Shown piece by piece: positions 1 through 64,000 of a stretch of DNA of 64,000 nt. The stretch comes from Shewanella glacialimarina. GTDB taxonomy: Bacteria > Pseudomonadota > Gammaproteobacteria > Enterobacterales > Shewanellaceae. Numbering within the stretch: position 1 is the stretch's first letter; each line of letters opens with the position of its first letter. The notes below the pieces were generated by a model. It searched no databases, was not told the origin of the DNA, and saw only the letters and a program-made list of their open reading frames with translations. The stretch is from assembly GCF_020511155.1 (NCBI RefSeq), contig NZ_CP041216.1:248001-312000 (forward strand). The letters are read 5' to 3'. The position numbers were made by a program, and so were the translations under genes.

Positions 1-2167
1 CTTGGTACATGGCAATGTCAGCTTGCTTCATCACTTCTGAAGTGGTGGTTAAGTGATCCTTAAACAACACCACACCAATGCTGGTAGTGCAATTATAGTG
101 AATGTCGTTGAGCTGAAATACGTCATTCATTCTGGTCAAAATAGTGGTGCAAATAGTTGTTTTTTTTGATGCCGCAATAATATCTTCTTCATCAAGCCCT
201 TCTAATATAATGACAAATTCATCACCGCCTATTCTGGCCAGGGTATCTTCTTTTCGTATGCAGTCACTTAATCTGGTAGCAATTAATGTGAGTAAGAGGT
301 CACCTACATCATGACCGTGGGTGTCATTAAGCATTTTAAAATGGTCGATGTCTAAAAACAGTACTGCATTATTTTTATGGAGTCGTTTATTGGAAATAAT
401 CACTCGATTTAATCTATCCAGTAATAGGCGCCGATTGGGTAGCTCAGTCAGTGGGTCGTAAAAGGCTAACTGTTGAATTTTTTGTTCATTATTTTTACGT
501 ATGGTCATGTCATTGATAGTGATAACGTAATTTGTAATACATTGATTCTCATTGCGGACAGCATCGATAAATAAATAAGCTGGAAAGGTAGAGCCATTTT
601 TATGGTTATGCCATATCTCACCCTCCCAATTATCGGTTTCAACCACCTTATTCCAAATCTCATTATGAAAATTGTCATCGTAAAGCGCAGTATTAAATAA
701 GTTAGGTTGCTTGCCTATTAGCTCTTCTTCTGGATAGCCAGTAATCGTGCTAAAGGCCTTGTTTACTTGTAAAATTGCTCGATTAGTATCGGTAATGAAA
801 ATTCCTTCATTCGACTCGAATACCTTGGCCGCTAAACGAAGTTTTTGTTCCAACTGTTTACGCTCAGTAATATCAGATATGCCTGTGATGTAACCGACCA
901 CTTGCTGTTGTTCATCAAACTCGGGGACGTACTGAACTAATAATTCCTGTGTAAACAAGCATAAGTCATAGGTCACTGAAACCCCTGACAGCACCTTATC
1001 AATATGTTGACTAATTTCTTGGTAAATTATTTCCCCAAAGATGCTTTTCACCGGCTGACCCACAATGTCGTCAGGTTTTAGCCCAAACAAGGCTGCATAA
1101 GATTGCGTCGCATAAATAAACTCTTGCTGCTTGTTGCATCTGGCAATATAAAAAGGCGAATTGTCGTTAATAAATTGCAATCGTTGCTGCTGCTCGATCA
1201 GCTTTGTCTCAGCGTTTTTAAATGCTGTAATGTCTTGGGAAAACCCCGATATTGTATGTGATTTACCATCAGGACTTGCGATACGTTTACCACGGCATTC
1301 TATCCATCGAGTTGTTCCATCACTGGGGCGAGTTATAGGGTATTGAATGTTATGTTCGATGCCGTTGTTATAACAGGACGTTATTGACTCAATTAAAGTG
1401 TGCTGATATTCAACGGGGATCAACTGACAAAGCATTTCTAGACAAGGTTGTTGATCTTTTGATAACCCAAATAAGCTATACATTTGATCAGACCAATGCA
1501 GCGGTGCGTGTAAATCGACTAAATCCCAGTAGCCAACCTGAGCATAGTACATCGCTTCTTCAAAGCGTTTTTCGCTATTGACCAACTGTTGCTGAATGTC
1601 ATAGTTCAGTCTTGTTTTACGCATCAGGTGCAAGGTGTTAGTTGATAAATTAGCATAGCTGGACAAAATGACATTGATAAGGCGTCGAGTTGACCCCTGC
1701 ATTTGCTGTTGTGAATGGGCTTTAGCCTCTTTTAAAGGTACTCCCTGTTGCAACATCATGACTAGGATTGCCATGTAGCGGTCACTTTCTAAAATATGGG
1801 ATGCTAACCATTGGGTGAGAAAAGATATCATTTGCTCGAGTAAAGCATCAGATGGCGTTGTAGTGAGTTGAGTTTGCAGGGTAATGACCTGCTGAACAAA
1901 ATCATCATGGCCTAATTTGTGGTTTGTACTAAGTTGATGATTGGGCAAGTATTGATGCCAGATATCTTCTTCAGTTTTAAAGTGGTAAACAGTGTAATTA
2001 ATTAGCTCTTGGAATATGGCATTCATATCTATCACTGAGGTACTAAATACCGCCTGATTTGCCAGGCGATTTAAAATGATGACTAATTTTTTATGCTGTT
2101 CATCGATTTTTGCTAATCCTGTGCAAAAATTTTCATTCCATGGAAAAATATCTATCGATTCAGTCAC
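1..2167 (-). CDS. Hemerythrin-PAS-GGDEF diguanylate cyclase (C-terminus cut by window)
   Basis: Likely a c-di-GMP synthase that senses oxygen, NO or redox state. About 722 codons are present and the gene runs off the left edge. The first ~135 residues are a bacteriohemerythrin domain with the iron-ligand pattern: IDEQH, then HFKTEED (HxxxE), HQYLPNH and a later H, and SHILESD (HxxxxD). About three PAS-type segments follow, each ending near a DIT or DMT motif (SGFSQDITAF, TGISDITERK, TINDMTIRK). The GGDEF domain starts at LAFYDPLTELPNRR and carries an intact ARIGGDEF active site. The last visible residues are KQADIAMYQ, so little is missing unless an EAL domain follows. The GTG start at 2167 was chosen because an in-frame stop lies just upstream and the hemerythrin fold begins about ten residues later. 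No transmembrane segment is visible, so the protein is probably cytoplasmic. The architecture is seen; ligand and output are inferred. Confidence 0.9.
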   Translation of the reverse strand, partial: MTESIDIFPWNENFCTGLAKIDEQHKKLVIILNRLANQAVFSTSVIDMNAIFQELINYTVYHFKTEEDIWHQYLPNHQLSTNHKLGHDDFVQQVITLQTQLTTTPSDALLEQMISFLTQWLASHILESDRYMAILVMMLQQGVPLKEAKAHSQQQMQGSTRRLINVILSSYANLSTNTLHLMRKTRLNYDIQQQLVNSEKRFEEAMYYAQVGYWDLVDLHAPLHWSDQMYSLFGLSKDQQPCLEMLCQLIPVEYQHTLIESITSCYNNGIEHNIQYPITRPSDGTTRWIECRGKRIASPDGKSHTISGFSQDITAFKNAETKLIEQQQRLQFINDNSPFYIARCNKQQEFIYATQSYAALFGLKPDDIVGQPVKSIFGEIIYQEISQHIDKVLSGVSVTYDLCLFTQELLVQYVPEFDEQQQVVGYITGISDITERKQLEQKLRLAAKVFESNEGIFITDTNRAILQVNKAFSTITGYPEEELIGKQPNLFNTALYDDNFHNEIWNKVVETDNWEGEIWHNHKNGSTFPAYLFIDAVRNENQCITNYVITINDMTIRKNNEQKIQQLAFYDPLTELPNRRLLLDRLNRVIISNKRLHKNNAVLFLDIDHFKMLNDTHGHDVGDLLLTLIATRLSDCIRKEDTLARIGGDEFVIILEGLDEEDIIAASKKTTICTTILTRMNDVFQLNDIHYNCTTSIGVVLFKDHLTTTSEVMKQADIAMYQ

Positions 2168-2370
2168 TATGCCACCAATTAAATTCTGGTATCTCTAAGT
2201 AATCAGTATAGTTGTACATTTTACACTTGTGGATGAATTTTAATTTTCCTGACAATTGTTGTGATCAATTTCTACGGTTTCGTAAAGTAAAAATCATGTT
2301 CAATATCTAATTTTATGCGGTTTGTGGTATGGTGAGGCAATTTTAAAATTTAAGCCTATAAACATCTGCT

Positions 2371-4734
2371 ATGCATAATATTGCCCAAATAATTGCCCAA
2401 GAATTGAATGTTCGCCAACAACAAGTCGATGCCACTATCGCCTTGCTTAATGATGGTGCCACAGTGCCCTTTATTGCTCGTTACCGTAAAGAAGCTACCG
2501 GCGGGTTAGATGATACTCAGTTACGGCAGCTTTACTCCCGTTTAGGGTATCTAACCGAGATGAGCGACCGACGTCAGGTAATTTTGTCTAGCATCGACGC
2601 ACAGGGTAAGTTAACTCCAGCGTTAAAGTATGCAATCGATGAAGCCGACAGCAAAACTCGCCTTGAAGATTTATATTTGCCTTATAAACCTAAGCGTCGT
2701 ACTAAAGGGCAAATAGCCATTGAAGCTGGCATTGAGCCATTGGTCGATATATTGCTTGCCGATCGCAGCGCAGATGCTGACGCTAAAGCCGCCGAATTTA
2801 TTAACTCTGAAGCCGGTTTTGCAGATGCAAAAGCTGTGCTGGATGGCGCACGTTTTATTTTGATGGAACGCTTTGCCGAAGATGCTGATCTGGTCCTTAA
2901 AATTCGTAACCATTTAGCCCAACAGGCTGTGTTTGAAAGCAAAGTGGTTAAAGGCAAAGAAAAAGAAGGCGCTAAGTTCCGCGATTACTTTGAACAAAGT
3001 GAAAGAATCACTAAAGTGCCATCACATCGCGCCTTAGCTATGCTTCGTGGCCGCAATGAAGGTATTTTAAGTTTAAGCATGAATGCCGACCCTGATACTG
3101 AAGCCAAACAAGGCAGTTATTGTGAAGTAATTATTGCCGACCATTTCAAGCTTAAACTCACAGATTCAAGTGTCGATCAATGGTTAAAAACCGTTGTTAC
3201 CTCGACGTGGCGCATTAAAATTGCGTTACAAATGGAAACTGAATTTATTACTAAAATGCGTGAAAGCGCCGAAGAAGAAGCGATTAAAGTCTTTGCCCGC
3301 AACTTGGGTGATTTGCTTATGGCTTCGCCTGCGGGCGCAAAAGCGACTATGGGGCTAGACCCTGGTATTCGTACCGGTGTGAAGGTTGCTATTGTTGATA
3401 ACACCGGCAAGTTAGTTGCCCATACAACGGTTTTCCCGCATGCGCCACAAAATCTGTGGGACAAATCAATAAAGACATTATCCAATCTGGTTGGTATGCA
3501 TAAAGTGGACATTATCGCGATAGGTAATGGCACTGGCTCGCGTGAAACCGACAAGCTGGCAGGTGAGTTAATTGCGGCGGTAAAAGAAAGCCGTCCAACT
3601 CTAACTAAAGTCATGGTCAGTGAAGCGGGTGCTTCTATTTACTCGGCTTCCGAATTTGCCGCCAATGAATTTCCCGATTTAGATGTGTCGATTCGAGGCG
3701 CGGTGTCAATTGCGCGTCGTTTACAAGACCCATTAGCCGAGCTAGTTAAAATTGAACCTAAAGCCATTGGTGTAGGGCAATATCAACATGATGTTAGCCA
3801 AAGCCAGTTATCGCAATCGCTTGAAGCTGTGGTTGAAGACTGTGTGAACAGTGTGGGTGTTGATTTAAATATGGCCTCTGCGCCGTTATTGGCACAAGTG
3901 GCTGGGCTGAATAAAACCTTAGCGAAAAACGTGGTTGATTACCGTGATGAACATGGCCAATTCACTAACCGTAAGCAATTATTGAAAGTGGCGCGTTTAG
4001 GGCCGAAAGCTTATGAGCAAGCCGCAGGATTTTTACGCATTCGCAATGGTGATAATCCACTTGATGGTTCAGCAGTGCATCCCGAAGCGTATTCAATTGT
4101 TGAGTCTATTGCCGCCGCGTCGAAACATGATGTTGCCCAATTGATTGGTAATGGCGAGTTATTAAAGGGCGTGAAAGCTGAGCTGTTTGTCACTGAATCA
4201 TTTGGTTTACCGACCATTACCGATATTTTGGCTGAGTTAGATAAACCCGGGCGAGATCCGCGTGGTGAGTTTAAAACAGCCAACTTTAAAGACGGTGTTG
4301 AAGCGCTTAACGATTTAAAAGTGGACATGATCCTTGAAGGCGTTGTGACTAATGTGACTAATTTTGGTGCCTTTGTTGATGTGGGTGTTCATCAGGATGG
4401 TTTAGTGCATATATCGTCGCTAACCGACAAGTTTGTCAGTGATCCGCATACCATAGTGAAAGCGGGTGACGTGGTTAAAGTCAAAGTGATGGAAGTGGAT
4501 ATTGAGCGCCGCCGAGTCAGCTTAAGCATGCGCCTTGATGAAATACCGCAACCGGCTAATACAGACGGCAAGCCACAATTTATTGGTCAGCCTGGCAAGG
4601 GTAAACCTGCTCATAATAAAGGCCAAAAACCTGCGCATGCTGGTAGAAATGTTACACCGCCAAAAGTTAAAGTGCCGGCTAATGCCGCTATGGGTAATGC
4701 GTTCGCGGATGCTTTGGCTAAAATGAAAAAGTAA
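2371..4734 (+). CDS. tex: Transcription accessory protein Tex, S1 RNA-binding
   Basis: Tex is a conserved cytoplasmic nucleic-acid-binding protein linked to transcription and RNA metabolism. The 787-residue length is typical. Domains in order: helical Tex N-terminus (1-~190); a YqgF/RNase H-like fold with [15 protein letters not shown] near residue 328; paired helix-hairpin-helix motifs near 500-560 ([15 protein letters not shown] and [14 protein letters not shown]); an S1 domain near 650-720 with [17 protein letters not shown] and RRRVSLSMR; and a basic tail rich in Lys, Pro and Gly. The gene is divergent from the hemerythrin-GGDEF gene and is followed by a strong terminator, so it is probably monocistronic. 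The ATG start begins [12 protein letters not shown], as usual in the family. Identification is very secure. Confidence 0.97.
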
Positions 4735-4757
4735 TTTTGCTTGTATATATCATTCAG

Positions 4758-4784
4758 AAAGCGCTTATTAGTAAGCGCTTTTTT
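4758..4784 (+). terminator. Rho-independent terminator of tex
   Basis: A perfect 10-bp stem (AAAGCGCTTA / TAAGCGCTTT) with the 4-base loop TTAG runs into a T-tract 24 bases after the tex stop codon. Confidence 0.9.
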
Positions 4785-4840
4785 GTTTTTATGCCTGTTA
4801 TAAACTGAAGTTTCACTGGGCAAGTGAACATTCAGTATTT

Positions 4841-4879
4841 CTTAAGCCATTCTTAAGTTTGGTTGTGGATGATACATTT
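4841..4879 (+). promoter_or_regulatory. PmrA box and promoter of the eptA operon
   Basis: CTTAAG-N5-CTTAAG occupies 4841-4857 and exactly matches the tandem half-site read by PmrA/BasR regulators. The second CTTAAG would sit at the -35 position; a candidate -10 (TACATT, 4874-4879) follows after 16 bp. eptA starts 39 bp further on. The match is seen; control by the response regulator encoded at 6679-7353 is inferred. Confidence 0.75.
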
Positions 4880-4918
4880 AGGTAATTAAGAATATTAAAT
4901 CATCATAATAGGTAAAGC

Positions 4919-6586
4919 ATGTCGACACTTTCTAAACTATTTTTACGTATTGGCTCTCCTCAATTACATGTCACTAGCGTTATTATTCTATTGTCAGTTT
5001 ATTTTGCTGTTGTGTTAAATTACCCAATTAATCAACGTATTTATGAATTATCAACAGAAGGCCATCTGCTGTTTAAGCTGTCTCCTGCTGTGCTGTTAAC
5101 CGGACTATTCTTAATTATTTTCAGCATGTTTTCTATTTCTATTAAGTATGTGTTTAAGCCTTTTGTGACATTGTTATTAGTGTCGTCAGCCACGACCATG
5201 TTCGCTATGTTGTTTTATAATGTCATGTTTGACTATGGCATGATTGAAAATATCTTTGAGACTAATACTGGTGAGGCTTGGTCTTATGTGAGTTTACCCT
5301 CGGTGTTATTTGTCAGCACTTTGGGTATTTTTCCATCATTATTATTGTTACGAACTCGGGTTATTCGGGCCGACAGTATCTTAAAAGGTGTCTTGCAACG
5401 TATTGGATTAGTTGTTATTGGCTTAGCACTTGTTGGTGTTGTAGCGTTATTTTTTTACAAGGATTACGCTTCTGTAGGGCGTAATAATCATTACTTAAAT
5501 AAAATGATTAACCCAGCACACATTTTTAATACCGTTAAGTACATCAATAATACCTATTTAACAGAGCCATTAGTTTACAAGGCGCGTGGCACAGATGCCC
5601 ACCTAGCCGCCAAGAAAAACCCAAAACCAACCCTATTTGTGCTGGTAGTAGGCGAAACAGCCAGGGCGGAAAATATGGCTTATTATGGCTACTCTCGAAA
5701 CACCAATCCTTTTACTCAGTCGCTGGATATGATCAGTGTTGCTAATGTATCTTCATGTGGCACGGCAACCGCGCATTCATTACCTTGTATGATGTCTGAT
5801 ATGAATCGGGATAATTTTAAGCGAAATCAGGCTAATGCCCAAGACAATGTGTTAGAGGTATTACAGCAAGCGGGCATTGAAGTGACTTGGTTTGAAAGTG
5901 ATGGTGGTGACAAAGAGGTTGCTAGTCGCATTACTAAGAAAGAGGTCGCCATAAGTGATAATAATCCGCTTTGCGATGGTCTAACCTGTTTTGATGCGGT
6001 TTTAGTTGAACAACTGTCAGCTCATATCAAAGCAAGCGCGGTAAATGACCTAGGGTCTACTTTGCAAAATCAATTTATTGCTTTGCACACTATTGGTAGC
6101 CATGGCCCGACATATTGGAAGCGTTACCCGAAAGAGATGGAGGTGTTTACGCCCGCTTGTAATCGCAGTGATATTGAAAACTGTACCGATGAAGAAATCG
6201 TTAATGTGTATGACAATACGATACATTACACCGATTATATTTTGTCTCAGGTTGTTAGTATATTAAAGCAGTATGAGTCTGAATATCAGGTTGCCATGTT
6301 GTATGTCTCTGATCACGGTGAGTCATTAGGTGAAAATGGTCTTTATCTGCATGGTACACCTTACGCGATAGCCCCAAGCCAACAAACTCATGTGCCTTGG
6401 CTGATGTGGTTGCCTGAAAGCTATACAGAAGCAAAAATGCTTGACCGGAAATGCATTGTTGAACAGGCCAGTAAAGGTGAACACTCACATGCCAATCTTT
6501 TTCATACTCTATTGGGTTTATATGGCGTAGAGACCCATTTAAGAAATAGTCAACTTGATATCAGTCATGGCTGCAAAGTGATTTAA
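4919..6586 (+). CDS. eptA: Lipid A phosphoethanolamine transferase EptA-like
   Basis: Transfers phosphoethanolamine from phosphatidylethanolamine to lipid A in the periplasm, which lowers surface charge and binding of cationic peptides. At 555 residues it has the family length. The N-terminal ~215 residues hold five hydrophobic segments (DUF1705-type membrane domain). The rest is an alkaline-phosphatase/sulfatase fold with the nucleophile motif VVGETARAENM (the Thr is modified), TIGSHGPTY, and the metal motif SDHGESLGENG followed by HGTPYAIAP. A two-component pair follows 92 bp downstream on the same strand, and a PmrA box lies upstream, the usual arrangement of an eptA-pmrA-pmrB operon. It belongs to the same superfamily as mobile MCR enzymes, but the context here is chromosomal. 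Confidence 0.93.
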   Translation: MSTLSKLFLRIGSPQLHVTSVIILLSVYFAVVLNYPINQRIYELSTEGHLLFKLSPAVLLTGLFLIIFSMFSISIKYVFKPFVTLLLVSSATTMFAMLFYNVMFDYGMIENIFETNTGEAWSYVSLPSVLFVSTLGIFPSLLLLRTRVIRADSILKGVLQRIGLVVIGLALVGVVALFFYKDYASVGRNNHYLNKMINPAHIFNTVKYINNTYLTEPLVYKARGTDAHLAAKKNPKPTLFVLVVGETARAENMAYYGYSRNTNPFTQSLDMISVANVSSCGTATAHSLPCMMSDMNRDNFKRNQANAQDNVLEVLQQAGIEVTWFESDGGDKEVASRITKKEVAISDNNPLCDGLTCFDAVLVEQLSAHIKASAVNDLGSTLQNQFIALHTIGSHGPTYWKRYPKEMEVFTPACNRSDIENCTDEEIVNVYDNTIHYTDYILSQVVSILKQYESEYQVAMLYVSDHGESLGENGLYLHGTPYAIAPSQQTHVPWLMWLPESYTEAKMLDRKCIVEQASKGEHSHANLFHTLLGLYGVETHLRNSQLDISHGCKVI

Positions 6587-6678
6587 GCAATGTAGATATA
6601 TGAATCGACAGAATGCTGGCGCTTGAGATGTCCAGTGGTATACCTATAAATGCGTTAATGGAATAAGCAGGAAGATAG

Positions 6679-7353
6679 ATGAAAGTGTTGCTAATTGAAG
6701 ATTCTGAAGCGCTTCGTCGGGGGATCAGAGTAGGACTGGATCATTTGGGTTATACGGTTGATGAAACTGGTGATGGTTCTGAAGGCCTCAGTATGGCGCT
6801 GACAAATCATTATGACTTTATTATTTTAGACTTAATGCTGCCCAATGTAGATGGTATTAGTTTACTTAAAAGTATTCGTAAACTGGGCAACCAAGCCAAG
6901 GTGATTATCTTATCGGCAAAATCATTAACTGAAGATCGCGTCGCCGGTTTACTCGCTGGGGCTGATGATTACCTCACCAAACCTTTTTCATTTGACGAAC
7001 TTCAGGCTCGTTTGGTTACCTTGGGCCGCCGCGGTGATCTAACCTCACATTCGAAAAATATACGATTGGGTGAGTTACTGCTTGATGATAATCAAAAGGT
7101 ATTAATTTATAAGCAGACAATCATAGAGTTAACTAAAAATGAATACAAAATTATCGAGTATTTATTTAACAACCCTAATCAAGTGCTTAATCCTGAACAA
7201 ATAAGTGAAGCCGTTGTCGGCTCATTTAACCATTTATCTAAAAATACTATCGAAGCCCATTTGTCGGCCGTGCGTAAAAAAGCAAATCTAGTGGGAGCGA
7301 CGTTACCGATAAAAAACAAACGCGGTTTTGGTTATTTTGTGGGTGAAGATTAA
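6679..7353 (+). CDS. pmrA: PmrA/BasR-like OmpR-family response regulator
   Basis: A 224-residue DNA-binding response regulator. The receiver domain (1-~115) shows acidic residues in LLIEDSE, the phospho-acceptor Asp in IILDLMLPNVDG (residue 51 region), the Thr/Ser position in ILSAKS, and the Lys in LTKPFSFDEL. The C-terminal half is an OmpR/PhoB winged helix with LTKNEYKIIEYL and KNTIEAHLSAVRKK, ending KRGFGYFVGED. Its stop overlaps the start of the kinase gene by one base (TAATG), indicating translational coupling. The link to PmrA rests on the eptA neighbour and the PmrA box, not on sequence alone; a QseB-type name would fit the domains equally well. Confidence 0.85.
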   Translation: MKVLLIEDSEALRRGIRVGLDHLGYTVDETGDGSEGLSMALTNHYDFIILDLMLPNVDGISLLKSIRKLGNQAKVIILSAKSLTEDRVAGLLAGADDYLTKPFSFDELQARLVTLGRRGDLTSHSKNIRLGELLLDDNQKVLIYKQTIIELTKNEYKIIEYLFNNPNQVLNPEQISEAVVGSFNHLSKNTIEAHLSAVRKKANLVGATLPIKNKRGFGYFVGED

Positions 7354-8816
7354 TGACATCATTAGCTAATAACCTAGTTAATAGGATGACATGGGCGGTA
7401 TTAATTATTGTGGTATTGGTATTTTTAGCCGTTGATATCATTATTGATAACTGGATTGATACCGAATTTGATAATGCATTAACCACCAAGTCGAACTACC
7501 TTAAAACCTTAATTAAAGTGTCGCCGGCAGGAGTCGAGTTTGATTTTGCGGGGGAGTTTATGCCTGAGTTTACTTTACCTGCCAAAGGGGAGTATTTTCA
7601 GCTGTGGCAAAATGGCGTTGTGTTCGAACGGTCTGAATCTTTGGCGCATTTTGCTCAAGCAAATCTAATAAAAGCCGATTTGGCTATTAATGGTCGTCAG
7701 TTTTTCGATGTGACCTTGCCAGATGGGCGTTCAGGAAGAGCAATGGTGTCTGTTTTTGAACCACAGGTGCCTGATAAATATCAAAGTGTCATCACTGAAA
7801 ATATCGCTCCCATGGTATTAACTGTGGCGCTGTCAGAAGAAGAGTTAAATCATATTCTGATTATTATAGATTCCAGTTTGGCAATTGGTTTATTGCTGGT
7901 TATTTTGTTCATGCGCTGGGCTGTGGTGAACTTGATTCACCGGGGTTTGCAGCCATTGAATGATCTAAACCAGGCGCTCAAAGATATCGACTTCCAGCAA
8001 GCTGAGTTAAAACTTCCTGCCCATTTTAAAGCGTTTATCGAAATTGAACCGATAAAAAATGAACTCAATAAATTTCTAAGAATCAATCACAAACATCTGC
8101 AGAATGAAAAACGGATCACCGCCGATATTGCCCACGAGCTTAAAACCCCGATCAGTGAGCTAATTAGTTTAAGTGAAATCTATATACGTTATCCCGACGA
8201 CGAACGAATAGGCGTGAGCTACAAGCAAGATGTACTCAGCATAAGCTTAAAAATGAAAGATATAGTCAATAATTTATTATTACTGCAAAAGGCGTCTTCC
8301 GAAGGGTTGCAATTAAGCCAAACTTTGATTGATGTTAAAGCTTTTATTCAAAAAATCGTCGCTGAGTTAAATGCTTTGCGAAGCGGATCGTTAGCCAGAG
8401 TCAACGTCATCAGTGAGTTAAATGGAGTCATGTGCCAAACAGATGCGTTTTCGCTTCATACTGTACTGTATAACTTGATTGATAATGCACTGTTTTACAG
8501 CCCGCAGCAGTCAAAGGTTGATATTCGTCTTATTAAGCAAAAACAACCTGTTCAGGGCAACAAATCAGCGATGATAGTGATCACCATTGAAAATGAGTTA
8601 CTTAATAGTATCAGTGATGATGATTTAGACCGTTTGACGCTCCCTTTGTTTCAAACCGAAAAGTCACGTCAACACCAAAATAGGCATGGGCTGGGTTTAG
8701 CTATTGTGGATAATATAGCCCAGGTGAACCAATACGCTTTTTCGTTTGGCCTCGTTGATACAAATCGAATCGCATTTACCTTTACATTGCCAGTGATGGG
8801 CGATATTAGTGGCTGA
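7353..8816 (+). CDS. pmrB: PmrB/BasS-like sensor histidine kinase
   Basis: A 487-residue inner-membrane sensor kinase. The first transmembrane helix is near residues 11-31, then a periplasmic loop of ~140 residues and a second helix near 168-190. The phospho-acceptor His is in TADIAHELKTPISEL (~260). The ATPase region has an N box (LYNLIDNALFYS) and a G box (RHGLGLAIVDNIAQ). The D/F box is poorly conserved. It pairs with the overlapping upstream regulator and should control eptA. The periplasmic loop lacks an obvious ExxE metal-binding motif of the enteric PmrB type, so the inducing signal cannot be stated. Confidence 0.87.
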   Translation: MTSLANNLVNRMTWAVLIIVVLVFLAVDIIIDNWIDTEFDNALTTKSNYLKTLIKVSPAGVEFDFAGEFMPEFTLPAKGEYFQLWQNGVVFERSESLAHFAQANLIKADLAINGRQFFDVTLPDGRSGRAMVSVFEPQVPDKYQSVITENIAPMVLTVALSEEELNHILIIIDSSLAIGLLLVILFMRWAVVNLIHRGLQPLNDLNQALKDIDFQQAELKLPAHFKAFIEIEPIKNELNKFLRINHKHLQNEKRITADIAHELKTPISELISLSEIYIRYPDDERIGVSYKQDVLSISLKMKDIVNNLLLLQKASSEGLQLSQTLIDVKAFIQKIVAELNALRSGSLARVNVISELNGVMCQTDAFSLHTVLYNLIDNALFYSPQQSKVDIRLIKQKQPVQGNKSAMIVITIENELLNSISDDDLDRLTLPLFQTEKSRQHQNRHGLGLAIVDNIAQVNQYAFSFGLVDTNRIAFTFTLPVMGDISG

Positions 8817-9040
8817 CAAGAGACAATGGGTTAAGTAAATGTGAATTTTATTAGTTTACAGTGAACTAATATTTATATTGAGCGTCAAATTTGAATCGAA
8901 ATAATCATAAACAATGAGTTTTATTTTATAAGCTGACTGTAATCATTGAACAATATCGCATTAATCATTATTTGACACATGTTAGTATTCTGTTAACGTG
9001 CACGTCGCTGATTGCCGGTGTTAAAACCGATTGCTGTTAT

Positions 9041-9074
9041 GACACAAAGTATCGTGCCATAGACATAAAGTATC
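9041..9074 (+). repeat. Two near-identical 13-bp direct repeats, 21 bp apart
   Basis: GACACAAAGTATC (9041-9053) and GACATAAAGTATC (9062-9074) differ at one base and are spaced 21 bp, two helical turns. They lie 35-68 bp upstream of the next start codon, where an operator or promoter would sit. The function is not known. Confidence 0.5.
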
Positions 9075-9108
9075 CTAAAAATAACAGAATAATATATTGG
9101 AGTCATTA

Positions 9109-11121
9109 ATGGGGTTATTTTCCCTCAAGTCGAATGTAGACTACATCAGATCGTCTCGTTACCCCAAGCCACATAATATCTATAGCGCTATTTTGGTGTT
9201 TGCGCTGATCATTTTAGCTGTGACTACATTGAGCCGTATTGGCTTATCACTGTGGCAACTTGAACGAGTCAATGACGCTCAAGGATGGTCAGATATTATA
9301 TTTCAGGGCATAAGGGTTGATTTTGCAACATTGTGCTGGTTGTTCGGTATTGCAGCGCTTGGTACTGCATTATTTGCAGGAAATCATGCAATAGGGCGCT
9401 TGTGGGCACTGATTTTAAAGGTCTGGCTAACTCTTGGCTTGTGGTTAATCGTGTTCTTAGAAATATCGACGCCGTCATTTATTCAAGAATACGGCTTCAG
9501 ACCGAATCGTTTATATGTTGAATACCTTATTTACCCTAAAGAAGTGCTGTCGATGTTGTGGGCCGGTCGAAAGGCTGAACTGATATTCGCTTTTGTAGTG
9601 TCTACAGCAACATTATATGCAGGCTGGCGCTTGTCTGACTATTTTACCCGAAATGTGCGTACACCGCGGTGGTATTGGCGCCCTGTGATGGCCATTTTGG
9701 TTATTTGTGTCACTATTTTAGGAGCGCGTTCTTCTTTAGGTCATCGACCATTAAACCCTTCTTTAGTCGCGTTTTCAGATGATCCTTTAGTTAACTCATT
9801 AGTATTGAACTCGGGTTACTCACTCACTTTCGCCATTAAACAAATGAGTAATGAAGAAGAGGCCTCAAAGGTATACGGCAAGTTAGATGATCAAAAGGTT
9901 ATCGATATTATTCGTCGTCAAAGTGGTCGTTCAGCACAAGCATTTACGTCAACTGACTTGCCAAGTTTGACCTTTAACCAGGCAACTTATCAGGGTAAGC
10001 CTAAAAACCTAGTGATTATTTTGCAAGAAAGTTTAGGCGCTCGATTTGTTGGCAGTTTAGGCGGGTTACCGCTGACACCTAATATTGATGAGTTATCCTC
10101 ACAAGGGTGGTTTTTTGAAAACCTTTACGCCACAGGAACCCGCTCAGTACGAGGAATTGAAGCCATTACCACAGGTTTTACTCCAACGCCCGCTCGTGCG
10201 GTAGTTAAGTTGGGTAAAAGCCAAACTAACTTTTTTACCATTGCAGAATTATTAAAGCGTAACGGTTATTCAACCCAATTTATTTATGGTGGCGAAAGTC
10301 ATTTTGATAATATGCGCAGCTTTTTCCTGGGCAATGGCTTTAGTCAAATAATCGATCAAAATGACTACAAAAACCCTGCATTTGTCGCATCTTGGGGCGT
10401 GTCAGATGAGGACTTGTTGTTTAGAGCCCATGACGAGTTTACCGCTATGCATGAGCAAGGTAAGCCATTCTTTAGTTTAGTGTTTAGTTCTAGTAATCAT
10501 GACCCATATGAGTTCCCTGATAACCGGATTGAACTGTATGAACAACCGCAATATACCATGCACAATGCCGTGAAGTATGCGGATTACGCAGTGGGCGAGT
10601 TTTTCAAAAAAGCACAAAAAGCAGACTATTGGAAAGACACTCTATTTCTTGTGGTAGCTGATCACGATAGTCGTGTCGGCGGCGCTAACTTAGTGCCTAT
10701 TTCACGTTTTCGTATCCCAGGACTGATTTTAGGTGGTGGGATTGAAGCCATGCGTGACCCTAGAGTGGTTAGCCAAATTGACATGGCGCCGACGTTATTG
10801 TCTATGATGGGTATTTCAGACAGTTACCCTATGTTAGGACGTGATTTAACCCAACAAGCGGCAGATTGGCCGGGTCGAGCCATGATGCAATATGATAAAA
10901 ACTTCGCCTTAATGGAAGGCAATCAAGTGACTATATTACAGCCAGAACAAGCTGCTAAAAGCTTTGTATATGATTTTGGTGCAGAAACACTAACGTCACG
11001 TGAACTAGATACCGAACAAGCTGAAAATGCACTCGGAATTGCATTGTGGGGTAGCGCTGCCTATAACAATCATTGGTTTACTTTGCCGAAACAAACTCAA
11101 ACAGAGCAGCAGTCGCGCTAG
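9109..11121 (+). CDS. LTA-synthase / MdoB-type sulfatase-fold membrane phosphotransferase
   Basis: A membrane enzyme of the LtaS/MdoB family, which moves phosphoglycerol or related head groups onto glycans or lipids outside the inner membrane. About five hydrophobic segments fill residues 1-~200. The extracytoplasmic sulfatase domain follows, with VIILQESLGARFVGSLGG, a TGTRSVRGIEAITTG stretch that should carry the nucleophilic Thr, SSSNHDPYEFP, and VVADHDSRVGG as the metal site. The ATG at 9109 was chosen because GGAG sits 6 bases upstream; a TTG four codons earlier overlaps that ribosome binding site. The protein has 670 residues. It stands alone: no osmoregulated periplasmic glucan genes are adjacent, so the acceptor is unknown. 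Confidence 0.85.
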   Translation: MGLFSLKSNVDYIRSSRYPKPHNIYSAILVFALIILAVTTLSRIGLSLWQLERVNDAQGWSDIIFQGIRVDFATLCWLFGIAALGTALFAGNHAIGRLWALILKVWLTLGLWLIVFLEISTPSFIQEYGFRPNRLYVEYLIYPKEVLSMLWAGRKAELIFAFVVSTATLYAGWRLSDYFTRNVRTPRWYWRPVMAILVICVTILGARSSLGHRPLNPSLVAFSDDPLVNSLVLNSGYSLTFAIKQMSNEEEASKVYGKLDDQKVIDIIRRQSGRSAQAFTSTDLPSLTFNQATYQGKPKNLVIILQESLGARFVGSLGGLPLTPNIDELSSQGWFFENLYATGTRSVRGIEAITTGFTPTPARAVVKLGKSQTNFFTIAELLKRNGYSTQFIYGGESHFDNMRSFFLGNGFSQIIDQNDYKNPAFVASWGVSDEDLLFRAHDEFTAMHEQGKPFFSLVFSSSNHDPYEFPDNRIELYEQPQYTMHNAVKYADYAVGEFFKKAQKADYWKDTLFLVVADHDSRVGGANLVPISRFRIPGLILGGGIEAMRDPRVVSQIDMAPTLLSMMGISDSYPMLGRDLTQQAADWPGRAMMQYDKNFALMEGNQVTILQPEQAAKSFVYDFGAETLTSRELDTEQAENALGIALWGSAAYNNHWFTLPKQTQTEQQSR

Positions 11122-11188
11122 TTATTCAGTCTAGTTAGTTGCCATGCCGTGAAAGTATCTAGGCGTGAGAAAGGTTAAGACGATAGTA

Positions 11189-11218
11189 GGTATAAGACGT
11201 CAGAGGGTGTCTTATACC
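11189..11218. repeat. Perfect 10-bp inverted repeat between convergent genes
   Basis: GGTATAAGAC (11189-11198) and GTCTTATACC (11209-11218) form a hairpin that overlaps the stop codon of the minus-strand gene. Neither strand has a T-run, so it is at best an atypical terminator for the two converging transcripts. Confidence 0.55.
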
Positions 11219-11712
11219 GTATCAGGGATACTTGCAAGATTGGTCGGTGTGTTGTTTTGGCCATAATATTGGCTAACATGTTGCCTTACTTGCTGATAAT
11301 AAGCTGAGCTTTGCTTAGGCATTTCATCATTACGTACCGAAGACTTACTGCTTTGCGTTGTGCTTTGTTCAGCTTGGAGCGATTGTTTAATACGAATATC
11401 TTTACGCTGTATGGTTGGCGTGTTGTTTGCCACTATATTTAGCGGTTGTCCCTGTAAGCTTTTAGGTGCAACTAATTGTTGAACAATGGCTTCTCTTTGG
11501 TTTGCTGAACGCTGCTGTTGCTGTTTTTGTTCAACAATATTGTGCGCTTGAGTGCGTTCATTTTGTTGGTTATAAGCACGCTCAGGATGATTCTTTGTCG
11601 GTTGCTGCGGTGGGATAATGGGCGGCTTTTGTTGATTATCCACCCGTGCAGAATCCGTCGCAACATTAGAGGTTACTATCGAAACTTGCGGGTAATGGGA
11701 ATTAATCAACAT
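11212..11712 (-). CDS. Gln-rich hypothetical protein
   Basis: I do not recognise this 166-residue protein. It is rich in Gln, Asn, Ser and Pro (for example KQQQQRSANQREA), has almost no hydrophobic core, no signal peptide and no transmembrane segment, and is probably largely disordered. The C-terminal ~40 residues (SSAYYQQVRQHVSQYYGQ) look helical and could be the functional part. The ATG at 11712 was preferred over a TTG two codons upstream because GGAGG lies 9 bases before it. That good ribosome binding site and the lack of an overlapping gene argue that it is real. It lies between the sulfatase-fold gene and bioH, transcribed in the same direction as bioH. Confidence 0.7.
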   Translation of the reverse strand: MLINSHYPQVSIVTSNVATDSARVDNQQKPPIIPPQQPTKNHPERAYNQQNERTQAHNIVEQKQQQQRSANQREAIVQQLVAPKSLQGQPLNIVANNTPTIQRKDIRIKQSLQAEQSTTQSSKSSVRNDEMPKQSSAYYQQVRQHVSQYYGQNNTPTNLASIPDTV

Positions 11713-11806
11713 ACTCAATAACCTCCGCTCGGGATAATCTATATCTGAAGTTAATTTGTTTTTATGGCGGTTAAATTATAGCCAATATTTAAGCGATATT
11801 AAAGTG

Positions 11807-12592
11807 CTAGCTGTTAATACCTTTAATCCAGTCACAAAGGTGTTCAATAAACAGGCTTGAATGTGAGATAAAAGGCGCATGGGATGCTTTGGCTAGGATA
11901 ATGTCATCGATATTTTTAGCTTTTACTAGCATTTCAAGCCCACTTTTCGGCACTAAACTATCTGATTTCCCCCATATCCTCAACCAAGGTAGCTTTATAT
12001 TGGTTAATTGAGCACGTAAGTCTACCTCTGCAAGCATGGCTAACCCCTGCTGCAAACTGTCCTCACAGGGTAAGGGCTTAGCCAGCACCAGATGTCTTAT
12101 CATTTGAATATCTGCTTTTGCTGTTTCACTGCCCATGGCTTGAATAGCTAAAAAGCGCTCAATCGTTTTAGGCAGGTTTTTATGTAACTGCTGTGAAAAT
12201 TGAGATAATACCTGCGGCGCAATGCCTGGCCAGGGTTGCGGTTTTTCATCGGGCTGCGCCATAAAACAAGGGGACGATGCGACTGTAATTAAGGCTTTTA
12301 TTTTAGTTGGAAATGTTAATGCTACTTGAGTGGCAACTAACCCGCCTAATGACCAGCCTAACCAAATTGCATTATCGGGTAATTGTGTTGCTAGCGCTGC
12401 AGCCCAGTTATCAATGTCGCCCTTAATAGGCTCGCTGTTGCCAAAACCGGGCAAATCAACATAATGCACTCTATACTCAGACAAGGCCTGCTTTAAGGGT
12501 TCAAACACCGCACTATTGACGCCCCAACCGTGAAGTAACACGATATCTTGGCCATCACCTAAAGTATTGATATACAGCTTTGGGACCGGCAA
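11807..12592 (-). CDS. bioH: Pimeloyl-ACP methyl ester carboxylesterase BioH
   Basis: Hydrolyses pimeloyl-ACP methyl ester in the last step before biotin ring assembly. The 261-residue alpha/beta hydrolase has the oxyanion region LLHGWGVN, the nucleophile elbow GWSLGG (Ser near 82), the acid in IWGKSDSLVP, and the His in KASHAPFISH. Length and motifs match gammaproteobacterial BioH. It is divergent from comF, with nfuA beyond, the same order as bioH-gntX-nfuA in E. coli, which supports the call over a generic hydrolase. The other bio genes are not in the window, as is usual. Confidence 0.93.
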   Translation of the reverse strand: MPVPKLYINTLGDGQDIVLLHGWGVNSAVFEPLKQALSEYRVHYVDLPGFGNSEPIKGDIDNWAAALATQLPDNAIWLGWSLGGLVATQVALTFPTKIKALITVASSPCFMAQPDEKPQPWPGIAPQVLSQFSQQLHKNLPKTIERFLAIQAMGSETAKADIQMIRHLVLAKPLPCEDSLQQGLAMLAEVDLRAQLTNIKLPWLRIWGKSDSLVPKSGLEMLVKAKNIDDIILAKASHAPFISHSSLFIEHLCDWIKGINS

Positions 12593-12706
12593 TTGTTTAA
12601 CCTCTATTTAATGGAATGAATAGTGAAGCCACTTATTAAGCTAGGACGCGACTTGCAGTGCAGTAATCAATCAGAAGACCAGCTTGGAAAAAGTGTGTCT
12701 ACTGTT

Positions 12707-13531
12707 ATGTCATTAGCTGCTTTGCAGACGAAAAGCGTTAGGTTATTAACCCATTTTAGTCGTTATATACGTCGCAGTTTACCTAACCGCTGTTTACTGT
12801 GCCAGCAAAGGATTGAGCAGCAAGGCTATGCGAAGTTATTTGACGGTCAAGTACTCACTGGGGTATGTCAGCATTGTTTAGTGAGTGGTTTATATCAAAC
12901 CGAAGTGTGTTTGGGGTGTGCTAAACCGTTAGTGCAATTACAAGAGTATTGCGGTCAGTGTATGGCAAGTTTGCCGATTAAAGTGATTGCGCCTTGCAGT
13001 TATCATCAGGGTTTAGGTCAACTGGTGAGCGCGATAAAATACCAGCGCCAAATAGCCGCTTTACAGGTACTGGCACAACAGCTGGCATACCGCATTCAAC
13101 AACTTGTTAAACACGGTTTAATTGAGTTACCCCAAGTGATTATTCCTGTGCCATTACACTCAAATCGTTTACGTCAACGGGGCTTTAACCAGGCGTGGTT
13201 AATTGCCAAACAACTTAGTGCGATGCTTGACCTGCCGTTAGATGATCAGTTTATTTTTCGACTTCAAGATACGCAGCCACAAGCGGGACTGAACGGAAAA
13301 CAAAGACGTGACAACTGCCACCAAGCCTTTGCTTTGATGGCATCACTGGAACCTGACTTAGCATCAGAATTAGTACCCAAGCAATCTTGCTACCAACATG
13401 TGGCGCTGGTTGATGACGTGGTCACAACCGGCACGACGATTAATGAGATAGCCGCATTACTAAAACAACACCACATAGCTAGTCAAGCATGGTGTTTAGC
13501 GCGTGCCGAGGCGCCTGAGTTACGCGGCTAA
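12707..13531 (+). CDS. ComF/GntX-family phosphoribosyltransferase-like protein
   Basis: ComF-family protein, related to competence protein ComF and E. coli GntX; the biochemical role in this group is not settled. An N-terminal zinc-finger-like region has Cys pairs (NRCLLCQQR, TGVCQHCL, VCLGCAK, YCGQCMA). The C-terminal phosphoribosyltransferase fold shows IPVPLHSNRLRQRGFNQA and the PRPP loop VALVDDVVTTGTT. The ATG at 12707 gives 274 residues, near the usual length. An in-frame GTG at 12623 would add 28 residues unlike the family, and neither start has a clear ribosome binding site, so the start is uncertain. It lies between bioH and nfuA, a conserved arrangement. Confidence 0.88.
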   Translation: MSLAALQTKSVRLLTHFSRYIRRSLPNRCLLCQQRIEQQGYAKLFDGQVLTGVCQHCLVSGLYQTEVCLGCAKPLVQLQEYCGQCMASLPIKVIAPCSYHQGLGQLVSAIKYQRQIAALQVLAQQLAYRIQQLVKHGLIELPQVIIPVPLHSNRLRQRGFNQAWLIAKQLSAMLDLPLDDQFIFRLQDTQPQAGLNGKQRRDNCHQAFALMASLEPDLASELVPKQSCYQHVALVDDVVTTGTTINEIAALLKQHHIASQAWCLARAEAPELRG

Positions 13532-13785
13532 ATTGATCAATATATTCGCTTCGAATGCTGGGCATAACACCTTGCGTCGCAGGTTAATATAAAGAGCAAA
13601 CGGTTTAGCTGGAACAAACTTTGACCACAAAAGTTCAACAGCCACTAGTGTCACTTTGATACTAGACATCTATTATTACCCATTAATGCAGATGATTTAT
13701 TGTATTTTTTAATGATCAAACGATGAAGAGGGCTACAAAGAGAATGCAACACAGAGTATCATGGTGCTAATTCTCACTAATTTAC

Positions 13786-13800
13786 TCAGGTATTACCTGA
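13786..13800 (+). promoter_or_regulatory. Perfect palindrome directly before the nfuA ribosome binding site
   Basis: TCAGGTA-T-TACCTGA is a perfect 7-1-7 inverted repeat that abuts the CGGAG ribosome binding site (13801-13805) of nfuA. It could be an operator or a leader hairpin affecting translation. It does not match the IscR type 1 or type 2 consensus as I know them. Confidence 0.45.
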
Positions 13801-13813
13801 CGGAGTAAGTTTT

Positions 13814-14392
13814 ATGATCTCCATTTCCGAAGCAGCTCAGGCTCATTTTGTAAAATTATTAGCAGATCAAACCGAAGGTACGCATATTCGTGTATTCGTT
13901 ATCAGCCCTGGTACCGCACAAGCAGAATGTGGTGTGTCATATTGCCCACCAGATGCGGTAGAGAGTGATGATATGGAATTACCGTTCAACGGGTTTAAGG
14001 CTATGGTTGATGAGAAAAGTGTGCCTTTTCTTCAAGAGGCCACCATTGATTATATTACTGATCAAATGGGTTCGCAGTTAACTTTAAAAGCACCAAATGC
14101 CAAAATGCGTAAAGTGTCTGACGACGCGCCATTAAAAGAACGTATTGAATATGTTATTCAGTCGGAAATAAACCCGCAGCTTGCTAGCCATGGCGGCAAC
14201 ATTATGTTGGTTGAAATTTCTGCTGAAGATGTCGCCGTATTACAATTTGGTGGCGGCTGTAACGGTTGTTCTCAAGTTGATATTACTTTAAAAGATGGTA
14301 TCGAGAAGCAGTTACTTGACCTATTCCCTGGTGAACTTAAGGGTGTGCGTGATGTGACTGACCATCAACATGGTGATCACTCTTACGCTTAA
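13814..14392 (+). CDS. nfuA: Fe-S cluster carrier protein NfuA
   Basis: Carries and delivers [4Fe-4S] clusters to apo-proteins, particularly under oxidative stress or iron limitation. The 192-residue protein has a degenerate A-type (IscA-like) N-terminal domain lacking the full Cys set (one Cys each in AECGVSYC), and a C-terminal Nfu domain (~105-185) with the cluster-binding CNGC in [11 protein letters not shown]. This two-domain layout and the length are diagnostic for NfuA. The ATG has CGGAG 8 bases upstream. It is followed by a strong terminator and is probably transcribed alone from the 280-bp gap after comF. Confidence 0.96.
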
Positions 14393-14410
14393 TCTTTGAT
14401 TTTTTGATTT

Positions 14411-14437
14411 AAAACGCGCCTATATGGCGCGTTTTTT
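14411..14437. terminator. Rho-independent terminator between nfuA and the PepSY gene
   Basis: AAAACGCGCC and GGCGCGTTTT pair around a TATAT loop and run into T6. Flanking A- and T-tracts allow it to serve both convergent genes. Confidence 0.9.
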
Positions 14438-14443
14438 GTTATA

Positions 14444-15502
14444 TCAGGCTTTAGATTTAAATGTCCGTCGATAAAACGTTACTACACTAAACAATAAAAT
14501 AAATGTACCAATTACAGATACGAAAGTAATGAATAGTACATAGCTAAAAGGCATATTCAGTGCATCATGGAGCGGTCTCACAAAGCTGGCTATTTGACCT
14601 GCAATCGGTCGGTCACTGTGCTTTAATGCGGACTGAATTTCACCTCGTTGGTAATTCATCGTAATGTTATCTGCTTGTCTTAACCAGACACTATTGTGGC
14701 TATCAAAACGTATGCTGTATTCTAAATCTTGTTCTGTAGCGTCTTGCGCCTCTGGTTGCCTTGGTTTACTTACCGCGACTAACAGTGAATCTGGCCAAAG
14801 CTTCTGAGCGGTATCCAGTTGACTGTACCAGTCGTTTTCCTGGCTTTGCGGATAAGACACATTGGGTGCTTGCTGGTGTAGTAAATAATCCGTCCATAAG
14901 CCTTTGTAAGTGATCAAAAATCCACTTATACACAAAATAAATAACGGTAGTGAAATAAATAATCCTAGTTGAATATGGCTTTTCACTAAGCTGCTTGAAC
15001 GGGTATCTTTTGGCACACTGTGTTTAAGCCTAAATCCACTGCGTACCCGCCACCATAAGTAAATCCCAATTAAGGTAATCACACCGCCAATGAGTGCAGC
15101 CCATGCGTTGATATATTTGCCCACATCATCGAGTAAAAAATTTCTGTGTAACCAAAAAATTGTACTATAAAAAGGCACGTTTTTAGATTCATGGATGGAG
15201 ATTTCATTTAGATTATTATCTAACGCAATACTTTTCCCGCGGGTCGCGGCTTCAATAAAAGGCGAGTGTTCGGTTGGAAAACGTACCGTACTCATTTCAG
15301 GATAACGCTCAAACACAGTTTGGGTCACCTGTGCTTTTTCTATCGTGGTTAACGGCACAAATTGCTGGCCTTTATTGTCTAGGCGATTGAGCATATCCAT
15401 GCTGCCAAGATATACCCCTGTGGTTAAAACGATTAGCATAGTAATGCTAATAAAAAATCCTACCCAGTTATGAAACCATTTTAAAGCTGATACCACTTTC
15501 AT
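14444..15502 (-). CDS. PepSY-domain inner-membrane protein, probably iron-regulated
   Basis: A PepSY-associated transmembrane protein of the PiuB-like group often found with siderophore uptake or ferric reductase functions. Four hydrophobic segments are visible: near the start (HNWVGFFISITMLIVLTTGV), before WWRVRSGF, in LGLFISLPLFILCISGFLI, and at the C-terminus (SYVLFITFVSVIGTFIL). A periplasmic PepSY-like region precedes the second segment. The ATG at 15502 gives 352 residues; a GTG 12 codons upstream is possible but has no ribosome binding site, whereas GAGA precedes the ATG. A Fur-like box lies 70 bp upstream. No TonB receptor is adjacent, so the substrate is unknown. Confidence 0.82.
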   Translation of the reverse strand: MKVVSALKWFHNWVGFFISITMLIVLTTGVYLGSMDMLNRLDNKGQQFVPLTTIEKAQVTQTVFERYPEMSTVRFPTEHSPFIEAATRGKSIALDNNLNEISIHESKNVPFYSTIFWLHRNFLLDDVGKYINAWAALIGGVITLIGIYLWWRVRSGFRLKHSVPKDTRSSSLVKSHIQLGLFISLPLFILCISGFLITYKGLWTDYLLHQQAPNVSYPQSQENDWYSQLDTAQKLWPDSLLVAVSKPRQPEAQDATEQDLEYSIRFDSHNSVWLRQADNITMNYQRGEIQSALKHSDRPIAGQIASFVRPLHDALNMPFSYVLFITFVSVIGTFILLFSVVTFYRRTFKSKA

Positions 15503-15571
15503 AAATAACGTTCTCAGTTTTGATCGTGAAAAAGTCACGACTATTTAGTATTTCGTTTAATTTTGTGCGAA

Positions 15572-15586
15572 TGATAATTAATATCG
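15572..15586 (-). promoter_or_regulatory. Fur-like box upstream of the PepSY gene
   Basis: TGATAAT-T-AATATCG matches the 7-1-7 Fur motif TGATAATnATTATCA at 12 of 14 informative positions, 70 bp before the start of the PepSY gene. Fur control is inferred. Confidence 0.6.
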
Positions 15587-16150
15587 TTTAATTCATCAAT
15601 TAAAGAAGTGTAAAGATGCCTATTACACTCTTCGTGAATATCAATCAAAATCTGTTACATTTTTTATTTGAGTTGAGTTAACTTGTTGTATTTAATGTTT
15701 TTGTGCTCATTGTGATAGCGGGTTTAAAATGAGTCATGTATTTATCATCACCTCGGATAAAAAGATGAATATCACGCTAGGGTGGGTATCATTTGCTGTA
15801 AGAAAAAGCAGCCGATGTTGTTGTCACGATAAATTAAGTATTGGTTAATAATTAATTGCTAATGTGTGTTGTAAAATGGTTTACCTAGTCCGCGTTTTTG
15901 TCATTTGTAAGGTATTTCTGCTAATTAACTCTATCTCATCCACTTTCGATATTTGCGCATCATTCTTTTCACATCTATTGTTATAGTGTTTAAAACAGCG
16001 TTTAAAAAAGATTTTAAAACAGTGTATTAGTATTTTTTGTTTGTTTTATGCCATTTTGATGGTGAAAAAACTCCAATTAATATCGCAGTTTAATACTGAA
16101 GGGATACTTTACCTTACTCAATTATCACGGATGAACTTAAAGGTTATTAA
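15587..16150. other. AT-rich intergenic region before a chemoreceptor gene
   Basis: Divergent promoter region of 564 bp. I see no ORF with a ribosome binding site and no strong hairpin; it presumably holds the promoter of the chemoreceptor gene that follows. Confidence 0.5.
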
Positions 16151-18130
16151 ATGAAACTTAAACAAAAGCTATTGCTGGCTTTCTTGTCAATAGGCTTGAT
16201 CCCAGCATGTATCATCAGCATTACTGTACTCTACATCAGCAGCCAAACATTAACCCAACAAGCATTCAATCAGCTTGATTCGATTAAACATATTAAAAAA
16301 GAACAAATTGAGTCTTACTTTGCTGAACGGCAGGGAGATTTAAACTTACTGCAATATACCCTTTCTAAAAACTTAAACTTCAATGATGAAGCACAATTAT
16401 CCCGTAGTGCTGATGTGCAGCACGACTACCTGACGCAGTTTGTCAGCGCGTATCAGTATTATGATCTGTTTGTGATTAGCCCTTCGGGTAACATTTTATA
16501 TACGGTTGCTAAAGAGTCAGATTATCAAACGAATTTAAATGACGGCAATTATAGAGACTCAAATTTGGGTGAGTTATTTCGCCAAACCATGCGTCAGCAG
16601 AGTTACCAGATCACCGATTTTGCTCCCTATGCACCGAGTAATGGTGAGCCAGCTGCCTTTATCGCTCAGCCGATTATTGAAAATAATCAGGTGAAAGCCG
16701 TGATTGCTTTACAGCTGTCACTTGAGTCGATAAATGAAATCATGCAGCTACGGGCTGGTATGGGTGAGACTGGCGAAAGTTATCTTGTCGGGCCAGATTT
16801 GCGGATGCGTTCAGACTCGTTTCTTGATCCCACAGGGCATTCAGTAAGAGCCAGTTTTAGTGGTAATATCAAAAATAATGGTGTTGATACTGTTGCTGCG
16901 CATGCTGCATTGAAAGGGACTTCAGACACGCAAATAATCACTGATTACAATGGTAATCCGGTACTGTCCTCATATGCACAAATTAAAATTAATGACTTGC
17001 ACTGGGCCTTGCTAGTTGAAATTGATGAAGCCGAAGCCATGGCTGCTGTGCATCATTTGCGCTGGGTTATTTTGCTTATTACCGTGCTTGCGGTGATAGG
17101 TATTTTGATGACTACCTATGTGATCACGCAATCAATTTTGCGTCCTTTGGGCGGAGAACCCAAAACAATGCAAGTGATTACCGAGCGCATAGCCAGTGGT
17201 GATCTTACCGTTAACTTTGAATCTAACGTTAAGTTGATTGGTGTGTATGGTGCCATGCGGACTATGTCGACCTATTTAAAACAAATCATCGGTAGCATTG
17301 TTGATGCCACATCGCAATTATCCGCCACAGCAGAGCAAACCAGTTCAACAAGCCATCAATCAAATATCAGTTTACAAGAGCAACAGGCTAATATTCATAA
17401 TGTGTCTGTTGCAATGCAAGAAATGGCGACTACGATTGCAGATGTTGCTATGAACGCTAGAAACGTAGCAGATTCAACCAGCCATGTATCTAATATTTCA
17501 GAAGCTGCTACTGCCAGCATTGAACAGACAATTACCGTTATTTTATCCTTAAGTGACGAAGTCTCCAAGGCTACAAATGTGGTGCAAGAAATTGCTAAGC
17601 AGAGCCAAAGCATTGGGTCAGTGCTAGAGGTGATTCGATCGATAGCTGAGCAAACAAATTTACTGGCGTTGAATGCAGCTATTGAGGCCGCTAGAGCAGG
17701 GGAGCAGGGACGTGGTTTTGCCGTGGTTGCCGATGAAGTTAGACAATTAGCGTCGAAAACCCAGAATTCAACGGCAGATATTGAGTTGATGATCCAAACT
17801 CTGCAAACCAAAACCAATCAAGCGGTTACAGTAATGGAATACAGCGCAGAGCATGCTTTAGACACTGTAGAGAAGGCTCGTGATACCCAAAACTCGTTTA
17901 AAGAAACTACCGTAGAAATTGATCGAATCGCATTAAATGCGCAGCAAATTGCTGCTGCAGCTGTGCAGCAAGCCGATGCCGCTGAAGAAATTAATCAGTG
18001 TTTAGTGACGATTAATGATGTTGGCAGACAAAATGCTGAAGGAGCACAGCAAATTTCAGAGGCCAGCGCTGATTTAAGTCATTTAGTGAGGCAGTTAAAT
18101 GGCATTACGCTGAAGTTTAAACTGCAATAG
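16151..18130 (+). CDS. Methyl-accepting chemotaxis protein, dCache-type sensor
   Basis: A 659-residue transmembrane chemoreceptor that signals through CheA/CheW. Transmembrane helix 1 is at about 7-29, followed by a ~270-residue periplasmic domain with dCache-like features ([38 protein letters not shown]), helix 2 at ~300-322, a HAMP linker, and the cytoplasmic coiled coil with the signalling hairpin [20 protein letters not shown]. It ends in LKFKLQ with no C-terminal CheR-binding pentapeptide, so adaptation probably relies on other receptors or direct docking. No che genes are adjacent. The ligand cannot be predicted from the sequence. Confidence 0.93.
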
Positions 18131-18283
18131 TCAATACCATAAGCATCCTCCGCATAGGGGGATGCGGAACTTTTATGGTTAATTGCTCTTTAGGATTCAT
18201 CTAGGTATTCGCTATAGCGTACCTTAATTATACGGGGTGATACGACATCACCTAGTCAGGTTTTCATTTATGTACTTTTTCAC

Positions 18284-19780
18284 CTAGCTATTTTTTAAGT
18301 TATGGACTGTGCTGATGACTGTGGCAATGATTTGCTTTCGATTAATTTTAAGGCCATTAATTGCGATATCTGGCCAGGCATAAAAGTGTCTGGGGCGCTT
18401 AAAACTAGCAAGCTGTCGCGTTACCATTTGAGCTAATTGTTGTTCTACTTTCGTTGGTACTTCAGCTTGCTTGTATTCAATAATCGCCGCGGGTAGTAAA
18501 CCAAATTTGTCATCAGCAAGGCCAAAGACTATAGCGTTAACCACTAAAGGATGTTGCAGTAACACTGATTCAATTTCTTCAGGTTGGATATTCTCGCCAC
18601 CACTGATAAACATGTTATCGACTCGACCTAATAATATCAGTTGGCCTTTTTCATTTAATTGGCCGCGATCTTGTGTGCAAAACCAGCCTTGTTCATCGAC
18701 AGGTAAATACAGCTGGTATTGTTGCTGTTGATTTATCTCTAGATAGCCTTGAAACAAACACTCACCCTTTACCCAAATAACCCCATCAACCAATTTTAAC
18801 TGTCTATTAGGTAATGCACGGCCATGATGTTGCTGTAAATTGGCTTTGGCAGTGGTGATTTGCGAGCTCATCTCAGTCATACCGTAGCTTGTGTAAGTGT
18901 TCACTTTTTTCTGTGCTAGGGTTTCAATCAATGTAGCTTCAATAACCCCACCACCAAGTAATAAGGCTTTTAATCCGCATAACGCCTGTGGCGCTTGTTG
19001 CAGAATTTGAAGCGCTTGCGTTGGTACCATTGATACGTGGGTGATTGCTTCATCTTCAAGTTGCTGCGCCAATGTGATGTAGTTTGATTTAATCACAATA
19101 CAGGCCGCCGCAAGCGCACAGCGATTAACAATCGCCAGGCCACCAATGTGAAACAAGGGTAATGACAGTAACCAACGGTCGTTATTATGCAGCGGGATAT
19201 AACGGCTTGAGCCCTGAGCGCTGGCAATGTGATTGATTAACCCATGTACAGCCGCTTTGGGCGTGCCGCTAGAGCCCGATGTCAAAATGATATTAACCGG
19301 CTTGTGCGGGTTTATTTTTTGCACGGCATAAACAGGCTGACTATTGTCGAGTTGATGATCAGTCGTTACGTTTTGAGTTAAATCAATTAACGCTTGATGG
19401 TGCTCAAGCGATACTATTTCGCTATGTTGCCAAATAAAATGGATCTGAAAACGGCCAAGTAGTTGCTCTATTTTGCTAACAGAAAAGCGGCCGTTAATGG
19501 GAAAAAATATGGCGCCAATTTCAACACATGCCCAATAAAGTGTCATGATGGCAAAGGTTTGCTGGGCTAAGTCGTGATTTGGGGTTTTATTGGCGTTAAC
19601 TGGTGTTGGGATAATGGTCGCAATAATAGTACCAGGCATTACCCCCTGTTGTAGCAAATTAGCTGACAGCACAGAAATGTGTGCCGCCCAGTTTGCGTAA
19701 GTTATCGACGCTCCTTCAAGTAACACTGCAGTATTATCAGCGGATCGCAGCGCAGCTTGTTGAACTGGAGATAACATCAT
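18284..19780 (-). CDS. menE: o-Succinylbenzoate-CoA ligase MenE
   Basis: Activates o-succinylbenzoate to its CoA thioester in menaquinone synthesis. The 498-residue ANL-family enzyme shows the P-loop-like motif ILTSGSSGTPKAAVHG (~165), TSYGMTEMSSQI (~295), the hinge region DRGQLNEKGQLILLGR with GGENIQPEEIES, and a C-terminal catalytic Lys in GLKINRKQI. It is the last gene of menDHCE, 8 bp after menC. Either of two adjacent ATG codons could be the start. Menaquinone is central to anaerobic respiration in Shewanella-like organisms. Confidence 0.94.
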   Translation of the reverse strand: MMLSPVQQAALRSADNTAVLLEGASITYANWAAHISVLSANLLQQGVMPGTIIATIIPTPVNANKTPNHDLAQQTFAIMTLYWACVEIGAIFFPINGRFSVSKIEQLLGRFQIHFIWQHSEIVSLEHHQALIDLTQNVTTDHQLDNSQPVYAVQKINPHKPVNIILTSGSSGTPKAAVHGLINHIASAQGSSRYIPLHNNDRWLLSLPLFHIGGLAIVNRCALAAACIVIKSNYITLAQQLEDEAITHVSMVPTQALQILQQAPQALCGLKALLLGGGVIEATLIETLAQKKVNTYTSYGMTEMSSQITTAKANLQQHHGRALPNRQLKLVDGVIWVKGECLFQGYLEINQQQQYQLYLPVDEQGWFCTQDRGQLNEKGQLILLGRVDNMFISGGENIQPEEIESVLLQHPLVVNAIVFGLADDKFGLLPAAIIEYKQAEVPTKVEQQLAQMVTRQLASFKRPRHFYAWPDIAINGLKINRKQIIATVISTVHNLKNS

Positions 19781-19788
19781 ATCGCTGA

Positions 19789-20814
19789 CTAGCCTTTAAT
19801 CAGTTTGAGCTTATTAAGCTTTAATTGGCCATTTTCATCTAACAAACGCTGGCTAAATGCACTTAAGGTGTCAAGCCCTGGTGGATTATCAGGGGTGAGC
19901 GCCTGGCTAATAAGGGCTAAATCAGCAATACCGACATCAGACTCAAGGCTTGAGCTTACAATACAACGCACACCTTGGTGTTCGGCCAGGCTGACAATCT
20001 CTTGCATCTTACTGAGTGAGCCTAACAACATAGGTTTTAAAATAAACGCCCCTATGCCTGGTTGCTGTTGCAATAATTTATCGAAGTCTAAATCTGCGGT
20101 TAATAAAAACTCATCTAACGCATATTTTATGCCGAGCTGCTGATACATTTTCAAGTTGTCACTGGGTTGCTGGCAAGGCTCTTCAACGTATTCGATTTGT
20201 TTTTTAGGTAAACATGCTAAAAAATCTACCGCTTGATTGAGGGTAAAACCGCGATTAGCATCAAGACGTAGCGTTAAACTGGGTTTACGTGCTAACACCT
20301 GATGAACAAAAGCAATTTCACTGTCCATGTCGGTTTGTGCCACTTTGATTTTTACACTGTGTATATGGCTTAAATCAGCCAGTTTTTGATCAATTACCGT
20401 TGTGGATAAACCGTGGTAAAGCAAAGGGATATTTGCTTGAGTAATGACCCTAACCGGGAACTGTTGCAGGCATTTGGCCGCTAATACACTTAAACCAAAT
20501 TGCACAGAAGGCAATAAACTACGCTCTGCAGCCTGGGCTAGTTCAGTGATCTCTTGCCCTATTAACTGAGATTGAAGCTGGATAAGTTCAGCGCTAACTT
20601 GCGCGAGGGTTTCATGGCTAAAGCCAGTCAATGGTAAACCTTCAATATCAATACCTGCAAGGGGAGATATTTCGGCAAAATATTGTTGGTTATCGTCCAG
20701 TGTCACGTTAACAATAATACCAATTCGATGATCAATGCGTTGTTTAGCAACAGGTAAAGGTACGGTTAAATCAATTTGAAATTGATACAATTCAAACGAT
20801 GCGATCTTAGTCAT
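19789..20814 (-). CDS. menC: o-Succinylbenzoate synthase MenC
   Basis: Dehydrates SHCHC to o-succinylbenzoate. The 341-residue enolase-superfamily protein has the catalytic KxK in SVKIKVAQ, metal ligands Asp in LRLDANRGF, Glu in EYVEEPCQQP and Asp in YALDEFLL, and the second catalytic Lys in FILKPMLLG. It lies 9 bp downstream of menH and 8 bp upstream of menE on the same strand, so the operon context fixes the function among enolase-superfamily alternatives. ATG start, MTKIASFELYQF. Confidence 0.95.
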   Translation of the reverse strand: MTKIASFELYQFQIDLTVPLPVAKQRIDHRIGIIVNVTLDDNQQYFAEISPLAGIDIEGLPLTGFSHETLAQVSAELIQLQSQLIGQEITELAQAAERSLLPSVQFGLSVLAAKCLQQFPVRVITQANIPLLYHGLSTTVIDQKLADLSHIHSVKIKVAQTDMDSEIAFVHQVLARKPSLTLRLDANRGFTLNQAVDFLACLPKKQIEYVEEPCQQPSDNLKMYQQLGIKYALDEFLLTADLDFDKLLQQQPGIGAFILKPMLLGSLSKMQEIVSLAEHQGVRCIVSSSLESDVGIADLALISQALTPDNPPGLDTLSAFSQRLLDENGQLKLNKLKLIKG

Positions 20815-20823
20815 AGGGCACTC

Positions 20824-21663
20824 TTATTTTTGTGGATCATCGCGAAGTAACAATAATAACCTGTCAGCGAACATTTGCGGTTGTATTGAATGAATATTGT
20901 GACCCACTCCTGCAATTATGCTCACATGAGGTTGTGATATAAGTGTTTGTTCTACGCTAGAGGTGGGTATGTTTGCTTGGGCACTTTGTTGCAGGTGTTC
21001 TAGCCAATTACTGGTTATTTGCAGAAATTTTTTATCCTGCTCGCCGCTAATAAAGTAGCTAGGACACTTGAGTTGTTGCAACACGTCTCGACAGTCTTGC
21101 TGCAAACCTAATGAGGTAGCCTGATAGCATGCGTGCAGGTGATGTGGATTGTTCGATTGGCGCTTACTGATTAGCCATTGGCGCTGCTCTGAGGTTAAAC
21201 CTGAGAATACCGCTTGTTGATACCATAAACTCAGAAATTGTTTCAAAGGAAGGGCGTTAAGCCTATCTGCCCAGCGCTTATCGCTTAGTATTCTTTGTTG
21301 TTTATCTAGTTCATTTTGCAAACCGGGATGGGCAGATTCTAGCACTAAACTCAGTAATGCTTGTGGCTGTTGTTTGGCGATATGTAAGGCTATGCGCCCA
21401 CCTAGCGAATAACCAACTAAGTGAAAATTTTGATAGCCTAATTGAGTTACCGCCTCAAAAATATGTTCAGCTGCCTCCAATAATCCTGGGGTCGGTAAAC
21501 GATATTGATTGCCGCCATGGCCAGGTAAATCGATACAAATGCAATGGTAATACTGGCTCATCTTGGCCATCAAAGGTTGCCAGTCTTCTTTTGCTCCCAT
21601 AAAGCCATGTAGAAACACCATGGCAGCTAATTTAGGGTCGCCGTATCGATTAATCCATGCCAT
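20824..21663 (-). CDS. menH: SHCHC synthase MenH
   Basis: Removes pyruvate from the MenD product SEPHCHC to give SHCHC. The 279-residue alpha/beta hydrolase has the oxyanion motif FLHGFMGAKEDW, the nucleophile elbow VGYSLGGR (Ser ~88), and a C-terminal His in AGVGHNIHS. Its ATG overlaps the menD stop by one base (TAATG), a sign of translational coupling. The family has many look-alikes; the place between menD and menC decides the call. Confidence 0.93.
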   Translation of the reverse strand: MAWINRYGDPKLAAMVFLHGFMGAKEDWQPLMAKMSQYYHCICIDLPGHGGNQYRLPTPGLLEAAEHIFEAVTQLGYQNFHLVGYSLGGRIALHIAKQQPQALLSLVLESAHPGLQNELDKQQRILSDKRWADRLNALPLKQFLSLWYQQAVFSGLTSEQRQWLISKRQSNNPHHLHACYQATSLGLQQDCRDVLQQLKCPSYFISGEQDKKFLQITSNWLEHLQQSAQANIPTSSVEQTLISQPHVSIIAGVGHNIHSIQPQMFADRLLLLLRDDPQK

Positions 21664-23420
21664 TAATGCTGTTTAACCCATTGGCTAATTTGAGCGATTT
21701 GATTACTCGCTTGATCATGGCTGACATTCACTTCAATCACGCTGGCGCAATTAAAGTCCATAGCTTCGGTATAGGCTTGTATAAACGACTCTAAATCATC
21801 GGCTTGACGGTAAGCTAAGCCAAACATTGCTGCGCCATAACCAAACTCTAATCCATGTGATAAGCGATAAAAGTCATCTCTGAGTTGTTCGGTTGGAACA
21901 GGTAATAAATTAAAAATATTACCACCGTCATTATTTAATATCACTAACACATATGCCGAGGTGATTTGCTTCAATAAAGCCAAAGAGTTCAAATCATGTA
22001 AGCAAGAAATGTCACCTATTATCATAGTCATAGGGAGTTTGTGACCGATAGCAATCCCTGCGCTGGTGGCTATCAGCCCATCAATACCAGAGGCGCCGCG
22101 GTTGGTGTATATCTTAGGTAAAGCCAGACCAATGGGAGCATACATGTCGTATAAGCGGATCGGTAGGCTATTGCCTATGAATAAAATTTTATCGGCAGTT
22201 TGTTGTTGGGCAATCCAGCGAATAACTTGTGCTTCACCAAACTGAGTTTGGTCAATGTGTTGGATAAATAATTCAGCTAGGGCTTCATTATGATTAATGA
22301 GTTCCAGCGCCCAGTTAGCACTTGATGATCGTGGCCAGGCTAATTTACAAAATGCACTGACGCTGGTTTGCCAAATCTGTTTGCTTTGATGGCTAGGGTC
22401 TAAACGATTTGAGCGAGGTAATACTTGCCAATAACTATGCCAAAGTTGATTTGCCAAGTAACTGATTAAGCGCTTGGAAATAAAGCGTCCACCAAACACC
22501 AAGACACGATCAGCTTGTTCTAATAGCTTGCTGGTTCTAGGGCAAAGCAGCAGTTGATCGACATTACCAATAACCCCTGAATGCTGTCTTAGCTGAGATT
22601 GGGCATCGGTCACTATCGGCCAGGCCAGTTTTTGAGCTATTTCAACAATTTGTTGCGGATTGTCTTCGGGTGACAAGGTACCAACCAGGATAACGCCCTT
22701 ACCATGGGCAAAGCGTTTTAAGCCATCTTCGCTGGGCAGCTGTGCGCCCATTGTTGGATGATAATAACTATATGGATGTTGATGGCTTAACCACTGACAA
22801 AGGGGTTTTAAATATTGTTGAATAATAATCGGCGCATTTTTAGCTTGCTTGGTTAGGGGGCTAAGTTCATTAGGGTAAAACGGCTCGCGGTACATACAAT
22901 TAATGTGTACTGGTTGGCTAGTTTGACTAATGGCTTGATCTATAGTGGTTAACAGTGCACTTGCTGGTAAAGCTAAATCAGGCGTAGGTAGATTCACCTG
23001 AACTGCATAATGGCCAAAAATTCCCGGCTGAGTAATCGCTTGATTGGCGCCACAGTCAATTAATTCTGGCGGGCGATCGCCTGATAATATAATTAACGGC
23101 ACATGGGTTAACCAGGCTTCTATTATGGCAGGATATAAATTGGCAACGGCGGTACCAGAGGTGGTAATGATCGCCACAGGGGCGCAGCTGGCTTTGGCTA
23201 ACCCTAGCGCCATAAAGCCTAAGCCACGTTCGTCAAAATGAGTATGGCGGTTAATCGATGTTTGTGATGCAGCAGCTAATGTTAAAGGCGTAGACCGTGA
23301 ACCTGGCGCCATGCATACGTGCTTAACCCCTAAGCGGCTAAGTTCTTCAAAAATTAATTGGCCCCACAAAAGATTTAAATCGGCACTGGCCTGAGATTGC
23401 ATATTAACAAATACCTGCAA
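21663..23420 (-). CDS. menD: SEPHCHC synthase MenD (thiamine diphosphate enzyme)
   Basis: Adds the succinic semialdehyde-ThDP unit from 2-oxoglutarate to isochorismate, the first committed menaquinone step. The 585-residue ThDP enzyme has [13 protein letters not shown] near residue 40, [15 protein letters not shown] with the downstream GDRPPEL, GNSLPIR and [16 protein letters not shown] in the cofactor half, and the metal-binding [14 protein letters not shown] ... [13 protein letters not shown]. The first ATG gives [10 protein letters not shown]; an ATG six codons later is an alternative. It leads the operon menDHCE, whose promoter must lie in the 448-bp gap upstream. The isochorismate synthase gene menF is not in the window. 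Confidence 0.96.
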
Positions 23421-23868
23421 AAAAGAGTCTGTTTTAAGTGTAACCGTTCGTCATAGCGATATCTAAGATTAAGTCTTCATTTTTAACATGGCGCTGAAAA
23501 ATATCAGTGAAAATATTTACTAAAACCCCACAAGTAAATTTTTTGTTGTGCTAATGTTAGATATATGATTTATATATAAAGCCAGATACTTAAACAATGT
23601 CAAACTGTTAAACAAGAAAAATCAAACATAAACAGGATAGCTTGATGTTAGCGATAGACTGAGTTTTAAATTGCTTAGGCGATTGCTAATGCAATTGGAG
23701 TCACACTAGCTCTCGCTTATGATGGTTACAACTTGGTTATAACAAGATAAAAAAACAATAATCTCACCTACCATAGTGAGTCGGTTAATTGATTAAACAT
23801 TGCTGACCAATTAATTGAACTCATCCCTTATCAAAAGAGGATATAGGTGAATAATCAGGAGAACATAT
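23421..23868. other. Divergent promoter region between menD and the HDOD gene
   Basis: 448 bp, AT-rich, with no convincing ORF or strong hairpin. It must hold the men operon promoter on one strand and the HDOD promoter on the other. Near the right end, TTAATTGA occurs twice about 30 bp apart, too short to interpret. Confidence 0.45.
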
Positions 23869-24699
23869 ATGCAGACTTCGGCGCTATTAAAAAGAGTTGA
23901 TGAACTTCCTCGTTTACCTAAAGCGATCAGTGAATTACTCGAAGCGGTTAATAATGAAAATAGTTCAGTAAAAAGTATTTCATCAAAAGTAGCTCAAGAT
24001 ACCTTAATCAGCGCGCGGGTACTTCGTTTAGCTAATTCTGCCCATTTTGGCCGCAGTCGAGAAGTGGGTTCGATTGATGAAGCGGTGATCCGCCTCGGAA
24101 TGCAAACCTTGCGAACCTTAGTCATTGCCTCTGCAGTTGTTGGTGCAATTCCTAAGGTAAATGGTATTGATTTGGCTGACTTTTGGGGCCAAACCTTTGA
24201 AGTAGCACTATACAGTCAGGAATTAGCCAAGCGTTGTAATGTGCCCGCAGATGAAGCATTTACCTGTGGTATTTTACACCGTATTGGTGAGTTATTAGTT
24301 GCCACCATTGAACCAGACTTGGCGGCGCAAATTCGTGCTGCGGTAGAGCAAGGTGGCGATGCGCAAGAGCTTGAAACCACATTGTTAGGTTTTAATTGTC
24401 CATCAGTTGGCGCACTATTGGCTAAAAACTGGAAATTTACCCCTAGTTTAGTGGCTGGCATAGAGTTTCAACGTAATCCTATTGCGGCGGAACCCGCATC
24501 CAAATTAGCGATTTTAATGTATTTATCTCAGCATATTTATATGCATTGGGATGATGATCGTGAGGAAGAAATCTTTACTGCCTGGCTTGCAGCCCTAGCG
24601 AATAAAGCCGGTATTATTAAAATGGATATGTCAGGTTTAGCTGAGAAGTTAGAAGAGTTACGCGGTAAGGGCTTAGAGATTGGTAAGCAATTAGTGTAA
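23869..24699 (+). CDS. HDOD-domain signalling protein
   Basis: A cytoplasmic protein of 276 residues made almost wholly of an HDOD domain, a catalytically inactive relative of HD phosphohydrolases used in signalling. Family features: LPRLPKAISELLEAV at the start, VAQDTLISARVLRLANSAHFG, and IDEAVIRLGMQTLRTLVIAS. The HD metal-binding pair is absent, as the family name implies. CAGGAGAA precedes the ATG at a good distance. It is monocistronic with a clear terminator. The partner pathway is unknown; homologues commonly affect motility, biofilm or second-messenger signalling. Confidence 0.88.
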   Translation: MQTSALLKRVDELPRLPKAISELLEAVNNENSSVKSISSKVAQDTLISARVLRLANSAHFGRSREVGSIDEAVIRLGMQTLRTLVIASAVVGAIPKVNGIDLADFWGQTFEVALYSQELAKRCNVPADEAFTCGILHRIGELLVATIEPDLAAQIRAAVEQGGDAQELETTLLGFNCPSVGALLAKNWKFTPSLVAGIEFQRNPIAAEPASKLAILMYLSQHIYMHWDDDREEEIFTAWLAALANKAGIIKMDMSGLAEKLEELRGKGLEIGKQLV

Positions 24700-24759
24700 A
24701 TCGATTTGTAGAGTCAAATTTTTTCATATATTTAGAATCAAATCTTGTCATAAAACAGT

Positions 24760-24793
24760 ACCAGCAACTTTTCACTAGGTTGCTGGTTTTTTT
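24760..24793 (+). terminator. Rho-independent terminator of the HDOD gene
   Basis: A perfect 9-bp stem, ACCAGCAAC / GTTGCTGGT, with a 10-base loop and T7. Confidence 0.92.
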
Positions 24794-24855
24794 ATTTATA
24801 AATTAGTACCTACCCCTTGCTTGATTGAACTCGATTATGATGAAGATTGTTTAGC

Positions 24856-25290
24856 TTAATCCGAATTGAGGTTATTTATCCATTCACTCATTACCACGTG
24901 GGTTTTGATTTTAATAATGTCAGTTTGTGCATCAATAAATTCACGAATTTCATGTAAGCGCTTCATTGAGTCCGCATGCACATAGACTAATAAATCCATG
25001 TCACCGGTAATGCCCTGGCAGGTAATGACCTCAGGGATACTGTGAAAAACGTGTACCACATCGGCGCATCGTGGGCATTTATGCTGGATTTCAAAGTAAG
25101 CTGATACCCCTTGTTTTTGCGATTCGCTTAAAAGCACCTGGTAGCCGCGGATCACGCCGGTGTTTTCCAGTTTTTTAATCCTTTCGGTCACAGCACTTCG
25201 AGATAAATTGACTCTATCTGCAATAGTCGAAATACTTTGACGCGCATCTTGGCGTAACTCATTTATAATGGCTTTATCAAATTTATCCAC
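24856..25290 (-). CDS. Lrp/AsnC-family transcriptional regulator
   Basis: A 144-residue Lrp/AsnC regulator. The N-terminal winged helix (1-~60) begins MDKFDKAIINELRQDARQS and includes VNLSRSAVTERIKKLENTG, the recognition helix. The RAM ligand-binding domain follows, with GITGDMDLLVYVHAD. It is divergent from an amino-acid exporter gene, with two identical 12-bp repeats in the shared 141-bp gap, the classic set-up of a local regulator controlling a transporter in response to its amino-acid substrate. Length is slightly short of global Lrp (~164), in line with a specialised paralogue. Confidence 0.92.
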   Translation of the reverse strand: MDKFDKAIINELRQDARQSISTIADRVNLSRSAVTERIKKLENTGVIRGYQVLLSESQKQGVSAYFEIQHKCPRCADVVHVFHSIPEVITCQGITGDMDLLVYVHADSMKRLHEIREFIDAQTDIIKIKTHVVMSEWINNLNSD

Positions 25291-25297
25291 AACTGAT

Positions 25298-25339
25298 CCG
25301 TCATTTTGTTAGTATTTTTATCTTTAACCGTCATTTTGT
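25298..25339 (+). promoter_or_regulatory. Candidate Lrp-type operator: two 12-bp direct repeats
   Basis: CCGTCATTTTGT occurs perfectly at 25298-25309 and 25328-25339, start to start 30 bp (about three helical turns), between the divergent Lrp-family and exporter genes. Helical phasing fits a multimeric Lrp-type protein; the binding itself is inferred. Confidence 0.6.
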
Positions 25340-25431
25340 GGGTTTAATCGAGCAGTTTGCGTTATATCGCCGACAGAATGAAAACCCATGTGACACTATA
25401 ATAACCTAAAATAAGCCCAGTAGAATAACAA

Positions 25432-26721
25432 ATGAATCAAATCACAGGAACCATAGGACGTTGGCAAGGCGCAGGCTTAATGGCCACCACTTTGCTGGGT
25501 ACAGGGGTGTTTATATTACCGCAAATGACGATAGCAGTGGCGGACTCAGGGGCTTTATTAGGCTGGTTAATTCTGACCTTAGCCATTATTCCGGTAGCGT
25601 TAGTCTTTGGATTATTGGCGAGCCGTTTCCCCCACGCAGCTGGGCCAGCTTATTTTGTTGAGAAAGCATTTGGCCGAACTGCTGGCAGAACCATTGGGCT
25701 TATTTTTCTACTCGTTATTCCTATTGGTGCGCCTGCGGCAATTTTAATGACCTTTCAATTTATGGACGCATTAGTGCCGCTGCACAATGGCTGGCAATTA
25801 GTCGCCGAACTATTTGTGGTGTTGATGTTGTTAGGCCTAAATATTCGCGGTATTCAGGTGTCAGCCAAGTTGCAGTTTGGATTAACTTTGGCGATTGTGG
25901 CTGTGGTAGCAATATTATTTGGCGCAAGTGGTCTCAACTCAGAGCAACTTGAGTCTTTTAACCAAACTAGCCATCCACAGGTGAGTACAGTCATGTTGGC
26001 AATGGGCATAGGTTTTTGGAGCTTTTTAGGTATTGAAGCCATGACCCATCTTGCTAGTGATTTCCGTCGCCCAGATAAGGACATGTTACCTGCCATTTTA
26101 ATGGGTACAGTATTAGTGGGTATTATTTACTTAGCCTGTACATTTTTATTGTTAATGGTGCCGTCGGATAAAAATGGCGTAGCGATGATAAGCGCGTTTG
26201 ACTACCTACTGAGTGACAGCTTTTTACACGGTTATGGTGCTCAAATAATCGGTGTTTTAGGTATAGCCAGTGGTTTAGCAACGGTGAATGTTTATGCTGG
26301 AAGCGCTGCAAGATTACTGTGGAGCTTTAGCAAAGAAGGTATTTTACCTAAATACTTTGTGGTGCTAAATCGCCATGGTGTTCCGTTTAGGGCCTTGTTT
26401 GCCATTCTGGGCACTATGGCATTAGTGATTGTGCTGACCTTTTATTCTAATCAGGATTTAGAAAAACTGATTGCCTGGAGCAATGGAGTATTTGTGATTA
26501 TCTATTTATTGGCGATGCTCTCAGCGGTTAAACTATTGAGTAAGCGTTATCTGCCTTTAGTGGTTGCTAGCTGCCTATTTTGTGTCGGTATTGGTATCGC
26601 CCTTGCTGACAACATGCTATATGCGGTTTTGTTGGTCGCTGTCATAGCCCCATTTATGTGGTGGCAAAAAACACACTTACAAAGCAAGTCTATGCAAACT
26701 CCGGCGCACTTACCCGAATAA
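25432..26721 (+). CDS. yjeH: YjeH-like amino-acid exporter (APC superfamily)
   Basis: An inner-membrane transporter of 429 residues with about 12 hydrophobic segments. It resembles E. coli YjeH, an exporter of L-methionine and branched-chain amino acids: GLMATTLLGTGVFILPQM in helix 1, FPHAAGPAYFVEKAFG, and FLLVIPIGAPAAILMTFQF. The helix 1 motif GTGVF is the APC substrate-contact break. The divergent Lrp-family gene and repeats suggest amino-acid-responsive control. Substrate is inferred from the family; another neutral amino acid is possible. Confidence 0.85.
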   Translation: MNQITGTIGRWQGAGLMATTLLGTGVFILPQMTIAVADSGALLGWLILTLAIIPVALVFGLLASRFPHAAGPAYFVEKAFGRTAGRTIGLIFLLVIPIGAPAAILMTFQFMDALVPLHNGWQLVAELFVVLMLLGLNIRGIQVSAKLQFGLTLAIVAVVAILFGASGLNSEQLESFNQTSHPQVSTVMLAMGIGFWSFLGIEAMTHLASDFRRPDKDMLPAILMGTVLVGIIYLACTFLLLMVPSDKNGVAMISAFDYLLSDSFLHGYGAQIIGVLGIASGLATVNVYAGSAARLLWSFSKEGILPKYFVVLNRHGVPFRALFAILGTMALVIVLTFYSNQDLEKLIAWSNGVFVIIYLLAMLSAVKLLSKRYLPLVVASCLFCVGIGIALADNMLYAVLLVAVIAPFMWWQKTHLQSKSMQTPAHLPE

Positions 26722-26727
26722 GCTGAG

Positions 26728-27177
26728 CTAGCTTTGGGATATGGCCATATTACGCATTTGGATTAGTTCGCTGTGCTTGAGGTGAAGTAAGTCTGCACAG
26801 CGACGAATAACTTGGTCTTCATGTTGCGATAGTTCACCATCGGCATAAGCTAATTGCCACATTGCCAGTAGTAACTGCTGCTTTTCATCAAGGCTGAACG
26901 CTTGATTCACTTCAGCGGTAAATTCAAATAACGAGGTTGCGTTACCTCTGATCAAGGTCGCCTCTTCAATTAGTTCTTTCGTTTGCTCTGCATTGATATT
27001 CAATGCGTTAGCAAGCATGCTGGGTAACAGTGCTGCTTCATTGTCATCCAAGGTTTCATCAGCGTATACCACTTCTAGTAACAGTGTGGCTGCCGCTAGG
27101 TTCAATTGACGGGTTTTATCTTCCGGGCTGTCTGCCTGGGTACGTGCTTGAATAAATTGTTTGAGTTTGGCAATCAT
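26728..27177 (-). CDS. TerB-family protein
   Basis: A cytoplasmic helical protein of 149 residues with the TerB-like acidic repeat pattern: LLEVVYADETLDDNEAALLP and LWQLAYADGELSQHEDQVIRRCADLL, in which Asp/Glu clusters are thought to bind metal. Stand-alone TerB-like proteins are common and usually not part of a tellurite-resistance operon; no terC, terD or terZ lies nearby, so a resistance role should not be assumed. It converges with the exporter gene with only 6 bp between stops. Confidence 0.82.
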   Translation of the reverse strand: MIAKLKQFIQARTQADSPEDKTRQLNLAAATLLLEVVYADETLDDNEAALLPSMLANALNINAEQTKELIEEATLIRGNATSLFEFTAEVNQAFSLDEKQQLLLAMWQLAYADGELSQHEDQVIRRCADLLHLKHSELIQMRNMAISQS

Positions 27178-27250
27178 CGTTATTCCTCTTAATTTCGCCT
27201 CTTTCTAACAAAGACGTATGCTATTCAATATACATACTAACAAAGACAAC

Positions 27251-27275
27251 AATGCCGAGCACAGTGCTCGGCATT
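27251..27275 (-). terminator. Strong hairpin after the DUF2780 gene
   Basis: AATGCCGAGC (27251-27260) and GCTCGGCATT (27266-27275) pair perfectly around a 5-base loop that can pair further. On the minus strand only a broken T-rich tract follows. It lies between the DUF2780 stop and the TerB start, so it probably ends the DUF2780 transcript. Confidence 0.65.
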
Positions 27276-27335
27276 AATTTATGTTTATATTTGTAAATGA
27301 ACGGATCAATTAGTTTGCAAGATTTCTGGCAAAGT

Positions 27336-27869
27336 TTATAGCAGCGAACCTAAGCCTTTCATAAGTAAGTCAACGGTGCCTTGACCTGATTGTTGCTGTA
27401 AATATTGCTTAGCAATGTCGACCATAGGCGCAATATATTCTTTTGAAATACCCAGTTTTTCAAAAGAGTCATAAACAACTGCAGCCCCCTGAAATGATGA
27501 ACCTAGGTTACCTGCTTTTGACAATAAGCCTGACATACCTGAATCACCACCCATGGCCGGTACTGCACCTAATAATGAGTCTATGCCGGGAATGCTGTTA
27601 CTTAAGGTGCTGAAATCGTTATTGCCTAGGTTTGACTGGGCTAAATTAAGTATCGAGCCTAAGCCGCCAGCAGCTTGTTGCTCAGTTAAGCCAAGTTGGG
27701 ACATAACATTGCCCACTAAGGCGTTATCCGCTAACCCAGTTACTGCAGCAGCTTGGGTTGCTACGGGGACAACTTCTTTTTTGGTGACATTGTCTAACCA
27801 ACCAGCATTTGCTGGAGCAGAGAGTAATACGGCTGATAATACTGAACAGGCAATAATAGAACGGTTCAT
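27336..27869 (-). CDS. DUF2780-family exported protein
   Basis: A 177-residue protein with a clear signal peptide (MNRSIIACSVLSAVLLSAPANA, cleavage after ANA). The mature part fits DUF2780: a Gly/Leu-rich segment (VMSQLGLTEQQAAGGLGSILNLA) and a C-terminal helix (LGISKEYIAPMVDIAKQYL) ending KGLGSLL. Function is unknown. A separate promoter is likely because a hairpin isolates it from the downstream TerB gene. Confidence is high that it is a real exported protein. Confidence 0.85.
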   Translation of the reverse strand: MNRSIIACSVLSAVLLSAPANAGWLDNVTKKEVVPVATQAAAVTGLADNALVGNVMSQLGLTEQQAAGGLGSILNLAQSNLGNNDFSTLSNSIPGIDSLLGAVPAMGGDSGMSGLLSKAGNLGSSFQGAAVVYDSFEKLGISKEYIAPMVDIAKQYLQQQSGQGTVDLLMKGLGSLL

Positions 27870-28027
27870 AAAGTTGATCCTTTGGTAAAAATAGTGCTGA
27901 TATTGGCATTATGTTAACTTTTTTTGCCTCTATACGACATATGAAGATTTTGTTTTGTGCAAACTCGATCAATTTTGGGTATCCTTAGCGCCATAATCAT
28001 CTTAAGCCGATTTTTGGGATCTCACTT

Positions 28028-28783
28028 ATGTCACTTTCAGCGATTTTGACTGAAGCCTATAATTTTTTTCGTAATCATATTAGCCAACTTGCCGCAATAA
28101 CCTTTCCGTTATTACTGATACAAGTGATGATCCAGCTTTGGCTGGGTAATGAGATGTTGATGCAAGCCCAGGCTGAAACGCCAGAGTTTGGTGGTATTCA
28201 CGCCGCAGCCATGATGGTGTTGCTGTTACTGTTTTCTATATTGATAGCAGCAGTTACGGTATACCTAGAGGTGCGCTCACGTGGCCACGATGTTTCAACC
28301 GCTATGGTATTTAAACAAAGCATTCAATTTGTGCCGCCTTTATTACTTGCGGGAGTGTTTTCTGGTTTAGCTATTTTAACCCCAGTGATGCTATTTGCTG
28401 CCTTTGGTCCATTTGGCATAGTGGGCTTTGGGATTAGTTTTTATTTATTTTCGCGCTTAGCTTATGTGAACTTTATGGTTATTGTTGAGCGTTTAACGCC
28501 ATTGGAAGCTATCAAAGCTAGCTTTATATTTACCGGGCCGATTACGGTTAAAACCATTGCGATATTAATGTTGTATCTGCCACTCATCCTAATCAGTGGT
28601 ACGCTTTCACAAATGGCCGCACAAGTTGGTTTTCCACTGCAATTAATTACCGACACTGTGTTCGCTTTTTTTGGGTTATTTATTAACGTGGCATTGTTCC
28701 GACTCTATATGGTTAATCGTAAAATTGATGCCCCAACAGGTGATGATGCCGCAACAGATGATGATAGCCACACAGAAGTGTAA
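28028..28783 (+). CDS. YciC-like (UPF0259) inner-membrane protein
   Basis: A 251-residue multi-span inner-membrane protein with about six hydrophobic segments after an amphipathic start (MSLSAILTEAYNFFRNHI). The pattern, including FGPFGIVGFGISFYLFSRLAYV and NFMVIVERLTPLEAIKASF, fits the YciC/UPF0259 family, of unknown function. The C-terminal ~16 residues are strongly acidic (GDDAATDDDSHTEV). It lies 39 bp upstream of the Sel1-repeat gene, so the two probably form an operon. Confidence 0.83.
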   Translation: MSLSAILTEAYNFFRNHISQLAAITFPLLLIQVMIQLWLGNEMLMQAQAETPEFGGIHAAAMMVLLLLFSILIAAVTVYLEVRSRGHDVSTAMVFKQSIQFVPPLLLAGVFSGLAILTPVMLFAAFGPFGIVGFGISFYLFSRLAYVNFMVIVERLTPLEAIKASFIFTGPITVKTIAILMLYLPLILISGTLSQMAAQVGFPLQLITDTVFAFFGLFINVALFRLYMVNRKIDAPTGDDAATDDDSHTEV

Positions 28784-28822
28784 TTTATTAGACCTAATTT
28801 ACTGAGTTGATAGGAGAGTTTA

Positions 28823-30310
28823 TTGATAACTGATACTGAGTTAGTTAGCCAATTCTCCATTGAACTTGGGGAAGACTATGCCAGCGCAAAGAGTTATGTC
28901 CGTGACATACCCACTCAAGCGCTGGTTTATATCCGCAGTTTTACTCACAAACTTGCCAGCCTAGTAGCTAAACAGCATCAGCTAGAGTTTATTGGGCCTA
29001 ATCTATACGAGCGCATTGAGCAATTAAACCAAGGTCGTCTTATCGACGTTACTGCTATTCGTACCATGCATAAATTGCGTGCTGACGGTAATCGTGGTGC
29101 TCATCCAGAAAAATATCATCTTACCCAACATCAATTAGTGTCCTTGGCTGAAAAATCAATTAAGCACATTATTGACGTGATCAAGCAGCTTTATCCGTTA
29201 GTGCACCATGTGACAGCGCCTGCTTATCAATTTGTGCCATTTGATTCATTGGCGGGCAGAGATTTATGCTATCGCGCCATGATGCACAATGACCATCATG
29301 CTCAGTATTTAGTGGCTATGTCACTAAAAGCTCAAGCACTAATGGCTCAAGATCAAACTGGCACTCAAGCTGTTGCTCCCGATGAAACACATAATCCACA
29401 GTTTAATCAGGATGAGATGCAGCGACTTTTTGCTCAGGCGGCTTATTGGTTTGCCCAGGCTGCACCTTTTGAACATGCGGCATTATATGAACACGGTGTC
29501 AGCTTGCTACATGGTTATGCTGATTTTGAACCAGTAAAAAAAGCCCTGCACACAAAACAAGGTGAGTTACTTATTGCTCAAGCCGCTAGGCATGGCATCG
29601 CCGATGCTCAAGCATTACTGGGTTACTTCTATCTGGTGGGCAGTGAGGTGTTTGGTACTGATGTTGAGCAGGCTAAATTGTTGCTAACCCAAGCGGCTGA
29701 AGCTGATAATGTTGAAGCTATGTCTAATCTTGGGGTGTTGTTTTATGAAGCGGGCGAATACCAAAAGGCATATTTTTGGATGAGCAAAGCGGCAGAGTCT
29801 GGCTATCCTCAGGCGCAGTATCATTTAGCGTTACTATTAGCCGAAAAGTTGGCTTTAAGTGTTGACGATAATATCGATGTGCAGCTTGAGCAAAGTCAAA
29901 TATGGATGCAAGAAGCGGCCAGCCAAGGCCAGCTAGATGCTATGCTACATTGCGCTACGACTATTCTTCACCATGAACACGCCATTAAAACCGAACTTGA
30001 ACAAGCGGAGCGCTACTTACACGATGTGATTAAGTATGGTCACAATGTTACCGCAATGATTGAGCTCAGCGTTGCTTTGGCTGACGGTATATTAGGTCGA
30101 ATCGATGTGGTGCAATCAGCTTACTTATTACAACAGGCAAAATTGCATGGCAATGATATTCAGCGGCAAGTAGTAGCGCCTTTGTGGCAGTCGCTATTAA
30201 TGCAAATTGACAGTGTTATTGACAACCACTGCGTGACCGCGCTTCAGCCTAGTGAAAGTGAGTTGGCTGCCCTGCAACAAGCAAAACATATACTTAATCT
30301 AAGTTCGTGA
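28823..30310 (+). CDS. DUF4145-like plus Sel1-repeat protein
   Basis: A soluble 495-residue protein with no signal peptide. The N-terminal ~130 residues look like a DUF4145/HEPN-type helical domain: KLASLVAKQHQLEF, then LRADGNRGAHP, the RxxGNxAxH pattern also seen in the helical domain of type I restriction R subunits. The rest holds Sel1-like TPR units, e.g. AQALLGYFYLVGSEVFGTD, EAMSNLGVLFYEAGEYQKA and PQAQYHLALLLAEK. The TTG start has TAGGAGAG 5 bases upstream. It may be an adaptor for the upstream YciC-like membrane protein. No partner antitoxin or nuclease is adjacent, so a toxin role is not supported. Confidence 0.8.
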   Translation: MITDTELVSQFSIELGEDYASAKSYVRDIPTQALVYIRSFTHKLASLVAKQHQLEFIGPNLYERIEQLNQGRLIDVTAIRTMHKLRADGNRGAHPEKYHLTQHQLVSLAEKSIKHIIDVIKQLYPLVHHVTAPAYQFVPFDSLAGRDLCYRAMMHNDHHAQYLVAMSLKAQALMAQDQTGTQAVAPDETHNPQFNQDEMQRLFAQAAYWFAQAAPFEHAALYEHGVSLLHGYADFEPVKKALHTKQGELLIAQAARHGIADAQALLGYFYLVGSEVFGTDVEQAKLLLTQAAEADNVEAMSNLGVLFYEAGEYQKAYFWMSKAAESGYPQAQYHLALLLAEKLALSVDDNIDVQLEQSQIWMQEAASQGQLDAMLHCATTILHHEHAIKTELEQAERYLHDVIKYGHNVTAMIELSVALADGILGRIDVVQSAYLLQQAKLHGNDIQRQVVAPLWQSLLMQIDSVIDNHCVTALQPSESELAALQQAKHILNLSS

Positions 30311-30665
30311 TAGTAAACACTTACTAAATAGCCCTTTTCCCTGCTAATAGCGTTAGATTAACGTGCAATAGGCAAGCTGTTGACGTGTTAATGCGCCTTG
30401 TTTTCAAAAAAGATGACAAGTTTGTTATAAAATAGGTTAAACGTGTTGAATTTAGCTAATTGAATGCATCTCTACCTGAATTGAAGGTAAATTAACGCGT
30501 TTTCAACGCATAACGTTTGGCGCACGTGCTTTATAAGAGAGGTATCACATAACACGAGACCTCTTCATTTTATCGATGTATTTTTAATGTTTAACGATGC
30601 CAATCGCTAATCCTGTTACATCAGTAACAGGATTAGATCAGTCTGATGATCCTTGCCCCTTAACT
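30311..30665. other. Intergenic region with a perfect 12-bp inverted repeat
   Basis: 355 bp between convergent genes. At 30608-30635, TAATCCTGTTAC and its exact complement are separated by 4 bases (ATCA). No T-run follows on either strand, though it may still end transcription. A second, weaker hairpin (AGAGGT / ACCTCT, 30538-30564) lies before a T-rich tract. No ORF is convincing. Confidence 0.6.
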
Positions 30666-32669
30666 CTAACCAGTAATTCCAAGGCTTTGCTCAATATTAT
30701 CGACACTATTATTCACTTGTGATGCAATGGTTTCACTTTGTTCAAATGCATGCTTGGCACGTTGCATTAAGTTGTCCATGGCGATAACAAACTCATCAAG
30801 ATGATGCACCTGCTGTTTGGCAAAATCGCTGCCTTGGCTTGCACTGTTGAGCATAACATTGGCCTGTTGTTGAACTTGCTGGGCAACGGTAAGTAAGCTT
30901 TGTGCGCGGGTTTTCTGTTGCGCTGATGCTGTGCTTATATCACTGACACTGCTACTGAGTGCACTATTTGACTGGGTAAGTTGGGTGAGAATTGCCATTA
31001 TTTCTTTTAGCGATACCTGAGTGCGTTGTGACAGGTTACGCACCTCATCAGCGACAACCGCAAATCCTCGTCCCTGTTCGCCAGCCCTTGCTGCCTCAAT
31101 AGCTGCATTTAATGCCAATAAGTTGGTTTGTTCGGCAATGTTACCAATCACATCAACAATTTTAGCAGCATCACTCACAGAGGTACTGAGTTGTGATAGT
31201 GAATGGTTACATTGAGTGACTGTGTGTAATGTATGGTTAGTGGCGGTAAGGACTTCCTGCGCTTCTAGTTGACTAGCCTGCATGTCGTTCATGGTTTGCT
31301 GGGCAGTGGCTGTTAATGCGCTAGAGGACTGATTGACTTGATTAGCCAGTTCAATTAAATCCGCGGTTTGACCTTGTGCTTGTTGTACCACTGTTTGGGT
31401 TTGCTGAGTGCTGTTTGATAATGAACCAATTCTTGCCACTAAATCACTTAACGATTGTGACACCTTGGTCATATTGTGCTTTTGTTTATTATCTTCTTGC
31501 TCAAACCTTTGTAATAACTGGTTAAAGTGTGCGGCAATTTGCCCGGTTTCACACTGACTATTTATCGCAAGCGGTTCCCTTTGATTCGATTCACTTAATA
31601 ATGAGAAAGCACGGTTCAACTGTTTTAATGGCGCAACAACGCGGCGCTGCTGCAAAATGAAGTAGCCGACTGAAAATAATGCCAGCAAGGTTACCATGCT
31701 ATAAAGCAGCCATTGTAAATTCACTTTTAATTGCTGGTCAGCTGCCTGTTGGGTACTTGCCAATGCGATAAGCTGACGTTCGGCCTGGTTGGTGGCTTTG
31801 ATTAATGCGGCTTGTACCAGCTGATTTTCTGCCAACATCTGCTCAGTATTCGCCACCTCTTTGCCGTAACGTTGTGTCAGACTGAGTAATTCAGCCCGTG
31901 GTGTTTCGCCTGTTTCAATTTGGGTGGACTCGTCATCACCTAAGGCAAATTCATCCGCTTCTTCGGTCTGGTAAATGCCCAGTAAAGGCAGCTTATCTAA
32001 TTTATCGTGCCACAGGTTTAGGGCATTGATAGAAAAATTTAGGTTGTTAGCCACGCCGCTATCTTTGTCGATTAATATCGCCTGGGTTTGCTGAGACAAT
32101 GTATACACTAAGCTGGGTAACTCAACACTAAGCGCGAGATATTGCTGTGCGATATTGAGGTCGTGAATGTCTTGCGAAGCTGATTGGGCGTAGCGGCTTA
32201 AGTTACGACTGTAGTCGAGCATTTCTGATTCAGAAAATGCCAATAGTTGTCTTGGGTTGCCTGCTAGCTTACCCGCTGCGCGATACTTAGTGTCTAAATC
32301 ACTAATTAATTGCGTCATGAATGTGGTTAAAGAAGCACTGTTTAGGTAAGGATGAACTTGGTGTAACTGAGTAATGTCTGCATTAATTTTGGTAATGTCA
32401 TTACGCGCTTGTTCAAGGTAATTCGTTTGGCCTGTTTGTAAGTATTTATCGATATTGCGACTGATGCCATATTGGAAACTATGCTGGATTTTTTGTAAGT
32501 CTTGATTCAGTTGTTCACTGACTTGTCGTTGTTGATTGCTCCATAAAACGGTTGTTGCTAGCAACGCTGCCAGCAGTAGCAATAGCGCAGATGCGCCTAA
32601 AGATAGAGTGGATATTTTCAAGGGGCTAATACTCACATAAATGGCATGAATAAAAGCAGCATATGGCAT
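30666..32669 (-). CDS. Methyl-accepting chemotaxis protein, helical periplasmic sensor
   Basis: A 667-residue chemoreceptor. A first transmembrane helix near 20-43 is followed by a ~270-residue, Gln/Leu-rich and mostly helical periplasmic domain, a second helix near 318-338, a HAMP region and the signalling hairpin [20 protein letters not shown]. The cytoplasmic part is very similar to that of the other chemoreceptor in this window, but the sensor domains are unrelated. The start is uncertain: the ATG at 32669 has no ribosome binding site, and an in-frame GTG at 32636 just before the membrane helix is possible. Ligand unknown. Confidence 0.9.
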
Positions 32670-32736
32670 TAATATTACAGTTCTGTGTTCGCTGTAAATA
32701 TAGTCTTGATTGCGGTGTAGCTTAATGATGTGTTAA

Positions 32737-32781
32737 CTCCCCGATGTCACTAAAAAGGGGGGGGGAGTGACATCGGGGGAG
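32737..32781. repeat. Inverted repeat with an A5-G9 loop
   Basis: Arms CTCCCCGATGTCACT (32737-32751) and AGTGACATCGGGGGAG (32766-32781) are complementary apart from one extra G. The loop is AAAAA followed by nine G. It lies 3' of the small membrane gene and 5' of the chemoreceptor gene, both on the minus strand. It could be a terminator, but neither strand has a proper T-run after the stem. Confidence 0.6.
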
Positions 32782-32814
32782 GATTATTAAATCCTCATTT
32801 GATTCAATATTAGA

Positions 32815-33177
32815 TTAGTCTGCTTGATGCTCAAACGTACGTCCACCTTGGTTTGTCTTGTTTTTATGTTTCCCCGCGGGCGAAAACATATCAGCATAAG
32901 GTGCAGTAGGTTCGCGTGGAATATCAGCATTGCTTTGGTATGTGTGACCTTGTTGGCGCTGAGATTGTTCAAAAGCACGCTTCATTTTTGGGATAATAAC
33001 TTTACGGCCCAGTAGCTGAAAAGTAATAAAACTCAGTAATAAAAATAACAAAATAAATGGCAGCAACACCATGGCAATTAATGACAGACCAATAAAGGCC
33101 ACTAATGCCAAAAGCGGGTTCATTGCGGTTAAGCTGTTTTTCAAATTGGTTGCGCGAAAAGATTGATTAAATTGCAT
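32815..33177 (-). CDS. Small inner-membrane protein of unknown function
   Basis: I do not recognise this 120-residue protein. Residues 20-55 are very hydrophobic (one long or two short membrane helices: LLALVAFIGLSLIAMVLL and PFILLFLLLSFITFQLL). The remainder is a basic then mixed hydrophilic tail (KMKRAFEQSQRQQGH ... DMFSPAGKHKNKTNQ), probably cytoplasmic. The ATG has AGGAGCC 6 bases upstream, which supports a real gene. It is flanked on both sides by long inverted repeats that share GTGACAT. No functional claim can be made. Confidence 0.7.
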   Translation of the reverse strand: MQFNQSFRATNLKNSLTAMNPLLALVAFIGLSLIAMVLLPFILLFLLLSFITFQLLGRKVIIPKMKRAFEQSQRQQGHTYQSNADIPREPTAPYADMFSPAGKHKNKTNQGGRTFEHQAD

Positions 33178-33254
33178 AGTGGCTCCTGAATATGATTAGC
33201 CCATATAAATAATAATGAAGACTGAAAGCCTAGTGTGCCGCTTTAGGACATAAT

Positions 33255-33298
33255 ATGTCACGTTAAAGTGAGTTAATGTTCTCAGTGCAACGTGACAT
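33255..33298. repeat. Perfect 10-bp inverted repeat upstream of the small membrane gene
   Basis: ATGTCACGTT (33255-33264) and AACGTGACAT (33289-33298) flank a 24-base spacer, between the LysR-gene stop and the small membrane gene start. It may be an operator of that gene or part of the LysR transcript end. It shares GTGACAT with the repeat at 32737-32781. Confidence 0.5.
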
Positions 33299-33336
33299 CA
33301 TTGTTTTCTGGGATTTTTATTATTGATGGTTTTTGT

Positions 33337-34311
33337 TTATTCAATATGGAGTGATGCCCTGAGATCCTGGGGAATGCTATTAACAATCATTTGTCTCACC
33401 CATTCATGACCAGGGTCTTGATTGTTGCGCTCATGCCAAAGTAGAACATAGGCCATTGGCATAAACTCAAAGGGTAGGGGAATTTGCACTAATGGGTACA
33501 GGTTTTGTGCATGGTGTGCAAAACTGGATGGTAAAGTGAAAATTAAATCGGTATGGGCGCAAATACTGGCCGCACCATAAAAGTCGGGTACAGTTGTGGA
33601 TATTCGGCGATGATAATTACTATTTGCTAGAAAGTAATCTAATGCCCACCAGTCGTTGCCTTCGCAGCGAACTTGTACATGGCTCATGGCAAGGTAAGCC
33701 TCTTGATGCCAGTGACCTTGTTGTAATGCAGATAAAATAGGGTGATCTTTACGGACTAAACAAACTTGATTATCGCTAAACAAGGTTTGGTATTGCAGGC
33801 CATCAGCAAGATTATCCTCTTTAAATTGTGAGTGTGGATGCATATCACGACCCGCAATGCCAAAGTCTATTTGGCCGTGTTGTAAGTCGTAAATTGATTT
33901 CTCTGTCCAACCATAAGTATCTAGCTTTAACTGCGGAGCTTGCTGTAACAGTGGACCGATAAAGTAAGGAATTAATGTTTCATAAGCGCTTTCAACCATA
34001 GAAAAAGCAAAGTGACGCTGGCTGGTGGCAGGCTCGAAACTAGGTGGTAAGGTTAACTGATACAAGTTTTGTAAAGCTTGTGGTAACACTTTGCCTAATG
34101 CCAGTGCATGGGCAGTTGGTTTTAAACCGTGAGCTGTGCGTTGAAATAATGGGTCGTCTAAAGTGTCACGCAATCGGTTTAAGCTTTTACTTAATGCAGA
34201 CTGGCTTAAATGCAGCCGATTAGCGGCACGGGTCACGCTTTGTTCTTCTAATAATACTTGTAAAGTAACCAGCAGGTTTAAGTCAATACGGGCAAGGTTG
34301 TCTAAATTCAC
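33337..34311 (-). CDS. LysR-family transcriptional regulator
   Basis: A LysR regulator of 324 residues. The N-terminal winged helix-turn-helix reads LARIDLNLLVTLQVLLEEQS then VTRAANRLHLSQSALSKSLNRL. The effector-binding domain follows (~95-300), similar to the NodD/LeuO-like branch that begins DLNLL. The GTG at 34311 was chosen because AAAGGA lies 9 bases upstream and it gives the usual N-terminus; an ATG 18 codons earlier extends the protein with an atypical segment. It is divergent from a Bcr/CflA drug exporter, with a perfect palindrome carrying a T-N11-A core between them, so it probably regulates that exporter and itself. Confidence 0.92.
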   Translation of the reverse strand: MNLDNLARIDLNLLVTLQVLLEEQSVTRAANRLHLSQSALSKSLNRLRDTLDDPLFQRTAHGLKPTAHALALGKVLPQALQNLYQLTLPPSFEPATSQRHFAFSMVESAYETLIPYFIGPLLQQAPQLKLDTYGWTEKSIYDLQHGQIDFGIAGRDMHPHSQFKEDNLADGLQYQTLFSDNQVCLVRKDHPILSALQQGHWHQEAYLAMSHVQVRCEGNDWWALDYFLANSNYHRRISTTVPDFYGAASICAHTDLIFTLPSSFAHHAQNLYPLVQIPLPFEFMPMAYVLLWHERNNQDPGHEWVRQMIVNSIPQDLRASLHIE

Positions 34312-34393
34312 AGCAGTTATTCCTTTGTGGAAATTCATTATGGATTTTATATCATTTCTTGTCATACCACTAATGCGCTAATATTACTGATTA

Positions 34394-34420
34394 ACCTCAA
34401 TAAGAAATAACGATTGAGGT
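34394..34420. promoter_or_regulatory. LysR-type operator (T-N11-A palindrome)
   Basis: ACCTCAAT (34394-34401), 11 bases, then ATTGAGGT (34413-34420): a perfect 8-bp dyad whose inner bases form the canonical LysR T-N11-A box. It lies in the 158-bp gap between the LysR gene and the divergent exporter gene. Confidence 0.7.
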
Positions 34421-34469
34421 GAGACACATACAAGTCTGTGGTTAATCTATAAATCGAGTGAGAAATTTG

Positions 34470-35669
34470 ATGCAACGTAATCTATTACCGTTATTAATGT
34501 TGATGGTGCTGCTAAGCCCTTTGGCGATTGATATTTATTTGCCTTCTATGCCAACCATGGCATTAGAGTACGGTGTGTCAGACAGCCAGGTGCAATCCAC
34601 GTTAGTGTTGTTTTTATTTGCGATGGGTGTTGGGCAAATTCTGATTGGGCCACTTGCTGATCGATTTGGTCGCAGACCGATTGCGATTTTTGGTATTGTG
34701 CTTTATGGCGTCAGTAGCTTTCTGGGGGCTTATGCGGTTGAGTTTGAGTTATTGCAACTTGCAAGGGTATTTCAGGGGCTAGCCGCGTGTTCAACGTCTA
34801 TTGTAGTGTTTAGTGCGGTGCGTGATTGCTACAGCAATAAAGAAAGTGGCTCGATTTACAGTTACCTTAATGGCGCTATTTGTGTGGTGCCCGCACTAGC
34901 GCCTACATTAGGTGGATTATTGGCGCTGCAGTTTGGTTGGCGTTCGACCTTTATTTTTATGGCGTTATACGCAATTATCGTGTTGTTTATTGTTGGCTTT
35001 AAATTTCCTGAAACTCGACCGCTTAACACTGATACCTCAGGGAAATTATACCGTTGGGGACGCTATAAGCCGGTGTTAAGTGATGGTCATTTCATGTTTT
35101 ATGCCTCGGCTTGTATGGTCGCAATGGCTTCTATTCTTTGTTATGTGTCTTATGCCCCAGTGTGGTTAATTGGTCGTTTAGGTATTTCTGAGCTAACGTT
35201 CAGTGCCTTATTTGGTCTTAATGCCGTAGTGAATGTTGCGGCTTGTTTTGCTGCGCCGATATTAGTGAAGCGCATCGGTAATCGTGCTGGTGTGGTTGTA
35301 GCACTTAATTTTATGGTTGCAGCCGCGGCTATTGAAGTGGTGATGCAGTTAGTGGGCCCACAAACTGGCTTAGCGGCAGGTTTTGGGTTTATGTTACCTA
35401 TGATGTTGTTATGTGTAGGCTTTGCGGCGTTACTTGGCCCCGCGACTAGCATGGCATTGGCAGGCTTTGGTGAGCGTGCGGGTACAGCAACGGCCATGCT
35501 AGGTTGTATTCAAATGAGCGGCGCAGCGATATTAACCGCCCTTATTCAATTAACTGATATTCCAGCGCCCTATGCAATAGCCTTATTAATGGGGGGATTG
35601 TGCAGTGTGTTATTACTGATGATGGGCATGAAACGTTTTAATCATTGGCACCAAGAGCAGCATGCTTAA
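34470..35669 (+). CDS. Bcr/CflA-family multidrug efflux transporter
   Basis: A 12-span major facilitator superfamily drug/H+ antiporter of 399 residues. SPLAIDIYLPSMPTMALEYG in helix 1 is typical of Bcr/CflA proteins. GPLADRFGRRPIAIFGI between helices 2 and 3 is MFS motif A. GAICVVPALAPTLGGLL in helix 5 matches antiporter motif C. The ATG at 34470 was preferred over a GTG four codons earlier (GAGTGAG upstream). The adjacent divergent LysR gene and its palindrome imply substrate- or stress-induced expression. The substrates are unknown. Confidence 0.92.
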   Translation: MQRNLLPLLMLMVLLSPLAIDIYLPSMPTMALEYGVSDSQVQSTLVLFLFAMGVGQILIGPLADRFGRRPIAIFGIVLYGVSSFLGAYAVEFELLQLARVFQGLAACSTSIVVFSAVRDCYSNKESGSIYSYLNGAICVVPALAPTLGGLLALQFGWRSTFIFMALYAIIVLFIVGFKFPETRPLNTDTSGKLYRWGRYKPVLSDGHFMFYASACMVAMASILCYVSYAPVWLIGRLGISELTFSALFGLNAVVNVAACFAAPILVKRIGNRAGVVVALNFMVAAAAIEVVMQLVGPQTGLAAGFGFMLPMMLLCVGFAALLGPATSMALAGFGERAGTATAMLGCIQMSGAAILTALIQLTDIPAPYAIALLMGGLCSVLLLMMGMKRFNHWHQEQHA

Positions 35670-35704
35670 TTGAATAGGCATATGCACTGATTGCTTATGA
35701 AGCA

Positions 35705-35736
35705 AAAAAGCCCATTAGTAAAGTAATGGGCTTTTT
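35705..35736. terminator. Bidirectional terminator between exporter and beta-barrel genes
   Basis: AAAAAGCCCATTA and TAATGGGCTTTTT form a perfect 13-bp stem with a 6-base loop; A- and T-tracts at either end let it work for both convergent genes. Confidence 0.93.
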
Positions 35737-35755
35737 GGATCTAGGTCATTAGGTT

Positions 35756-36748
35756 TTAGAATCGAGCGTTAATAGCGATACCAAGTGAGGTTTCAGAGTC
35801 TGACTCAGAATCTGTAAAAGTTTGCTCAATTGATGCTTTAGCCGAGAAAATATTAGAGAAGCGCCAGAAATAACGAGTATTTACTGAATATACATTAGCT
35901 GAACTCGCGTTGCTGTAATTGTTATTATCATTAACGACGGTATCAGGCGTAGTAATAACGTTTACGTTATTAATCTCATAATCACTGTTAAAATGGGTAC
36001 ACAGTCCACCAACAGACCAAGAGTCAGTGATATACCAATCAGCGTTAACACCGAGTACGGTTAGCGAATTTTCACTGTTAGTGATGCGCGATGAAATATT
36101 GTCATCTTGCCCCTCAACGATAGTATATTCAATGTCATTTGTATTATTAGAGTGCAGTATAAAACCATTTAGCATTAACCCTGATGTTGATTCAAAAGGG
36201 AGATAATGTTGATAATCAAGCTTAATCACATTGCTTTTATACTCATAACTATAATATCTACCATCAAGTTGATCGCTTTCGAATCGATGAGTTTCATCGT
36301 CTGATTTCCATGCGTATGACAAGGTTAATTTTGACTGCTGAGTAAAATAATATCCTAAATTAGCACCGTAAGTATTTTGGCCATCTCCTGAAGCGTTCAG
36401 TAGATCCATGTCAGTGGTTATTCTTGTATAATCACCACCAATGAAAAATTTAGAGTCAAAGACATATTCACCCGCCATATTATATAAATCTTGGTAATCG
36501 GTTACGGCATAGCGAGCTGAAATGGTAGAATATTGATTGAGAAAAGGCGCCAGTGCGTAAGGAATGTTAGCTTGGTTAACGGGCTCAAAATAATAACTAT
36601 AATTGAGATTGAGTAAGCCATCAGAGTTTTCACTAGAGTCTAGAAAGCCTAACTCAACTTCATGTTGAAAAGTGTCAGCGGTTTCTGCGAGCGTGTTCGA
36701 ACTGACCAATGCCAGCATTAGTGCTAAAGACAAACTTGTCTTAGTCAT
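35756..36748 (-). CDS. Putative outer-membrane beta-barrel protein
   Basis: A 330-residue exported protein with a signal peptide (MTKTSLSLALMLALVSSNTLA, then ETAD). The mature part is a run of alternating beta strands with aromatic girdles (LNLNYSYYFEP, NLGYYFTQQSKLTLSYAWKS, VIKLDYQHYLPF) and it ends with Phe in GIAINARF, the usual outer-membrane insertion signal. It resembles putative porins of Shewanella-like bacteria but I cannot assign a substrate. It is divergent from the TapT-like gene with 84 bp between. Confidence 0.8.
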   Translation of the reverse strand: MTKTSLSLALMLALVSSNTLAETADTFQHEVELGFLDSSENSDGLLNLNYSYYFEPVNQANIPYALAPFLNQYSTISARYAVTDYQDLYNMAGEYVFDSKFFIGGDYTRITTDMDLLNASGDGQNTYGANLGYYFTQQSKLTLSYAWKSDDETHRFESDQLDGRYYSYEYKSNVIKLDYQHYLPFESTSGLMLNGFILHSNNTNDIEYTIVEGQDDNISSRITNSENSLTVLGVNADWYITDSWSVGGLCTHFNSDYEINNVNVITTPDTVVNDNNNYSNASSANVYSVNTRYFWRFSNIFSAKASIEQTFTDSESDSETSLGIAINARF

Positions 36749-36832
36749 TTATTCATCCTTGATATGGTAAAAGTATTGTAAAAATATGATGTTATATGGT
36801 TTCCTGTATTCAAGCAACAGGTTTGATTTAAG

Positions 36833-37447
36833 ATGAAAAGAACTTATTGCGCCGTCTGTGATTACCCAGAAACAGCTTGTGTGTGCCATGCGGTTAGCCC
36901 ATTTCAGGCGCGCACAAATGTCATAGTGATGCAGCATGAAAGTGAAGTTAATCATGCTAAAAATACCGTTCGTTTAATGCAGTTAGTCATGCCAAATATA
37001 CGAGTGTTTGTGGGTGAAACCGCGGAAGATTTTATTGATTTACAGGCTTACCTAGCCCAAGCCTCCAAGCCGATATATGTGGTGTATCCAAGTGACAATA
37101 GTCAAACTGTGTCGCAATCGGGTGCTCAGGCCGACAGCATCATTATTTTACTAGATGGCACTTGGCGTAAAGCTTATAAAATTCTTCAGTCTAATCCATG
37201 GCTGCAACACTACCCCGCTATCCATTTAGATGTTGAACACGCATCAAATTATATTATTCGCAAAGCAAAACGGCCTGATAGTTTATCTACCTTAGAGGCT
37301 ACGGCTTTATTATTGTCGGCGCTAGATAAAACCTTAGACACAGAGCCTTTGTTTGCCGTTTTTGATGCTATGGTGCAACATAGATTGAGCGCCATGCCTG
37401 AAAACATCAAAGCCCGTTATCAATTAAATGACAAGGAAGTAAAATGA
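36833..37447 (+). CDS. tapT: DTW-domain tRNA-uridine aminocarboxypropyltransferase (TapT-like)
   Basis: Likely forms acp3U in tRNA by transferring the 3-amino-3-carboxypropyl group of SAM to uridine (position 47 for E. coli TapT/YfiP). The 204-residue protein has a short Cys-rich N-terminus (CAVCDYPETACVC), the DTW-family core (IILLDGTWRKAYKIL near 100, with the DxTW signature) and the downstream LSTLEATALLL motif. It overlaps the next gene by four bases (ATGA), so the two are cotranslated. The assignment to TapT rather than a paralogue with another uridine position is inferred. Confidence 0.85.
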   Translation: MKRTYCAVCDYPETACVCHAVSPFQARTNVIVMQHESEVNHAKNTVRLMQLVMPNIRVFVGETAEDFIDLQAYLAQASKPIYVVYPSDNSQTVSQSGAQADSIIILLDGTWRKAYKILQSNPWLQHYPAIHLDVEHASNYIIRKAKRPDSLSTLEATALLLSALDKTLDTEPLFAVFDAMVQHRLSAMPENIKARYQLNDKEVK

Positions 37448-37815
37448 AGTATTTATTATTAGGACTGTGTTTGGTATTTATCTTGACCTCTAGCGCGTTT
37501 GCAAATGATGTCATTAAGCCAATCGATCCTGAAAAACCGCGCAAAAAAATGTCATTAGAAAAACAAGCTGAACAAGGCCGCATTGATTCTGAAAAGTTAG
37601 CGCAATCGCAATTAGACAATGCGCGTGTTGCAGCGCAAGCTACCGCTGAACGCGAACAAGATGTGTTGTCGCGCCAAGAGTCTGGGGAATGGCAGAATGA
37701 GCAACGTGAAAAGGCTAAAATACAGTTTGATGATCGTGCTGAGCGCGAAAATAAATATTTAAAGCAAGCACAAGAAGCCGCCGCTAAAGAAAAACAAATT
37801 AGTGAAGAAAAGTAG
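37444..37815 (+). CDS. Small exported charged coiled-coil protein
   Basis: I do not recognise this 123-residue protein. It has a signal peptide (MKYLLLGLCLVFILTSSAFA, then NDVIKP) and a highly charged mature part rich in Lys, Glu, Gln and Arg (EKQAEQGRIDSEKLAQSQ, QDVLSRQESGEWQNEQREK), likely one long periplasmic helix or coiled coil. The four-base overlap with the tRNA modification gene indicates an operon, but no functional link is obvious. The next gene starts 30 bp later. Confidence 0.78.
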   Translation: MKYLLLGLCLVFILTSSAFANDVIKPIDPEKPRKKMSLEKQAEQGRIDSEKLAQSQLDNARVAAQATAEREQDVLSRQESGEWQNEQREKAKIQFDDRAERENKYLKQAQEAAAKEKQISEEK

Positions 37816-37845
37816 CCTAAGTGTTGAGCCAATAGAGTGTCTTTC

Positions 37846-38535
37846 ATGTCAGTAGATTTAGCTGTTAATACCGTTGTTGCGCCAGAACGCTGCCCATTAT
37901 GTCACCACACTGAAGTGGTGTTTTTTCACCAAGATAAAGACCGTAGCTACTTTCAATGCAAGCGATGTGAATTGGTTACTGTACCTGCGTCATTTTATTT
38001 AGATAAAGCAGCAGAAAAAGCCCACTATGATTGTCACCATAATGACTTTGCCGATGTGGGTTATCAACGCTTTCTATCTCGTACCTTAACGCCATTACTC
38101 GCTCGGGTTAACCCCAACTCCAAGGGCTTAGACTTTGGCTGTGGGGAAGGTGCTGTGCTTAGCCAAATGGCAGCGCAGCAAGGTGTTGACGTTAGTAATT
38201 ATGATTTATTTTATTTCCCTAACCATGACCTACTACAGCAGCAATATGACTTTGTCACCATGACCGAAGTGCTGGAGCATATTGCTAACCCCCAAGCAAT
38301 ATTTAAGCAACTACAAGGCTTACTAAACCCTTCAGGCAAGCTGGCTATTATGACTAAGCGAGTTAAGGGGATTGCAGGTTTTATAGACTGGCATTACAAG
38401 TTTGATCCTACTCATATTAATTTTTATAGTCTGTCGACCTTTGAATGGATAGCTAAACAGTATCAATGGCAACTAGAAGTGATCGAGAATGACGTGGTAA
38501 TGTTTCATTTGCCAGAATCCGCTGACTCTAACTAA
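37846..38535 (+). CDS. Class I SAM-dependent methyltransferase with N-terminal zinc ribbon
   Basis: A cytoplasmic methyltransferase of 229 residues. The first ~40 residues form a probable zinc ribbon (ERCPLCHHTEVVFF ... YFQCKRCELV). The SAM site is KGLDFGCGEGAVLSQMA (~98), and FVTMTEVLEHIANP is the motif III acidic region of the UbiE/Methyltransf_11 group. HINFYSLSTFEWI follows, often seen with this zinc-ribbon type. The ATG at 37846 was used; a GTG three codons earlier is possible. It follows the TapT-like operon and may be its third gene. Substrate unknown. Confidence 0.85.
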   Translation: MSVDLAVNTVVAPERCPLCHHTEVVFFHQDKDRSYFQCKRCELVTVPASFYLDKAAEKAHYDCHHNDFADVGYQRFLSRTLTPLLARVNPNSKGLDFGCGEGAVLSQMAAQQGVDVSNYDLFYFPNHDLLQQQYDFVTMTEVLEHIANPQAIFKQLQGLLNPSGKLAIMTKRVKGIAGFIDWHYKFDPTHINFYSLSTFEWIAKQYQWQLEVIENDVVMFHLPESADSN

Positions 38536-38668
38536 TTTACTTGGGGGGACTCATTACTGCAAACAAATAGATACAATTGTTCTGGGCCGGCCACCCTCAA
38601 AAAATTTAACAATTTAGCAAAATAAAGGTAAGTTAATTGTCCAATTATAATAATTAAACGGATTAATC

Positions 38669-39985
38669 ATGCGCCTTACATCAATTGCTAAGTTCATTAC
38701 CACTATGACGGTAAGTTTAACTACAGGTTTATTAGCAGTACCAGCCTTTGCCGACCAACCCAATGCTGCTCAGCTTGCTGCAGATGTAGAGACAAAAGTT
38801 ATTGAGTGGCGCCGCGACTTACACCAACATCCTGAATTATCTAATCGTGAATTTCGTACCAGTAAAGTCATTGAAAAACATCTAAAATCTTTAGGGCTAG
38901 AGGTGCAAACAGGTATTGCACATACTGGCGTAGTTGCCATCTTAAAAGGGGGTAAGCCAGGGCCGTTAATCGGTTTACGTGCCGATATGGACGCGCTACC
39001 GGTTACTGAGGTAGTTGATTTACCTTTTGCATCCAAAGTTACCGATACTTATCGAGATCAAAAGGTTGGTGTAATGCATGCGTGTGGTCATGATACCCAT
39101 GTGGCTATGTTAATGGGTGTCGCCGAAAGTCTGGTAAAAGTAAAAGATAGCCTAGCGGGAGATGTGATGTTTATCTTTCAGCCCGCGGAAGAAGGCGCAC
39201 CTGAGGGTGAAGAGGGCGGAGCTGAGTTGATGTTAAAGCAAGGCTTATTTGCTAAACGTAAACCTGATCAAGTATTCGGTATGCACGTGACCTCAAGTTT
39301 ACCTACGGGTGTGATTGGATTACGTTCAGGGCCAGCCATGGCCAGCGAAGATTCATTCACCATTAATGTCACAGGCAAACAAACCCACGGCTCACGTCCT
39401 TGGGGCGGGGTTGATCCTATTGTGGCATCCGCGCAAATTATCACCAGCGTACAAACTATTATTAGTCGCCAGGTTGATATCACTAAAGCGCCAGCCGTGG
39501 TGAGTTTTGGGGCCATAAATGGCGGGATCCGCTCTAATATTATTCCTGATAAAGTTGAGTTAATTGGCACCATCCGCACCTTTGATCAAGACATGCGAGC
39601 TGCAATTAAGGTCAAGCTAGCTGATATAGCCTCCAATGCTGCTAAAACAGTGGGCGCAAGTGCTGAAACCATTATTGATGCGGGTTATCCAGTAACGGTT
39701 AATAACCCTGAATTAGTCAGTAAAATGCGTCCTGTAATTGCATCTGTTGTCGGCGAAGAAATGCTTATCGAACCCGGTTTAATTACCGGTGCAGAAGACT
39801 TCTCTTATTACGCATTAGAAACCCCAGGGTTATTTTTCTTCTTAGGTGTAACTCCACATGACCAAGACTTAAGCCAAGTCGCCAGTAACCATTCACCTGC
39901 ATTTTATGTGGATGAAAGCGCTTTGAAAGTCGGTGTACAAACTATGACACAAATTGCGCTGACAGCATTAGGTGCAGCAGAGTAA
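38669..39985 (+). CDS. Exported M20-family amidohydrolase
   Basis: A periplasmic or secreted zinc/manganese amidohydrolase of the M20 family (IAA-amino-acid hydrolase / hippurate hydrolase type). The 438-residue protein has a signal peptide ending PAFA. Catalytic core: WRRDLHQHPELSNREF, GLRADMDALPVTE, the metal motif HACGHDTH (~130), and FQPAEEGAPEG with the catalytic Glu. The dimerisation domain follows, with GKQTHGSRPWGG. ITGAEDFSYYALETPG supplies a late metal ligand. It lies 45 bp upstream of two M16 peptidase genes, probably in one operon for extracytoplasmic peptide use. Confidence 0.92.
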   Translation: MRLTSIAKFITTMTVSLTTGLLAVPAFADQPNAAQLAADVETKVIEWRRDLHQHPELSNREFRTSKVIEKHLKSLGLEVQTGIAHTGVVAILKGGKPGPLIGLRADMDALPVTEVVDLPFASKVTDTYRDQKVGVMHACGHDTHVAMLMGVAESLVKVKDSLAGDVMFIFQPAEEGAPEGEEGGAELMLKQGLFAKRKPDQVFGMHVTSSLPTGVIGLRSGPAMASEDSFTINVTGKQTHGSRPWGGVDPIVASAQIITSVQTIISRQVDITKAPAVVSFGAINGGIRSNIIPDKVELIGTIRTFDQDMRAAIKVKLADIASNAAKTVGASAETIIDAGYPVTVNNPELVSKMRPVIASVVGEEMLIEPGLITGAEDFSYYALETPGLFFFLGVTPHDQDLSQVASNHSPAFYVDESALKVGVQTMTQIALTALGAAE

Positions 39986-40030
39986 AATTTATTCAACATT
40001 GATAGTTTAAATAGCTCAAAGGAGCGAAAT

Positions 40031-41359
40031 ATGAAACGGACGTTAACCGCGTTAATGTTATTGGCAGGCGTGTTAGGCACATCAAGTGCTGATGCCACTA
40101 CCGCCAAAGATATTGACAGTTTTACCTTAGATAACGGTATGGAAATTATGGTATTAGAGGATAGCTCTATACCCAATGCCAATATGTACTTATTTTGGAA
40201 AGTTGGCTCGCGCAATGAGGTACCCGGTATTACCGGTATTTCTCACTTTTTTGAACACATGATGTTTAATGGTTCAAAAAAGTTTGGTCCGAAAATGTTT
40301 GACCGCACTATGGAAGCTGCTGGTGGGGCAAATAATGCTTACACCACTGAAGACATGACAGTGTATACCGACTGGTTCCCCGCTAATGCCATTGAAACCA
40401 TGTTTGATTTGGAAGCCGACCGTATCGCTAATTTAGATATCAACTCTGAAATGGTTGAGAGTGAGCGTGGCGTGGTGCAGTCAGAGCGTACAACAGGACT
40501 TGAAAACTCTAACTGGCGCACCATACAAGAAGCGTTAAAAGGTGTGGCATTTTCAGCTCACCCTTATAGCTGGTCGGTTATTGGTTATGAGTCTGACATT
40601 GCCGCATGGACGTTAGAAGACTTGCAGCAATACCATAAAACCTATTACGCGCCAAACAACGCCGTGGTGGTTATTGCCGGAGATGTAAAGCTGGCTGAAG
40701 TTAAGCGATTAGCAAATAAGTATTTTGCACCTATTCCGGCACAAGCACCGCCTAAAGCCGTTCGCACCGTCGAGCCATTGCAGCAGGGTGAACGTCGTGT
40801 TTTTGTGAAAAAAGAATCGGTAAGCACCCCAAATGTGATGTTGGCTTACCATATTCCCGCCACCAGTCATGCAGACTATTATGCGCTAGATTTACTCAGC
40901 TCAGTTTTAAGCCAAGGTAATAGCTCACGTTTTTACCAAGGTTTGGTAGACAAGCAACTGGCAACATCGGCAGACACGTACATGCCAATGTCGTTCGACT
41001 CTAACTTGTTTTACATCTTAGGTGTCGCTAACACAGGTGTTGAAGCCAGTACCCTTGAGCTTGCCTTACTAGAGCAAATTAACTTAATCGCAACCCAAGG
41101 TGTCACAGCTGGGGAGTTAGAAAAGGTTAAAAATATTAAATTAATCAATTTTTATCGTGATATGGAAACCATTAACGGTAAAGCCAACACGCTAGGAACC
41201 TACGAGATGTATTTTGGCAGCTTTGAAAAATTATTTGATGCGCCAGAGCGTTATAACACAGTGACCCCAGAAGATATCAAACGTGTAGCGCAAACCTATT
41301 TAATTCGCGCTAATCGTACCGTCGGTGTGTTGGCGGCTACAGAGGAGAGCGACAAATGA
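40031..41359 (+). CDS. Exported M16 zinc metallopeptidase, catalytic subunit
   Basis: A periplasmic M16B peptidase of 442 residues (PqqL/mitochondrial-processing-peptidase-like). It has a signal peptide (MKRTLTALMLLAGVLGTSSADA) and the inverted zinc motif HxxEH in ISHFFEHMMFNGS, with the distal Glu in SERGVVQSERTTG. The ATG has GGAGCG 6 bases upstream. Its stop overlaps the next gene by four bases (ATGA). That gene encodes an M16 protein without the zinc motif, so the active enzyme is probably a heterodimer, as known for other M16B pairs. Confidence 0.93.
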   Translation: MKRTLTALMLLAGVLGTSSADATTAKDIDSFTLDNGMEIMVLEDSSIPNANMYLFWKVGSRNEVPGITGISHFFEHMMFNGSKKFGPKMFDRTMEAAGGANNAYTTEDMTVYTDWFPANAIETMFDLEADRIANLDINSEMVESERGVVQSERTTGLENSNWRTIQEALKGVAFSAHPYSWSVIGYESDIAAWTLEDLQQYHKTYYAPNNAVVVIAGDVKLAEVKRLANKYFAPIPAQAPPKAVRTVEPLQQGERRVFVKKESVSTPNVMLAYHIPATSHADYYALDLLSSVLSQGNSSRFYQGLVDKQLATSADTYMPMSFDSNLFYILGVANTGVEASTLELALLEQINLIATQGVTAGELEKVKNIKLINFYRDMETINGKANTLGTYEMYFGSFEKLFDAPERYNTVTPEDIKRVAQTYLIRANRTVGVLAATEESDK

Positions 41360-42801
41360 GACTTATGAAACCAACAATCAAAATGTCGTTGTCGGCCCTG
41401 GCTATTGTCAGTGCATTATCATTAGCGGGTTGCGCTACTACAAGTAACAGTACTGTGGCCAATGTAGTCGAAACAGGCAGCTTTAGCTTACCTCAGTATC
41501 AAACGGTGAGTTTATCTAACGGTCTTAAAGTGAATTTAATGGTACAAAAAGAAGTGCCATTAATCACAATCAATGCCGTGGTGCGGGCCGGTGCAGTGAA
41601 TGACACCACCTCTGGTTTAGCCAGCATGACAGCCCAAGGTTTAATGCTAGGTGCGGCGGGCCAATCAAAAGCGGATATTGAACAAACACTCGATTTTATG
41701 GGTGCCAGTTTGAATACCGGTGCAGATCAAGAGGGCAGCTATATTGATGCCAGCTTTATGAGTAAAGATCTGGATAAGGTACTGCCTATTTTTAGCAATA
41801 TACTGTTATCTCCTGACTTTGATACTGCTGAGTTCGCTAAATTACAGCAACGTGAAATTGTGGGCTTGTCTCAACAAAAGGAAAGTCCGCGCGCTGTTAT
41901 TGGCCGTTACTTTAATAAGTTAGTGTTTGGTGATCATCCTTATGCTAACCCAAGCTCAGGTAACAGCGAGTCTATTGCTGAATTATCTATTGAGCAGCTA
42001 CGAGCGTTTCATCAGGGTTTCTATCAACCTAATAACGTAGCAATCAGTGTTGTCGGTGATTTTGACCCACAGCAGATGCAAGCCAAGTTAGAGCAAGCTT
42101 TGGGGCAATGGCAAAATACTGAAGTCGCAGTGCAAGCCGATTTAGCTCAAGCTTTACCTGTAATGGGCGCTAGCCGCGTGTTGCTGGTGGATAAGCCTGA
42201 TGCAATTGAAACCACTTTTGTGTTTGGTGGCATGGGCATAAGTTACGATAACCCTGATTACGTTGGCTTAACGGTAGTGAATACCATTTTAGGCGGTCGT
42301 TTTACCTCATGGTTAAATGATGAGCTTAGAGTTAATGCTGGCTTAACCTACGGTGCGCGCTCTGGTTTTGTGCCGTTTTCAAAGGCTGGTGTATTTCAAA
42401 TTAGTACCTTTACTAAAGCTGAAACTACCAAAGAAGCCATTGATTTAGCCTTAAAAACCTATGCAAGATTGTGGGAAAAAGGTATCGACCAAGCGACATT
42501 AGATTCAGCTAAAGCTTATGTTAAAGGGCAGTTTCCGCCTAAGTTTGAAACCGCAAGTCAGCTAGCGGGCTTAATGTCAGAGATGTATTTATATGGCTTT
42601 AATGATGATTTTATTAATCAATTTCAAGCTAAAGTTGATGGGTTAACCATTGCTGAAACCCAACGTTTAGTTAAAAAGTATTTTCCTCAACAAAATTTAC
42701 AGTATGTGCTGATAGGTAATGCTGAAAAAATTGCCGATATTGCCGCTCAGTATGGCGACGTGACCAAGGTTGATATAAAAGACAGTGGTTTTGGTCAGTA
42801 G
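41356..42801 (+). CDS. M16-family lipoprotein, non-catalytic partner subunit
   Basis: The 481-residue partner of the preceding peptidase. The lipobox is SALSLAGC (Cys near residue 26), so the mature protein is lipid-anchored. At the place of the zinc motif it has GLASMTAQGLMLGAAG, with neither His nor Glu, hence no catalysis. It keeps the C-terminal Arg/Tyr pair typical of the non-catalytic subunit (RVNAGLTYGARSGF). Lipidation should tether the heterodimer to a membrane. A second start (MKPTIKM) is three codons downstream of the first. Confidence 0.92.
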   Translation: MRLMKPTIKMSLSALAIVSALSLAGCATTSNSTVANVVETGSFSLPQYQTVSLSNGLKVNLMVQKEVPLITINAVVRAGAVNDTTSGLASMTAQGLMLGAAGQSKADIEQTLDFMGASLNTGADQEGSYIDASFMSKDLDKVLPIFSNILLSPDFDTAEFAKLQQREIVGLSQQKESPRAVIGRYFNKLVFGDHPYANPSSGNSESIAELSIEQLRAFHQGFYQPNNVAISVVGDFDPQQMQAKLEQALGQWQNTEVAVQADLAQALPVMGASRVLLVDKPDAIETTFVFGGMGISYDNPDYVGLTVVNTILGGRFTSWLNDELRVNAGLTYGARSGFVPFSKAGVFQISTFTKAETTKEAIDLALKTYARLWEKGIDQATLDSAKAYVKGQFPPKFETASQLAGLMSEMYLYGFNDDFINQFQAKVDGLTIAETQRLVKKYFPQQNLQYVLIGNAEKIADIAAQYGDVTKVDIKDSGFGQ

Positions 42802-42842
42802 TTTGGGGTAGTGAATTGAGCTGTAACTAATAGCCAAACTAG

Positions 42843-42875
42843 AAAAGACCCACGATTGAGTGGGTCTTTTGTTTT
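42843..42875 (+). terminator. Rho-independent terminator after the peptidase operon
   Basis: AAAAGACCCAC and GTGGGTCTTTT pair perfectly around GATTGA, followed by GTTTT, 42 bases after the last peptidase stop. Confidence 0.92.
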
Positions 42876-43021
42876 ATCGGGTGTATATTTTGAGTTGATT
42901 ATCTTGGGGGCGATTAAATAAGTGTATCCCAAGCCTTAGGTGCTAAAAACGGGTCAAATATGGCAATCAGTGAAATATGCACTCGCGCTTTACTTTCAAC
43001 AATCAACCGACTTTAAACAAG

Positions 43022-43558
43022 ATGATATTGAACTGCTTTAAATCGATAACCTGTATTCTATTTGGCATTATTACGCTGCATTGTGCGCCTGCTTTGGCCA
43101 ACAAGGTGCAGCTTGGGCAACTTTGCCCGTTAATAAGTGGTCAGTGGCAAGGTAGCGCAGCAAATCCAAACGGCCTATCAAAACAGGTGACTACCTCAGT
43201 GCTGTGTTCTGCCGATAACAATAATATGTATATTAGTATTAGCCAAGGTGCACGGTTCAGTAATAGTGAAACCTGGTGGTTTCGTGTGCGAGGCAATGAG
43301 ATCGAGCTGATTTATTCTGATGGTATTAATGCAGACATTAGCCAACTATTTACCTTATACCAGCAAGGTGATGGATTTACTTTTCTAGGAAAGGGTGAAA
43401 TTAAACAGCGTCCAGCTTTAATACGGCTTTCCTTTGATGCACAGCAAGCTAACGGTAAAACCCACTGGCTATGGCAACAAAGTGCCCACTTTTTAGATGA
43501 TGATAGCGACAGTTATCAAGTGGTTCGGGGGGTAAGCCTGATGCCTATAGGTAGGTAA
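43022..43558 (+). CDS. Hypothetical exported protein
   Basis: I do not recognise this protein (178 residues from the ATG at 43022). That start was chosen because it puts a signal peptide at the N-terminus (MILNCFKSITCILFGIITLH ... APALA); an ATG 15 codons earlier adds a hydrophilic stretch. Neither has a strong ribosome binding site. The mature part looks like a small beta-rich domain with paired Cys (LCPLISGQWQGSA, VLCSADNNN) and several Trp (SETWWFRVRGN, THWLWQQS), reminiscent of lipocalin-like ligand binders, but this is only a resemblance. Confidence 0.65.
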   Translation: MILNCFKSITCILFGIITLHCAPALANKVQLGQLCPLISGQWQGSAANPNGLSKQVTTSVLCSADNNNMYISISQGARFSNSETWWFRVRGNEIELIYSDGINADISQLFTLYQQGDGFTFLGKGEIKQRPALIRLSFDAQQANGKTHWLWQQSAHFLDDDSDSYQVVRGVSLMPIGR

Positions 43559-43737
43559 AAGTCTGGGCAATAAACAATATAAAATCGATGCAAGTTTGGT
43601 ATGCCATATCCCTACGACCTAGCTATGCTAGTCAATAAGTTAGCCAGTTAGTTTTAGTCGGTGAACCCTAACCAGTAAAGCTTAGTCGCTAGTAAAATTT
43701 GGTAGTCCGTAATACTGAGTAGATCGTAAAGCTGAGC

Positions 43738-44070
43738 CTAGCTAAAAAAGTACAACGCAAAACCTAACCAACTTAAGCCCAATGCGCAAACTAATGCCCA
43801 TACTATAGGTGTCATTTGGGTTGATTCAGCAAACTCTAATTCAAACTCAGGTTCATCGTGTTGTATTTTTTGCTTAGATTTAACTTGCTGCTTGCGCGCT
43901 TTATCACTCTGTCTTGCTTTGGCTTTATGCTGTTTTTTATATTCAGTAATGCCTTTTTCAATACCGCTAGCAATAAGCTTAGTTTGCGCTTTAGTTTGAC
44001 CTTCTTTCTGAGTCGACTTGGCAATGGTTAATGCTTGCTCTTGAGTTTCATTTGAACTGGATTGCTTCAT
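43738..44070 (-). CDS. Small tail-anchored hypothetical protein
   Basis: A 110-residue protein with a Lys/Gln-rich helical first part ([34 protein letters not shown]) and one C-terminal membrane helix ([20 protein letters not shown]). It has no signal peptide and so should be tail-anchored with the charged part in the cytoplasm. Its ATG overlaps the trmL stop by four bases, so it is probably cotranslated with trmL. Function unknown. Confidence 0.72.
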
Positions 44071-44531
44071 TCTGCGCCTGCAAAATCGAGCTGTCGCCAG
44101 GCTTCATAGCTAATTATCGCGACAGAGTTAGAAAGATTTAAGCTGCGGCTATTGGCAGTCATAGGAATGCGCAGGCGCTGCTCTAATGGCGTCGCATTTA
44201 TAATGTCCATGGGTAAGCCGCGTGTTTCTGGGCCAAATAATAAAACATCATCTTCCGCAAAAGCGATTTGAGTGTGTGGGCGACTGCCTTTGGTGGTACA
44301 CGCCATAATACGTTTTCCAGCCATAGCGACTAAAAATTCTGGGTAATTTTTATGGCGGGTGACTCGGGTTAGGTCGGAGTAATCTAAACCTGCGCGACGT
44401 AGCTTTTTCTCTTCTAAGTCGAAACCGAGAGGTTCAATAAGATGAAGTTGCGTACCATTATTGGCACATAAACGAATAATATTGCCCGTATTTGGGGCGA
44501 TTTCTGGCTCATAAAGTGCGATATGGAACAT
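44067..44531 (-). CDS. trmL: tRNA (cytidine/uridine-34 2'-O) methyltransferase TrmL
   Basis: Methylates the wobble ribose of tRNA-Leu species, using SAM. The 154-residue SPOUT (trefoil-knot) protein has the N-terminal [20 protein letters not shown], the middle [10 protein letters not shown] and the C-terminal [19 protein letters not shown], all diagnostic for TrmL (formerly CspR/YibK). Length is typical. It is followed by the overlapping tail-anchored protein gene. Confidence 0.95.
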
Positions 44532-44640
44532 GGTGACCTACCTGAAAAAAATAACGGTGTATTATAGCGTTAGCGAAGCGACAAATCAGCTAAATTACTC
44601 AGTTTGATATTATTTGATTTTGATTATGCAGGGTAGTTGA

Positions 44641-45351
44641 CTATATCGCTTTAAATCCTTTGGAGTCTAAATGATTGAGTATTTTCTGACTTATAGGGCA
44701 TTGAGTGTTAATCCATACTCCTATTGGAAATTTTCTAAACACTGTGGTCGAACTTTGAATTTGCTCCATAGGGATACCAAGTTGGTTTGCTGCGAATGTA
44801 ATAGCACGTAAGTCGGCATAGACATAATCGACTCGATTTTTTATCAGTAAATGTGTGCCTTGTTGAATAGACTCAATATCAAATAATACCGCACCAGCAT
44901 CAGAGAATTGTTTGATAACGCCTTTAGGTTGCATCATCCGAAGTTGTGCACTACGCATCCCTTCAATCTTATCACCTGTAAATTGGCTCGGTTGTACTAA
45001 TCGATGTAATTTCAGTTCTAAAATGTCATCGTATAATGGAACAAGTTTATGATTTTTCTTTGTTTCAAATGGCGGAACAAAACTGGCACACCAATCTTGA
45101 TTAACTAATTTTTTATGTACTCTGGCGGAAGATAAAAAGTTTGCCGTCACCTCGAAACCCGATGATTTCATGGCTTGAGATAGCTTAGCGAATGCTTCGC
45201 CCCTATCGGTTTGCTGCTGTATTAAATAGGGAGGGTATTCAATGGCATCGACGTAAAATGGTTCAGCATGAGTTATGCTCACTCTCATAGATAAAACCAA
45301 CGTAAAGCAAGATAATATTACTTTACGACATGTTGTCATTTCGAGGCGCAT
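44641..45351 (-). CDS. Periplasmic solute-binding-like protein (SBP_bac_3 type)
   Basis: A 236-residue exported protein that looks like a family 3 extracellular solute-binding domain: signal peptide ending THA, then EPFYVDAIEYPPYLI, GEAFAKLSQAMKSSGFEV, and later LIKNRVDYVYADLRAI. No transporter genes are adjacent, so it may be an orphan sensor-like binding protein, as is common in Shewanella-like genomes. The start could be the ATG at 45339 (MTTCRKVIL), since GGGAAAGGA directly abuts the first ATG and suits the later one better. Confidence 0.78.
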   Translation of the reverse strand: MRLEMTTCRKVILSCFTLVLSMRVSITHAEPFYVDAIEYPPYLIQQQTDRGEAFAKLSQAMKSSGFEVTANFLSSARVHKKLVNQDWCASFVPPFETKKNHKLVPLYDDILELKLHRLVQPSQFTGDKIEGMRSAQLRMMQPKGVIKQFSDAGAVLFDIESIQQGTHLLIKNRVDYVYADLRAITFAANQLGIPMEQIQSSTTVFRKFPIGVWINTQCPISQKILNHLDSKGFKAI

Positions 45352-45454
45352 TCCTTTCCCTTGTTAACTTATTCTCCTAAGTTTTAAGCATAGCAGAACC
45401 GCATATTAAAATAGGGGGAAGTTTATTCTTTAGAATACATAAAGTATGTGTCGT

Positions 45455-46819
45455 TTAAATGGGAATGTTTAATTTGATATGCAGTCCATTAGGCTTGTTA
45501 TTCAACGCTTTAATATCCCCATTATGGGCTTGAATTGCCGCTTGAGTAATTGCCAGGCCTAACCCCCAGCCACCACTGATTCTATCTCGTGCGTTATCTG
45601 GACGATAAAATGGTCTAAAAATCGCTTCTAATTCATGCTCATCAATCCCTGGCCCATCATCAATAATAGAGATAACAATTGAGTGACTCTGCTGGGTGGC
45701 TTCGATTGAAATTTGGCTGGCAGCATAACGAATGGCATTACGTAACACGTTTTCAATTGCGCGGCACAAATGCTTTGGATAATGCTCAAACGCAAGGCTG
45801 TCATCTATATGAATATGCAACTGCTTGTTTTGTTGCTCTGCCTCAAACTCTGCATCATCGAGCACTTGGCTCAAGGTTTCGCTTAATTCGGCATAAATTT
45901 TTATTTCGCTGGCATTTAGTGTTACTCGAGATAACGTCAGTAACTCACCGATTAAGTCATCTAATTGGTTGGCTTCATATTCTATGCGGGTTAATTCGGT
46001 ACTGTCTTGGCCTTTTTTACGCGCCAGCGCCAAGGACAGTTTTAAGCGTGTTAGCGGTGTGCGAAGTTCGTGGGAAATGTCTCCCATTAACCGTTGCTGG
46101 TTAGTCACCATAACTTCAATTGAGTCGGCCATACTGTTGAACGTCATTGCAAGCTGGCCCATTTCATCACTTCTGCTGACGGTAGTTTTGTCGACTCGGT
46201 GCGATAAATCGCCTTTCGCGATTGCATTGGCGCTGCGTTTTAGACTATTCAGGGGTTTACCAAGATGCCAGGCGAGTAAACCACATAATATGCCTGAGAA
46301 TAGAATGGCAATAGAAGCTGTGAGTAGTTTGTTCTCAGAAAAGTAAAAGAACCAGGGTCTAGGATGGTTAGCGGGAACACGACCATAAACTTGGAAGGTT
46401 TGCTGATTAACACTGAAGGTTAAAGGGCCAAAAATAAGCTCATTTCTAAACTGATGACTAATTGGCTGCTTGGCGTCTTCTGCCATTAATAGAAACTGTC
46501 GTAATGAGCGGGGGACTTTACGGCTATTAATGACTTGACCACCGTCGTTTACAAGATACACACGTAGCGGCTTGTTTTGTCTTGAATGTTGGCGTTGTAA
46601 TTTATATAGCTTATCTGTAATGAGAATATCGGGTGATTGTTGAATGTCTTTGGCTACCGTTTGTAGCACTTGCTGTAAATGCTTTTCAATCGGTGCGCGG
46701 TCTTGATTTTGCATAATAATGGGTAGAATTAACACTAATGCAATGGTCAAAGAGCTGCATAGCCAAAAGCCAATCAATAATTTAAAGAATAAACGATTTA
46801 ATGGGTTAGTTGTACTCAT
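45455..46819 (-). CDS. cpxA: Envelope-stress sensor kinase CpxA
   Basis: Inner-membrane sensor kinase of the Cpx system, which detects misfolded envelope proteins. The 454-residue protein has a first helix near 14-36, a periplasmic domain of ~130 residues, a second helix near 165-185 (LTASIAILFSGILCGLLAW), a HAMP domain, the phospho-His in MGDISHELRTPLTRL, an N box (IENVLRNAIRYA) and a G box (GGWGLGLAITQAA). The ATG at 46819 overlaps the cpxR stop by one base (TAATG) and was chosen over an in-frame upstream start. The neighbours cpxR, cpxP and fieF confirm the name. Confidence 0.93.
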   Translation of the reverse strand: MSTTNPLNRLFFKLLIGFWLCSSLTIALVLILPIIMQNQDRAPIEKHLQQVLQTVAKDIQQSPDILITDKLYKLQRQHSRQNKPLRVYLVNDGGQVINSRKVPRSLRQFLLMAEDAKQPISHQFRNELIFGPLTFSVNQQTFQVYGRVPANHPRPWFFYFSENKLLTASIAILFSGILCGLLAWHLGKPLNSLKRSANAIAKGDLSHRVDKTTVSRSDEMGQLAMTFNSMADSIEVMVTNQQRLMGDISHELRTPLTRLKLSLALARKKGQDSTELTRIEYEANQLDDLIGELLTLSRVTLNASEIKIYAELSETLSQVLDDAEFEAEQQNKQLHIHIDDSLAFEHYPKHLCRAIENVLRNAIRYAASQISIEATQQSHSIVISIIDDGPGIDEHELEAIFRPFYRPDNARDRISGGWGLGLAITQAAIQAHNGDIKALNNKPNGLHIKLNIPI

Positions 46820-47505
46820 TAGGGGATCCAAATATAGCCCTTGCCTCGTAGAGTTTTTACCCTTGCTCGGCTATCTTTGCGCTCGGGTAATTTTTTACGC
46901 AAATTGGATAAATGCATGTCTAAACTGCGATCGAAGGGCATCAGCTTTTTACCCAATACACTTTCACTTAACGAGTCTTTGGTGACTAACTCACCAGAAT
47001 TAGCAACTAAGTTAAGCAGTAAGCTAAACTCGGTTGATGTCAGAATAATTAATTGTTCATTGCAATAAACTTCATGGCGCTTAGGATCTAGGCGTAAGTC
47101 ACCAACTTGCACAGCATCATTGGTTGATTGCTCTTGTTCTGCATTGGACGCACGACGTAATATGGCCCGAATACGGGCGATTAATTCTCGGTCATTAAAC
47201 GGTTTTGGCAGGTAATCATCGGCGCCAATCTCCAGGCCTATAACTCGATCAATTTCATCGCCACGGGCGGTTAACATCAATACTGGAGTTTGCTTACGTT
47301 TGCGGATGCCTTTTAATACTTCAAAGCCCCCAAGTTGCGGTAGCATCACATCCAATAGAATCAGATCAAAATCAGTTTGCAATGCTTTAGTTAACCCTTC
47401 TTGACCATCATAAGCCTGGTTGACAGTAAAGCCTTCCATTTCTAATAACTGGGTTAATAATTCTGATAATCCGACATCATCGTCAACAAGTAAAATTCGA
47501 TTCAT
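46819..47505 (-). CDS. cpxR: Envelope-stress response regulator CpxR
   Basis: OmpR-family regulator of 228 residues. Start at MNRILLVDDD (47505), giving the family N-terminus; an extension of nine codons to an upstream start is unlikely. The receiver has DDD at 9-11, the phospho-Asp in LILLDVMLPQLGG, Thr in MLTARGDE and Lys in LPKPFNDREL. The winged helix includes LTSTEFSLLLNLV and RSLDMHLSNLRKKL and ends GKGYIWIP. A perfect CpxR box lies 1.7 kb away between the thioredoxin-CcdA gene and cpxP. It may be cotranscribed with the upstream thioredoxin-CcdA gene (94-bp gap). Confidence 0.94.
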   Translation of the reverse strand: MNRILLVDDDVGLSELLTQLLEMEGFTVNQAYDGQEGLTKALQTDFDLILLDVMLPQLGGFEVLKGIRKRKQTPVLMLTARGDEIDRVIGLEIGADDYLPKPFNDRELIARIRAILRRASNAEQEQSTNDAVQVGDLRLDPKRHEVYCNEQLIILTSTEFSLLLNLVANSGELVTKDSLSESVLGKKLMPFDRSLDMHLSNLRKKLPERKDSRARVKTLRGKGYIWIP

Positions 47506-47598
47506 TTCAGCCCTCAATATGCATTCAAACACTTTAGCCTATGGCGAGCTGAGATGAAATCATCATTGCACAGTTTTACATTCGTTGGTGCTTTACTG

Positions 47599-49050
47599 CT
47601 AGCCAGCAGACTTATCTTTTTTTGCCGGAGTCAGTTTGACGATAATGAAGGTCAATATGATTGACCCCACAATCAGCCCTATCGATAGCACTGGATTTTG
47701 TAATGACATGGGATTAATCACTAGCATGCTACCCAAGCCTAGCATCATAACCCCAGACATTAGCTTTAACTTTTCGCCTTCTTTTTCAGTCAGTTTTCGC
47801 TTGCCCAGTGTCATTGAAAATACAATCACTATGGTGGCTAAAGGGATGACGTAAACCACGTTGTAAGCGATCAAATAAAGATAACGCTCCATGACATCCA
47901 GGTTAGAAATGGACAGCACTGAAGTGTAAATCATTGGAAAACCCGCAGTACACAATAACTCGTAAGCATTCGCCAAAATAGCCAATACTGATGAGCCGAT
48001 AATCATGGTCGGTAATGAACTGGTTTTAGACAATTTACCCATACGCTTAATAAGCGTCCCTCTATTTTCTACTGACATCGATAGACTGACATCGCCACGG
48101 CCGTAGAAGTAGTCCTTGATATTGACCCCAGCAGCAATCAAAGCCAATACTCCCGCACAGGTAATAATAATGTCGCCATCACCGCCGCCAAGTAGTTGGA
48201 ATAAATTTAACCAGGCACTCATAAAGATGAAATAAATAAATCCAGAGAAAAATACAAATATACCGCCCACCAGTAACATGCGTTTTTTACTGCCAGCATT
48301 GACCATGATGCTGAGTAAGAATAACAACACGAAAAATGCGCACGGATTAAAGGCATCAACACCTGCCAATACTACAGTTAATAGGGGTAATGACATTTGT
48401 TCAGGATGCACTGCACCAATTAAGGGAATATCCACGGGTTGAACATGTGGCTTTGAGGTGTTCGTGCTGACTGAAGTGTCTTCGGTTGCTATGCTACTGT
48501 CCATGCCACAAGTGCTAGCGTTATCTTCAACATTACTGGTATCTCCACATTTAGCAAATAAGGGCTCGGATGGTGTGTTATCTAAGGTTAGAAAGTCATC
48601 AAGTGTGTCGCCAATATTAGCTTTGCCACCTTGTTTTTGGTAACAGTCGACTAAACGCTCAATAATATATTGGCCAGTGACCTGATGGCTGTTGTAGCCA
48701 ACAATGGCTTCACCACATACCGCAAAGTAGGGCACAGATTTAGGTTCAACTCCTGTCCGCTTGCCCATTGCCATAAGTTTATCGACATTGCCAGTTTCAC
48801 TGATTAAGTAATCTTCAACCGTTATCCAATCAAATCGCTCGCCTAATGCGTCAATTAAAGGGTGAGCCTTGCGACAGTGCGGGCAGGTTTCTGACCAAAA
48901 GAAATGCAACTTAACAACTGGCTGCTCATTTTTTTGACTGTACCATAGTGAGTTATCTGCTGATGTTGAGGGGGTTATACTGGCTATGGCACTTGGCGCC
49001 AATATCAGTATATAAAGCAGTAACAGCAACTTGCTAAATAATCGATTCAT
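47599..49050 (-). CDS. Thioredoxin-CcdA fusion membrane protein
   Basis: A 483-residue fusion likely to move reducing equivalents across the inner membrane. Signal segment (1-23); a periplasmic thioredoxin-fold domain (~40-150) with the CPHC active site in FFWSETCPHCRKAH and the cis-Pro region in PKSVPYFAVCGE; a Cys-containing linker; then about six to eight membrane helices resembling CcdA/DsbD, with one conserved Cys in DAFNPCAFFVLLFLLS and the other in YELLCTAGFPMIY. Those two Cys are at the positions used by DsbD-type transporters. It sits directly upstream of cpxR and divergent from cpxP, so a role in disulfide repair during envelope stress is inferred. It is not a canonical DsbD, whose thioredoxin domain is C-terminal. 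Confidence 0.85.
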   Translation of the reverse strand: MNRLFSKLLLLLYILILAPSAIASITPSTSADNSLWYSQKNEQPVVKLHFFWSETCPHCRKAHPLIDALGERFDWITVEDYLISETGNVDKLMAMGKRTGVEPKSVPYFAVCGEAIVGYNSHQVTGQYIIERLVDCYQKQGGKANIGDTLDDFLTLDNTPSEPLFAKCGDTSNVEDNASTCGMDSSIATEDTSVSTNTSKPHVQPVDIPLIGAVHPEQMSLPLLTVVLAGVDAFNPCAFFVLLFLLSIMVNAGSKKRMLLVGGIFVFFSGFIYFIFMSAWLNLFQLLGGGDGDIIITCAGVLALIAAGVNIKDYFYGRGDVSLSMSVENRGTLIKRMGKLSKTSSLPTMIIGSSVLAILANAYELLCTAGFPMIYTSVLSISNLDVMERYLYLIAYNVVYVIPLATIVIVFSMTLGKRKLTEKEGEKLKLMSGVMMLGLGSMLVINPMSLQNPVLSIGLIVGSIILTFIIVKLTPAKKDKSAG

Positions 49051-49215
49051 AATTTATTCCAATAAAGCACTAATAGTAAGATTTTATGCCCTTATCTAAT
49101 GACTGTAATGATCAAGTTTAAATTACGTTAACTAGCTCGCATTACTGTGGTGTTTATCATCCAATATGCCAACTAGATCATCTATTTCTGGTGAAAAAGT
49201 AGTAAGAAAACATTC

Positions 49216-49230
49216 TTTACATAGCTTTAC
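49216..49230 (-). promoter_or_regulatory. Perfect CpxR box
   Basis: On the minus strand this reads GTAAA-GCTAT-GTAAA, an exact match to the CpxR consensus GTAAA-N5-GTAAA. It lies 97 bp before the cpxP start and 166 bp before the divergent thioredoxin-CcdA start, so it could act on either or both. A TTGACA at 49247-49252 may be the cpxP -35. Confidence 0.8.
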
Positions 49231-49326
49231 GCCACCTTAACCCTGATTGACATTGCATTGGGTAAACTGAGTATCAAATCTGCTGAGGCAGAAAGTAACC
49301 CCTTTTTTATACCGAGGAATTTACCA

Positions 49327-49818
49327 ATGAAAACATCATCAATCTTCAAAAAGAGTTTAGTTGCTTTAGTGGCAAGCTCAGCATTATTGGCTGGTCAGTT
49401 ATATGCAGAAGAAACCATTAGCAGTGCAGCAAAAACTGAGCAATCTAGCGTTAAAGCCGACAGACATCATGGCCATAAAGGTGGCATGCACAAAATGTTG
49501 CGCAAACTAGATTTAACAGATGCACAAAAAGTGCAATTTAAAGTGATATTTGACAAATATAAGGCTAACCGTCCAGAGCACCCAACAAAAGAGCAACGTG
49601 CAGCGCACAAAGCCGATAGGTTAGCGTTAATCACTACCGCTGGTTTTGATGAAGTTAAAGCCACTGAAATGGTTGAAGCAAAACAACAAATGCAGTTACA
49701 AAAAATGTTAACCCAGATGAAAATACAAAACGAAATTTATCAATTATTAACACCTGAACAGCAACAAACGTTTCAAGATAAATTTAACTCAGGCAAAGGC
49801 CATAAACCACACGATTAA
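49327..49818 (+). CDS. cpxP: Periplasmic CpxP/Spy-family protein
   Basis: A periplasmic feedback inhibitor of CpxA and chaperone-like adaptor. The 163-residue protein starts at the ATG at 49327, which has GAGGAA 8 bases upstream and opens a signal peptide (MKTSSIFKKSLVALVASS ... LYA). The mature part is all helical, with the two family LTxxQ motifs, LTDAQKVQF and LTPEQQQTF, and a His/Lys-rich stretch (DRHHGHKGGMHKM) that might bind metal. Cpx neighbours and the CpxR box identify it as CpxP rather than Spy. A terminator follows. Confidence 0.9.
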   Translation: MKTSSIFKKSLVALVASSALLAGQLYAEETISSAAKTEQSSVKADRHHGHKGGMHKMLRKLDLTDAQKVQFKVIFDKYKANRPEHPTKEQRAAHKADRLALITTAGFDEVKATEMVEAKQQMQLQKMLTQMKIQNEIYQLLTPEQQQTFQDKFNSGKGHKPHD

Positions 49819-49856
49819 TCATTAACCTATTCTATATAGGCTGACATAAATAAAAT

Positions 49857-49883
49857 CCATTACTTCAGGGTAATGGCTTTTTG
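49857..49883 (+). terminator. Rho-independent terminator of cpxP
   Basis: CCATTAC and GTAATGG pair around TTCAGG, followed by C and T5, 39 bases after the cpxP stop. Confidence 0.85.
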
Positions 49884-50035
49884 TTTAGTTAAGCTTGTGA
49901 CTTTTACAAGATTGAGAAAGGTCACACTTTGCATAAGGCGAGTCGATTGTTTAGTAAACTTTATCCTAATTAAGTAATCAACTTGCTATAGTAAGGGTTG
50001 GTAGATTATCAGTATAAAGAGTCGATAAATCTTTT

Positions 50036-50905
50036 ATGAGTGAAACTTCAGAATATGATTTTTGGGTAAAACTGGCTAGCCGTGCAGCGGTAGCGACGGC
50101 CCTTTGCTTGATAGTCATTAAGCTTGTAGCGTGGTTGTATTCCGGTTCGGCAAGTATGCTGGCATCGTTAACCGACTCTTTTGCCGATGCTTTGGCGTCA
50201 ATAGTCAATTTTATTGCAGTGCGTTATGCGATTGTGCCTGCGGATAAAGATCACCGTTATGGTCATGGTAAAGCTGAGCCGTTAGCTTCACTAGCACAAG
50301 CGGGGTTTATTTTAGGCTCGGCTTGTGTATTGTTGCTCTACGGCGGTGAAAAGTTGATTAACCCTGTAACGGTTACCCACGCCACTTTAGGGGTTATTGT
50401 GTCTATCATTGCCATTATTATGACCTTGGCCTTGGTATTGTTGCAAAAAAGAGCGTTGGAAAAAACCAACAGCACAGTAGTTGAAGCAGATGCTTTGCAC
50501 TATAAGTCTGATTTGTTTTTAAACTCAGCCGTGCTATTAGCGCTAGTTTTGGCACATTATGGTTGGTGGTGGGCGGATGGATTATTTGCGATATTGATTG
50601 CCATATTTATTGGTCAACAAGCCATTGATTTAGGCTATCGCTCAATACAAAGTTTGTTAGACAGAGAGCTAGATTCTGATACTCGTGAACAGATTAAAGC
50701 ATTGGCTTTAGAAGATAAAAGAGTCAAGGGACTGCATGATCTTCGTACCCGTCAATCAGGGAAAACCAGGTTTATTCAATTGCATTTAGAATTAGATGGT
50801 AACCAGCCATTGTTTGAAGCACATTCAATAGCTGATGCGACCGGACTGCGTATCAAAAATGCGTTTGAAGATGCTGAAGTGATTATTCACCAGGATCCCG
50901 TTTAG
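50036..50905 (+). CDS. fieF: Cation diffusion facilitator FieF (Zn/Fe efflux)
   Basis: Inner-membrane dimer exporting Zn2+ or Fe2+ against protons. The 289-residue protein has six membrane helices. The transport-site ligands are present: two Asp in LTDSFADAL (helix 2), and the His and Asp in DALHYKSDLFLN (helix 5). The second site HRYGHGKAEPL is the family motif, and the cytoplasmic C-terminal domain has the His ligands in IQLHLELDG and IIHQDP. Placement after cpxP is the same as in E. coli. Its terminator seems to have become a tandem repeat. Confidence 0.95.
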   Translation: MSETSEYDFWVKLASRAAVATALCLIVIKLVAWLYSGSASMLASLTDSFADALASIVNFIAVRYAIVPADKDHRYGHGKAEPLASLAQAGFILGSACVLLLYGGEKLINPVTVTHATLGVIVSIIAIIMTLALVLLQKRALEKTNSTVVEADALHYKSDLFLNSAVLLALVLAHYGWWWADGLFAILIAIFIGQQAIDLGYRSIQSLLDRELDSDTREQIKALALEDKRVKGLHDLRTRQSGKTRFIQLHLELDGNQPLFEAHSIADATGLRIKNAFEDAEVIIHQDPV

Positions 50906-50918
50906 CATCTTTGTTGGT

Positions 50919-51006
50919 TATGCCTAAGCCTTGCCTCTTAGGCATAGCAACTTAGGCATAGCAACTTAGGCATAGCAACTTAGGCATAGCAACTTAGACA
51001 TAGAAA
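50919..51006. repeat. 14-bp tandem repeat fused to a terminator-like hairpin
   Basis: CTTAGGCATAGCAA is repeated four times perfectly (50937-50992) with a fifth diverged copy (50993-51006). Just upstream, TATGCCTAAG (50919-50928) is the exact inverse of the first ten bases of each unit, so any copy can form the 3' arm of a hairpin. It lies between the convergent fieF and glnG genes. Copy number probably varies among strains. Confidence 0.85.
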
Positions 51007-51011
51007 AGTAC

Positions 51012-52427
51012 TTATTCCATTGATAACTCTTTTAATTTACGGGTTAACGTATTGCGCCCCCAGCCTAAACGTTTAGCGGCATCTTGTTTATGGCCTTGGG
51101 TATGTTTTAAGGCGGTTTCAAGTAATATGCGCTCAAATTCAGGTTGTATCTCGGTGAGTAAGTCGTTATCACCGGCACTGAGTCGTTCATTTATCCAGTC
51201 TTTTAGCGCCGATTGCCAGTCAGTATGTGCCGCATTTGGCTGGCTAGTTGCCACAGGATCTTTGAGTAATTCAGGTGGTAAATCTTGTGGCAGAATTTCT
51301 TGCCCCGATGCCATTACGGTTAACCATCGGCAAGTGTTTTCAAGTTGACGCACGTTCCCTGGCCAGGGTAATTGCGATAGTTTAGCGGCGGTTTCTTTGG
51401 TGAGTATTTTGGGTTCTACGCCCATTTCTTTGGCCGCAGTACTGAGAAAGTGAGTAGCGAGTTGAGATATGTCTTCACGACGTTGTGACAGAGGAGGTAA
51501 ATGCACTCTAATGACATTCAAGCGATGAAATAAATCTTCGCGAAATGAGCCTTTTTGCACCAATAATTCAAGGTTCTGATGCGTTGCTGCAATAATACGT
51601 ACATCAACCTGCACTGATTGATGACCACCAACGCGATAGAATTGGCCATCTGATAGCACCCGCAATAAGCGTGTTTGGACATCGAGTGGCATATCGCCAA
51701 TTTCATCTAAGAATAGTGTGCCACCATTGGCTTGTTCAAACCGCCCTTGACGCACATTAGCAGCCCCAGTAAATGCGCCTTTTTCATGGCCAAATAGCTC
51801 TGACTCAATAAGGTCTTTAGGTATTGCTGCCATATTAAGGGCAATAAAAGGCTTATCTTTGCGTGGGCTGTGTTTATGAAGCGCGCCGGCGACTAACTCT
51901 TTACCTGTACCTGATTGGCCATTAATTAACACGCTGATAGAGGACCGAGATAAACGGCCAATAGCACGAAACACCTCTTGCATAGCGGGAGCTTCACCGA
52001 TAATTTCAGGTGTTTTTACCTGTGTATCAACTACCGGAGTTGCAGGTGTTTGTTCGGTTGCATGGGTTAATGCCCGTTCAACTAGGGCAATGGCCTCGTC
52101 AATATCAAACGGTTTAGGCAAATACTCAAACGCGCCTGCTTGATAGGCGCTAACTGCACTGTCTAGGTCAGAGTGAGCTGTCATGATAATTACGGGAATA
52201 TGCGGGTAATGAAGCTGTAAACGGTCTAGCAGGGTTAAGCCGTCGGTACCTGGCATGCGTATGTCAGACACAATTACTTGAGGTTGAGCTAATTCTAATG
52301 CTTGCCATAGTGATTCGGCTGCAGCAAAACTGGCGCAGGTTAATTTTGCGCCTGAGAAGGCTTTTTCTAGCACCCAACGAATGGAGCTATCATCATCTAA
52401 AATCCAGACTTGTTCGCTTATTGTCAT
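51012..52427 (-). CDS. glnG: Nitrogen regulator NtrC (GlnG), sigma-54 activator
   Basis: Phosphorylation-dependent enhancer-binding protein of 471 residues. The receiver has the phospho-Asp in [13 protein letters not shown] (~54). The AAA+ domain has Walker [10 protein letters not shown], the sigma-54 contact loop GAFTGA in [13 protein letters not shown], Walker [12 protein letters not shown] and the R-finger region [12 protein letters not shown] Fis-type helix-turn-helix ends it ([21 protein letters not shown]). It is 25 bp downstream of glnL. Its expected target glnA lies 8 kb away in this window with a matching binding site. Confidence 0.97.
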
Positions 52428-52452
52428 CTTGTTACCTCGTGCTGCCTAAGGT

Positions 52453-53496
52453 CTAGAATTTTTGTAATGGCAGGGTAATTATAAATTCGGTATGGCCTGG
52501 AGCTGATACGCAGTCAATACGTCCGCCATGTAATCTTGCTATATTGTGTGCAATGGATAAACCTAGGCCGGAACCATCTTCACGCCCTGTCACCATAGGG
52601 TAAAACAAGGTGTCTATAAGATCAGAGGGTATGCCGGGGCCGTTGTCGATAATCGACAGGACTAACACTAACTTATACCTTTGTGTACCAAGGGTGACTT
52701 GATGTTGAGTTCGGGTCTTTATCAAGATTTCACCGCCAGCATGTTCTAATGCTTGAATGGCATTTTGGACAATATTAAGCACAGCCTGCTGAAGTTGGTC
52801 GGGATCCATCTGAAAATCAGGAATAGATGGGTCGTAGTCACGCTTTAGATTTATGTTTGCGGGTAAAGCCATTTCAACCAGCTTTAATACCTTTTGTACC
52901 ACTTGATGAATATTGTGTTCGGTATGCTGTGTTGGTCGCTGCGGGCCTAATAACCTATCGACTAGGTTGCGCAGACGATCGGCTTGTTCGATGATTAAAG
53001 TGGTAAATTCTTTTAATTCCGGTGAGTGCAGTTCTCTTGATAACAGTTGAGCTGCACCGCGTAATCCCCCTAATGGATTTTTAATTTCATGGGCAAGATT
53101 ACGCACAAGATATTGCGCTGCTTGTTGCTGCGCGTCCATATTTAGCTGCTGGTGTATACGACGTTGTTGATCAACTTGTCGTAGCTCTAAAATACTGAGA
53201 TTTTGTTCATTCTCGATAGGAATTAAGGTCAAGTCTACAGTGTGGTGCTGACCGTCTAAGGTAATTAATGCCGCAGTGTTAACTGTGATCCCCTGATTTG
53301 ATGATACAGCATCTCGCAAAATATGTTCATCAACGCCTAAAAACTGATATAAATCAGGTAAGCTTAATTCGAGTAATTTATGGTTGGCGACAGCCAATAG
53401 CTGCTCGGCAGCAGCATTGGCAAAACAAGGCTTTAATTTGGTGTCGATCACTAGTACTGCGGTAACTAGATGATTAAGTAAATTATTAGTGTCCAT
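52453..53496 (-). CDS. glnL: Nitrogen sensor kinase NtrB (GlnL)
   Basis: Soluble two-function kinase/phosphatase of NtrC, controlled by PII. The 347-residue protein has a PAS domain (1-~110, LVTAVLVIDTKLKPCFANAA), the phospho-His in VRNLAHEIKNPLGGL (~138), an N box (VLNIVQNAIQALEH) and a G box (GREDGSGLGLSIAHNIA). There are no membrane helices. It is the first gene of glnL-glnG, preceded by two overlapping NtrC sites, so repression by NtrC is likely. It is separated from glnA here by about 7.4 kb. Confidence 0.96.
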   Translation of the reverse strand: MDTNNLLNHLVTAVLVIDTKLKPCFANAAAEQLLAVANHKLLELSLPDLYQFLGVDEHILRDAVSSNQGITVNTAALITLDGQHHTVDLTLIPIENEQNLSILELRQVDQQRRIHQQLNMDAQQQAAQYLVRNLAHEIKNPLGGLRGAAQLLSRELHSPELKEFTTLIIEQADRLRNLVDRLLGPQRPTQHTEHNIHQVVQKVLKLVEMALPANINLKRDYDPSIPDFQMDPDQLQQAVLNIVQNAIQALEHAGGEILIKTRTQHQVTLGTQRYKLVLVLSIIDNGPGIPSDLIDTLFYPMVTGREDGSGLGLSIAHNIARLHGGRIDCVSAPGHTEFIITLPLQKF

Positions 53497-53524
53497 TCGC
53501 CATCCTGATTATTGGGTTGCAGCT

Positions 53525-53554
53525 TGCACCAATATGTTGCACCAATATGGTGCG
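53525..53554 (-). promoter_or_regulatory. Two overlapping NtrC binding sites before glnL
   Basis: TGCACCA-ATA-TGGTGCG (53538-53554) matches the NtrC site TGCACCA-N3-TGGTGCA at 13 of 14 positions. TGCACCA-ATA-TGTTGCA (53525-53541) overlaps it and also matches at 13 of 14. They begin 29 bp before the glnL start, the place expected for autorepression. Confidence 0.75.
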
Positions 53555-53623
53555 ATCTGCAACTCAGTTCACGCAGGCAAATAGGGAAATAAATTCAAAC
53601 AGTTTTTGTTATATAGCACTGTT

Positions 53624-54166
53624 TTAATTGCCTTTTTTAGCATAGTAAGGCGTTGGTTTCGCCAATCTTCTCACACTTGCCTGGTGAAGAAATATCTTTC
53701 TTGGAGAACTAGATGCAAGGACTTTGCCGTTTTGATCCAATGCTTTCACCACAATGATATGTTCTCCTCGGTAAATGCCCATTAAGCTAAAAGTGGATGA
53801 AGATTGTGGTTGAGCTTTGACTTCGCCATCAATAAAAAGCGCCAGTAAGATACCTCGGGGGAGTGTTGGGGTAACACTGACAATGACATCAAATTTTCCC
53901 TCATTACTGCGAATGGTTTCATCATGTGTGGGGGATACTATACTTAAGACGAGCTCAATAGCATCATTTTGCGAGGTTGAATCTATAATGATTGGGGTAT
54001 CATTCAGCACGATAGTATTTTGAGTATTTTCTTTTACTTCTACAAGCTCTGCATTAGGCTTAGCTTCGTCGCTATAGTGAACTTTCCCGTTTTCATCGAC
54101 CCAGCGATAAACGGCAGCGCTGCTAGATAAGCTAATACAAAGTAGGCTAAATAATATGAATCGCAT
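53624..54166 (-). CDS. DUF4124-domain exported protein
   Basis: A 180-residue periplasmic protein. The ATG at 54166 was chosen because AGGAAAGGA precedes it and a signal peptide follows directly (MRFILFSLLCISLSSSAA). The next ~35 residues are a DUF4124 domain with its signature VYRWVDENGKVHYSDEAKP. The rest has a beta-sandwich look (IVSPTHDETIRSNEGKFDVIV, LLALFIDGEVKAQ, IVVKALDQNGKVL). Function unknown; the family is often near glnL-glnG in related genomes, as here (127-bp gap). Confidence 0.88.
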   Translation of the reverse strand: MRFILFSLLCISLSSSAAVYRWVDENGKVHYSDEAKPNAELVEVKENTQNTIVLNDTPIIIDSTSQNDAIELVLSIVSPTHDETIRSNEGKFDVIVSVTPTLPRGILLALFIDGEVKAQPQSSSTFSLMGIYRGEHIIVVKALDQNGKVLASSSPRKIFLHQASVRRLAKPTPYYAKKGN

Positions 54167-54299
54167 CGTGATTCCTTTCCTCAAGATTGGAACAGTTATA
54201 GTAGACTGTTTTACACTAAAAACTAGCATAGTTTATTTCGTTAATTATGCTAAATAAAGCAGTGTAGTTTATTGAACTCTTGTTAATTTTGATTGATGG

Positions 54300-55424
54300 C
54301 TAAACCGTTAAGAATAGTTTTAGCATTAAACTGACTAATTGTGTTTGAGTTGATGTGCATGTTTTTGCCATACAGGTTTTTATTTGTTGGCGAGCTGTGG
54401 CAACGTTAGTGCCTCTAATATAGGCGATCTTGCTTGGCTTATACCCTTGAGTTAACAATTCGCACACATGTGATTCGGCTTTGGTTAAATCGAAGTGATT
54501 TTGAATGGCTAGCATATCGAGCGTGTGATTAGATGCTGAAGGCTTAAAGCTAATCATAACACTTGGATGCTCTATTATCCCGCAACTGGTTATACTTCTA
54601 TAAAGCCATGGTTTAACGATAACTTTATATAAATCTTCGCCAATACGGATGAAAAATGGTGTTGATACTACTTGTTGATATTCAATTGATTTTAAACTTT
54701 GTTTGATTCTTAAAAATAAGGCTTGTTTGAAACGGCTGTTCAGTATGGTTAACTTGTTATGTTTAATGGATAGTTCGGTATTCTGTCTGAGTAGTGTTTC
54801 AAAAAGTTCATTATAAAAAATAATATCATCCATACCTTTGCAGATAATAATGGGGTGATCTGTTTTGTATAAAATAGATTCTAAATTTAGAATACTTTGT
54901 TGTTTTTCTTCAATGGTATGTAGTAAAGCGATACTGTGCTGGATATGAGGTAATATTGCATTGGCTTTATTGACTAATTTAGTATCATAAATGTCAAAGT
55001 CTTTTGACCTCATTATCCCTATCTCTGTTATCAATTCATCGTTAGGATCCGATAATAGTGCACCAATACCAAATCTTATTTGTGCGGGTCTAGCAAAATC
55101 AACGTATATCTCAGAGTGCATAAATTGTTTTTCATTACTGATTTTATGATTAGCATGAAAGCAATTAAGGCGATTATTAAATAAAGCTTGGGTCCATAAA
55201 TCTACTTGAAAGAAGTGCTTCTGATATCGCTCAAAATAATTTTTTTCAAATCCTACATCATAAAATGAATGAGGTTGCTCATTTTCTTTAGTACGTGTTG
55301 CTATAAAAGCACAAGTTGAATCTAGATCTAGCATGATATGATTTAAGATATCTTGCCAGTTTTGGGCGACGTTAATTGAGCTATATACCTTCTCTATCAA
55401 ACCCTTATGGTTTTCTGATAACAA
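54300..55424 (-). CDS. LuxR-family transcriptional regulator with unknown sensor domain
   Basis: A 374-residue regulator whose last ~65 residues are a LuxR/GerE helix-turn-helix: FDLTKAESHVCELLTQGY, then SKIAYIRGTNVATARQQIK. The helix is slightly divergent (YIRGTN where ELGIS-like residues are usual). The first ~300 residues show no domain I can name; LDSTCAFIATRTKE and GIGALLSDPNDELITEIGI hint at a GAF/PAS-like sensor. It lacks the acyl-homoserine-lactone contact pattern. It is divergent from a large lipoprotein gene, which it may control. Its composition is AT-richer than the housekeeping neighbours. Confidence 0.83.
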   Translation of the reverse strand: MLSENHKGLIEKVYSSINVAQNWQDILNHIMLDLDSTCAFIATRTKENEQPHSFYDVGFEKNYFERYQKHFFQVDLWTQALFNNRLNCFHANHKISNEKQFMHSEIYVDFARPAQIRFGIGALLSDPNDELITEIGIMRSKDFDIYDTKLVNKANAILPHIQHSIALLHTIEEKQQSILNLESILYKTDHPIIICKGMDDIIFYNELFETLLRQNTELSIKHNKLTILNSRFKQALFLRIKQSLKSIEYQQVVSTPFFIRIGEDLYKVIVKPWLYRSITSCGIIEHPSVMISFKPSASNHTLDMLAIQNHFDLTKAESHVCELLTQGYKPSKIAYIRGTNVATARQQIKTCMAKTCTSTQTQLVSLMLKLFLTV

Positions 55425-55609
55425 GTTGAAAATCCTTCTTAACCACGATGTTATACAAATTATTTTAGCGTATTCAATCGATCTTGCTAGTAATTATCTT
55501 TTGTTCACTTTATAGACAAAATTCGTATACCATTTAGTAGATGATATCAATCTTTATCGATGCTTTACTTATTCAGTTAGATATATCCTCATTTTTAAAG
55601 GAATCGAAA

Positions 55610-57994
55610 ATGAATAAGAAAATTATTGCCTTATTAATTGGTACAAGTTTATTGGCAGGGTGTAATAGCTCTGATGATCAACAAATCGAGCCTGTTGAAC
55701 AAGTGCCTGAAAATAAAGCACCAAGTGTGATTATGGTAGCAGCTAGCCCGTTAGTGGAAAAAGGTGCCGGAATACTATCCGTTGATGCTAGTGACAGTGA
55801 TGGTAGCATTGCTACATACCTGTGGGAGCAAACAAGTGGGCCAGTACTAACCATTATCGGAGCTGAAACAAAGAGTATTTCTTTTGATATCCCCTCTGTG
55901 ACTATGGACACACAGATTAGTTTTAAAGTCACGGTTACCGATGATGATGGTGACATAGCAAATACCACTATAGAAACAGCTATTGAGCGTATAGAAACTG
56001 ACTACCAATTAGCTGGTAAAGTAGTGGGCGATGTTTTTGCTGGAAAAATGTTAAAGGCAGTTGTATCTACAGAAGTGGCAGAGACCGCAATTAAAGATGA
56101 TGGAACATTTTCTATCAATTTGAAGGTGGACGATGACATTCCCCTCACCAAGCTGGTAAAAATATCCACTTTAGCAGCAACTGGTATAAATTTAACACTT
56201 TTGTTGCCCTCGCTAGATAAGCTGGATAGCATTATTTTCACGCCATCAAATGCGTCTAAGCTCAATAACATAAATGCACAACAAGCCGCTACAGCCAGTT
56301 TGACGTCGTTATCTGTGTCAGCCGTTTCTACTGCGTTATATAGTCTAATTTTAGCTTCAAATAAGGGGGTTGAGCCAGATAACATTAATACAATTGAATT
56401 GATCGAAAGTCAGTTGAACCCGGAGGATGTTATTAGATCAGCTGCTGTTGTCAAAATTTTACTCGAAAGTGACACCATTGTATTACCAGAAGGTATAAAT
56501 AATGTGGTTGATTTAATCGCGAATCCTGAAGCCTTAGACAGTTTTGTCGCCACAATAACGGCAATGACTCCAGACTTAATTGAGAATGAGATGGATGCGA
56601 TTATTGCAGATCCCAATCTCACGCCGCCAGTCGATAGTAGTTCAGTCGCAAAAGTGTACTATCAAACAGAGCCTGTTGCACCGACATTTCTAGCTCGCTC
56701 AGGGAGTCGCTATCAATTTGATGATAATGGTATAGGTAAATTTACCGATAGCTTTGGTGTCAGTATATTCGGTTGGGAAATTAAAGAGGGTAAGATTGAC
56801 ATTACTTACACCAATCCCGCGGTGTCTGTCAGTTATGATGATGTCAGCGCTTTAGATGCATTATCTCAAACGGATAAAGATGCACTTTGGGCTGCAGGTT
56901 ACACTCAAGTTGAAGTTATGGTGAAGAAAAGCCATGAAACATTTACTCGTCTAACGACTGGCTCCTCAGTAGATAGTTATTATGTTGAAACATCGGCGCT
57001 ACGTGAAATGACGCCAATTACCTTAGGTTTTGACACAATTAAAGGAACCTGGCAAGGGACAAGTGAAAGTGATTTTTTGATGCGTAAGTCCGCTACTGCG
57101 GGTGCTCAATTTGAAAAATCTTATTTTAAAGGACTTTGGGTATTAGATGTTTATCATCCTCAATCTTATAATAATGTACATTTTGAACGTCTTGATTTTG
57201 ACGCTGACGGCACAGGCGTAAGCGCTGATACTGCAAGACAGTATACATGGACAGTTACTGACGGGGTGCTAATTTTAGTATTTGATGATTTTATTCAAAC
57301 TTATAATGTTATTGATGCACTATCAGGAGACTACTCAACGTTTTCTGAGATTAAAAGTAAAGTAGGTGAAACCCTAGCAGTGACCTTTGGCGTCGTTTTG
57401 CAGCAAGAGGAAGGGTTAACATTTAATGATACAAATACAGTTACAGGAGCCGAACGTTACTGGCAAACAACGATTAATCAGTGGACTGCAGACTCATGGG
57501 ATGGAAATCGTTTAAGTTTTTGCTTAAGAGATTCAGATACATATGCTTGTGAAAATGGCAGTGTATTTTTCGGATTTCAAACACTAAGTGATAATACTGG
57601 CACGCGCTATACGTATGCTGAAGGAGTGCCTCCGTCATTATCTAATTATTCGGGGAATGCACTCAGTTGGTCAATTATGGCTAATAACAATGTTATCAAG
57701 TTTGAACATAGAAATTCATGCTGGGATGTCGAGGGGGTTTGCCGTTATCGAGAGTGGCACCTTTTAAAAATTGAAGACGGCATTATTGGAAAACGATTCT
57801 ATGTTCAAGAAGTCGATTATGCACGAGTTGGCTCTGAAGATGAGTGGTATTACTTCATTCAACCTCGATTTAATCAATACGAATTAATAAATTTAGAGTA
57901 CTTTAATCAAACAGCACAGATAATTTCACCGCCTGGACATACGCCGGCTATGCATAGTGTGTATTATCCTAGTATGGTAAAAGATATAAATTAA
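55610..57994 (+). CDS. Large PKD-domain lipoprotein of unknown function
   Basis: A surface or periplasmic lipoprotein of 794 residues. The ATG at 55610 has AAAGGA 7 bases upstream and gives a signal with lipobox (MNKKIIALLIGTSLLAGC). Residues ~35-140 form a PKD-like fold (SVDASDSDGSIATYLWEQTSG, VTVTDDDGDIANT). The following ~600 residues match nothing I recognise: an Ala/Leu-rich helical region with repeated acidic turns, then a beta-rich part with many Tyr and Trp and late Cys pairs (FCLRDSDTYACENG, SCWDVEGVCRY). It is alone on its strand with a terminator, divergent from the LuxR-type gene, and is the most accessory-looking gene in the window. Confidence 0.82.
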   Translation: MNKKIIALLIGTSLLAGCNSSDDQQIEPVEQVPENKAPSVIMVAASPLVEKGAGILSVDASDSDGSIATYLWEQTSGPVLTIIGAETKSISFDIPSVTMDTQISFKVTVTDDDGDIANTTIETAIERIETDYQLAGKVVGDVFAGKMLKAVVSTEVAETAIKDDGTFSINLKVDDDIPLTKLVKISTLAATGINLTLLLPSLDKLDSIIFTPSNASKLNNINAQQAATASLTSLSVSAVSTALYSLILASNKGVEPDNINTIELIESQLNPEDVIRSAAVVKILLESDTIVLPEGINNVVDLIANPEALDSFVATITAMTPDLIENEMDAIIADPNLTPPVDSSSVAKVYYQTEPVAPTFLARSGSRYQFDDNGIGKFTDSFGVSIFGWEIKEGKIDITYTNPAVSVSYDDVSALDALSQTDKDALWAAGYTQVEVMVKKSHETFTRLTTGSSVDSYYVETSALREMTPITLGFDTIKGTWQGTSESDFLMRKSATAGAQFEKSYFKGLWVLDVYHPQSYNNVHFERLDFDADGTGVSADTARQYTWTVTDGVLILVFDDFIQTYNVIDALSGDYSTFSEIKSKVGETLAVTFGVVLQQEEGLTFNDTNTVTGAERYWQTTINQWTADSWDGNRLSFCLRDSDTYACENGSVFFGFQTLSDNTGTRYTYAEGVPPSLSNYSGNALSWSIMANNNVIKFEHRNSCWDVEGVCRYREWHLLKIEDGIIGKRFYVQEVDYARVGSEDEWYYFIQPRFNQYELINLEYFNQTAQIISPPGHTPAMHSVYYPSMVKDIN

Positions 57995-58034
57995 TAGTAA
58001 ATGGATTGGGTGGTGACATTAAACCGTTTATGAA

Positions 58035-58068
58035 TAAAAAAACCAGTTATTATTCAACTGGTTTTTTT
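58035..58068. terminator. Bidirectional terminator between lipoprotein gene and ppnP
   Basis: AAAAAACCAGTT and AACTGGTTTTTT pair around a 7-8 base loop, with A- and T-tracts at both ends. Confidence 0.92.
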
Positions 58069-58077
58069 ATGGACGAC

Positions 58078-58383
58078 TTAAAGGTAGCTGCAACAGTATT
58101 CAGCAATATCGCTGGTTTTAATACTAAAGTTCACACCAGCAGCTAATTCAAACTGGGTGTCAGCTGAATAATTGATCCATTCTGTCGTACCAGGCAATAA
58201 CACTTCAAAGTTACCTGATGTGACTTGCATTATTTCACCTTGAGAGGTTGAAAAGGTATATTCGCCAGGTAAGACAACACCTAGAGTTTGTCTGCTTCCA
58301 TCGGCTAAAAATACTGTGCGGCTAATGACTTTTCCATCAAAATAAACATTTGCCTTTAGGGCTACATCGACTTGTTTTAACAT
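58078..58383 (-). CDS. ppnP: Pyrimidine/purine nucleoside phosphorylase PpnP
   Basis: Splits purine and pyrimidine nucleosides phosphorolytically; formerly DUF1255/YaiE. The 101-residue cupin has [12 protein letters not shown]-type opening ([13 protein letters not shown]), [36 protein letters not shown] and a C-terminal YCCSYL, aligning well with E. coli PpnP by eye. The ATG has AGGAAA upstream. It lies between two terminators, so it is transcribed alone. Confidence 0.9.
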
Positions 58384-58503
58384 ATTTCCTGATACTCCAT
58401 AAATGTTTTAAGTGAATTTATATCTATTTTAAATGTATATCTAGTTTTTTTTGTACTCTGGTTATGAATTATTTATGTGTAAGTTTTTAGATTAGCAGGC
58501 ACA

Positions 58504-58531
58504 AAAAAGCCCAGAACAATCTGGGCTTTTT
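58504..58531 (-). terminator. Rho-independent terminator of typA
   Basis: AAAAAGCCCAGA and TCTGGGCTTTTT pair around ACAA; on the minus strand it ends in T6 just after the typA stop. Confidence 0.93.
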
Positions 58532-58575
58532 AGATATTAATAAGTGGTAAATATCACACCACTCATTAATTGCAA

Positions 58576-60387
58576 TTAACTGCGGTTATGACGCTTACGC
58601 TCGTTTTCAGTTAAGTATTTCTTACGAACACGGATGTTCTTAGGAGTTACTTCAACTAATTCATCATCATCGATGAACTCAAGTGCTTGCTCAAGAGTTA
58701 AGTTAATCGGTGTCGTTAACACTTGTGCTTCATCAGTACCTGATGCGCGCATGTTAGTTAGCTGCTTACCTTTAAGACAGTTAACTGTCAAATCGTTAGA
58801 GCGAGCATGGATACCGACAACTTGGCCTTCATAGACTTCAGCAGCGTGGCCAATAAACAGACGACCGCGGTCTTGTAAACCGAATAATGCGAATGTTAAT
58901 GCTTTACCCGTTGCGTTAGAAATCAATACGCCGTTAGCACGTTGACCAATATCGCCACCTTTGTGCGGTGCGTAATGATCAAATGAATGATAAATTAGAC
59001 CAGTACCTGAAGTTGCAGTTAAGAACTCAGTTTGGAAACCAATTAAGCCACGGCTCGGCATGATGAAATCGATACGTACACGACCTTTACCATCAAGCAG
59101 CATATCTTTCATTTCAGCTTTACGTACACCTAACTTTTCAATTACGGTACCTTGATGTTCTTCTTGAACGTCAACAGTAACGGTTTCGAATGGTTCGTGT
59201 AGTTCGCCATCAACAGTCTTAAGAATTACTTCTGGACGTGATACCGCTAACTCGTAGCCTTCACGACGCATGTTTTCAATAAGGATTGATAAATGTAATT
59301 CACCACGACCTGAAACACGGAAACGATCTGGACTGTCAGTTTCTTCAACGCGTAATGCTACGTTGTGAACAAGTTCTGTTTGTAAACGCTCAAGAATGTT
59401 ACGAGAAGTAACATACTTACCTTCTTTACCCGCGAACGGAGAAGTGTTTACCTGGAACGTCATCGTTAGTGTTGGTTCGTCAACAGTTAATGGCGGTAAC
59501 GCTTCTACTTCAGTCACAGCACAAACTGTGTCAGAAATCTTAAGTTCACCTAAACCTGTAATTGCCACGATGTCACCAGCGTTTGCAATTTCAACTTCAG
59601 TACGGTCAAGACCCATATAACCTAATACCTGGCCCATTTTACCGTTACGCTTTTTACCGTCAGCGCCAACAATAGTCACTTGTTGGTTAGTTTTTACACT
59701 ACCACGCTTAATGCGACCAATACCGATAACACCCACATATGAGTTGTAATCGATTTGAGAAATTTGCATTTGGAATGCACCTTCCGAATCAGCGTCAGGG
59801 AAAGAAACTTTCTCAACGATGGTTTGGAAAAGTGGCGTCATGTCAGTGCTAGTTACATCAGGATCTAAGGTTGCGAAACCGTTTAATGCTGAAGCATAAA
59901 CAATAGGGAAGTCTAACTGTTCGTCAGTTGCACCCAAGTTGTCGAATAAATCGAATACTTGGTCAATAACCCAATCAGGACGAGCCCCAGGGCGGTCAAT
60001 CTTGTTAATAACAACGATTGGCTTTAGGCCTTGAGCAAACGCTTTCTTAGTCACAAAGCGAGTTTGTGGCATTGGACCATCAACTGCGTCAACTAACAAT
60101 AATACTGAATCAACCATAGATAGAACACGTTCTACTTCACCACCGAAATCGGCGTGACCAGGTGTGTCTACGATGTTAATGCGGTAGTCGTTCCATTTGA
60201 TGGCAGTGTTTTTTGCCAGAATGGTGATCCCACGTTCTTTTTCAAGATCGTTAGAATCCATCACACGCTCAGTCGCTTCACCACGTGAAGCAAGGGTACC
60301 AGACTGCGCAAGCAATTTGTCTACCAGGGTCGTTTTGCCATGGTCGACGTGTGCAATAATGGCGATGTTACGTAAATTCTCTAGCAC
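58576..60387 (-). CDS. typA: Ribosome-associated GTPase TypA/BipA
   Basis: Translational GTPase of the EF-G superfamily, needed for 50S assembly at low temperature and for stress adaptation. Start GTG at 60387 ([20 protein letters not shown]): GAGG lies 8 bases upstream and the N-terminus matches the family, whereas the TTG start nine codons earlier does not. The resulting 603 residues are the standard length. G motifs: [10 protein letters not shown] (G1), [13 protein letters not shown] (G3) and [10 protein letters not shown] (G4). The later EF-G-like domains and C-terminal domain ([14 protein letters not shown]) are intact. Divergent from glnA, as in E. coli. Confidence 0.97.
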
Positions 60388-60678
60388 GGATAAAACCTCT
60401 ATACCATCAAACAAAAAAAAGGGATTATTTACAGTAACTATTTAATTATAGCCACCATAAAAAAGCGTGCCATTCTACTCCAGCAAGGCCTCAGTAGATA
60501 GGATTTTTTTTGAACACCTCATAATTTCGTCTTATTATGCTATAAATTTGCAGTTAATTTAGTGATATAAACTTTATCATCCCCTCGTATGCTAGGTTAC
60601 AAAAGATGTAAAACACAGTTTTCGCGATTTTGTTTAGTAAATTGTTATCTGTATGCACTTTTTGGGTTTCAGTGTCTA

Positions 60679-60711
60679 TATAATCAAACAGGCGTGCACC
60701 ACTCTGGTGTA
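60679..60711 (+). promoter_or_regulatory. Sigma-70-like -10 and NtrC site upstream of glnA
   Basis: TATAAT (60679-60684) is a good -10, though the -35 is weak. TGCACCA-CTC-TGGTGTA (60695-60711) matches the NtrC site at 13 of 14 positions. The NtrC site overlaps the expected start point of this promoter, as at E. coli glnAp1. Confidence 0.7.
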
Positions 60712-60734
60712 GTGCACTGTTATGATGCAACCAA

Positions 60735-60751
60735 TGGATCTATTTGGTGCA
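60735..60751 (+). promoter_or_regulatory. Second, weaker NtrC site of glnA
   Basis: TGGATCT-ATT-TGGTGCA keeps one perfect half-site and 4 of 7 bases in the other. Its centre is 40 bp from the stronger site, about four helical turns. Confidence 0.5.
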
Positions 60752-60813
60752 ACCCTTGATTTTTGGGAAAAACTAAAAATATCAAGTTTATATAAATCAG
60801 ATGCTTATATATC

Positions 60814-60829
60814 TGGCATGATAATAGCT
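60814..60829 (+). promoter_or_regulatory. Sigma-54 promoter of glnA
   Basis: TGGCATG-ATAA-TAGCT keeps the invariant GG and GC with the exact spacing of the sigma-54 consensus TGGCACG-N4-TTGCA. Predicted transcription start is about 60840, 110 bp before the glnA ATG; the stronger NtrC site lies at about -136, a usual enhancer distance. Confidence 0.8.
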
Positions 60830-60950
60830 AAGTAAACGTCATCATGTGGACATCATTGTTTTACATTAGTTTACTGAGTCAATAAAACTTGGTGAACAGT
60901 AATATTAAATATTAGAAGGGAATACCCTTGACCCTACCGGAGGCTTGAGA

Positions 60951-62360
60951 ATGTCAGTTGAATCAGTATTAAAGCAACTTCAAGAGTTAGAAGTTAAGTT
61001 TGTTGACTTACGCTTTACCGATACTAAAGGTAAAGAGCAGCACGTTTCTATCCCATCTCATCAAGTAAATGAAGAATTTTTTGAAGACGGAAAAATGTTT
61101 GACGGTTCTTCAATAGCAGGCTGGAAAGGCATCAATGAATCAGACATGGTATTAATGCCTGATCCAACTACTTTTGTTTTAGACCCTTTCACCGAAGAAA
61201 CAACAGCACTTATCCGTTGTGACATTTTAGAACCTGGTACTATGACTGGTTACGACCGTGACCCACGCTCTATCGCTAAAAAAGCAGAAGCGTATCTAAT
61301 TTCTACCGGTATTGCTGATACAGTATTGATTGGTCCTGAGCCTGAGTTCTTCTTATTTGATGACGTCCGTTTTGGTACTGATATGTCAGGTTGTTTCGTT
61401 AAGATTGATGCGAAAGAAGCTGCATGGAACTCCGGTAAAGAATACGCTGATGGCAACACAGGCCACCGTCCAATGGTGAAAGGTGGTTATTTTCCAGTTG
61501 CGCCAGTTGATTCTTCGCAAGACTTACGTTCTGCAATGTGTTTAGTACTTGAAGAAATGGGCCAAGTTGTAGAAGCGCATCACCATGAAGTGGCGACAGC
61601 GGGCCAGAACGAAATTGCAACACGTTTCAACACCTTGACTAAGAAAGCGGATGAAATCCAAATTCTTAAGTATGTTGTTCATAACATGGCGCATGCTTAT
61701 GGCAAAACAGCGACCTTTATGCCTAAGCCTATCGTAGGTGACAACGGCAGTGGTATGCACGTGCACCAATCTTTAGCTAAAGACGGTGTTAACTTATTTG
61801 CTGGCGATAAGTATGCTGGTTTAAGTGAATTAGCGCTTTATTACATTGGTGGTATTATCAAGCACGCTCGTGCATTGAACGCATTCACTAACCCAAGCAC
61901 CAACTCTTATAAGCGTTTAGTACCACATTTCGAAGCGCCTGTTATGTTAGCTTATTCTGCGCGTAACCGTAGTGCATCTATTCGTATTCCAGTAGTGCCA
62001 AGCCCTAAGGGTCGTCGTATCGAAGCACGTTTCCCTGATCCACATGCAAATCCATATTTAGGTTTTGCGGCATTATTGATGGCAGGTCTTGATGGTATAC
62101 AAAACAAGATCCACCCTGGAGATGCCATGGACAAAGACTTGTATGACTTACCGCCTGAAGAAGCTGCTGAGATCCCACAAGTTGCGACTTCTTTAGAAAA
62201 CGCGCTTGAAAACTTGAAAGCTGACCATGAGTTTTTAACTAAAGGTGGCGTATTCAGTGAAGATTTCATCCAGTCTTATATCACTTTGAAGACTGCAGAA
62301 GCTGAGCGTGTAGCCCGTACTACTCATCCATTAGAGTTTGAAATGTACTACAGCCTATAA
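60951..62360 (+). CDS. glnA: Glutamine synthetase GlnA (type I)
   Basis: ATP-dependent synthesis of glutamine from glutamate and ammonia; dodecamer in the cytoplasm. Start ATG at 60951, with GGAGG 7 bases upstream; a TTG two codons earlier is excluded by that site. 469 residues, standard. Motifs: FDGSSIAGW, the metal-binding [20 protein letters not shown], the ATP/metal region [12 protein letters not shown], and the adenylylation-site Tyr in [12 protein letters not shown] (near 397). The promoter region carries a sigma-54 promoter and NtrC sites, so expression should follow nitrogen supply through glnL-glnG. Confidence 0.98.
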
Positions 62361-62395
62361 TATTAACGCGCTAACTTTGTTAGCGGTTAAGTGAT

Positions 62396-62429
62396 AAAAA
62401 AAGCCTCGCATAGATTGCGGGGCTTTTTA
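62396..62429 (+). terminator. Rho-independent terminator of glnA
   Basis: AAAAAGCCTCGCA and TGCGGGGCTTTTT form a stem (one G-U) around TAGAT, ending in T5. A second perfect hairpin (CGCTAAC / GTTAGCG, 62369-62385) lies between it and the stop codon. Confidence 0.92.
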
Positions 62430-63013
62430 TTAAGTTATTTTTACAATTATTTACAACCTTTCTCATTCTGTTTTAACTCATGCTTTGCGAATTTCTGTTT
62501 TAAATTCAGCTAACTCGTGTGCGTTAGGATTATCCAGTTTTTTGTCATTAGTTATTGATATATATAAATAATTAAATCATATGACATTTGACTATAACTA
62601 TTCAGCCAACACTTTGTTGATATCCTTTTGTTTATTGAATAACTTGTGAGCAAGTTATCAGTAATATCAATCATTTTGTGATCCAGCATTTGCAAGCTAG
62701 CTGTTGCAATGGCGTTTTAGATCCGTAAACTTGCGCCGTATAAATGCCGAGCAATTACTCTAAAAGTGATTTTGGGTTAAAGGCAGATATAAATAACCTC
62801 AACTTGGGTTAAGGGATGAATAAGCGGGATTTAAATAGATAAATTCAGATGTTTACTCTCAAACTTGAGCTTTGCGCTGGTAATAAGGCGAACTAACGCG
62901 TCAACAGCTAGCCTATTGCAAGTAAATTCAACACAGTTAGCGGTGCAAAGAGCTGTTTGATATACATTTGTTATCCTGAGCTGAGGTTAAATACAATAAC
63001 TAAGAGAATGATA
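62430..63013. other. Intergenic region before the FadL-type gene
   Basis: 584 bp with no ORF that has a ribosome binding site. It should hold the promoter of the fadL-type gene. I do not see a sequence close to a FadR or Crp consensus that I would call. Confidence 0.45.
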
Positions 63014-64000
63014 ATGAAAAAAACAATAATCACTTTGGCAATATCAGCTATTGTCTTTGGCACGACTTCACAAGCTCAAGCTGCAGGTTTTCAGTTAGCA
63101 GAATATTCATCAACCGGCTTAGGACGTGCATTTGCAGGTGAAGCGGCAATGGCCGATAACGCGTCTGCGCAATCACGTAATCCGGCAATGTTAACGTATC
63201 TGACCGGGCGTCAACTGTCAGCAGGTGGCATTTATGTCATGCCTAATATTGATGTGACGGGTGACATTGCGATTACCTCTCCTTTATTGGGCGCTCAAGC
63301 TATGCATGTGCCAGCCAGTGCGCATGATGTAGCGGGTGACGCACTAGTGCCTAATTTCTATTATTCTAACCAGTTAACTGATCAATGGACCTGGGGATTA
63401 ACGGTAAATTCAAACTATGGACTAGCTACTGAAATCGATACTACACATGCTGCGGCAATTTTTGGTAATAAAACAGCGATTACCACTGTAGAGTTTAATC
63501 CTAATATTGCTTATAAAATCAATGAGCAATTTTCAGTCGGTGGCGGTCTACGCGTGGTTTATGGAGAAGGTAGTATCAGCGCAACTACGCCTGCTTGGGT
63601 GGGGGCGATTAAATCTAATCCGGCATTGCCTGCTGCAGTTGCTGCACGTTTACCTGATTCTGGTATGACTTTAAAAGCAATGGAAGGTGATGATATTAGT
63701 GTCGGCTGGAAAGCGGGTGCTAGCTGGCAGATAAACGCTGATCATCGTTTAGGGTTAGCTTATCATAGCGGCGTTGAACTTGAGTTAGATGGTCACGCGT
63801 CTGGCTTGCTTTATGATGGTGGTCAGGATATATCAATTGAAGGTTATCTTCCGATCGAGACGCCTGCATTTGCTGAATTAGCTTCTTATAACCAGCTTAC
63901 TGAAAAATTTGCGATGCATGCAAGTATCAATTGGACTCAATGGAGTGTATTTGATCAATTAGTGGCATATTTCCCTGGTGAGCAAAAGCCAGTTAGTGGC
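63014..64000 (+). CDS. fadL: FadL/TodX-family outer-membrane transporter (cut by window)
   Basis: Outer-membrane channel for long-chain fatty acids or other hydrophobic compounds. 329 codons are present and the gene runs off the right edge. The ATG at 63014 is preferred over one two codons earlier because AAGAG lies 7 bases upstream. Signal peptide ending AQA, then the family N-terminus AGFQLAEYSSTGLGRAFAGEA followed by ASAQSRNPAML, which forms the FadL hatch. The rest alternates barrel strands (WTWGLTVNSNYGLAT, FSVGGGLRVVYGEG, SVGWKAGASWQIN). The substrate and the presence of a downstream partner cannot be judged. Confidence 0.9.
   Translation, partial: MKKTIITLAISAIVFGTTSQAQAAGFQLAEYSSTGLGRAFAGEAAMADNASAQSRNPAMLTYLTGRQLSAGGIYVMPNIDVTGDIAITSPLLGAQAMHVPASAHDVAGDALVPNFYYSNQLTDQWTWGLTVNSNYGLATEIDTTHAAAIFGNKTAITTVEFNPNIAYKINEQFSVGGGLRVVYGEGSISATTPAWVGAIKSNPALPAAVAARLPDSGMTLKAMEGDDISVGWKAGASWQINADHRLGLAYHSGVELELDGHASGLLYDGGQDISIEGYLPIETPAFAELASYNQLTEKFAMHASINWTQWSVFDQLVAYFPGEQKPVSG

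Follow-up and report, generated by a model that had tools for sequence, protein, structure and literature searches.

The gene at 47599..49050 on the reverse strand (−) of the window, that is, of the whole 64,000-nucleotide stretch of the Shewanella glacialimarina genome analysed here, is referred to as fus. Our verdict is that fus represents a real, widespread and unnamed DsbD-like family, and that its association with the Cpx genes is a clade-specific insertion beside an older operator. Given the cysteines, the predicted topology, the distribution, the phylogeny and the age of the CpxR box, the best explanation as a whole is probably that fus encodes a DsbD/CcdA-like reductive thiol-electron carrier and that the copy in the Cpx clade was inserted later. 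The protein is of more interest than the box.

The fus gene and its neighbours

The fus gene is a genuine gene of 483 aa, recognised by its open reading frame, its cysteines and its AF2 model. The initial annotation had placed it at 47599-49326; the open reading frame in that range is real, but the gene itself covers only 47599-49050 and the remainder is the fus-cpxP intergenic region. The encoded protein consists of a signal peptide, a CPHC thioredoxin domain (48631..48963, −), a linker with the cysteine pair C168/C181 (48508..48549, −) and a 7-TM domain with C237 and C367 (47602..48444, −). Downstream, as annotated, lies cpxR (46819..47508, −), which starts 90 bp past the fus stop. It is followed by cpxA (45455..46831, −), whose frame overlaps that of cpxR; cpxR was identified by family models and cpxA by its open reading frame and family models. 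On the other side of fus, a cpxP/Spy-family gene recognised by family models (49327..49818, +) and fieF are divergent from it.

Thioredoxin domain and linker

The thioredoxin domain spans approximately residues 30-140, with the CPHC motif at residues 56-59 (C56/C59) and V106-P107 at the predicted cis-Pro position. The domain thus has the CXXC motif on a thioredoxin fold with a cis-Pro that defines the thioredoxin superfamily. In profile searches, the N-terminal part of the protein matches thioredoxin, Grx and DsbA chains with E values as low as 6.6e-6, and in a loose family-model search it resembles thioredoxin, glutaredoxin, DsbE and DsbA. In the AF2 model of the full protein, the thioredoxin domain is confident, the linker is disordered (pLDDT <50), and a membrane domain follows. 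Foldseek matches to this model are mainly soluble thioredoxins, with a probability of ~1.0 but E values of 0.04-0.2. An N-terminal CPHC thioredoxin domain ahead of the membrane domain, as first annotated, is therefore borne out by the 483-aa reading frame, the AF2 model and the profile matches.

An alignment of 35 fus homologues from Shewanella, Ferrimonas, Paraferrimonas, Gallionella, Sulfuritalea, Thiobacillus, Nitrospirae and Nitrospinae contains C56, C59, C237 and C367 in every sequence (35/35). CPHC is present in nearly all aligned members and P107 in all of them. Two further cysteines are less widely conserved, C136 in 34/35 and C112 in 27/35 homologues.

The linker of the Shewanella and Ferrimonadaceae proteins is poorly conserved and ranges from ~30 to 53 residues, but it contains exactly two cysteines in 56/56 sequences (C168/C181 in the window protein). 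Among other lineages, three Nitrospirae members also have two linker cysteines, and the betaproteobacterial members sampled have a short linker with no cysteine. The simplest reading of this pattern is that C168/C181 may act as a flexible relay pair, and the pair suggests a distinct relay chemistry.

Membrane domain

The two membrane cysteines lie in the motifs FNPCAFF (C237) and ELLCTAGFP (C367), and their invariance agrees with the initial annotation, which had assigned both as transport cysteines. Conserved residues D232, N235 and E364 flank them. The AF2 model of the membrane domain alone (pTM 0.78) has seven helices, six of them in a 3+3 layout, with breaks exactly at NPC237 and LLC367TAGFP. 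The cytoplasmic loops carry 3, 6, 4 and 4 K/R residues and the periplasmic loops none, which fits a predicted N-out/C-in topology. In this predicted layout, C237 is in TM1 and C367 in TM4 of a 3+3 core, an arrangement like that of DsbD and CcdA.

No match to fus is found in Pfam or NCBIfam at 1e-3. PF02683 (DsbD_TM) has no match above the cut-off among 35 full-length or 47 TM-only fus sequences, and its sole match in the S. glacialimarina genome is the canonical DsbD, encoded elsewhere (L133). An hhalign comparison of fus with a narrow set of DsbD, ScsB and CcdA sequences finds nothing. Against a diverse DsbD/CcdA profile, the membrane domain gives a colinear match of 193-197 columns with a score of 29.6-31, in which both cysteines are paired in the same register, at a probability of only 17% (P 0.0014). 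For comparison with the score of 29.6, the maximum among 60 block permutations is 25.5 over 31 columns and the maximum among 20 reversed profiles is 15.8. A Foldseek search of the PDB with the model of the membrane domain returns no significant match. SfLAP (PF11139) was considered for this domain and dropped; it matches three members weakly, with an E value of 0.029 for one identified member.

The earlier label of a CcdA/DsbD-like domain is thus backed by the remote profile alignment and the predicted topology but by no family model. We conclude from the sequence and the structural models that fus is likely to work like CcdA and DsbD, with family membership only marginally backed by the profile alignment.

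Distribution and phylogeny

In the genome survey, fus is present in 107/118 Shewanella genomes (~91%). Iron- and sulfur-oxidising bacteria and members of other lineages have the family as well, among them Betaproteobacteria, Nitrospirae and Nitrospinae; no context common to the neighbouring genes was found in these distant lineages. Within Shewanella, the copies divide by identity to the window protein. They are 70-100% identical in 22 genomes and at most 64% identical in the rest, apart from one broken copy (G433:C101:9180-10555), which is in two pieces with internal stops and whose larger piece is 70% identical. Two Shewanella genomes (G452 and G477) each contain two intact, diverged copies.

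A survey of Cpx loci for the fusion had been proposed with the initial annotation, and the outcome is divided. The Cpx position is conserved within one Shewanella clade (22/118 genomes, and 19 named loci, which include S. frigidimarina, S. subflava and S. electrodiphila), and all 22 high-identity genomes have fus beside cpxP with the exact box present. Other Shewanella copies are away from cpx in every case checked. These unlinked copies often adjoin ohr or ahpCF, as read from open reading frames; in five Cpx-linked genomes checked, three ohr loci were read and none has fus beside ohr. In 4/22 Cpx-linked genomes, cpxR is not directly downstream of fus. In the named loci with this arrangement, the two are separated by 1.3-2.6 kb that hold unrelated genes and what appear to be terminators. 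In the S. electrodiphila group (L033, L034, L035 and L041), a cupin-like gene lies in this interval, and glyoxalase-like genes are also found there in L034.

The fus tree places the Cpx-linked clade with Paraferrimonas (99/100), and monophyly of the Shewanella sequences is rejected (AU p=0.0009). The Cpx-linked fus thus looks horizontally acquired, since it groups with Paraferrimonas and not with other Shewanella. In the tree of CpxR and CpxA, the same species nest inside Shewanella (99/97), and joining them with Paraferrimonas is only marginally rejected (p=0.056). The phylogenies point to a Cpx-linked fus that was acquired from, or exchanged with, a Paraferrimonas-like lineage.

CpxR box and promoters

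The exact CpxR-type box GTAAA-N5-GTAAA, GTAAAGCTATGTAAA, lies at 49216..49230 (−) in the intergenic region common to fus and cpxP, as first annotated. The window contains 3 exact copies of the pattern against 0.38 expected. Genome-wide there are 24, against 27 for a reversed control pattern, so the exactness of the box alone says little. One of the other two copies in the window (60860-60874, −) is flanked by a TypA/BipA-like GTPase gene and a glnA-like gene, and the other (62440-62454, −) lies just downstream of the glnA-like gene.

The exact box is found in the cpxP intergenic region of 22/22 Cpx-linked genomes and 19/19 named loci. It is also found in 21/21 examined Shewanella genomes without a gene between cpxR and cpxP. 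Its place is therefore not due to chance, being conserved with and without fus. In the fus-less genomes, the box sits in a similar block, the cpxP side included. Because these loci carry the same box, the box, a cpxP/cpxR operator, is ancestral and older than the insertion of fus. As evidence for regulation of fus it was rejected, given its presence in the 21 genomes without fus and the genome-wide counts.

In 11 Cpx-linked loci, the spacing between the box and the cpxP promoter block is constant. The probable cpxP promoter (49247..49275, +) comprises TTGACA and a weak -10; the block is conserved in these 11 loci and the exact -10 was read from the sequence. The stretch from the box to fus varies in length and content, except for a conserved element, GAGCTAGTTAACGTA (49124..49138, −), which in most Cpx-linked loci precedes the start of fus by ~88 bp. 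A similar word is found at -89 of fus in Paraferrimonas haliotis (L042). A CRP site at this element was considered, and the resemblance is not significant in most loci. The probable fus promoter, ATTACA-N17-TAAAAT (49081..49109, −), was recognised by its match to the consensus and is mostly conserved in close Cpx-linked relatives. With this promoter, the box is ~150 bp from the likely fus start. Members of the Cpx regulon have a CpxR site at their own promoter; fus does not, at its predicted promoter position. Among the unlinked fus copies scanned, no exact box is found within 450 bp upstream.

Upstream of cpxR, a conserved, degenerate CpxR-box-like motif, GTAAA-N5-GCAATG, is retained (GTAAAACTGTGCAATG; 47562..47582, −). 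This motif points to a separate promoter for cpxRA.

Proposed function and alternatives

The best reading of the sequence and models is that fus is an overlooked DsbD-like exporter of reductant, an inner-membrane thiol-electron carrier that would work like DsbD and CcdA. Electrons from cytoplasmic thioredoxin would reduce the membrane pair C237/C367 and would then reach the CPHC domain in the periplasm, probably by way of C168/C181 in the flexible linker; the CPHC domain would in turn reduce disulfides in the envelope. The likeliest clients would be apocytochromes c or their thioredoxin-like helpers, or else a periplasmic peroxidase and damaged-protein substrates. In one Shewanella clade, a Paraferrimonas-related fus appears to have entered the locus at a point between cpxRA and the ancestral CpxR operator, and it seems to have carried along its own upstream element. 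CpxR control of fus is possible but would be secondary, since fus seems to bring this element with it. The Cpx-placed fus would illustrate, in nature, the move of a redox gene into a stress locus, in which the common box is older than the move.

A different account makes fus part of a CpxR-regulated disulfide-repair module, in which CpxR~P at the common box activates both cpxP and fus, and envelope stress therefore raises periplasmic reducing power. The box between the two genes in all Cpx-linked genomes and named loci and the conserved linkage of fus to cpx across that clade are consistent with it, and there is a precedent in the DsbD-class scsABCD system, which is under CpxR/CpxRA control in Salmonella (PMC11790278). 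The same box in genomes without fus, its spacing (constant on the side of the cpxP promoter, variable on that of fus), its distance from the likely fus promoter, the conserved element that belongs to fus and the unlinked copies without a box all argue against it, and this account is somewhat doubtful. As a general statement, the earlier proposal that the Cpx response contains its own dedicated pathway for disulfide repair is not supported: the box is older than the inserted gene, its spacing suits cpxP, and the fus copies checked in other Shewanella lie away from cpx.

Two other alternatives concern the protein. CPHC with a Val-cis-Pro is DsbA-like, so the thioredoxin domain could be an oxidase or an isomerase. 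Electron flow would then be reversed, with the redox state of this domain set by the membrane domain, as in a one-piece equivalent of DsbA and DsbB. In its CPHC motif and in the cis-Pro comparison at V106-P107, the domain looks like DsbA, and a flexible cysteine pair placed between those of the thioredoxin and membrane domains is reminiscent of the flexible-loop pair C104/C130 of DsbB, whose part C168/C181 would play. Unlike those of DsbB, the membrane cysteines of fus are divided over TM1 and TM4 in the manner of CcdA and DsbD, and the remote alignment of the domain is to the DsbD/CcdA family; a reductive direction is predicted, and reversed flow is distinctly unlikely. It is very improbable that the membrane domain is a transporter of the LysE or metal type with a thioredoxin domain that handles cargo, for example in metal or thiol export. 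The conserved D232, N235 and E364 beside the cysteines and the weak PF11139 matches would suit a transporter, but both cysteines of the membrane domain are invariant and go together with CPHC, and the lineages have no conserved neighbourhood of metal genes in common.

Relation to known systems

DsbD, which is known from E. coli and of which S. glacialimarina also has a canonical copy, is among the systems nearest to fus. Like fus, DsbD has a periplasmic thioredoxin domain and a membrane cysteine pair over two helices, and it carries cytoplasmic reducing power outwards, as predicted for fus. In contrast to the alpha-beta-gamma arrangement of DsbD, the order in fus is reversed, with the thioredoxin domain N-terminal, and there is no alpha domain. 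The fus protein also differs in its lack of a PF02683 match, its linker cysteine pair and its CPHC in place of CVAC. CcdA, which works with a thioredoxin partner (ResA, CcmG or TlpA), has a six-TM core with cysteines in TM1 and TM4 like that predicted for fus. Unlike CcdA, fus has its partner fused at the N-terminus and a seventh TM; the NPCAFF and ELLCTAGFP motifs also differ, and the profile similarity is only marginal. ScsB and ScsC (scsABCD) carry out a DsbD-class reduction of a periplasmic oxidoreductase, as predicted for fus, but are separate proteins with PF02683, whereas fus is one polypeptide outside PF02683. In Salmonella, ScsABCD is under CpxRA (PMC11790278), and for fus CpxR control is only possible.

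Shewanella oneidensis is a model for cytochrome-based extracellular electron transfer. Its fus copy (G465) lies between fccA and ohr and is, by gene order, probably SO0975. SO0975 is described as a 'conserved hypothetical inner membrane protein' in an anaerobic energy co-expression module together with CcmABC, MtrA, MtrC, OmcA, CymA, HemE and HemH (PMC2667191). In dsbD mutants of S. oneidensis, some cytochromes c still mature under anaerobic conditions; the species is stated to have no additional DsbD, CcdA or ScsB homologue, and the suppressor of dsbD loss that is named is NapB and not the fus protein (PMC8782879). Near-universal in Shewanella, with the right cysteines and invisible to Pfam and NCBIfam, fus is a direct candidate for the activity behind this DsbD-independent maturation. 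No biochemical data on the family were found in the literature searched. A broader proposal, rather unlikely in full, is that fus constitutes a third, so far unrecognised type of protein that exports thiol reductant across the membrane, distinct from DsbD/ScsB and from CcdA, whose single chain carries three cysteine pairs, in the membrane domain, the flexible linker and the CPHC thioredoxin domain. In this proposal, some of the cytochrome c maturation that does not need DsbD in Shewanella would depend on fus, and a horizontally acquired copy would have come under the Cpx envelope-stress system in one clade.

In a wider proteobacterial set (L155, L156 and L157), proteins share with fus the architecture of a glutaredoxin or thioredoxin domain followed by an NPC membrane domain. 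Their motifs are NPC(A/S)MWVL and E(L/F)(L/M)C, and the identity of the membrane domains is 28-42%.
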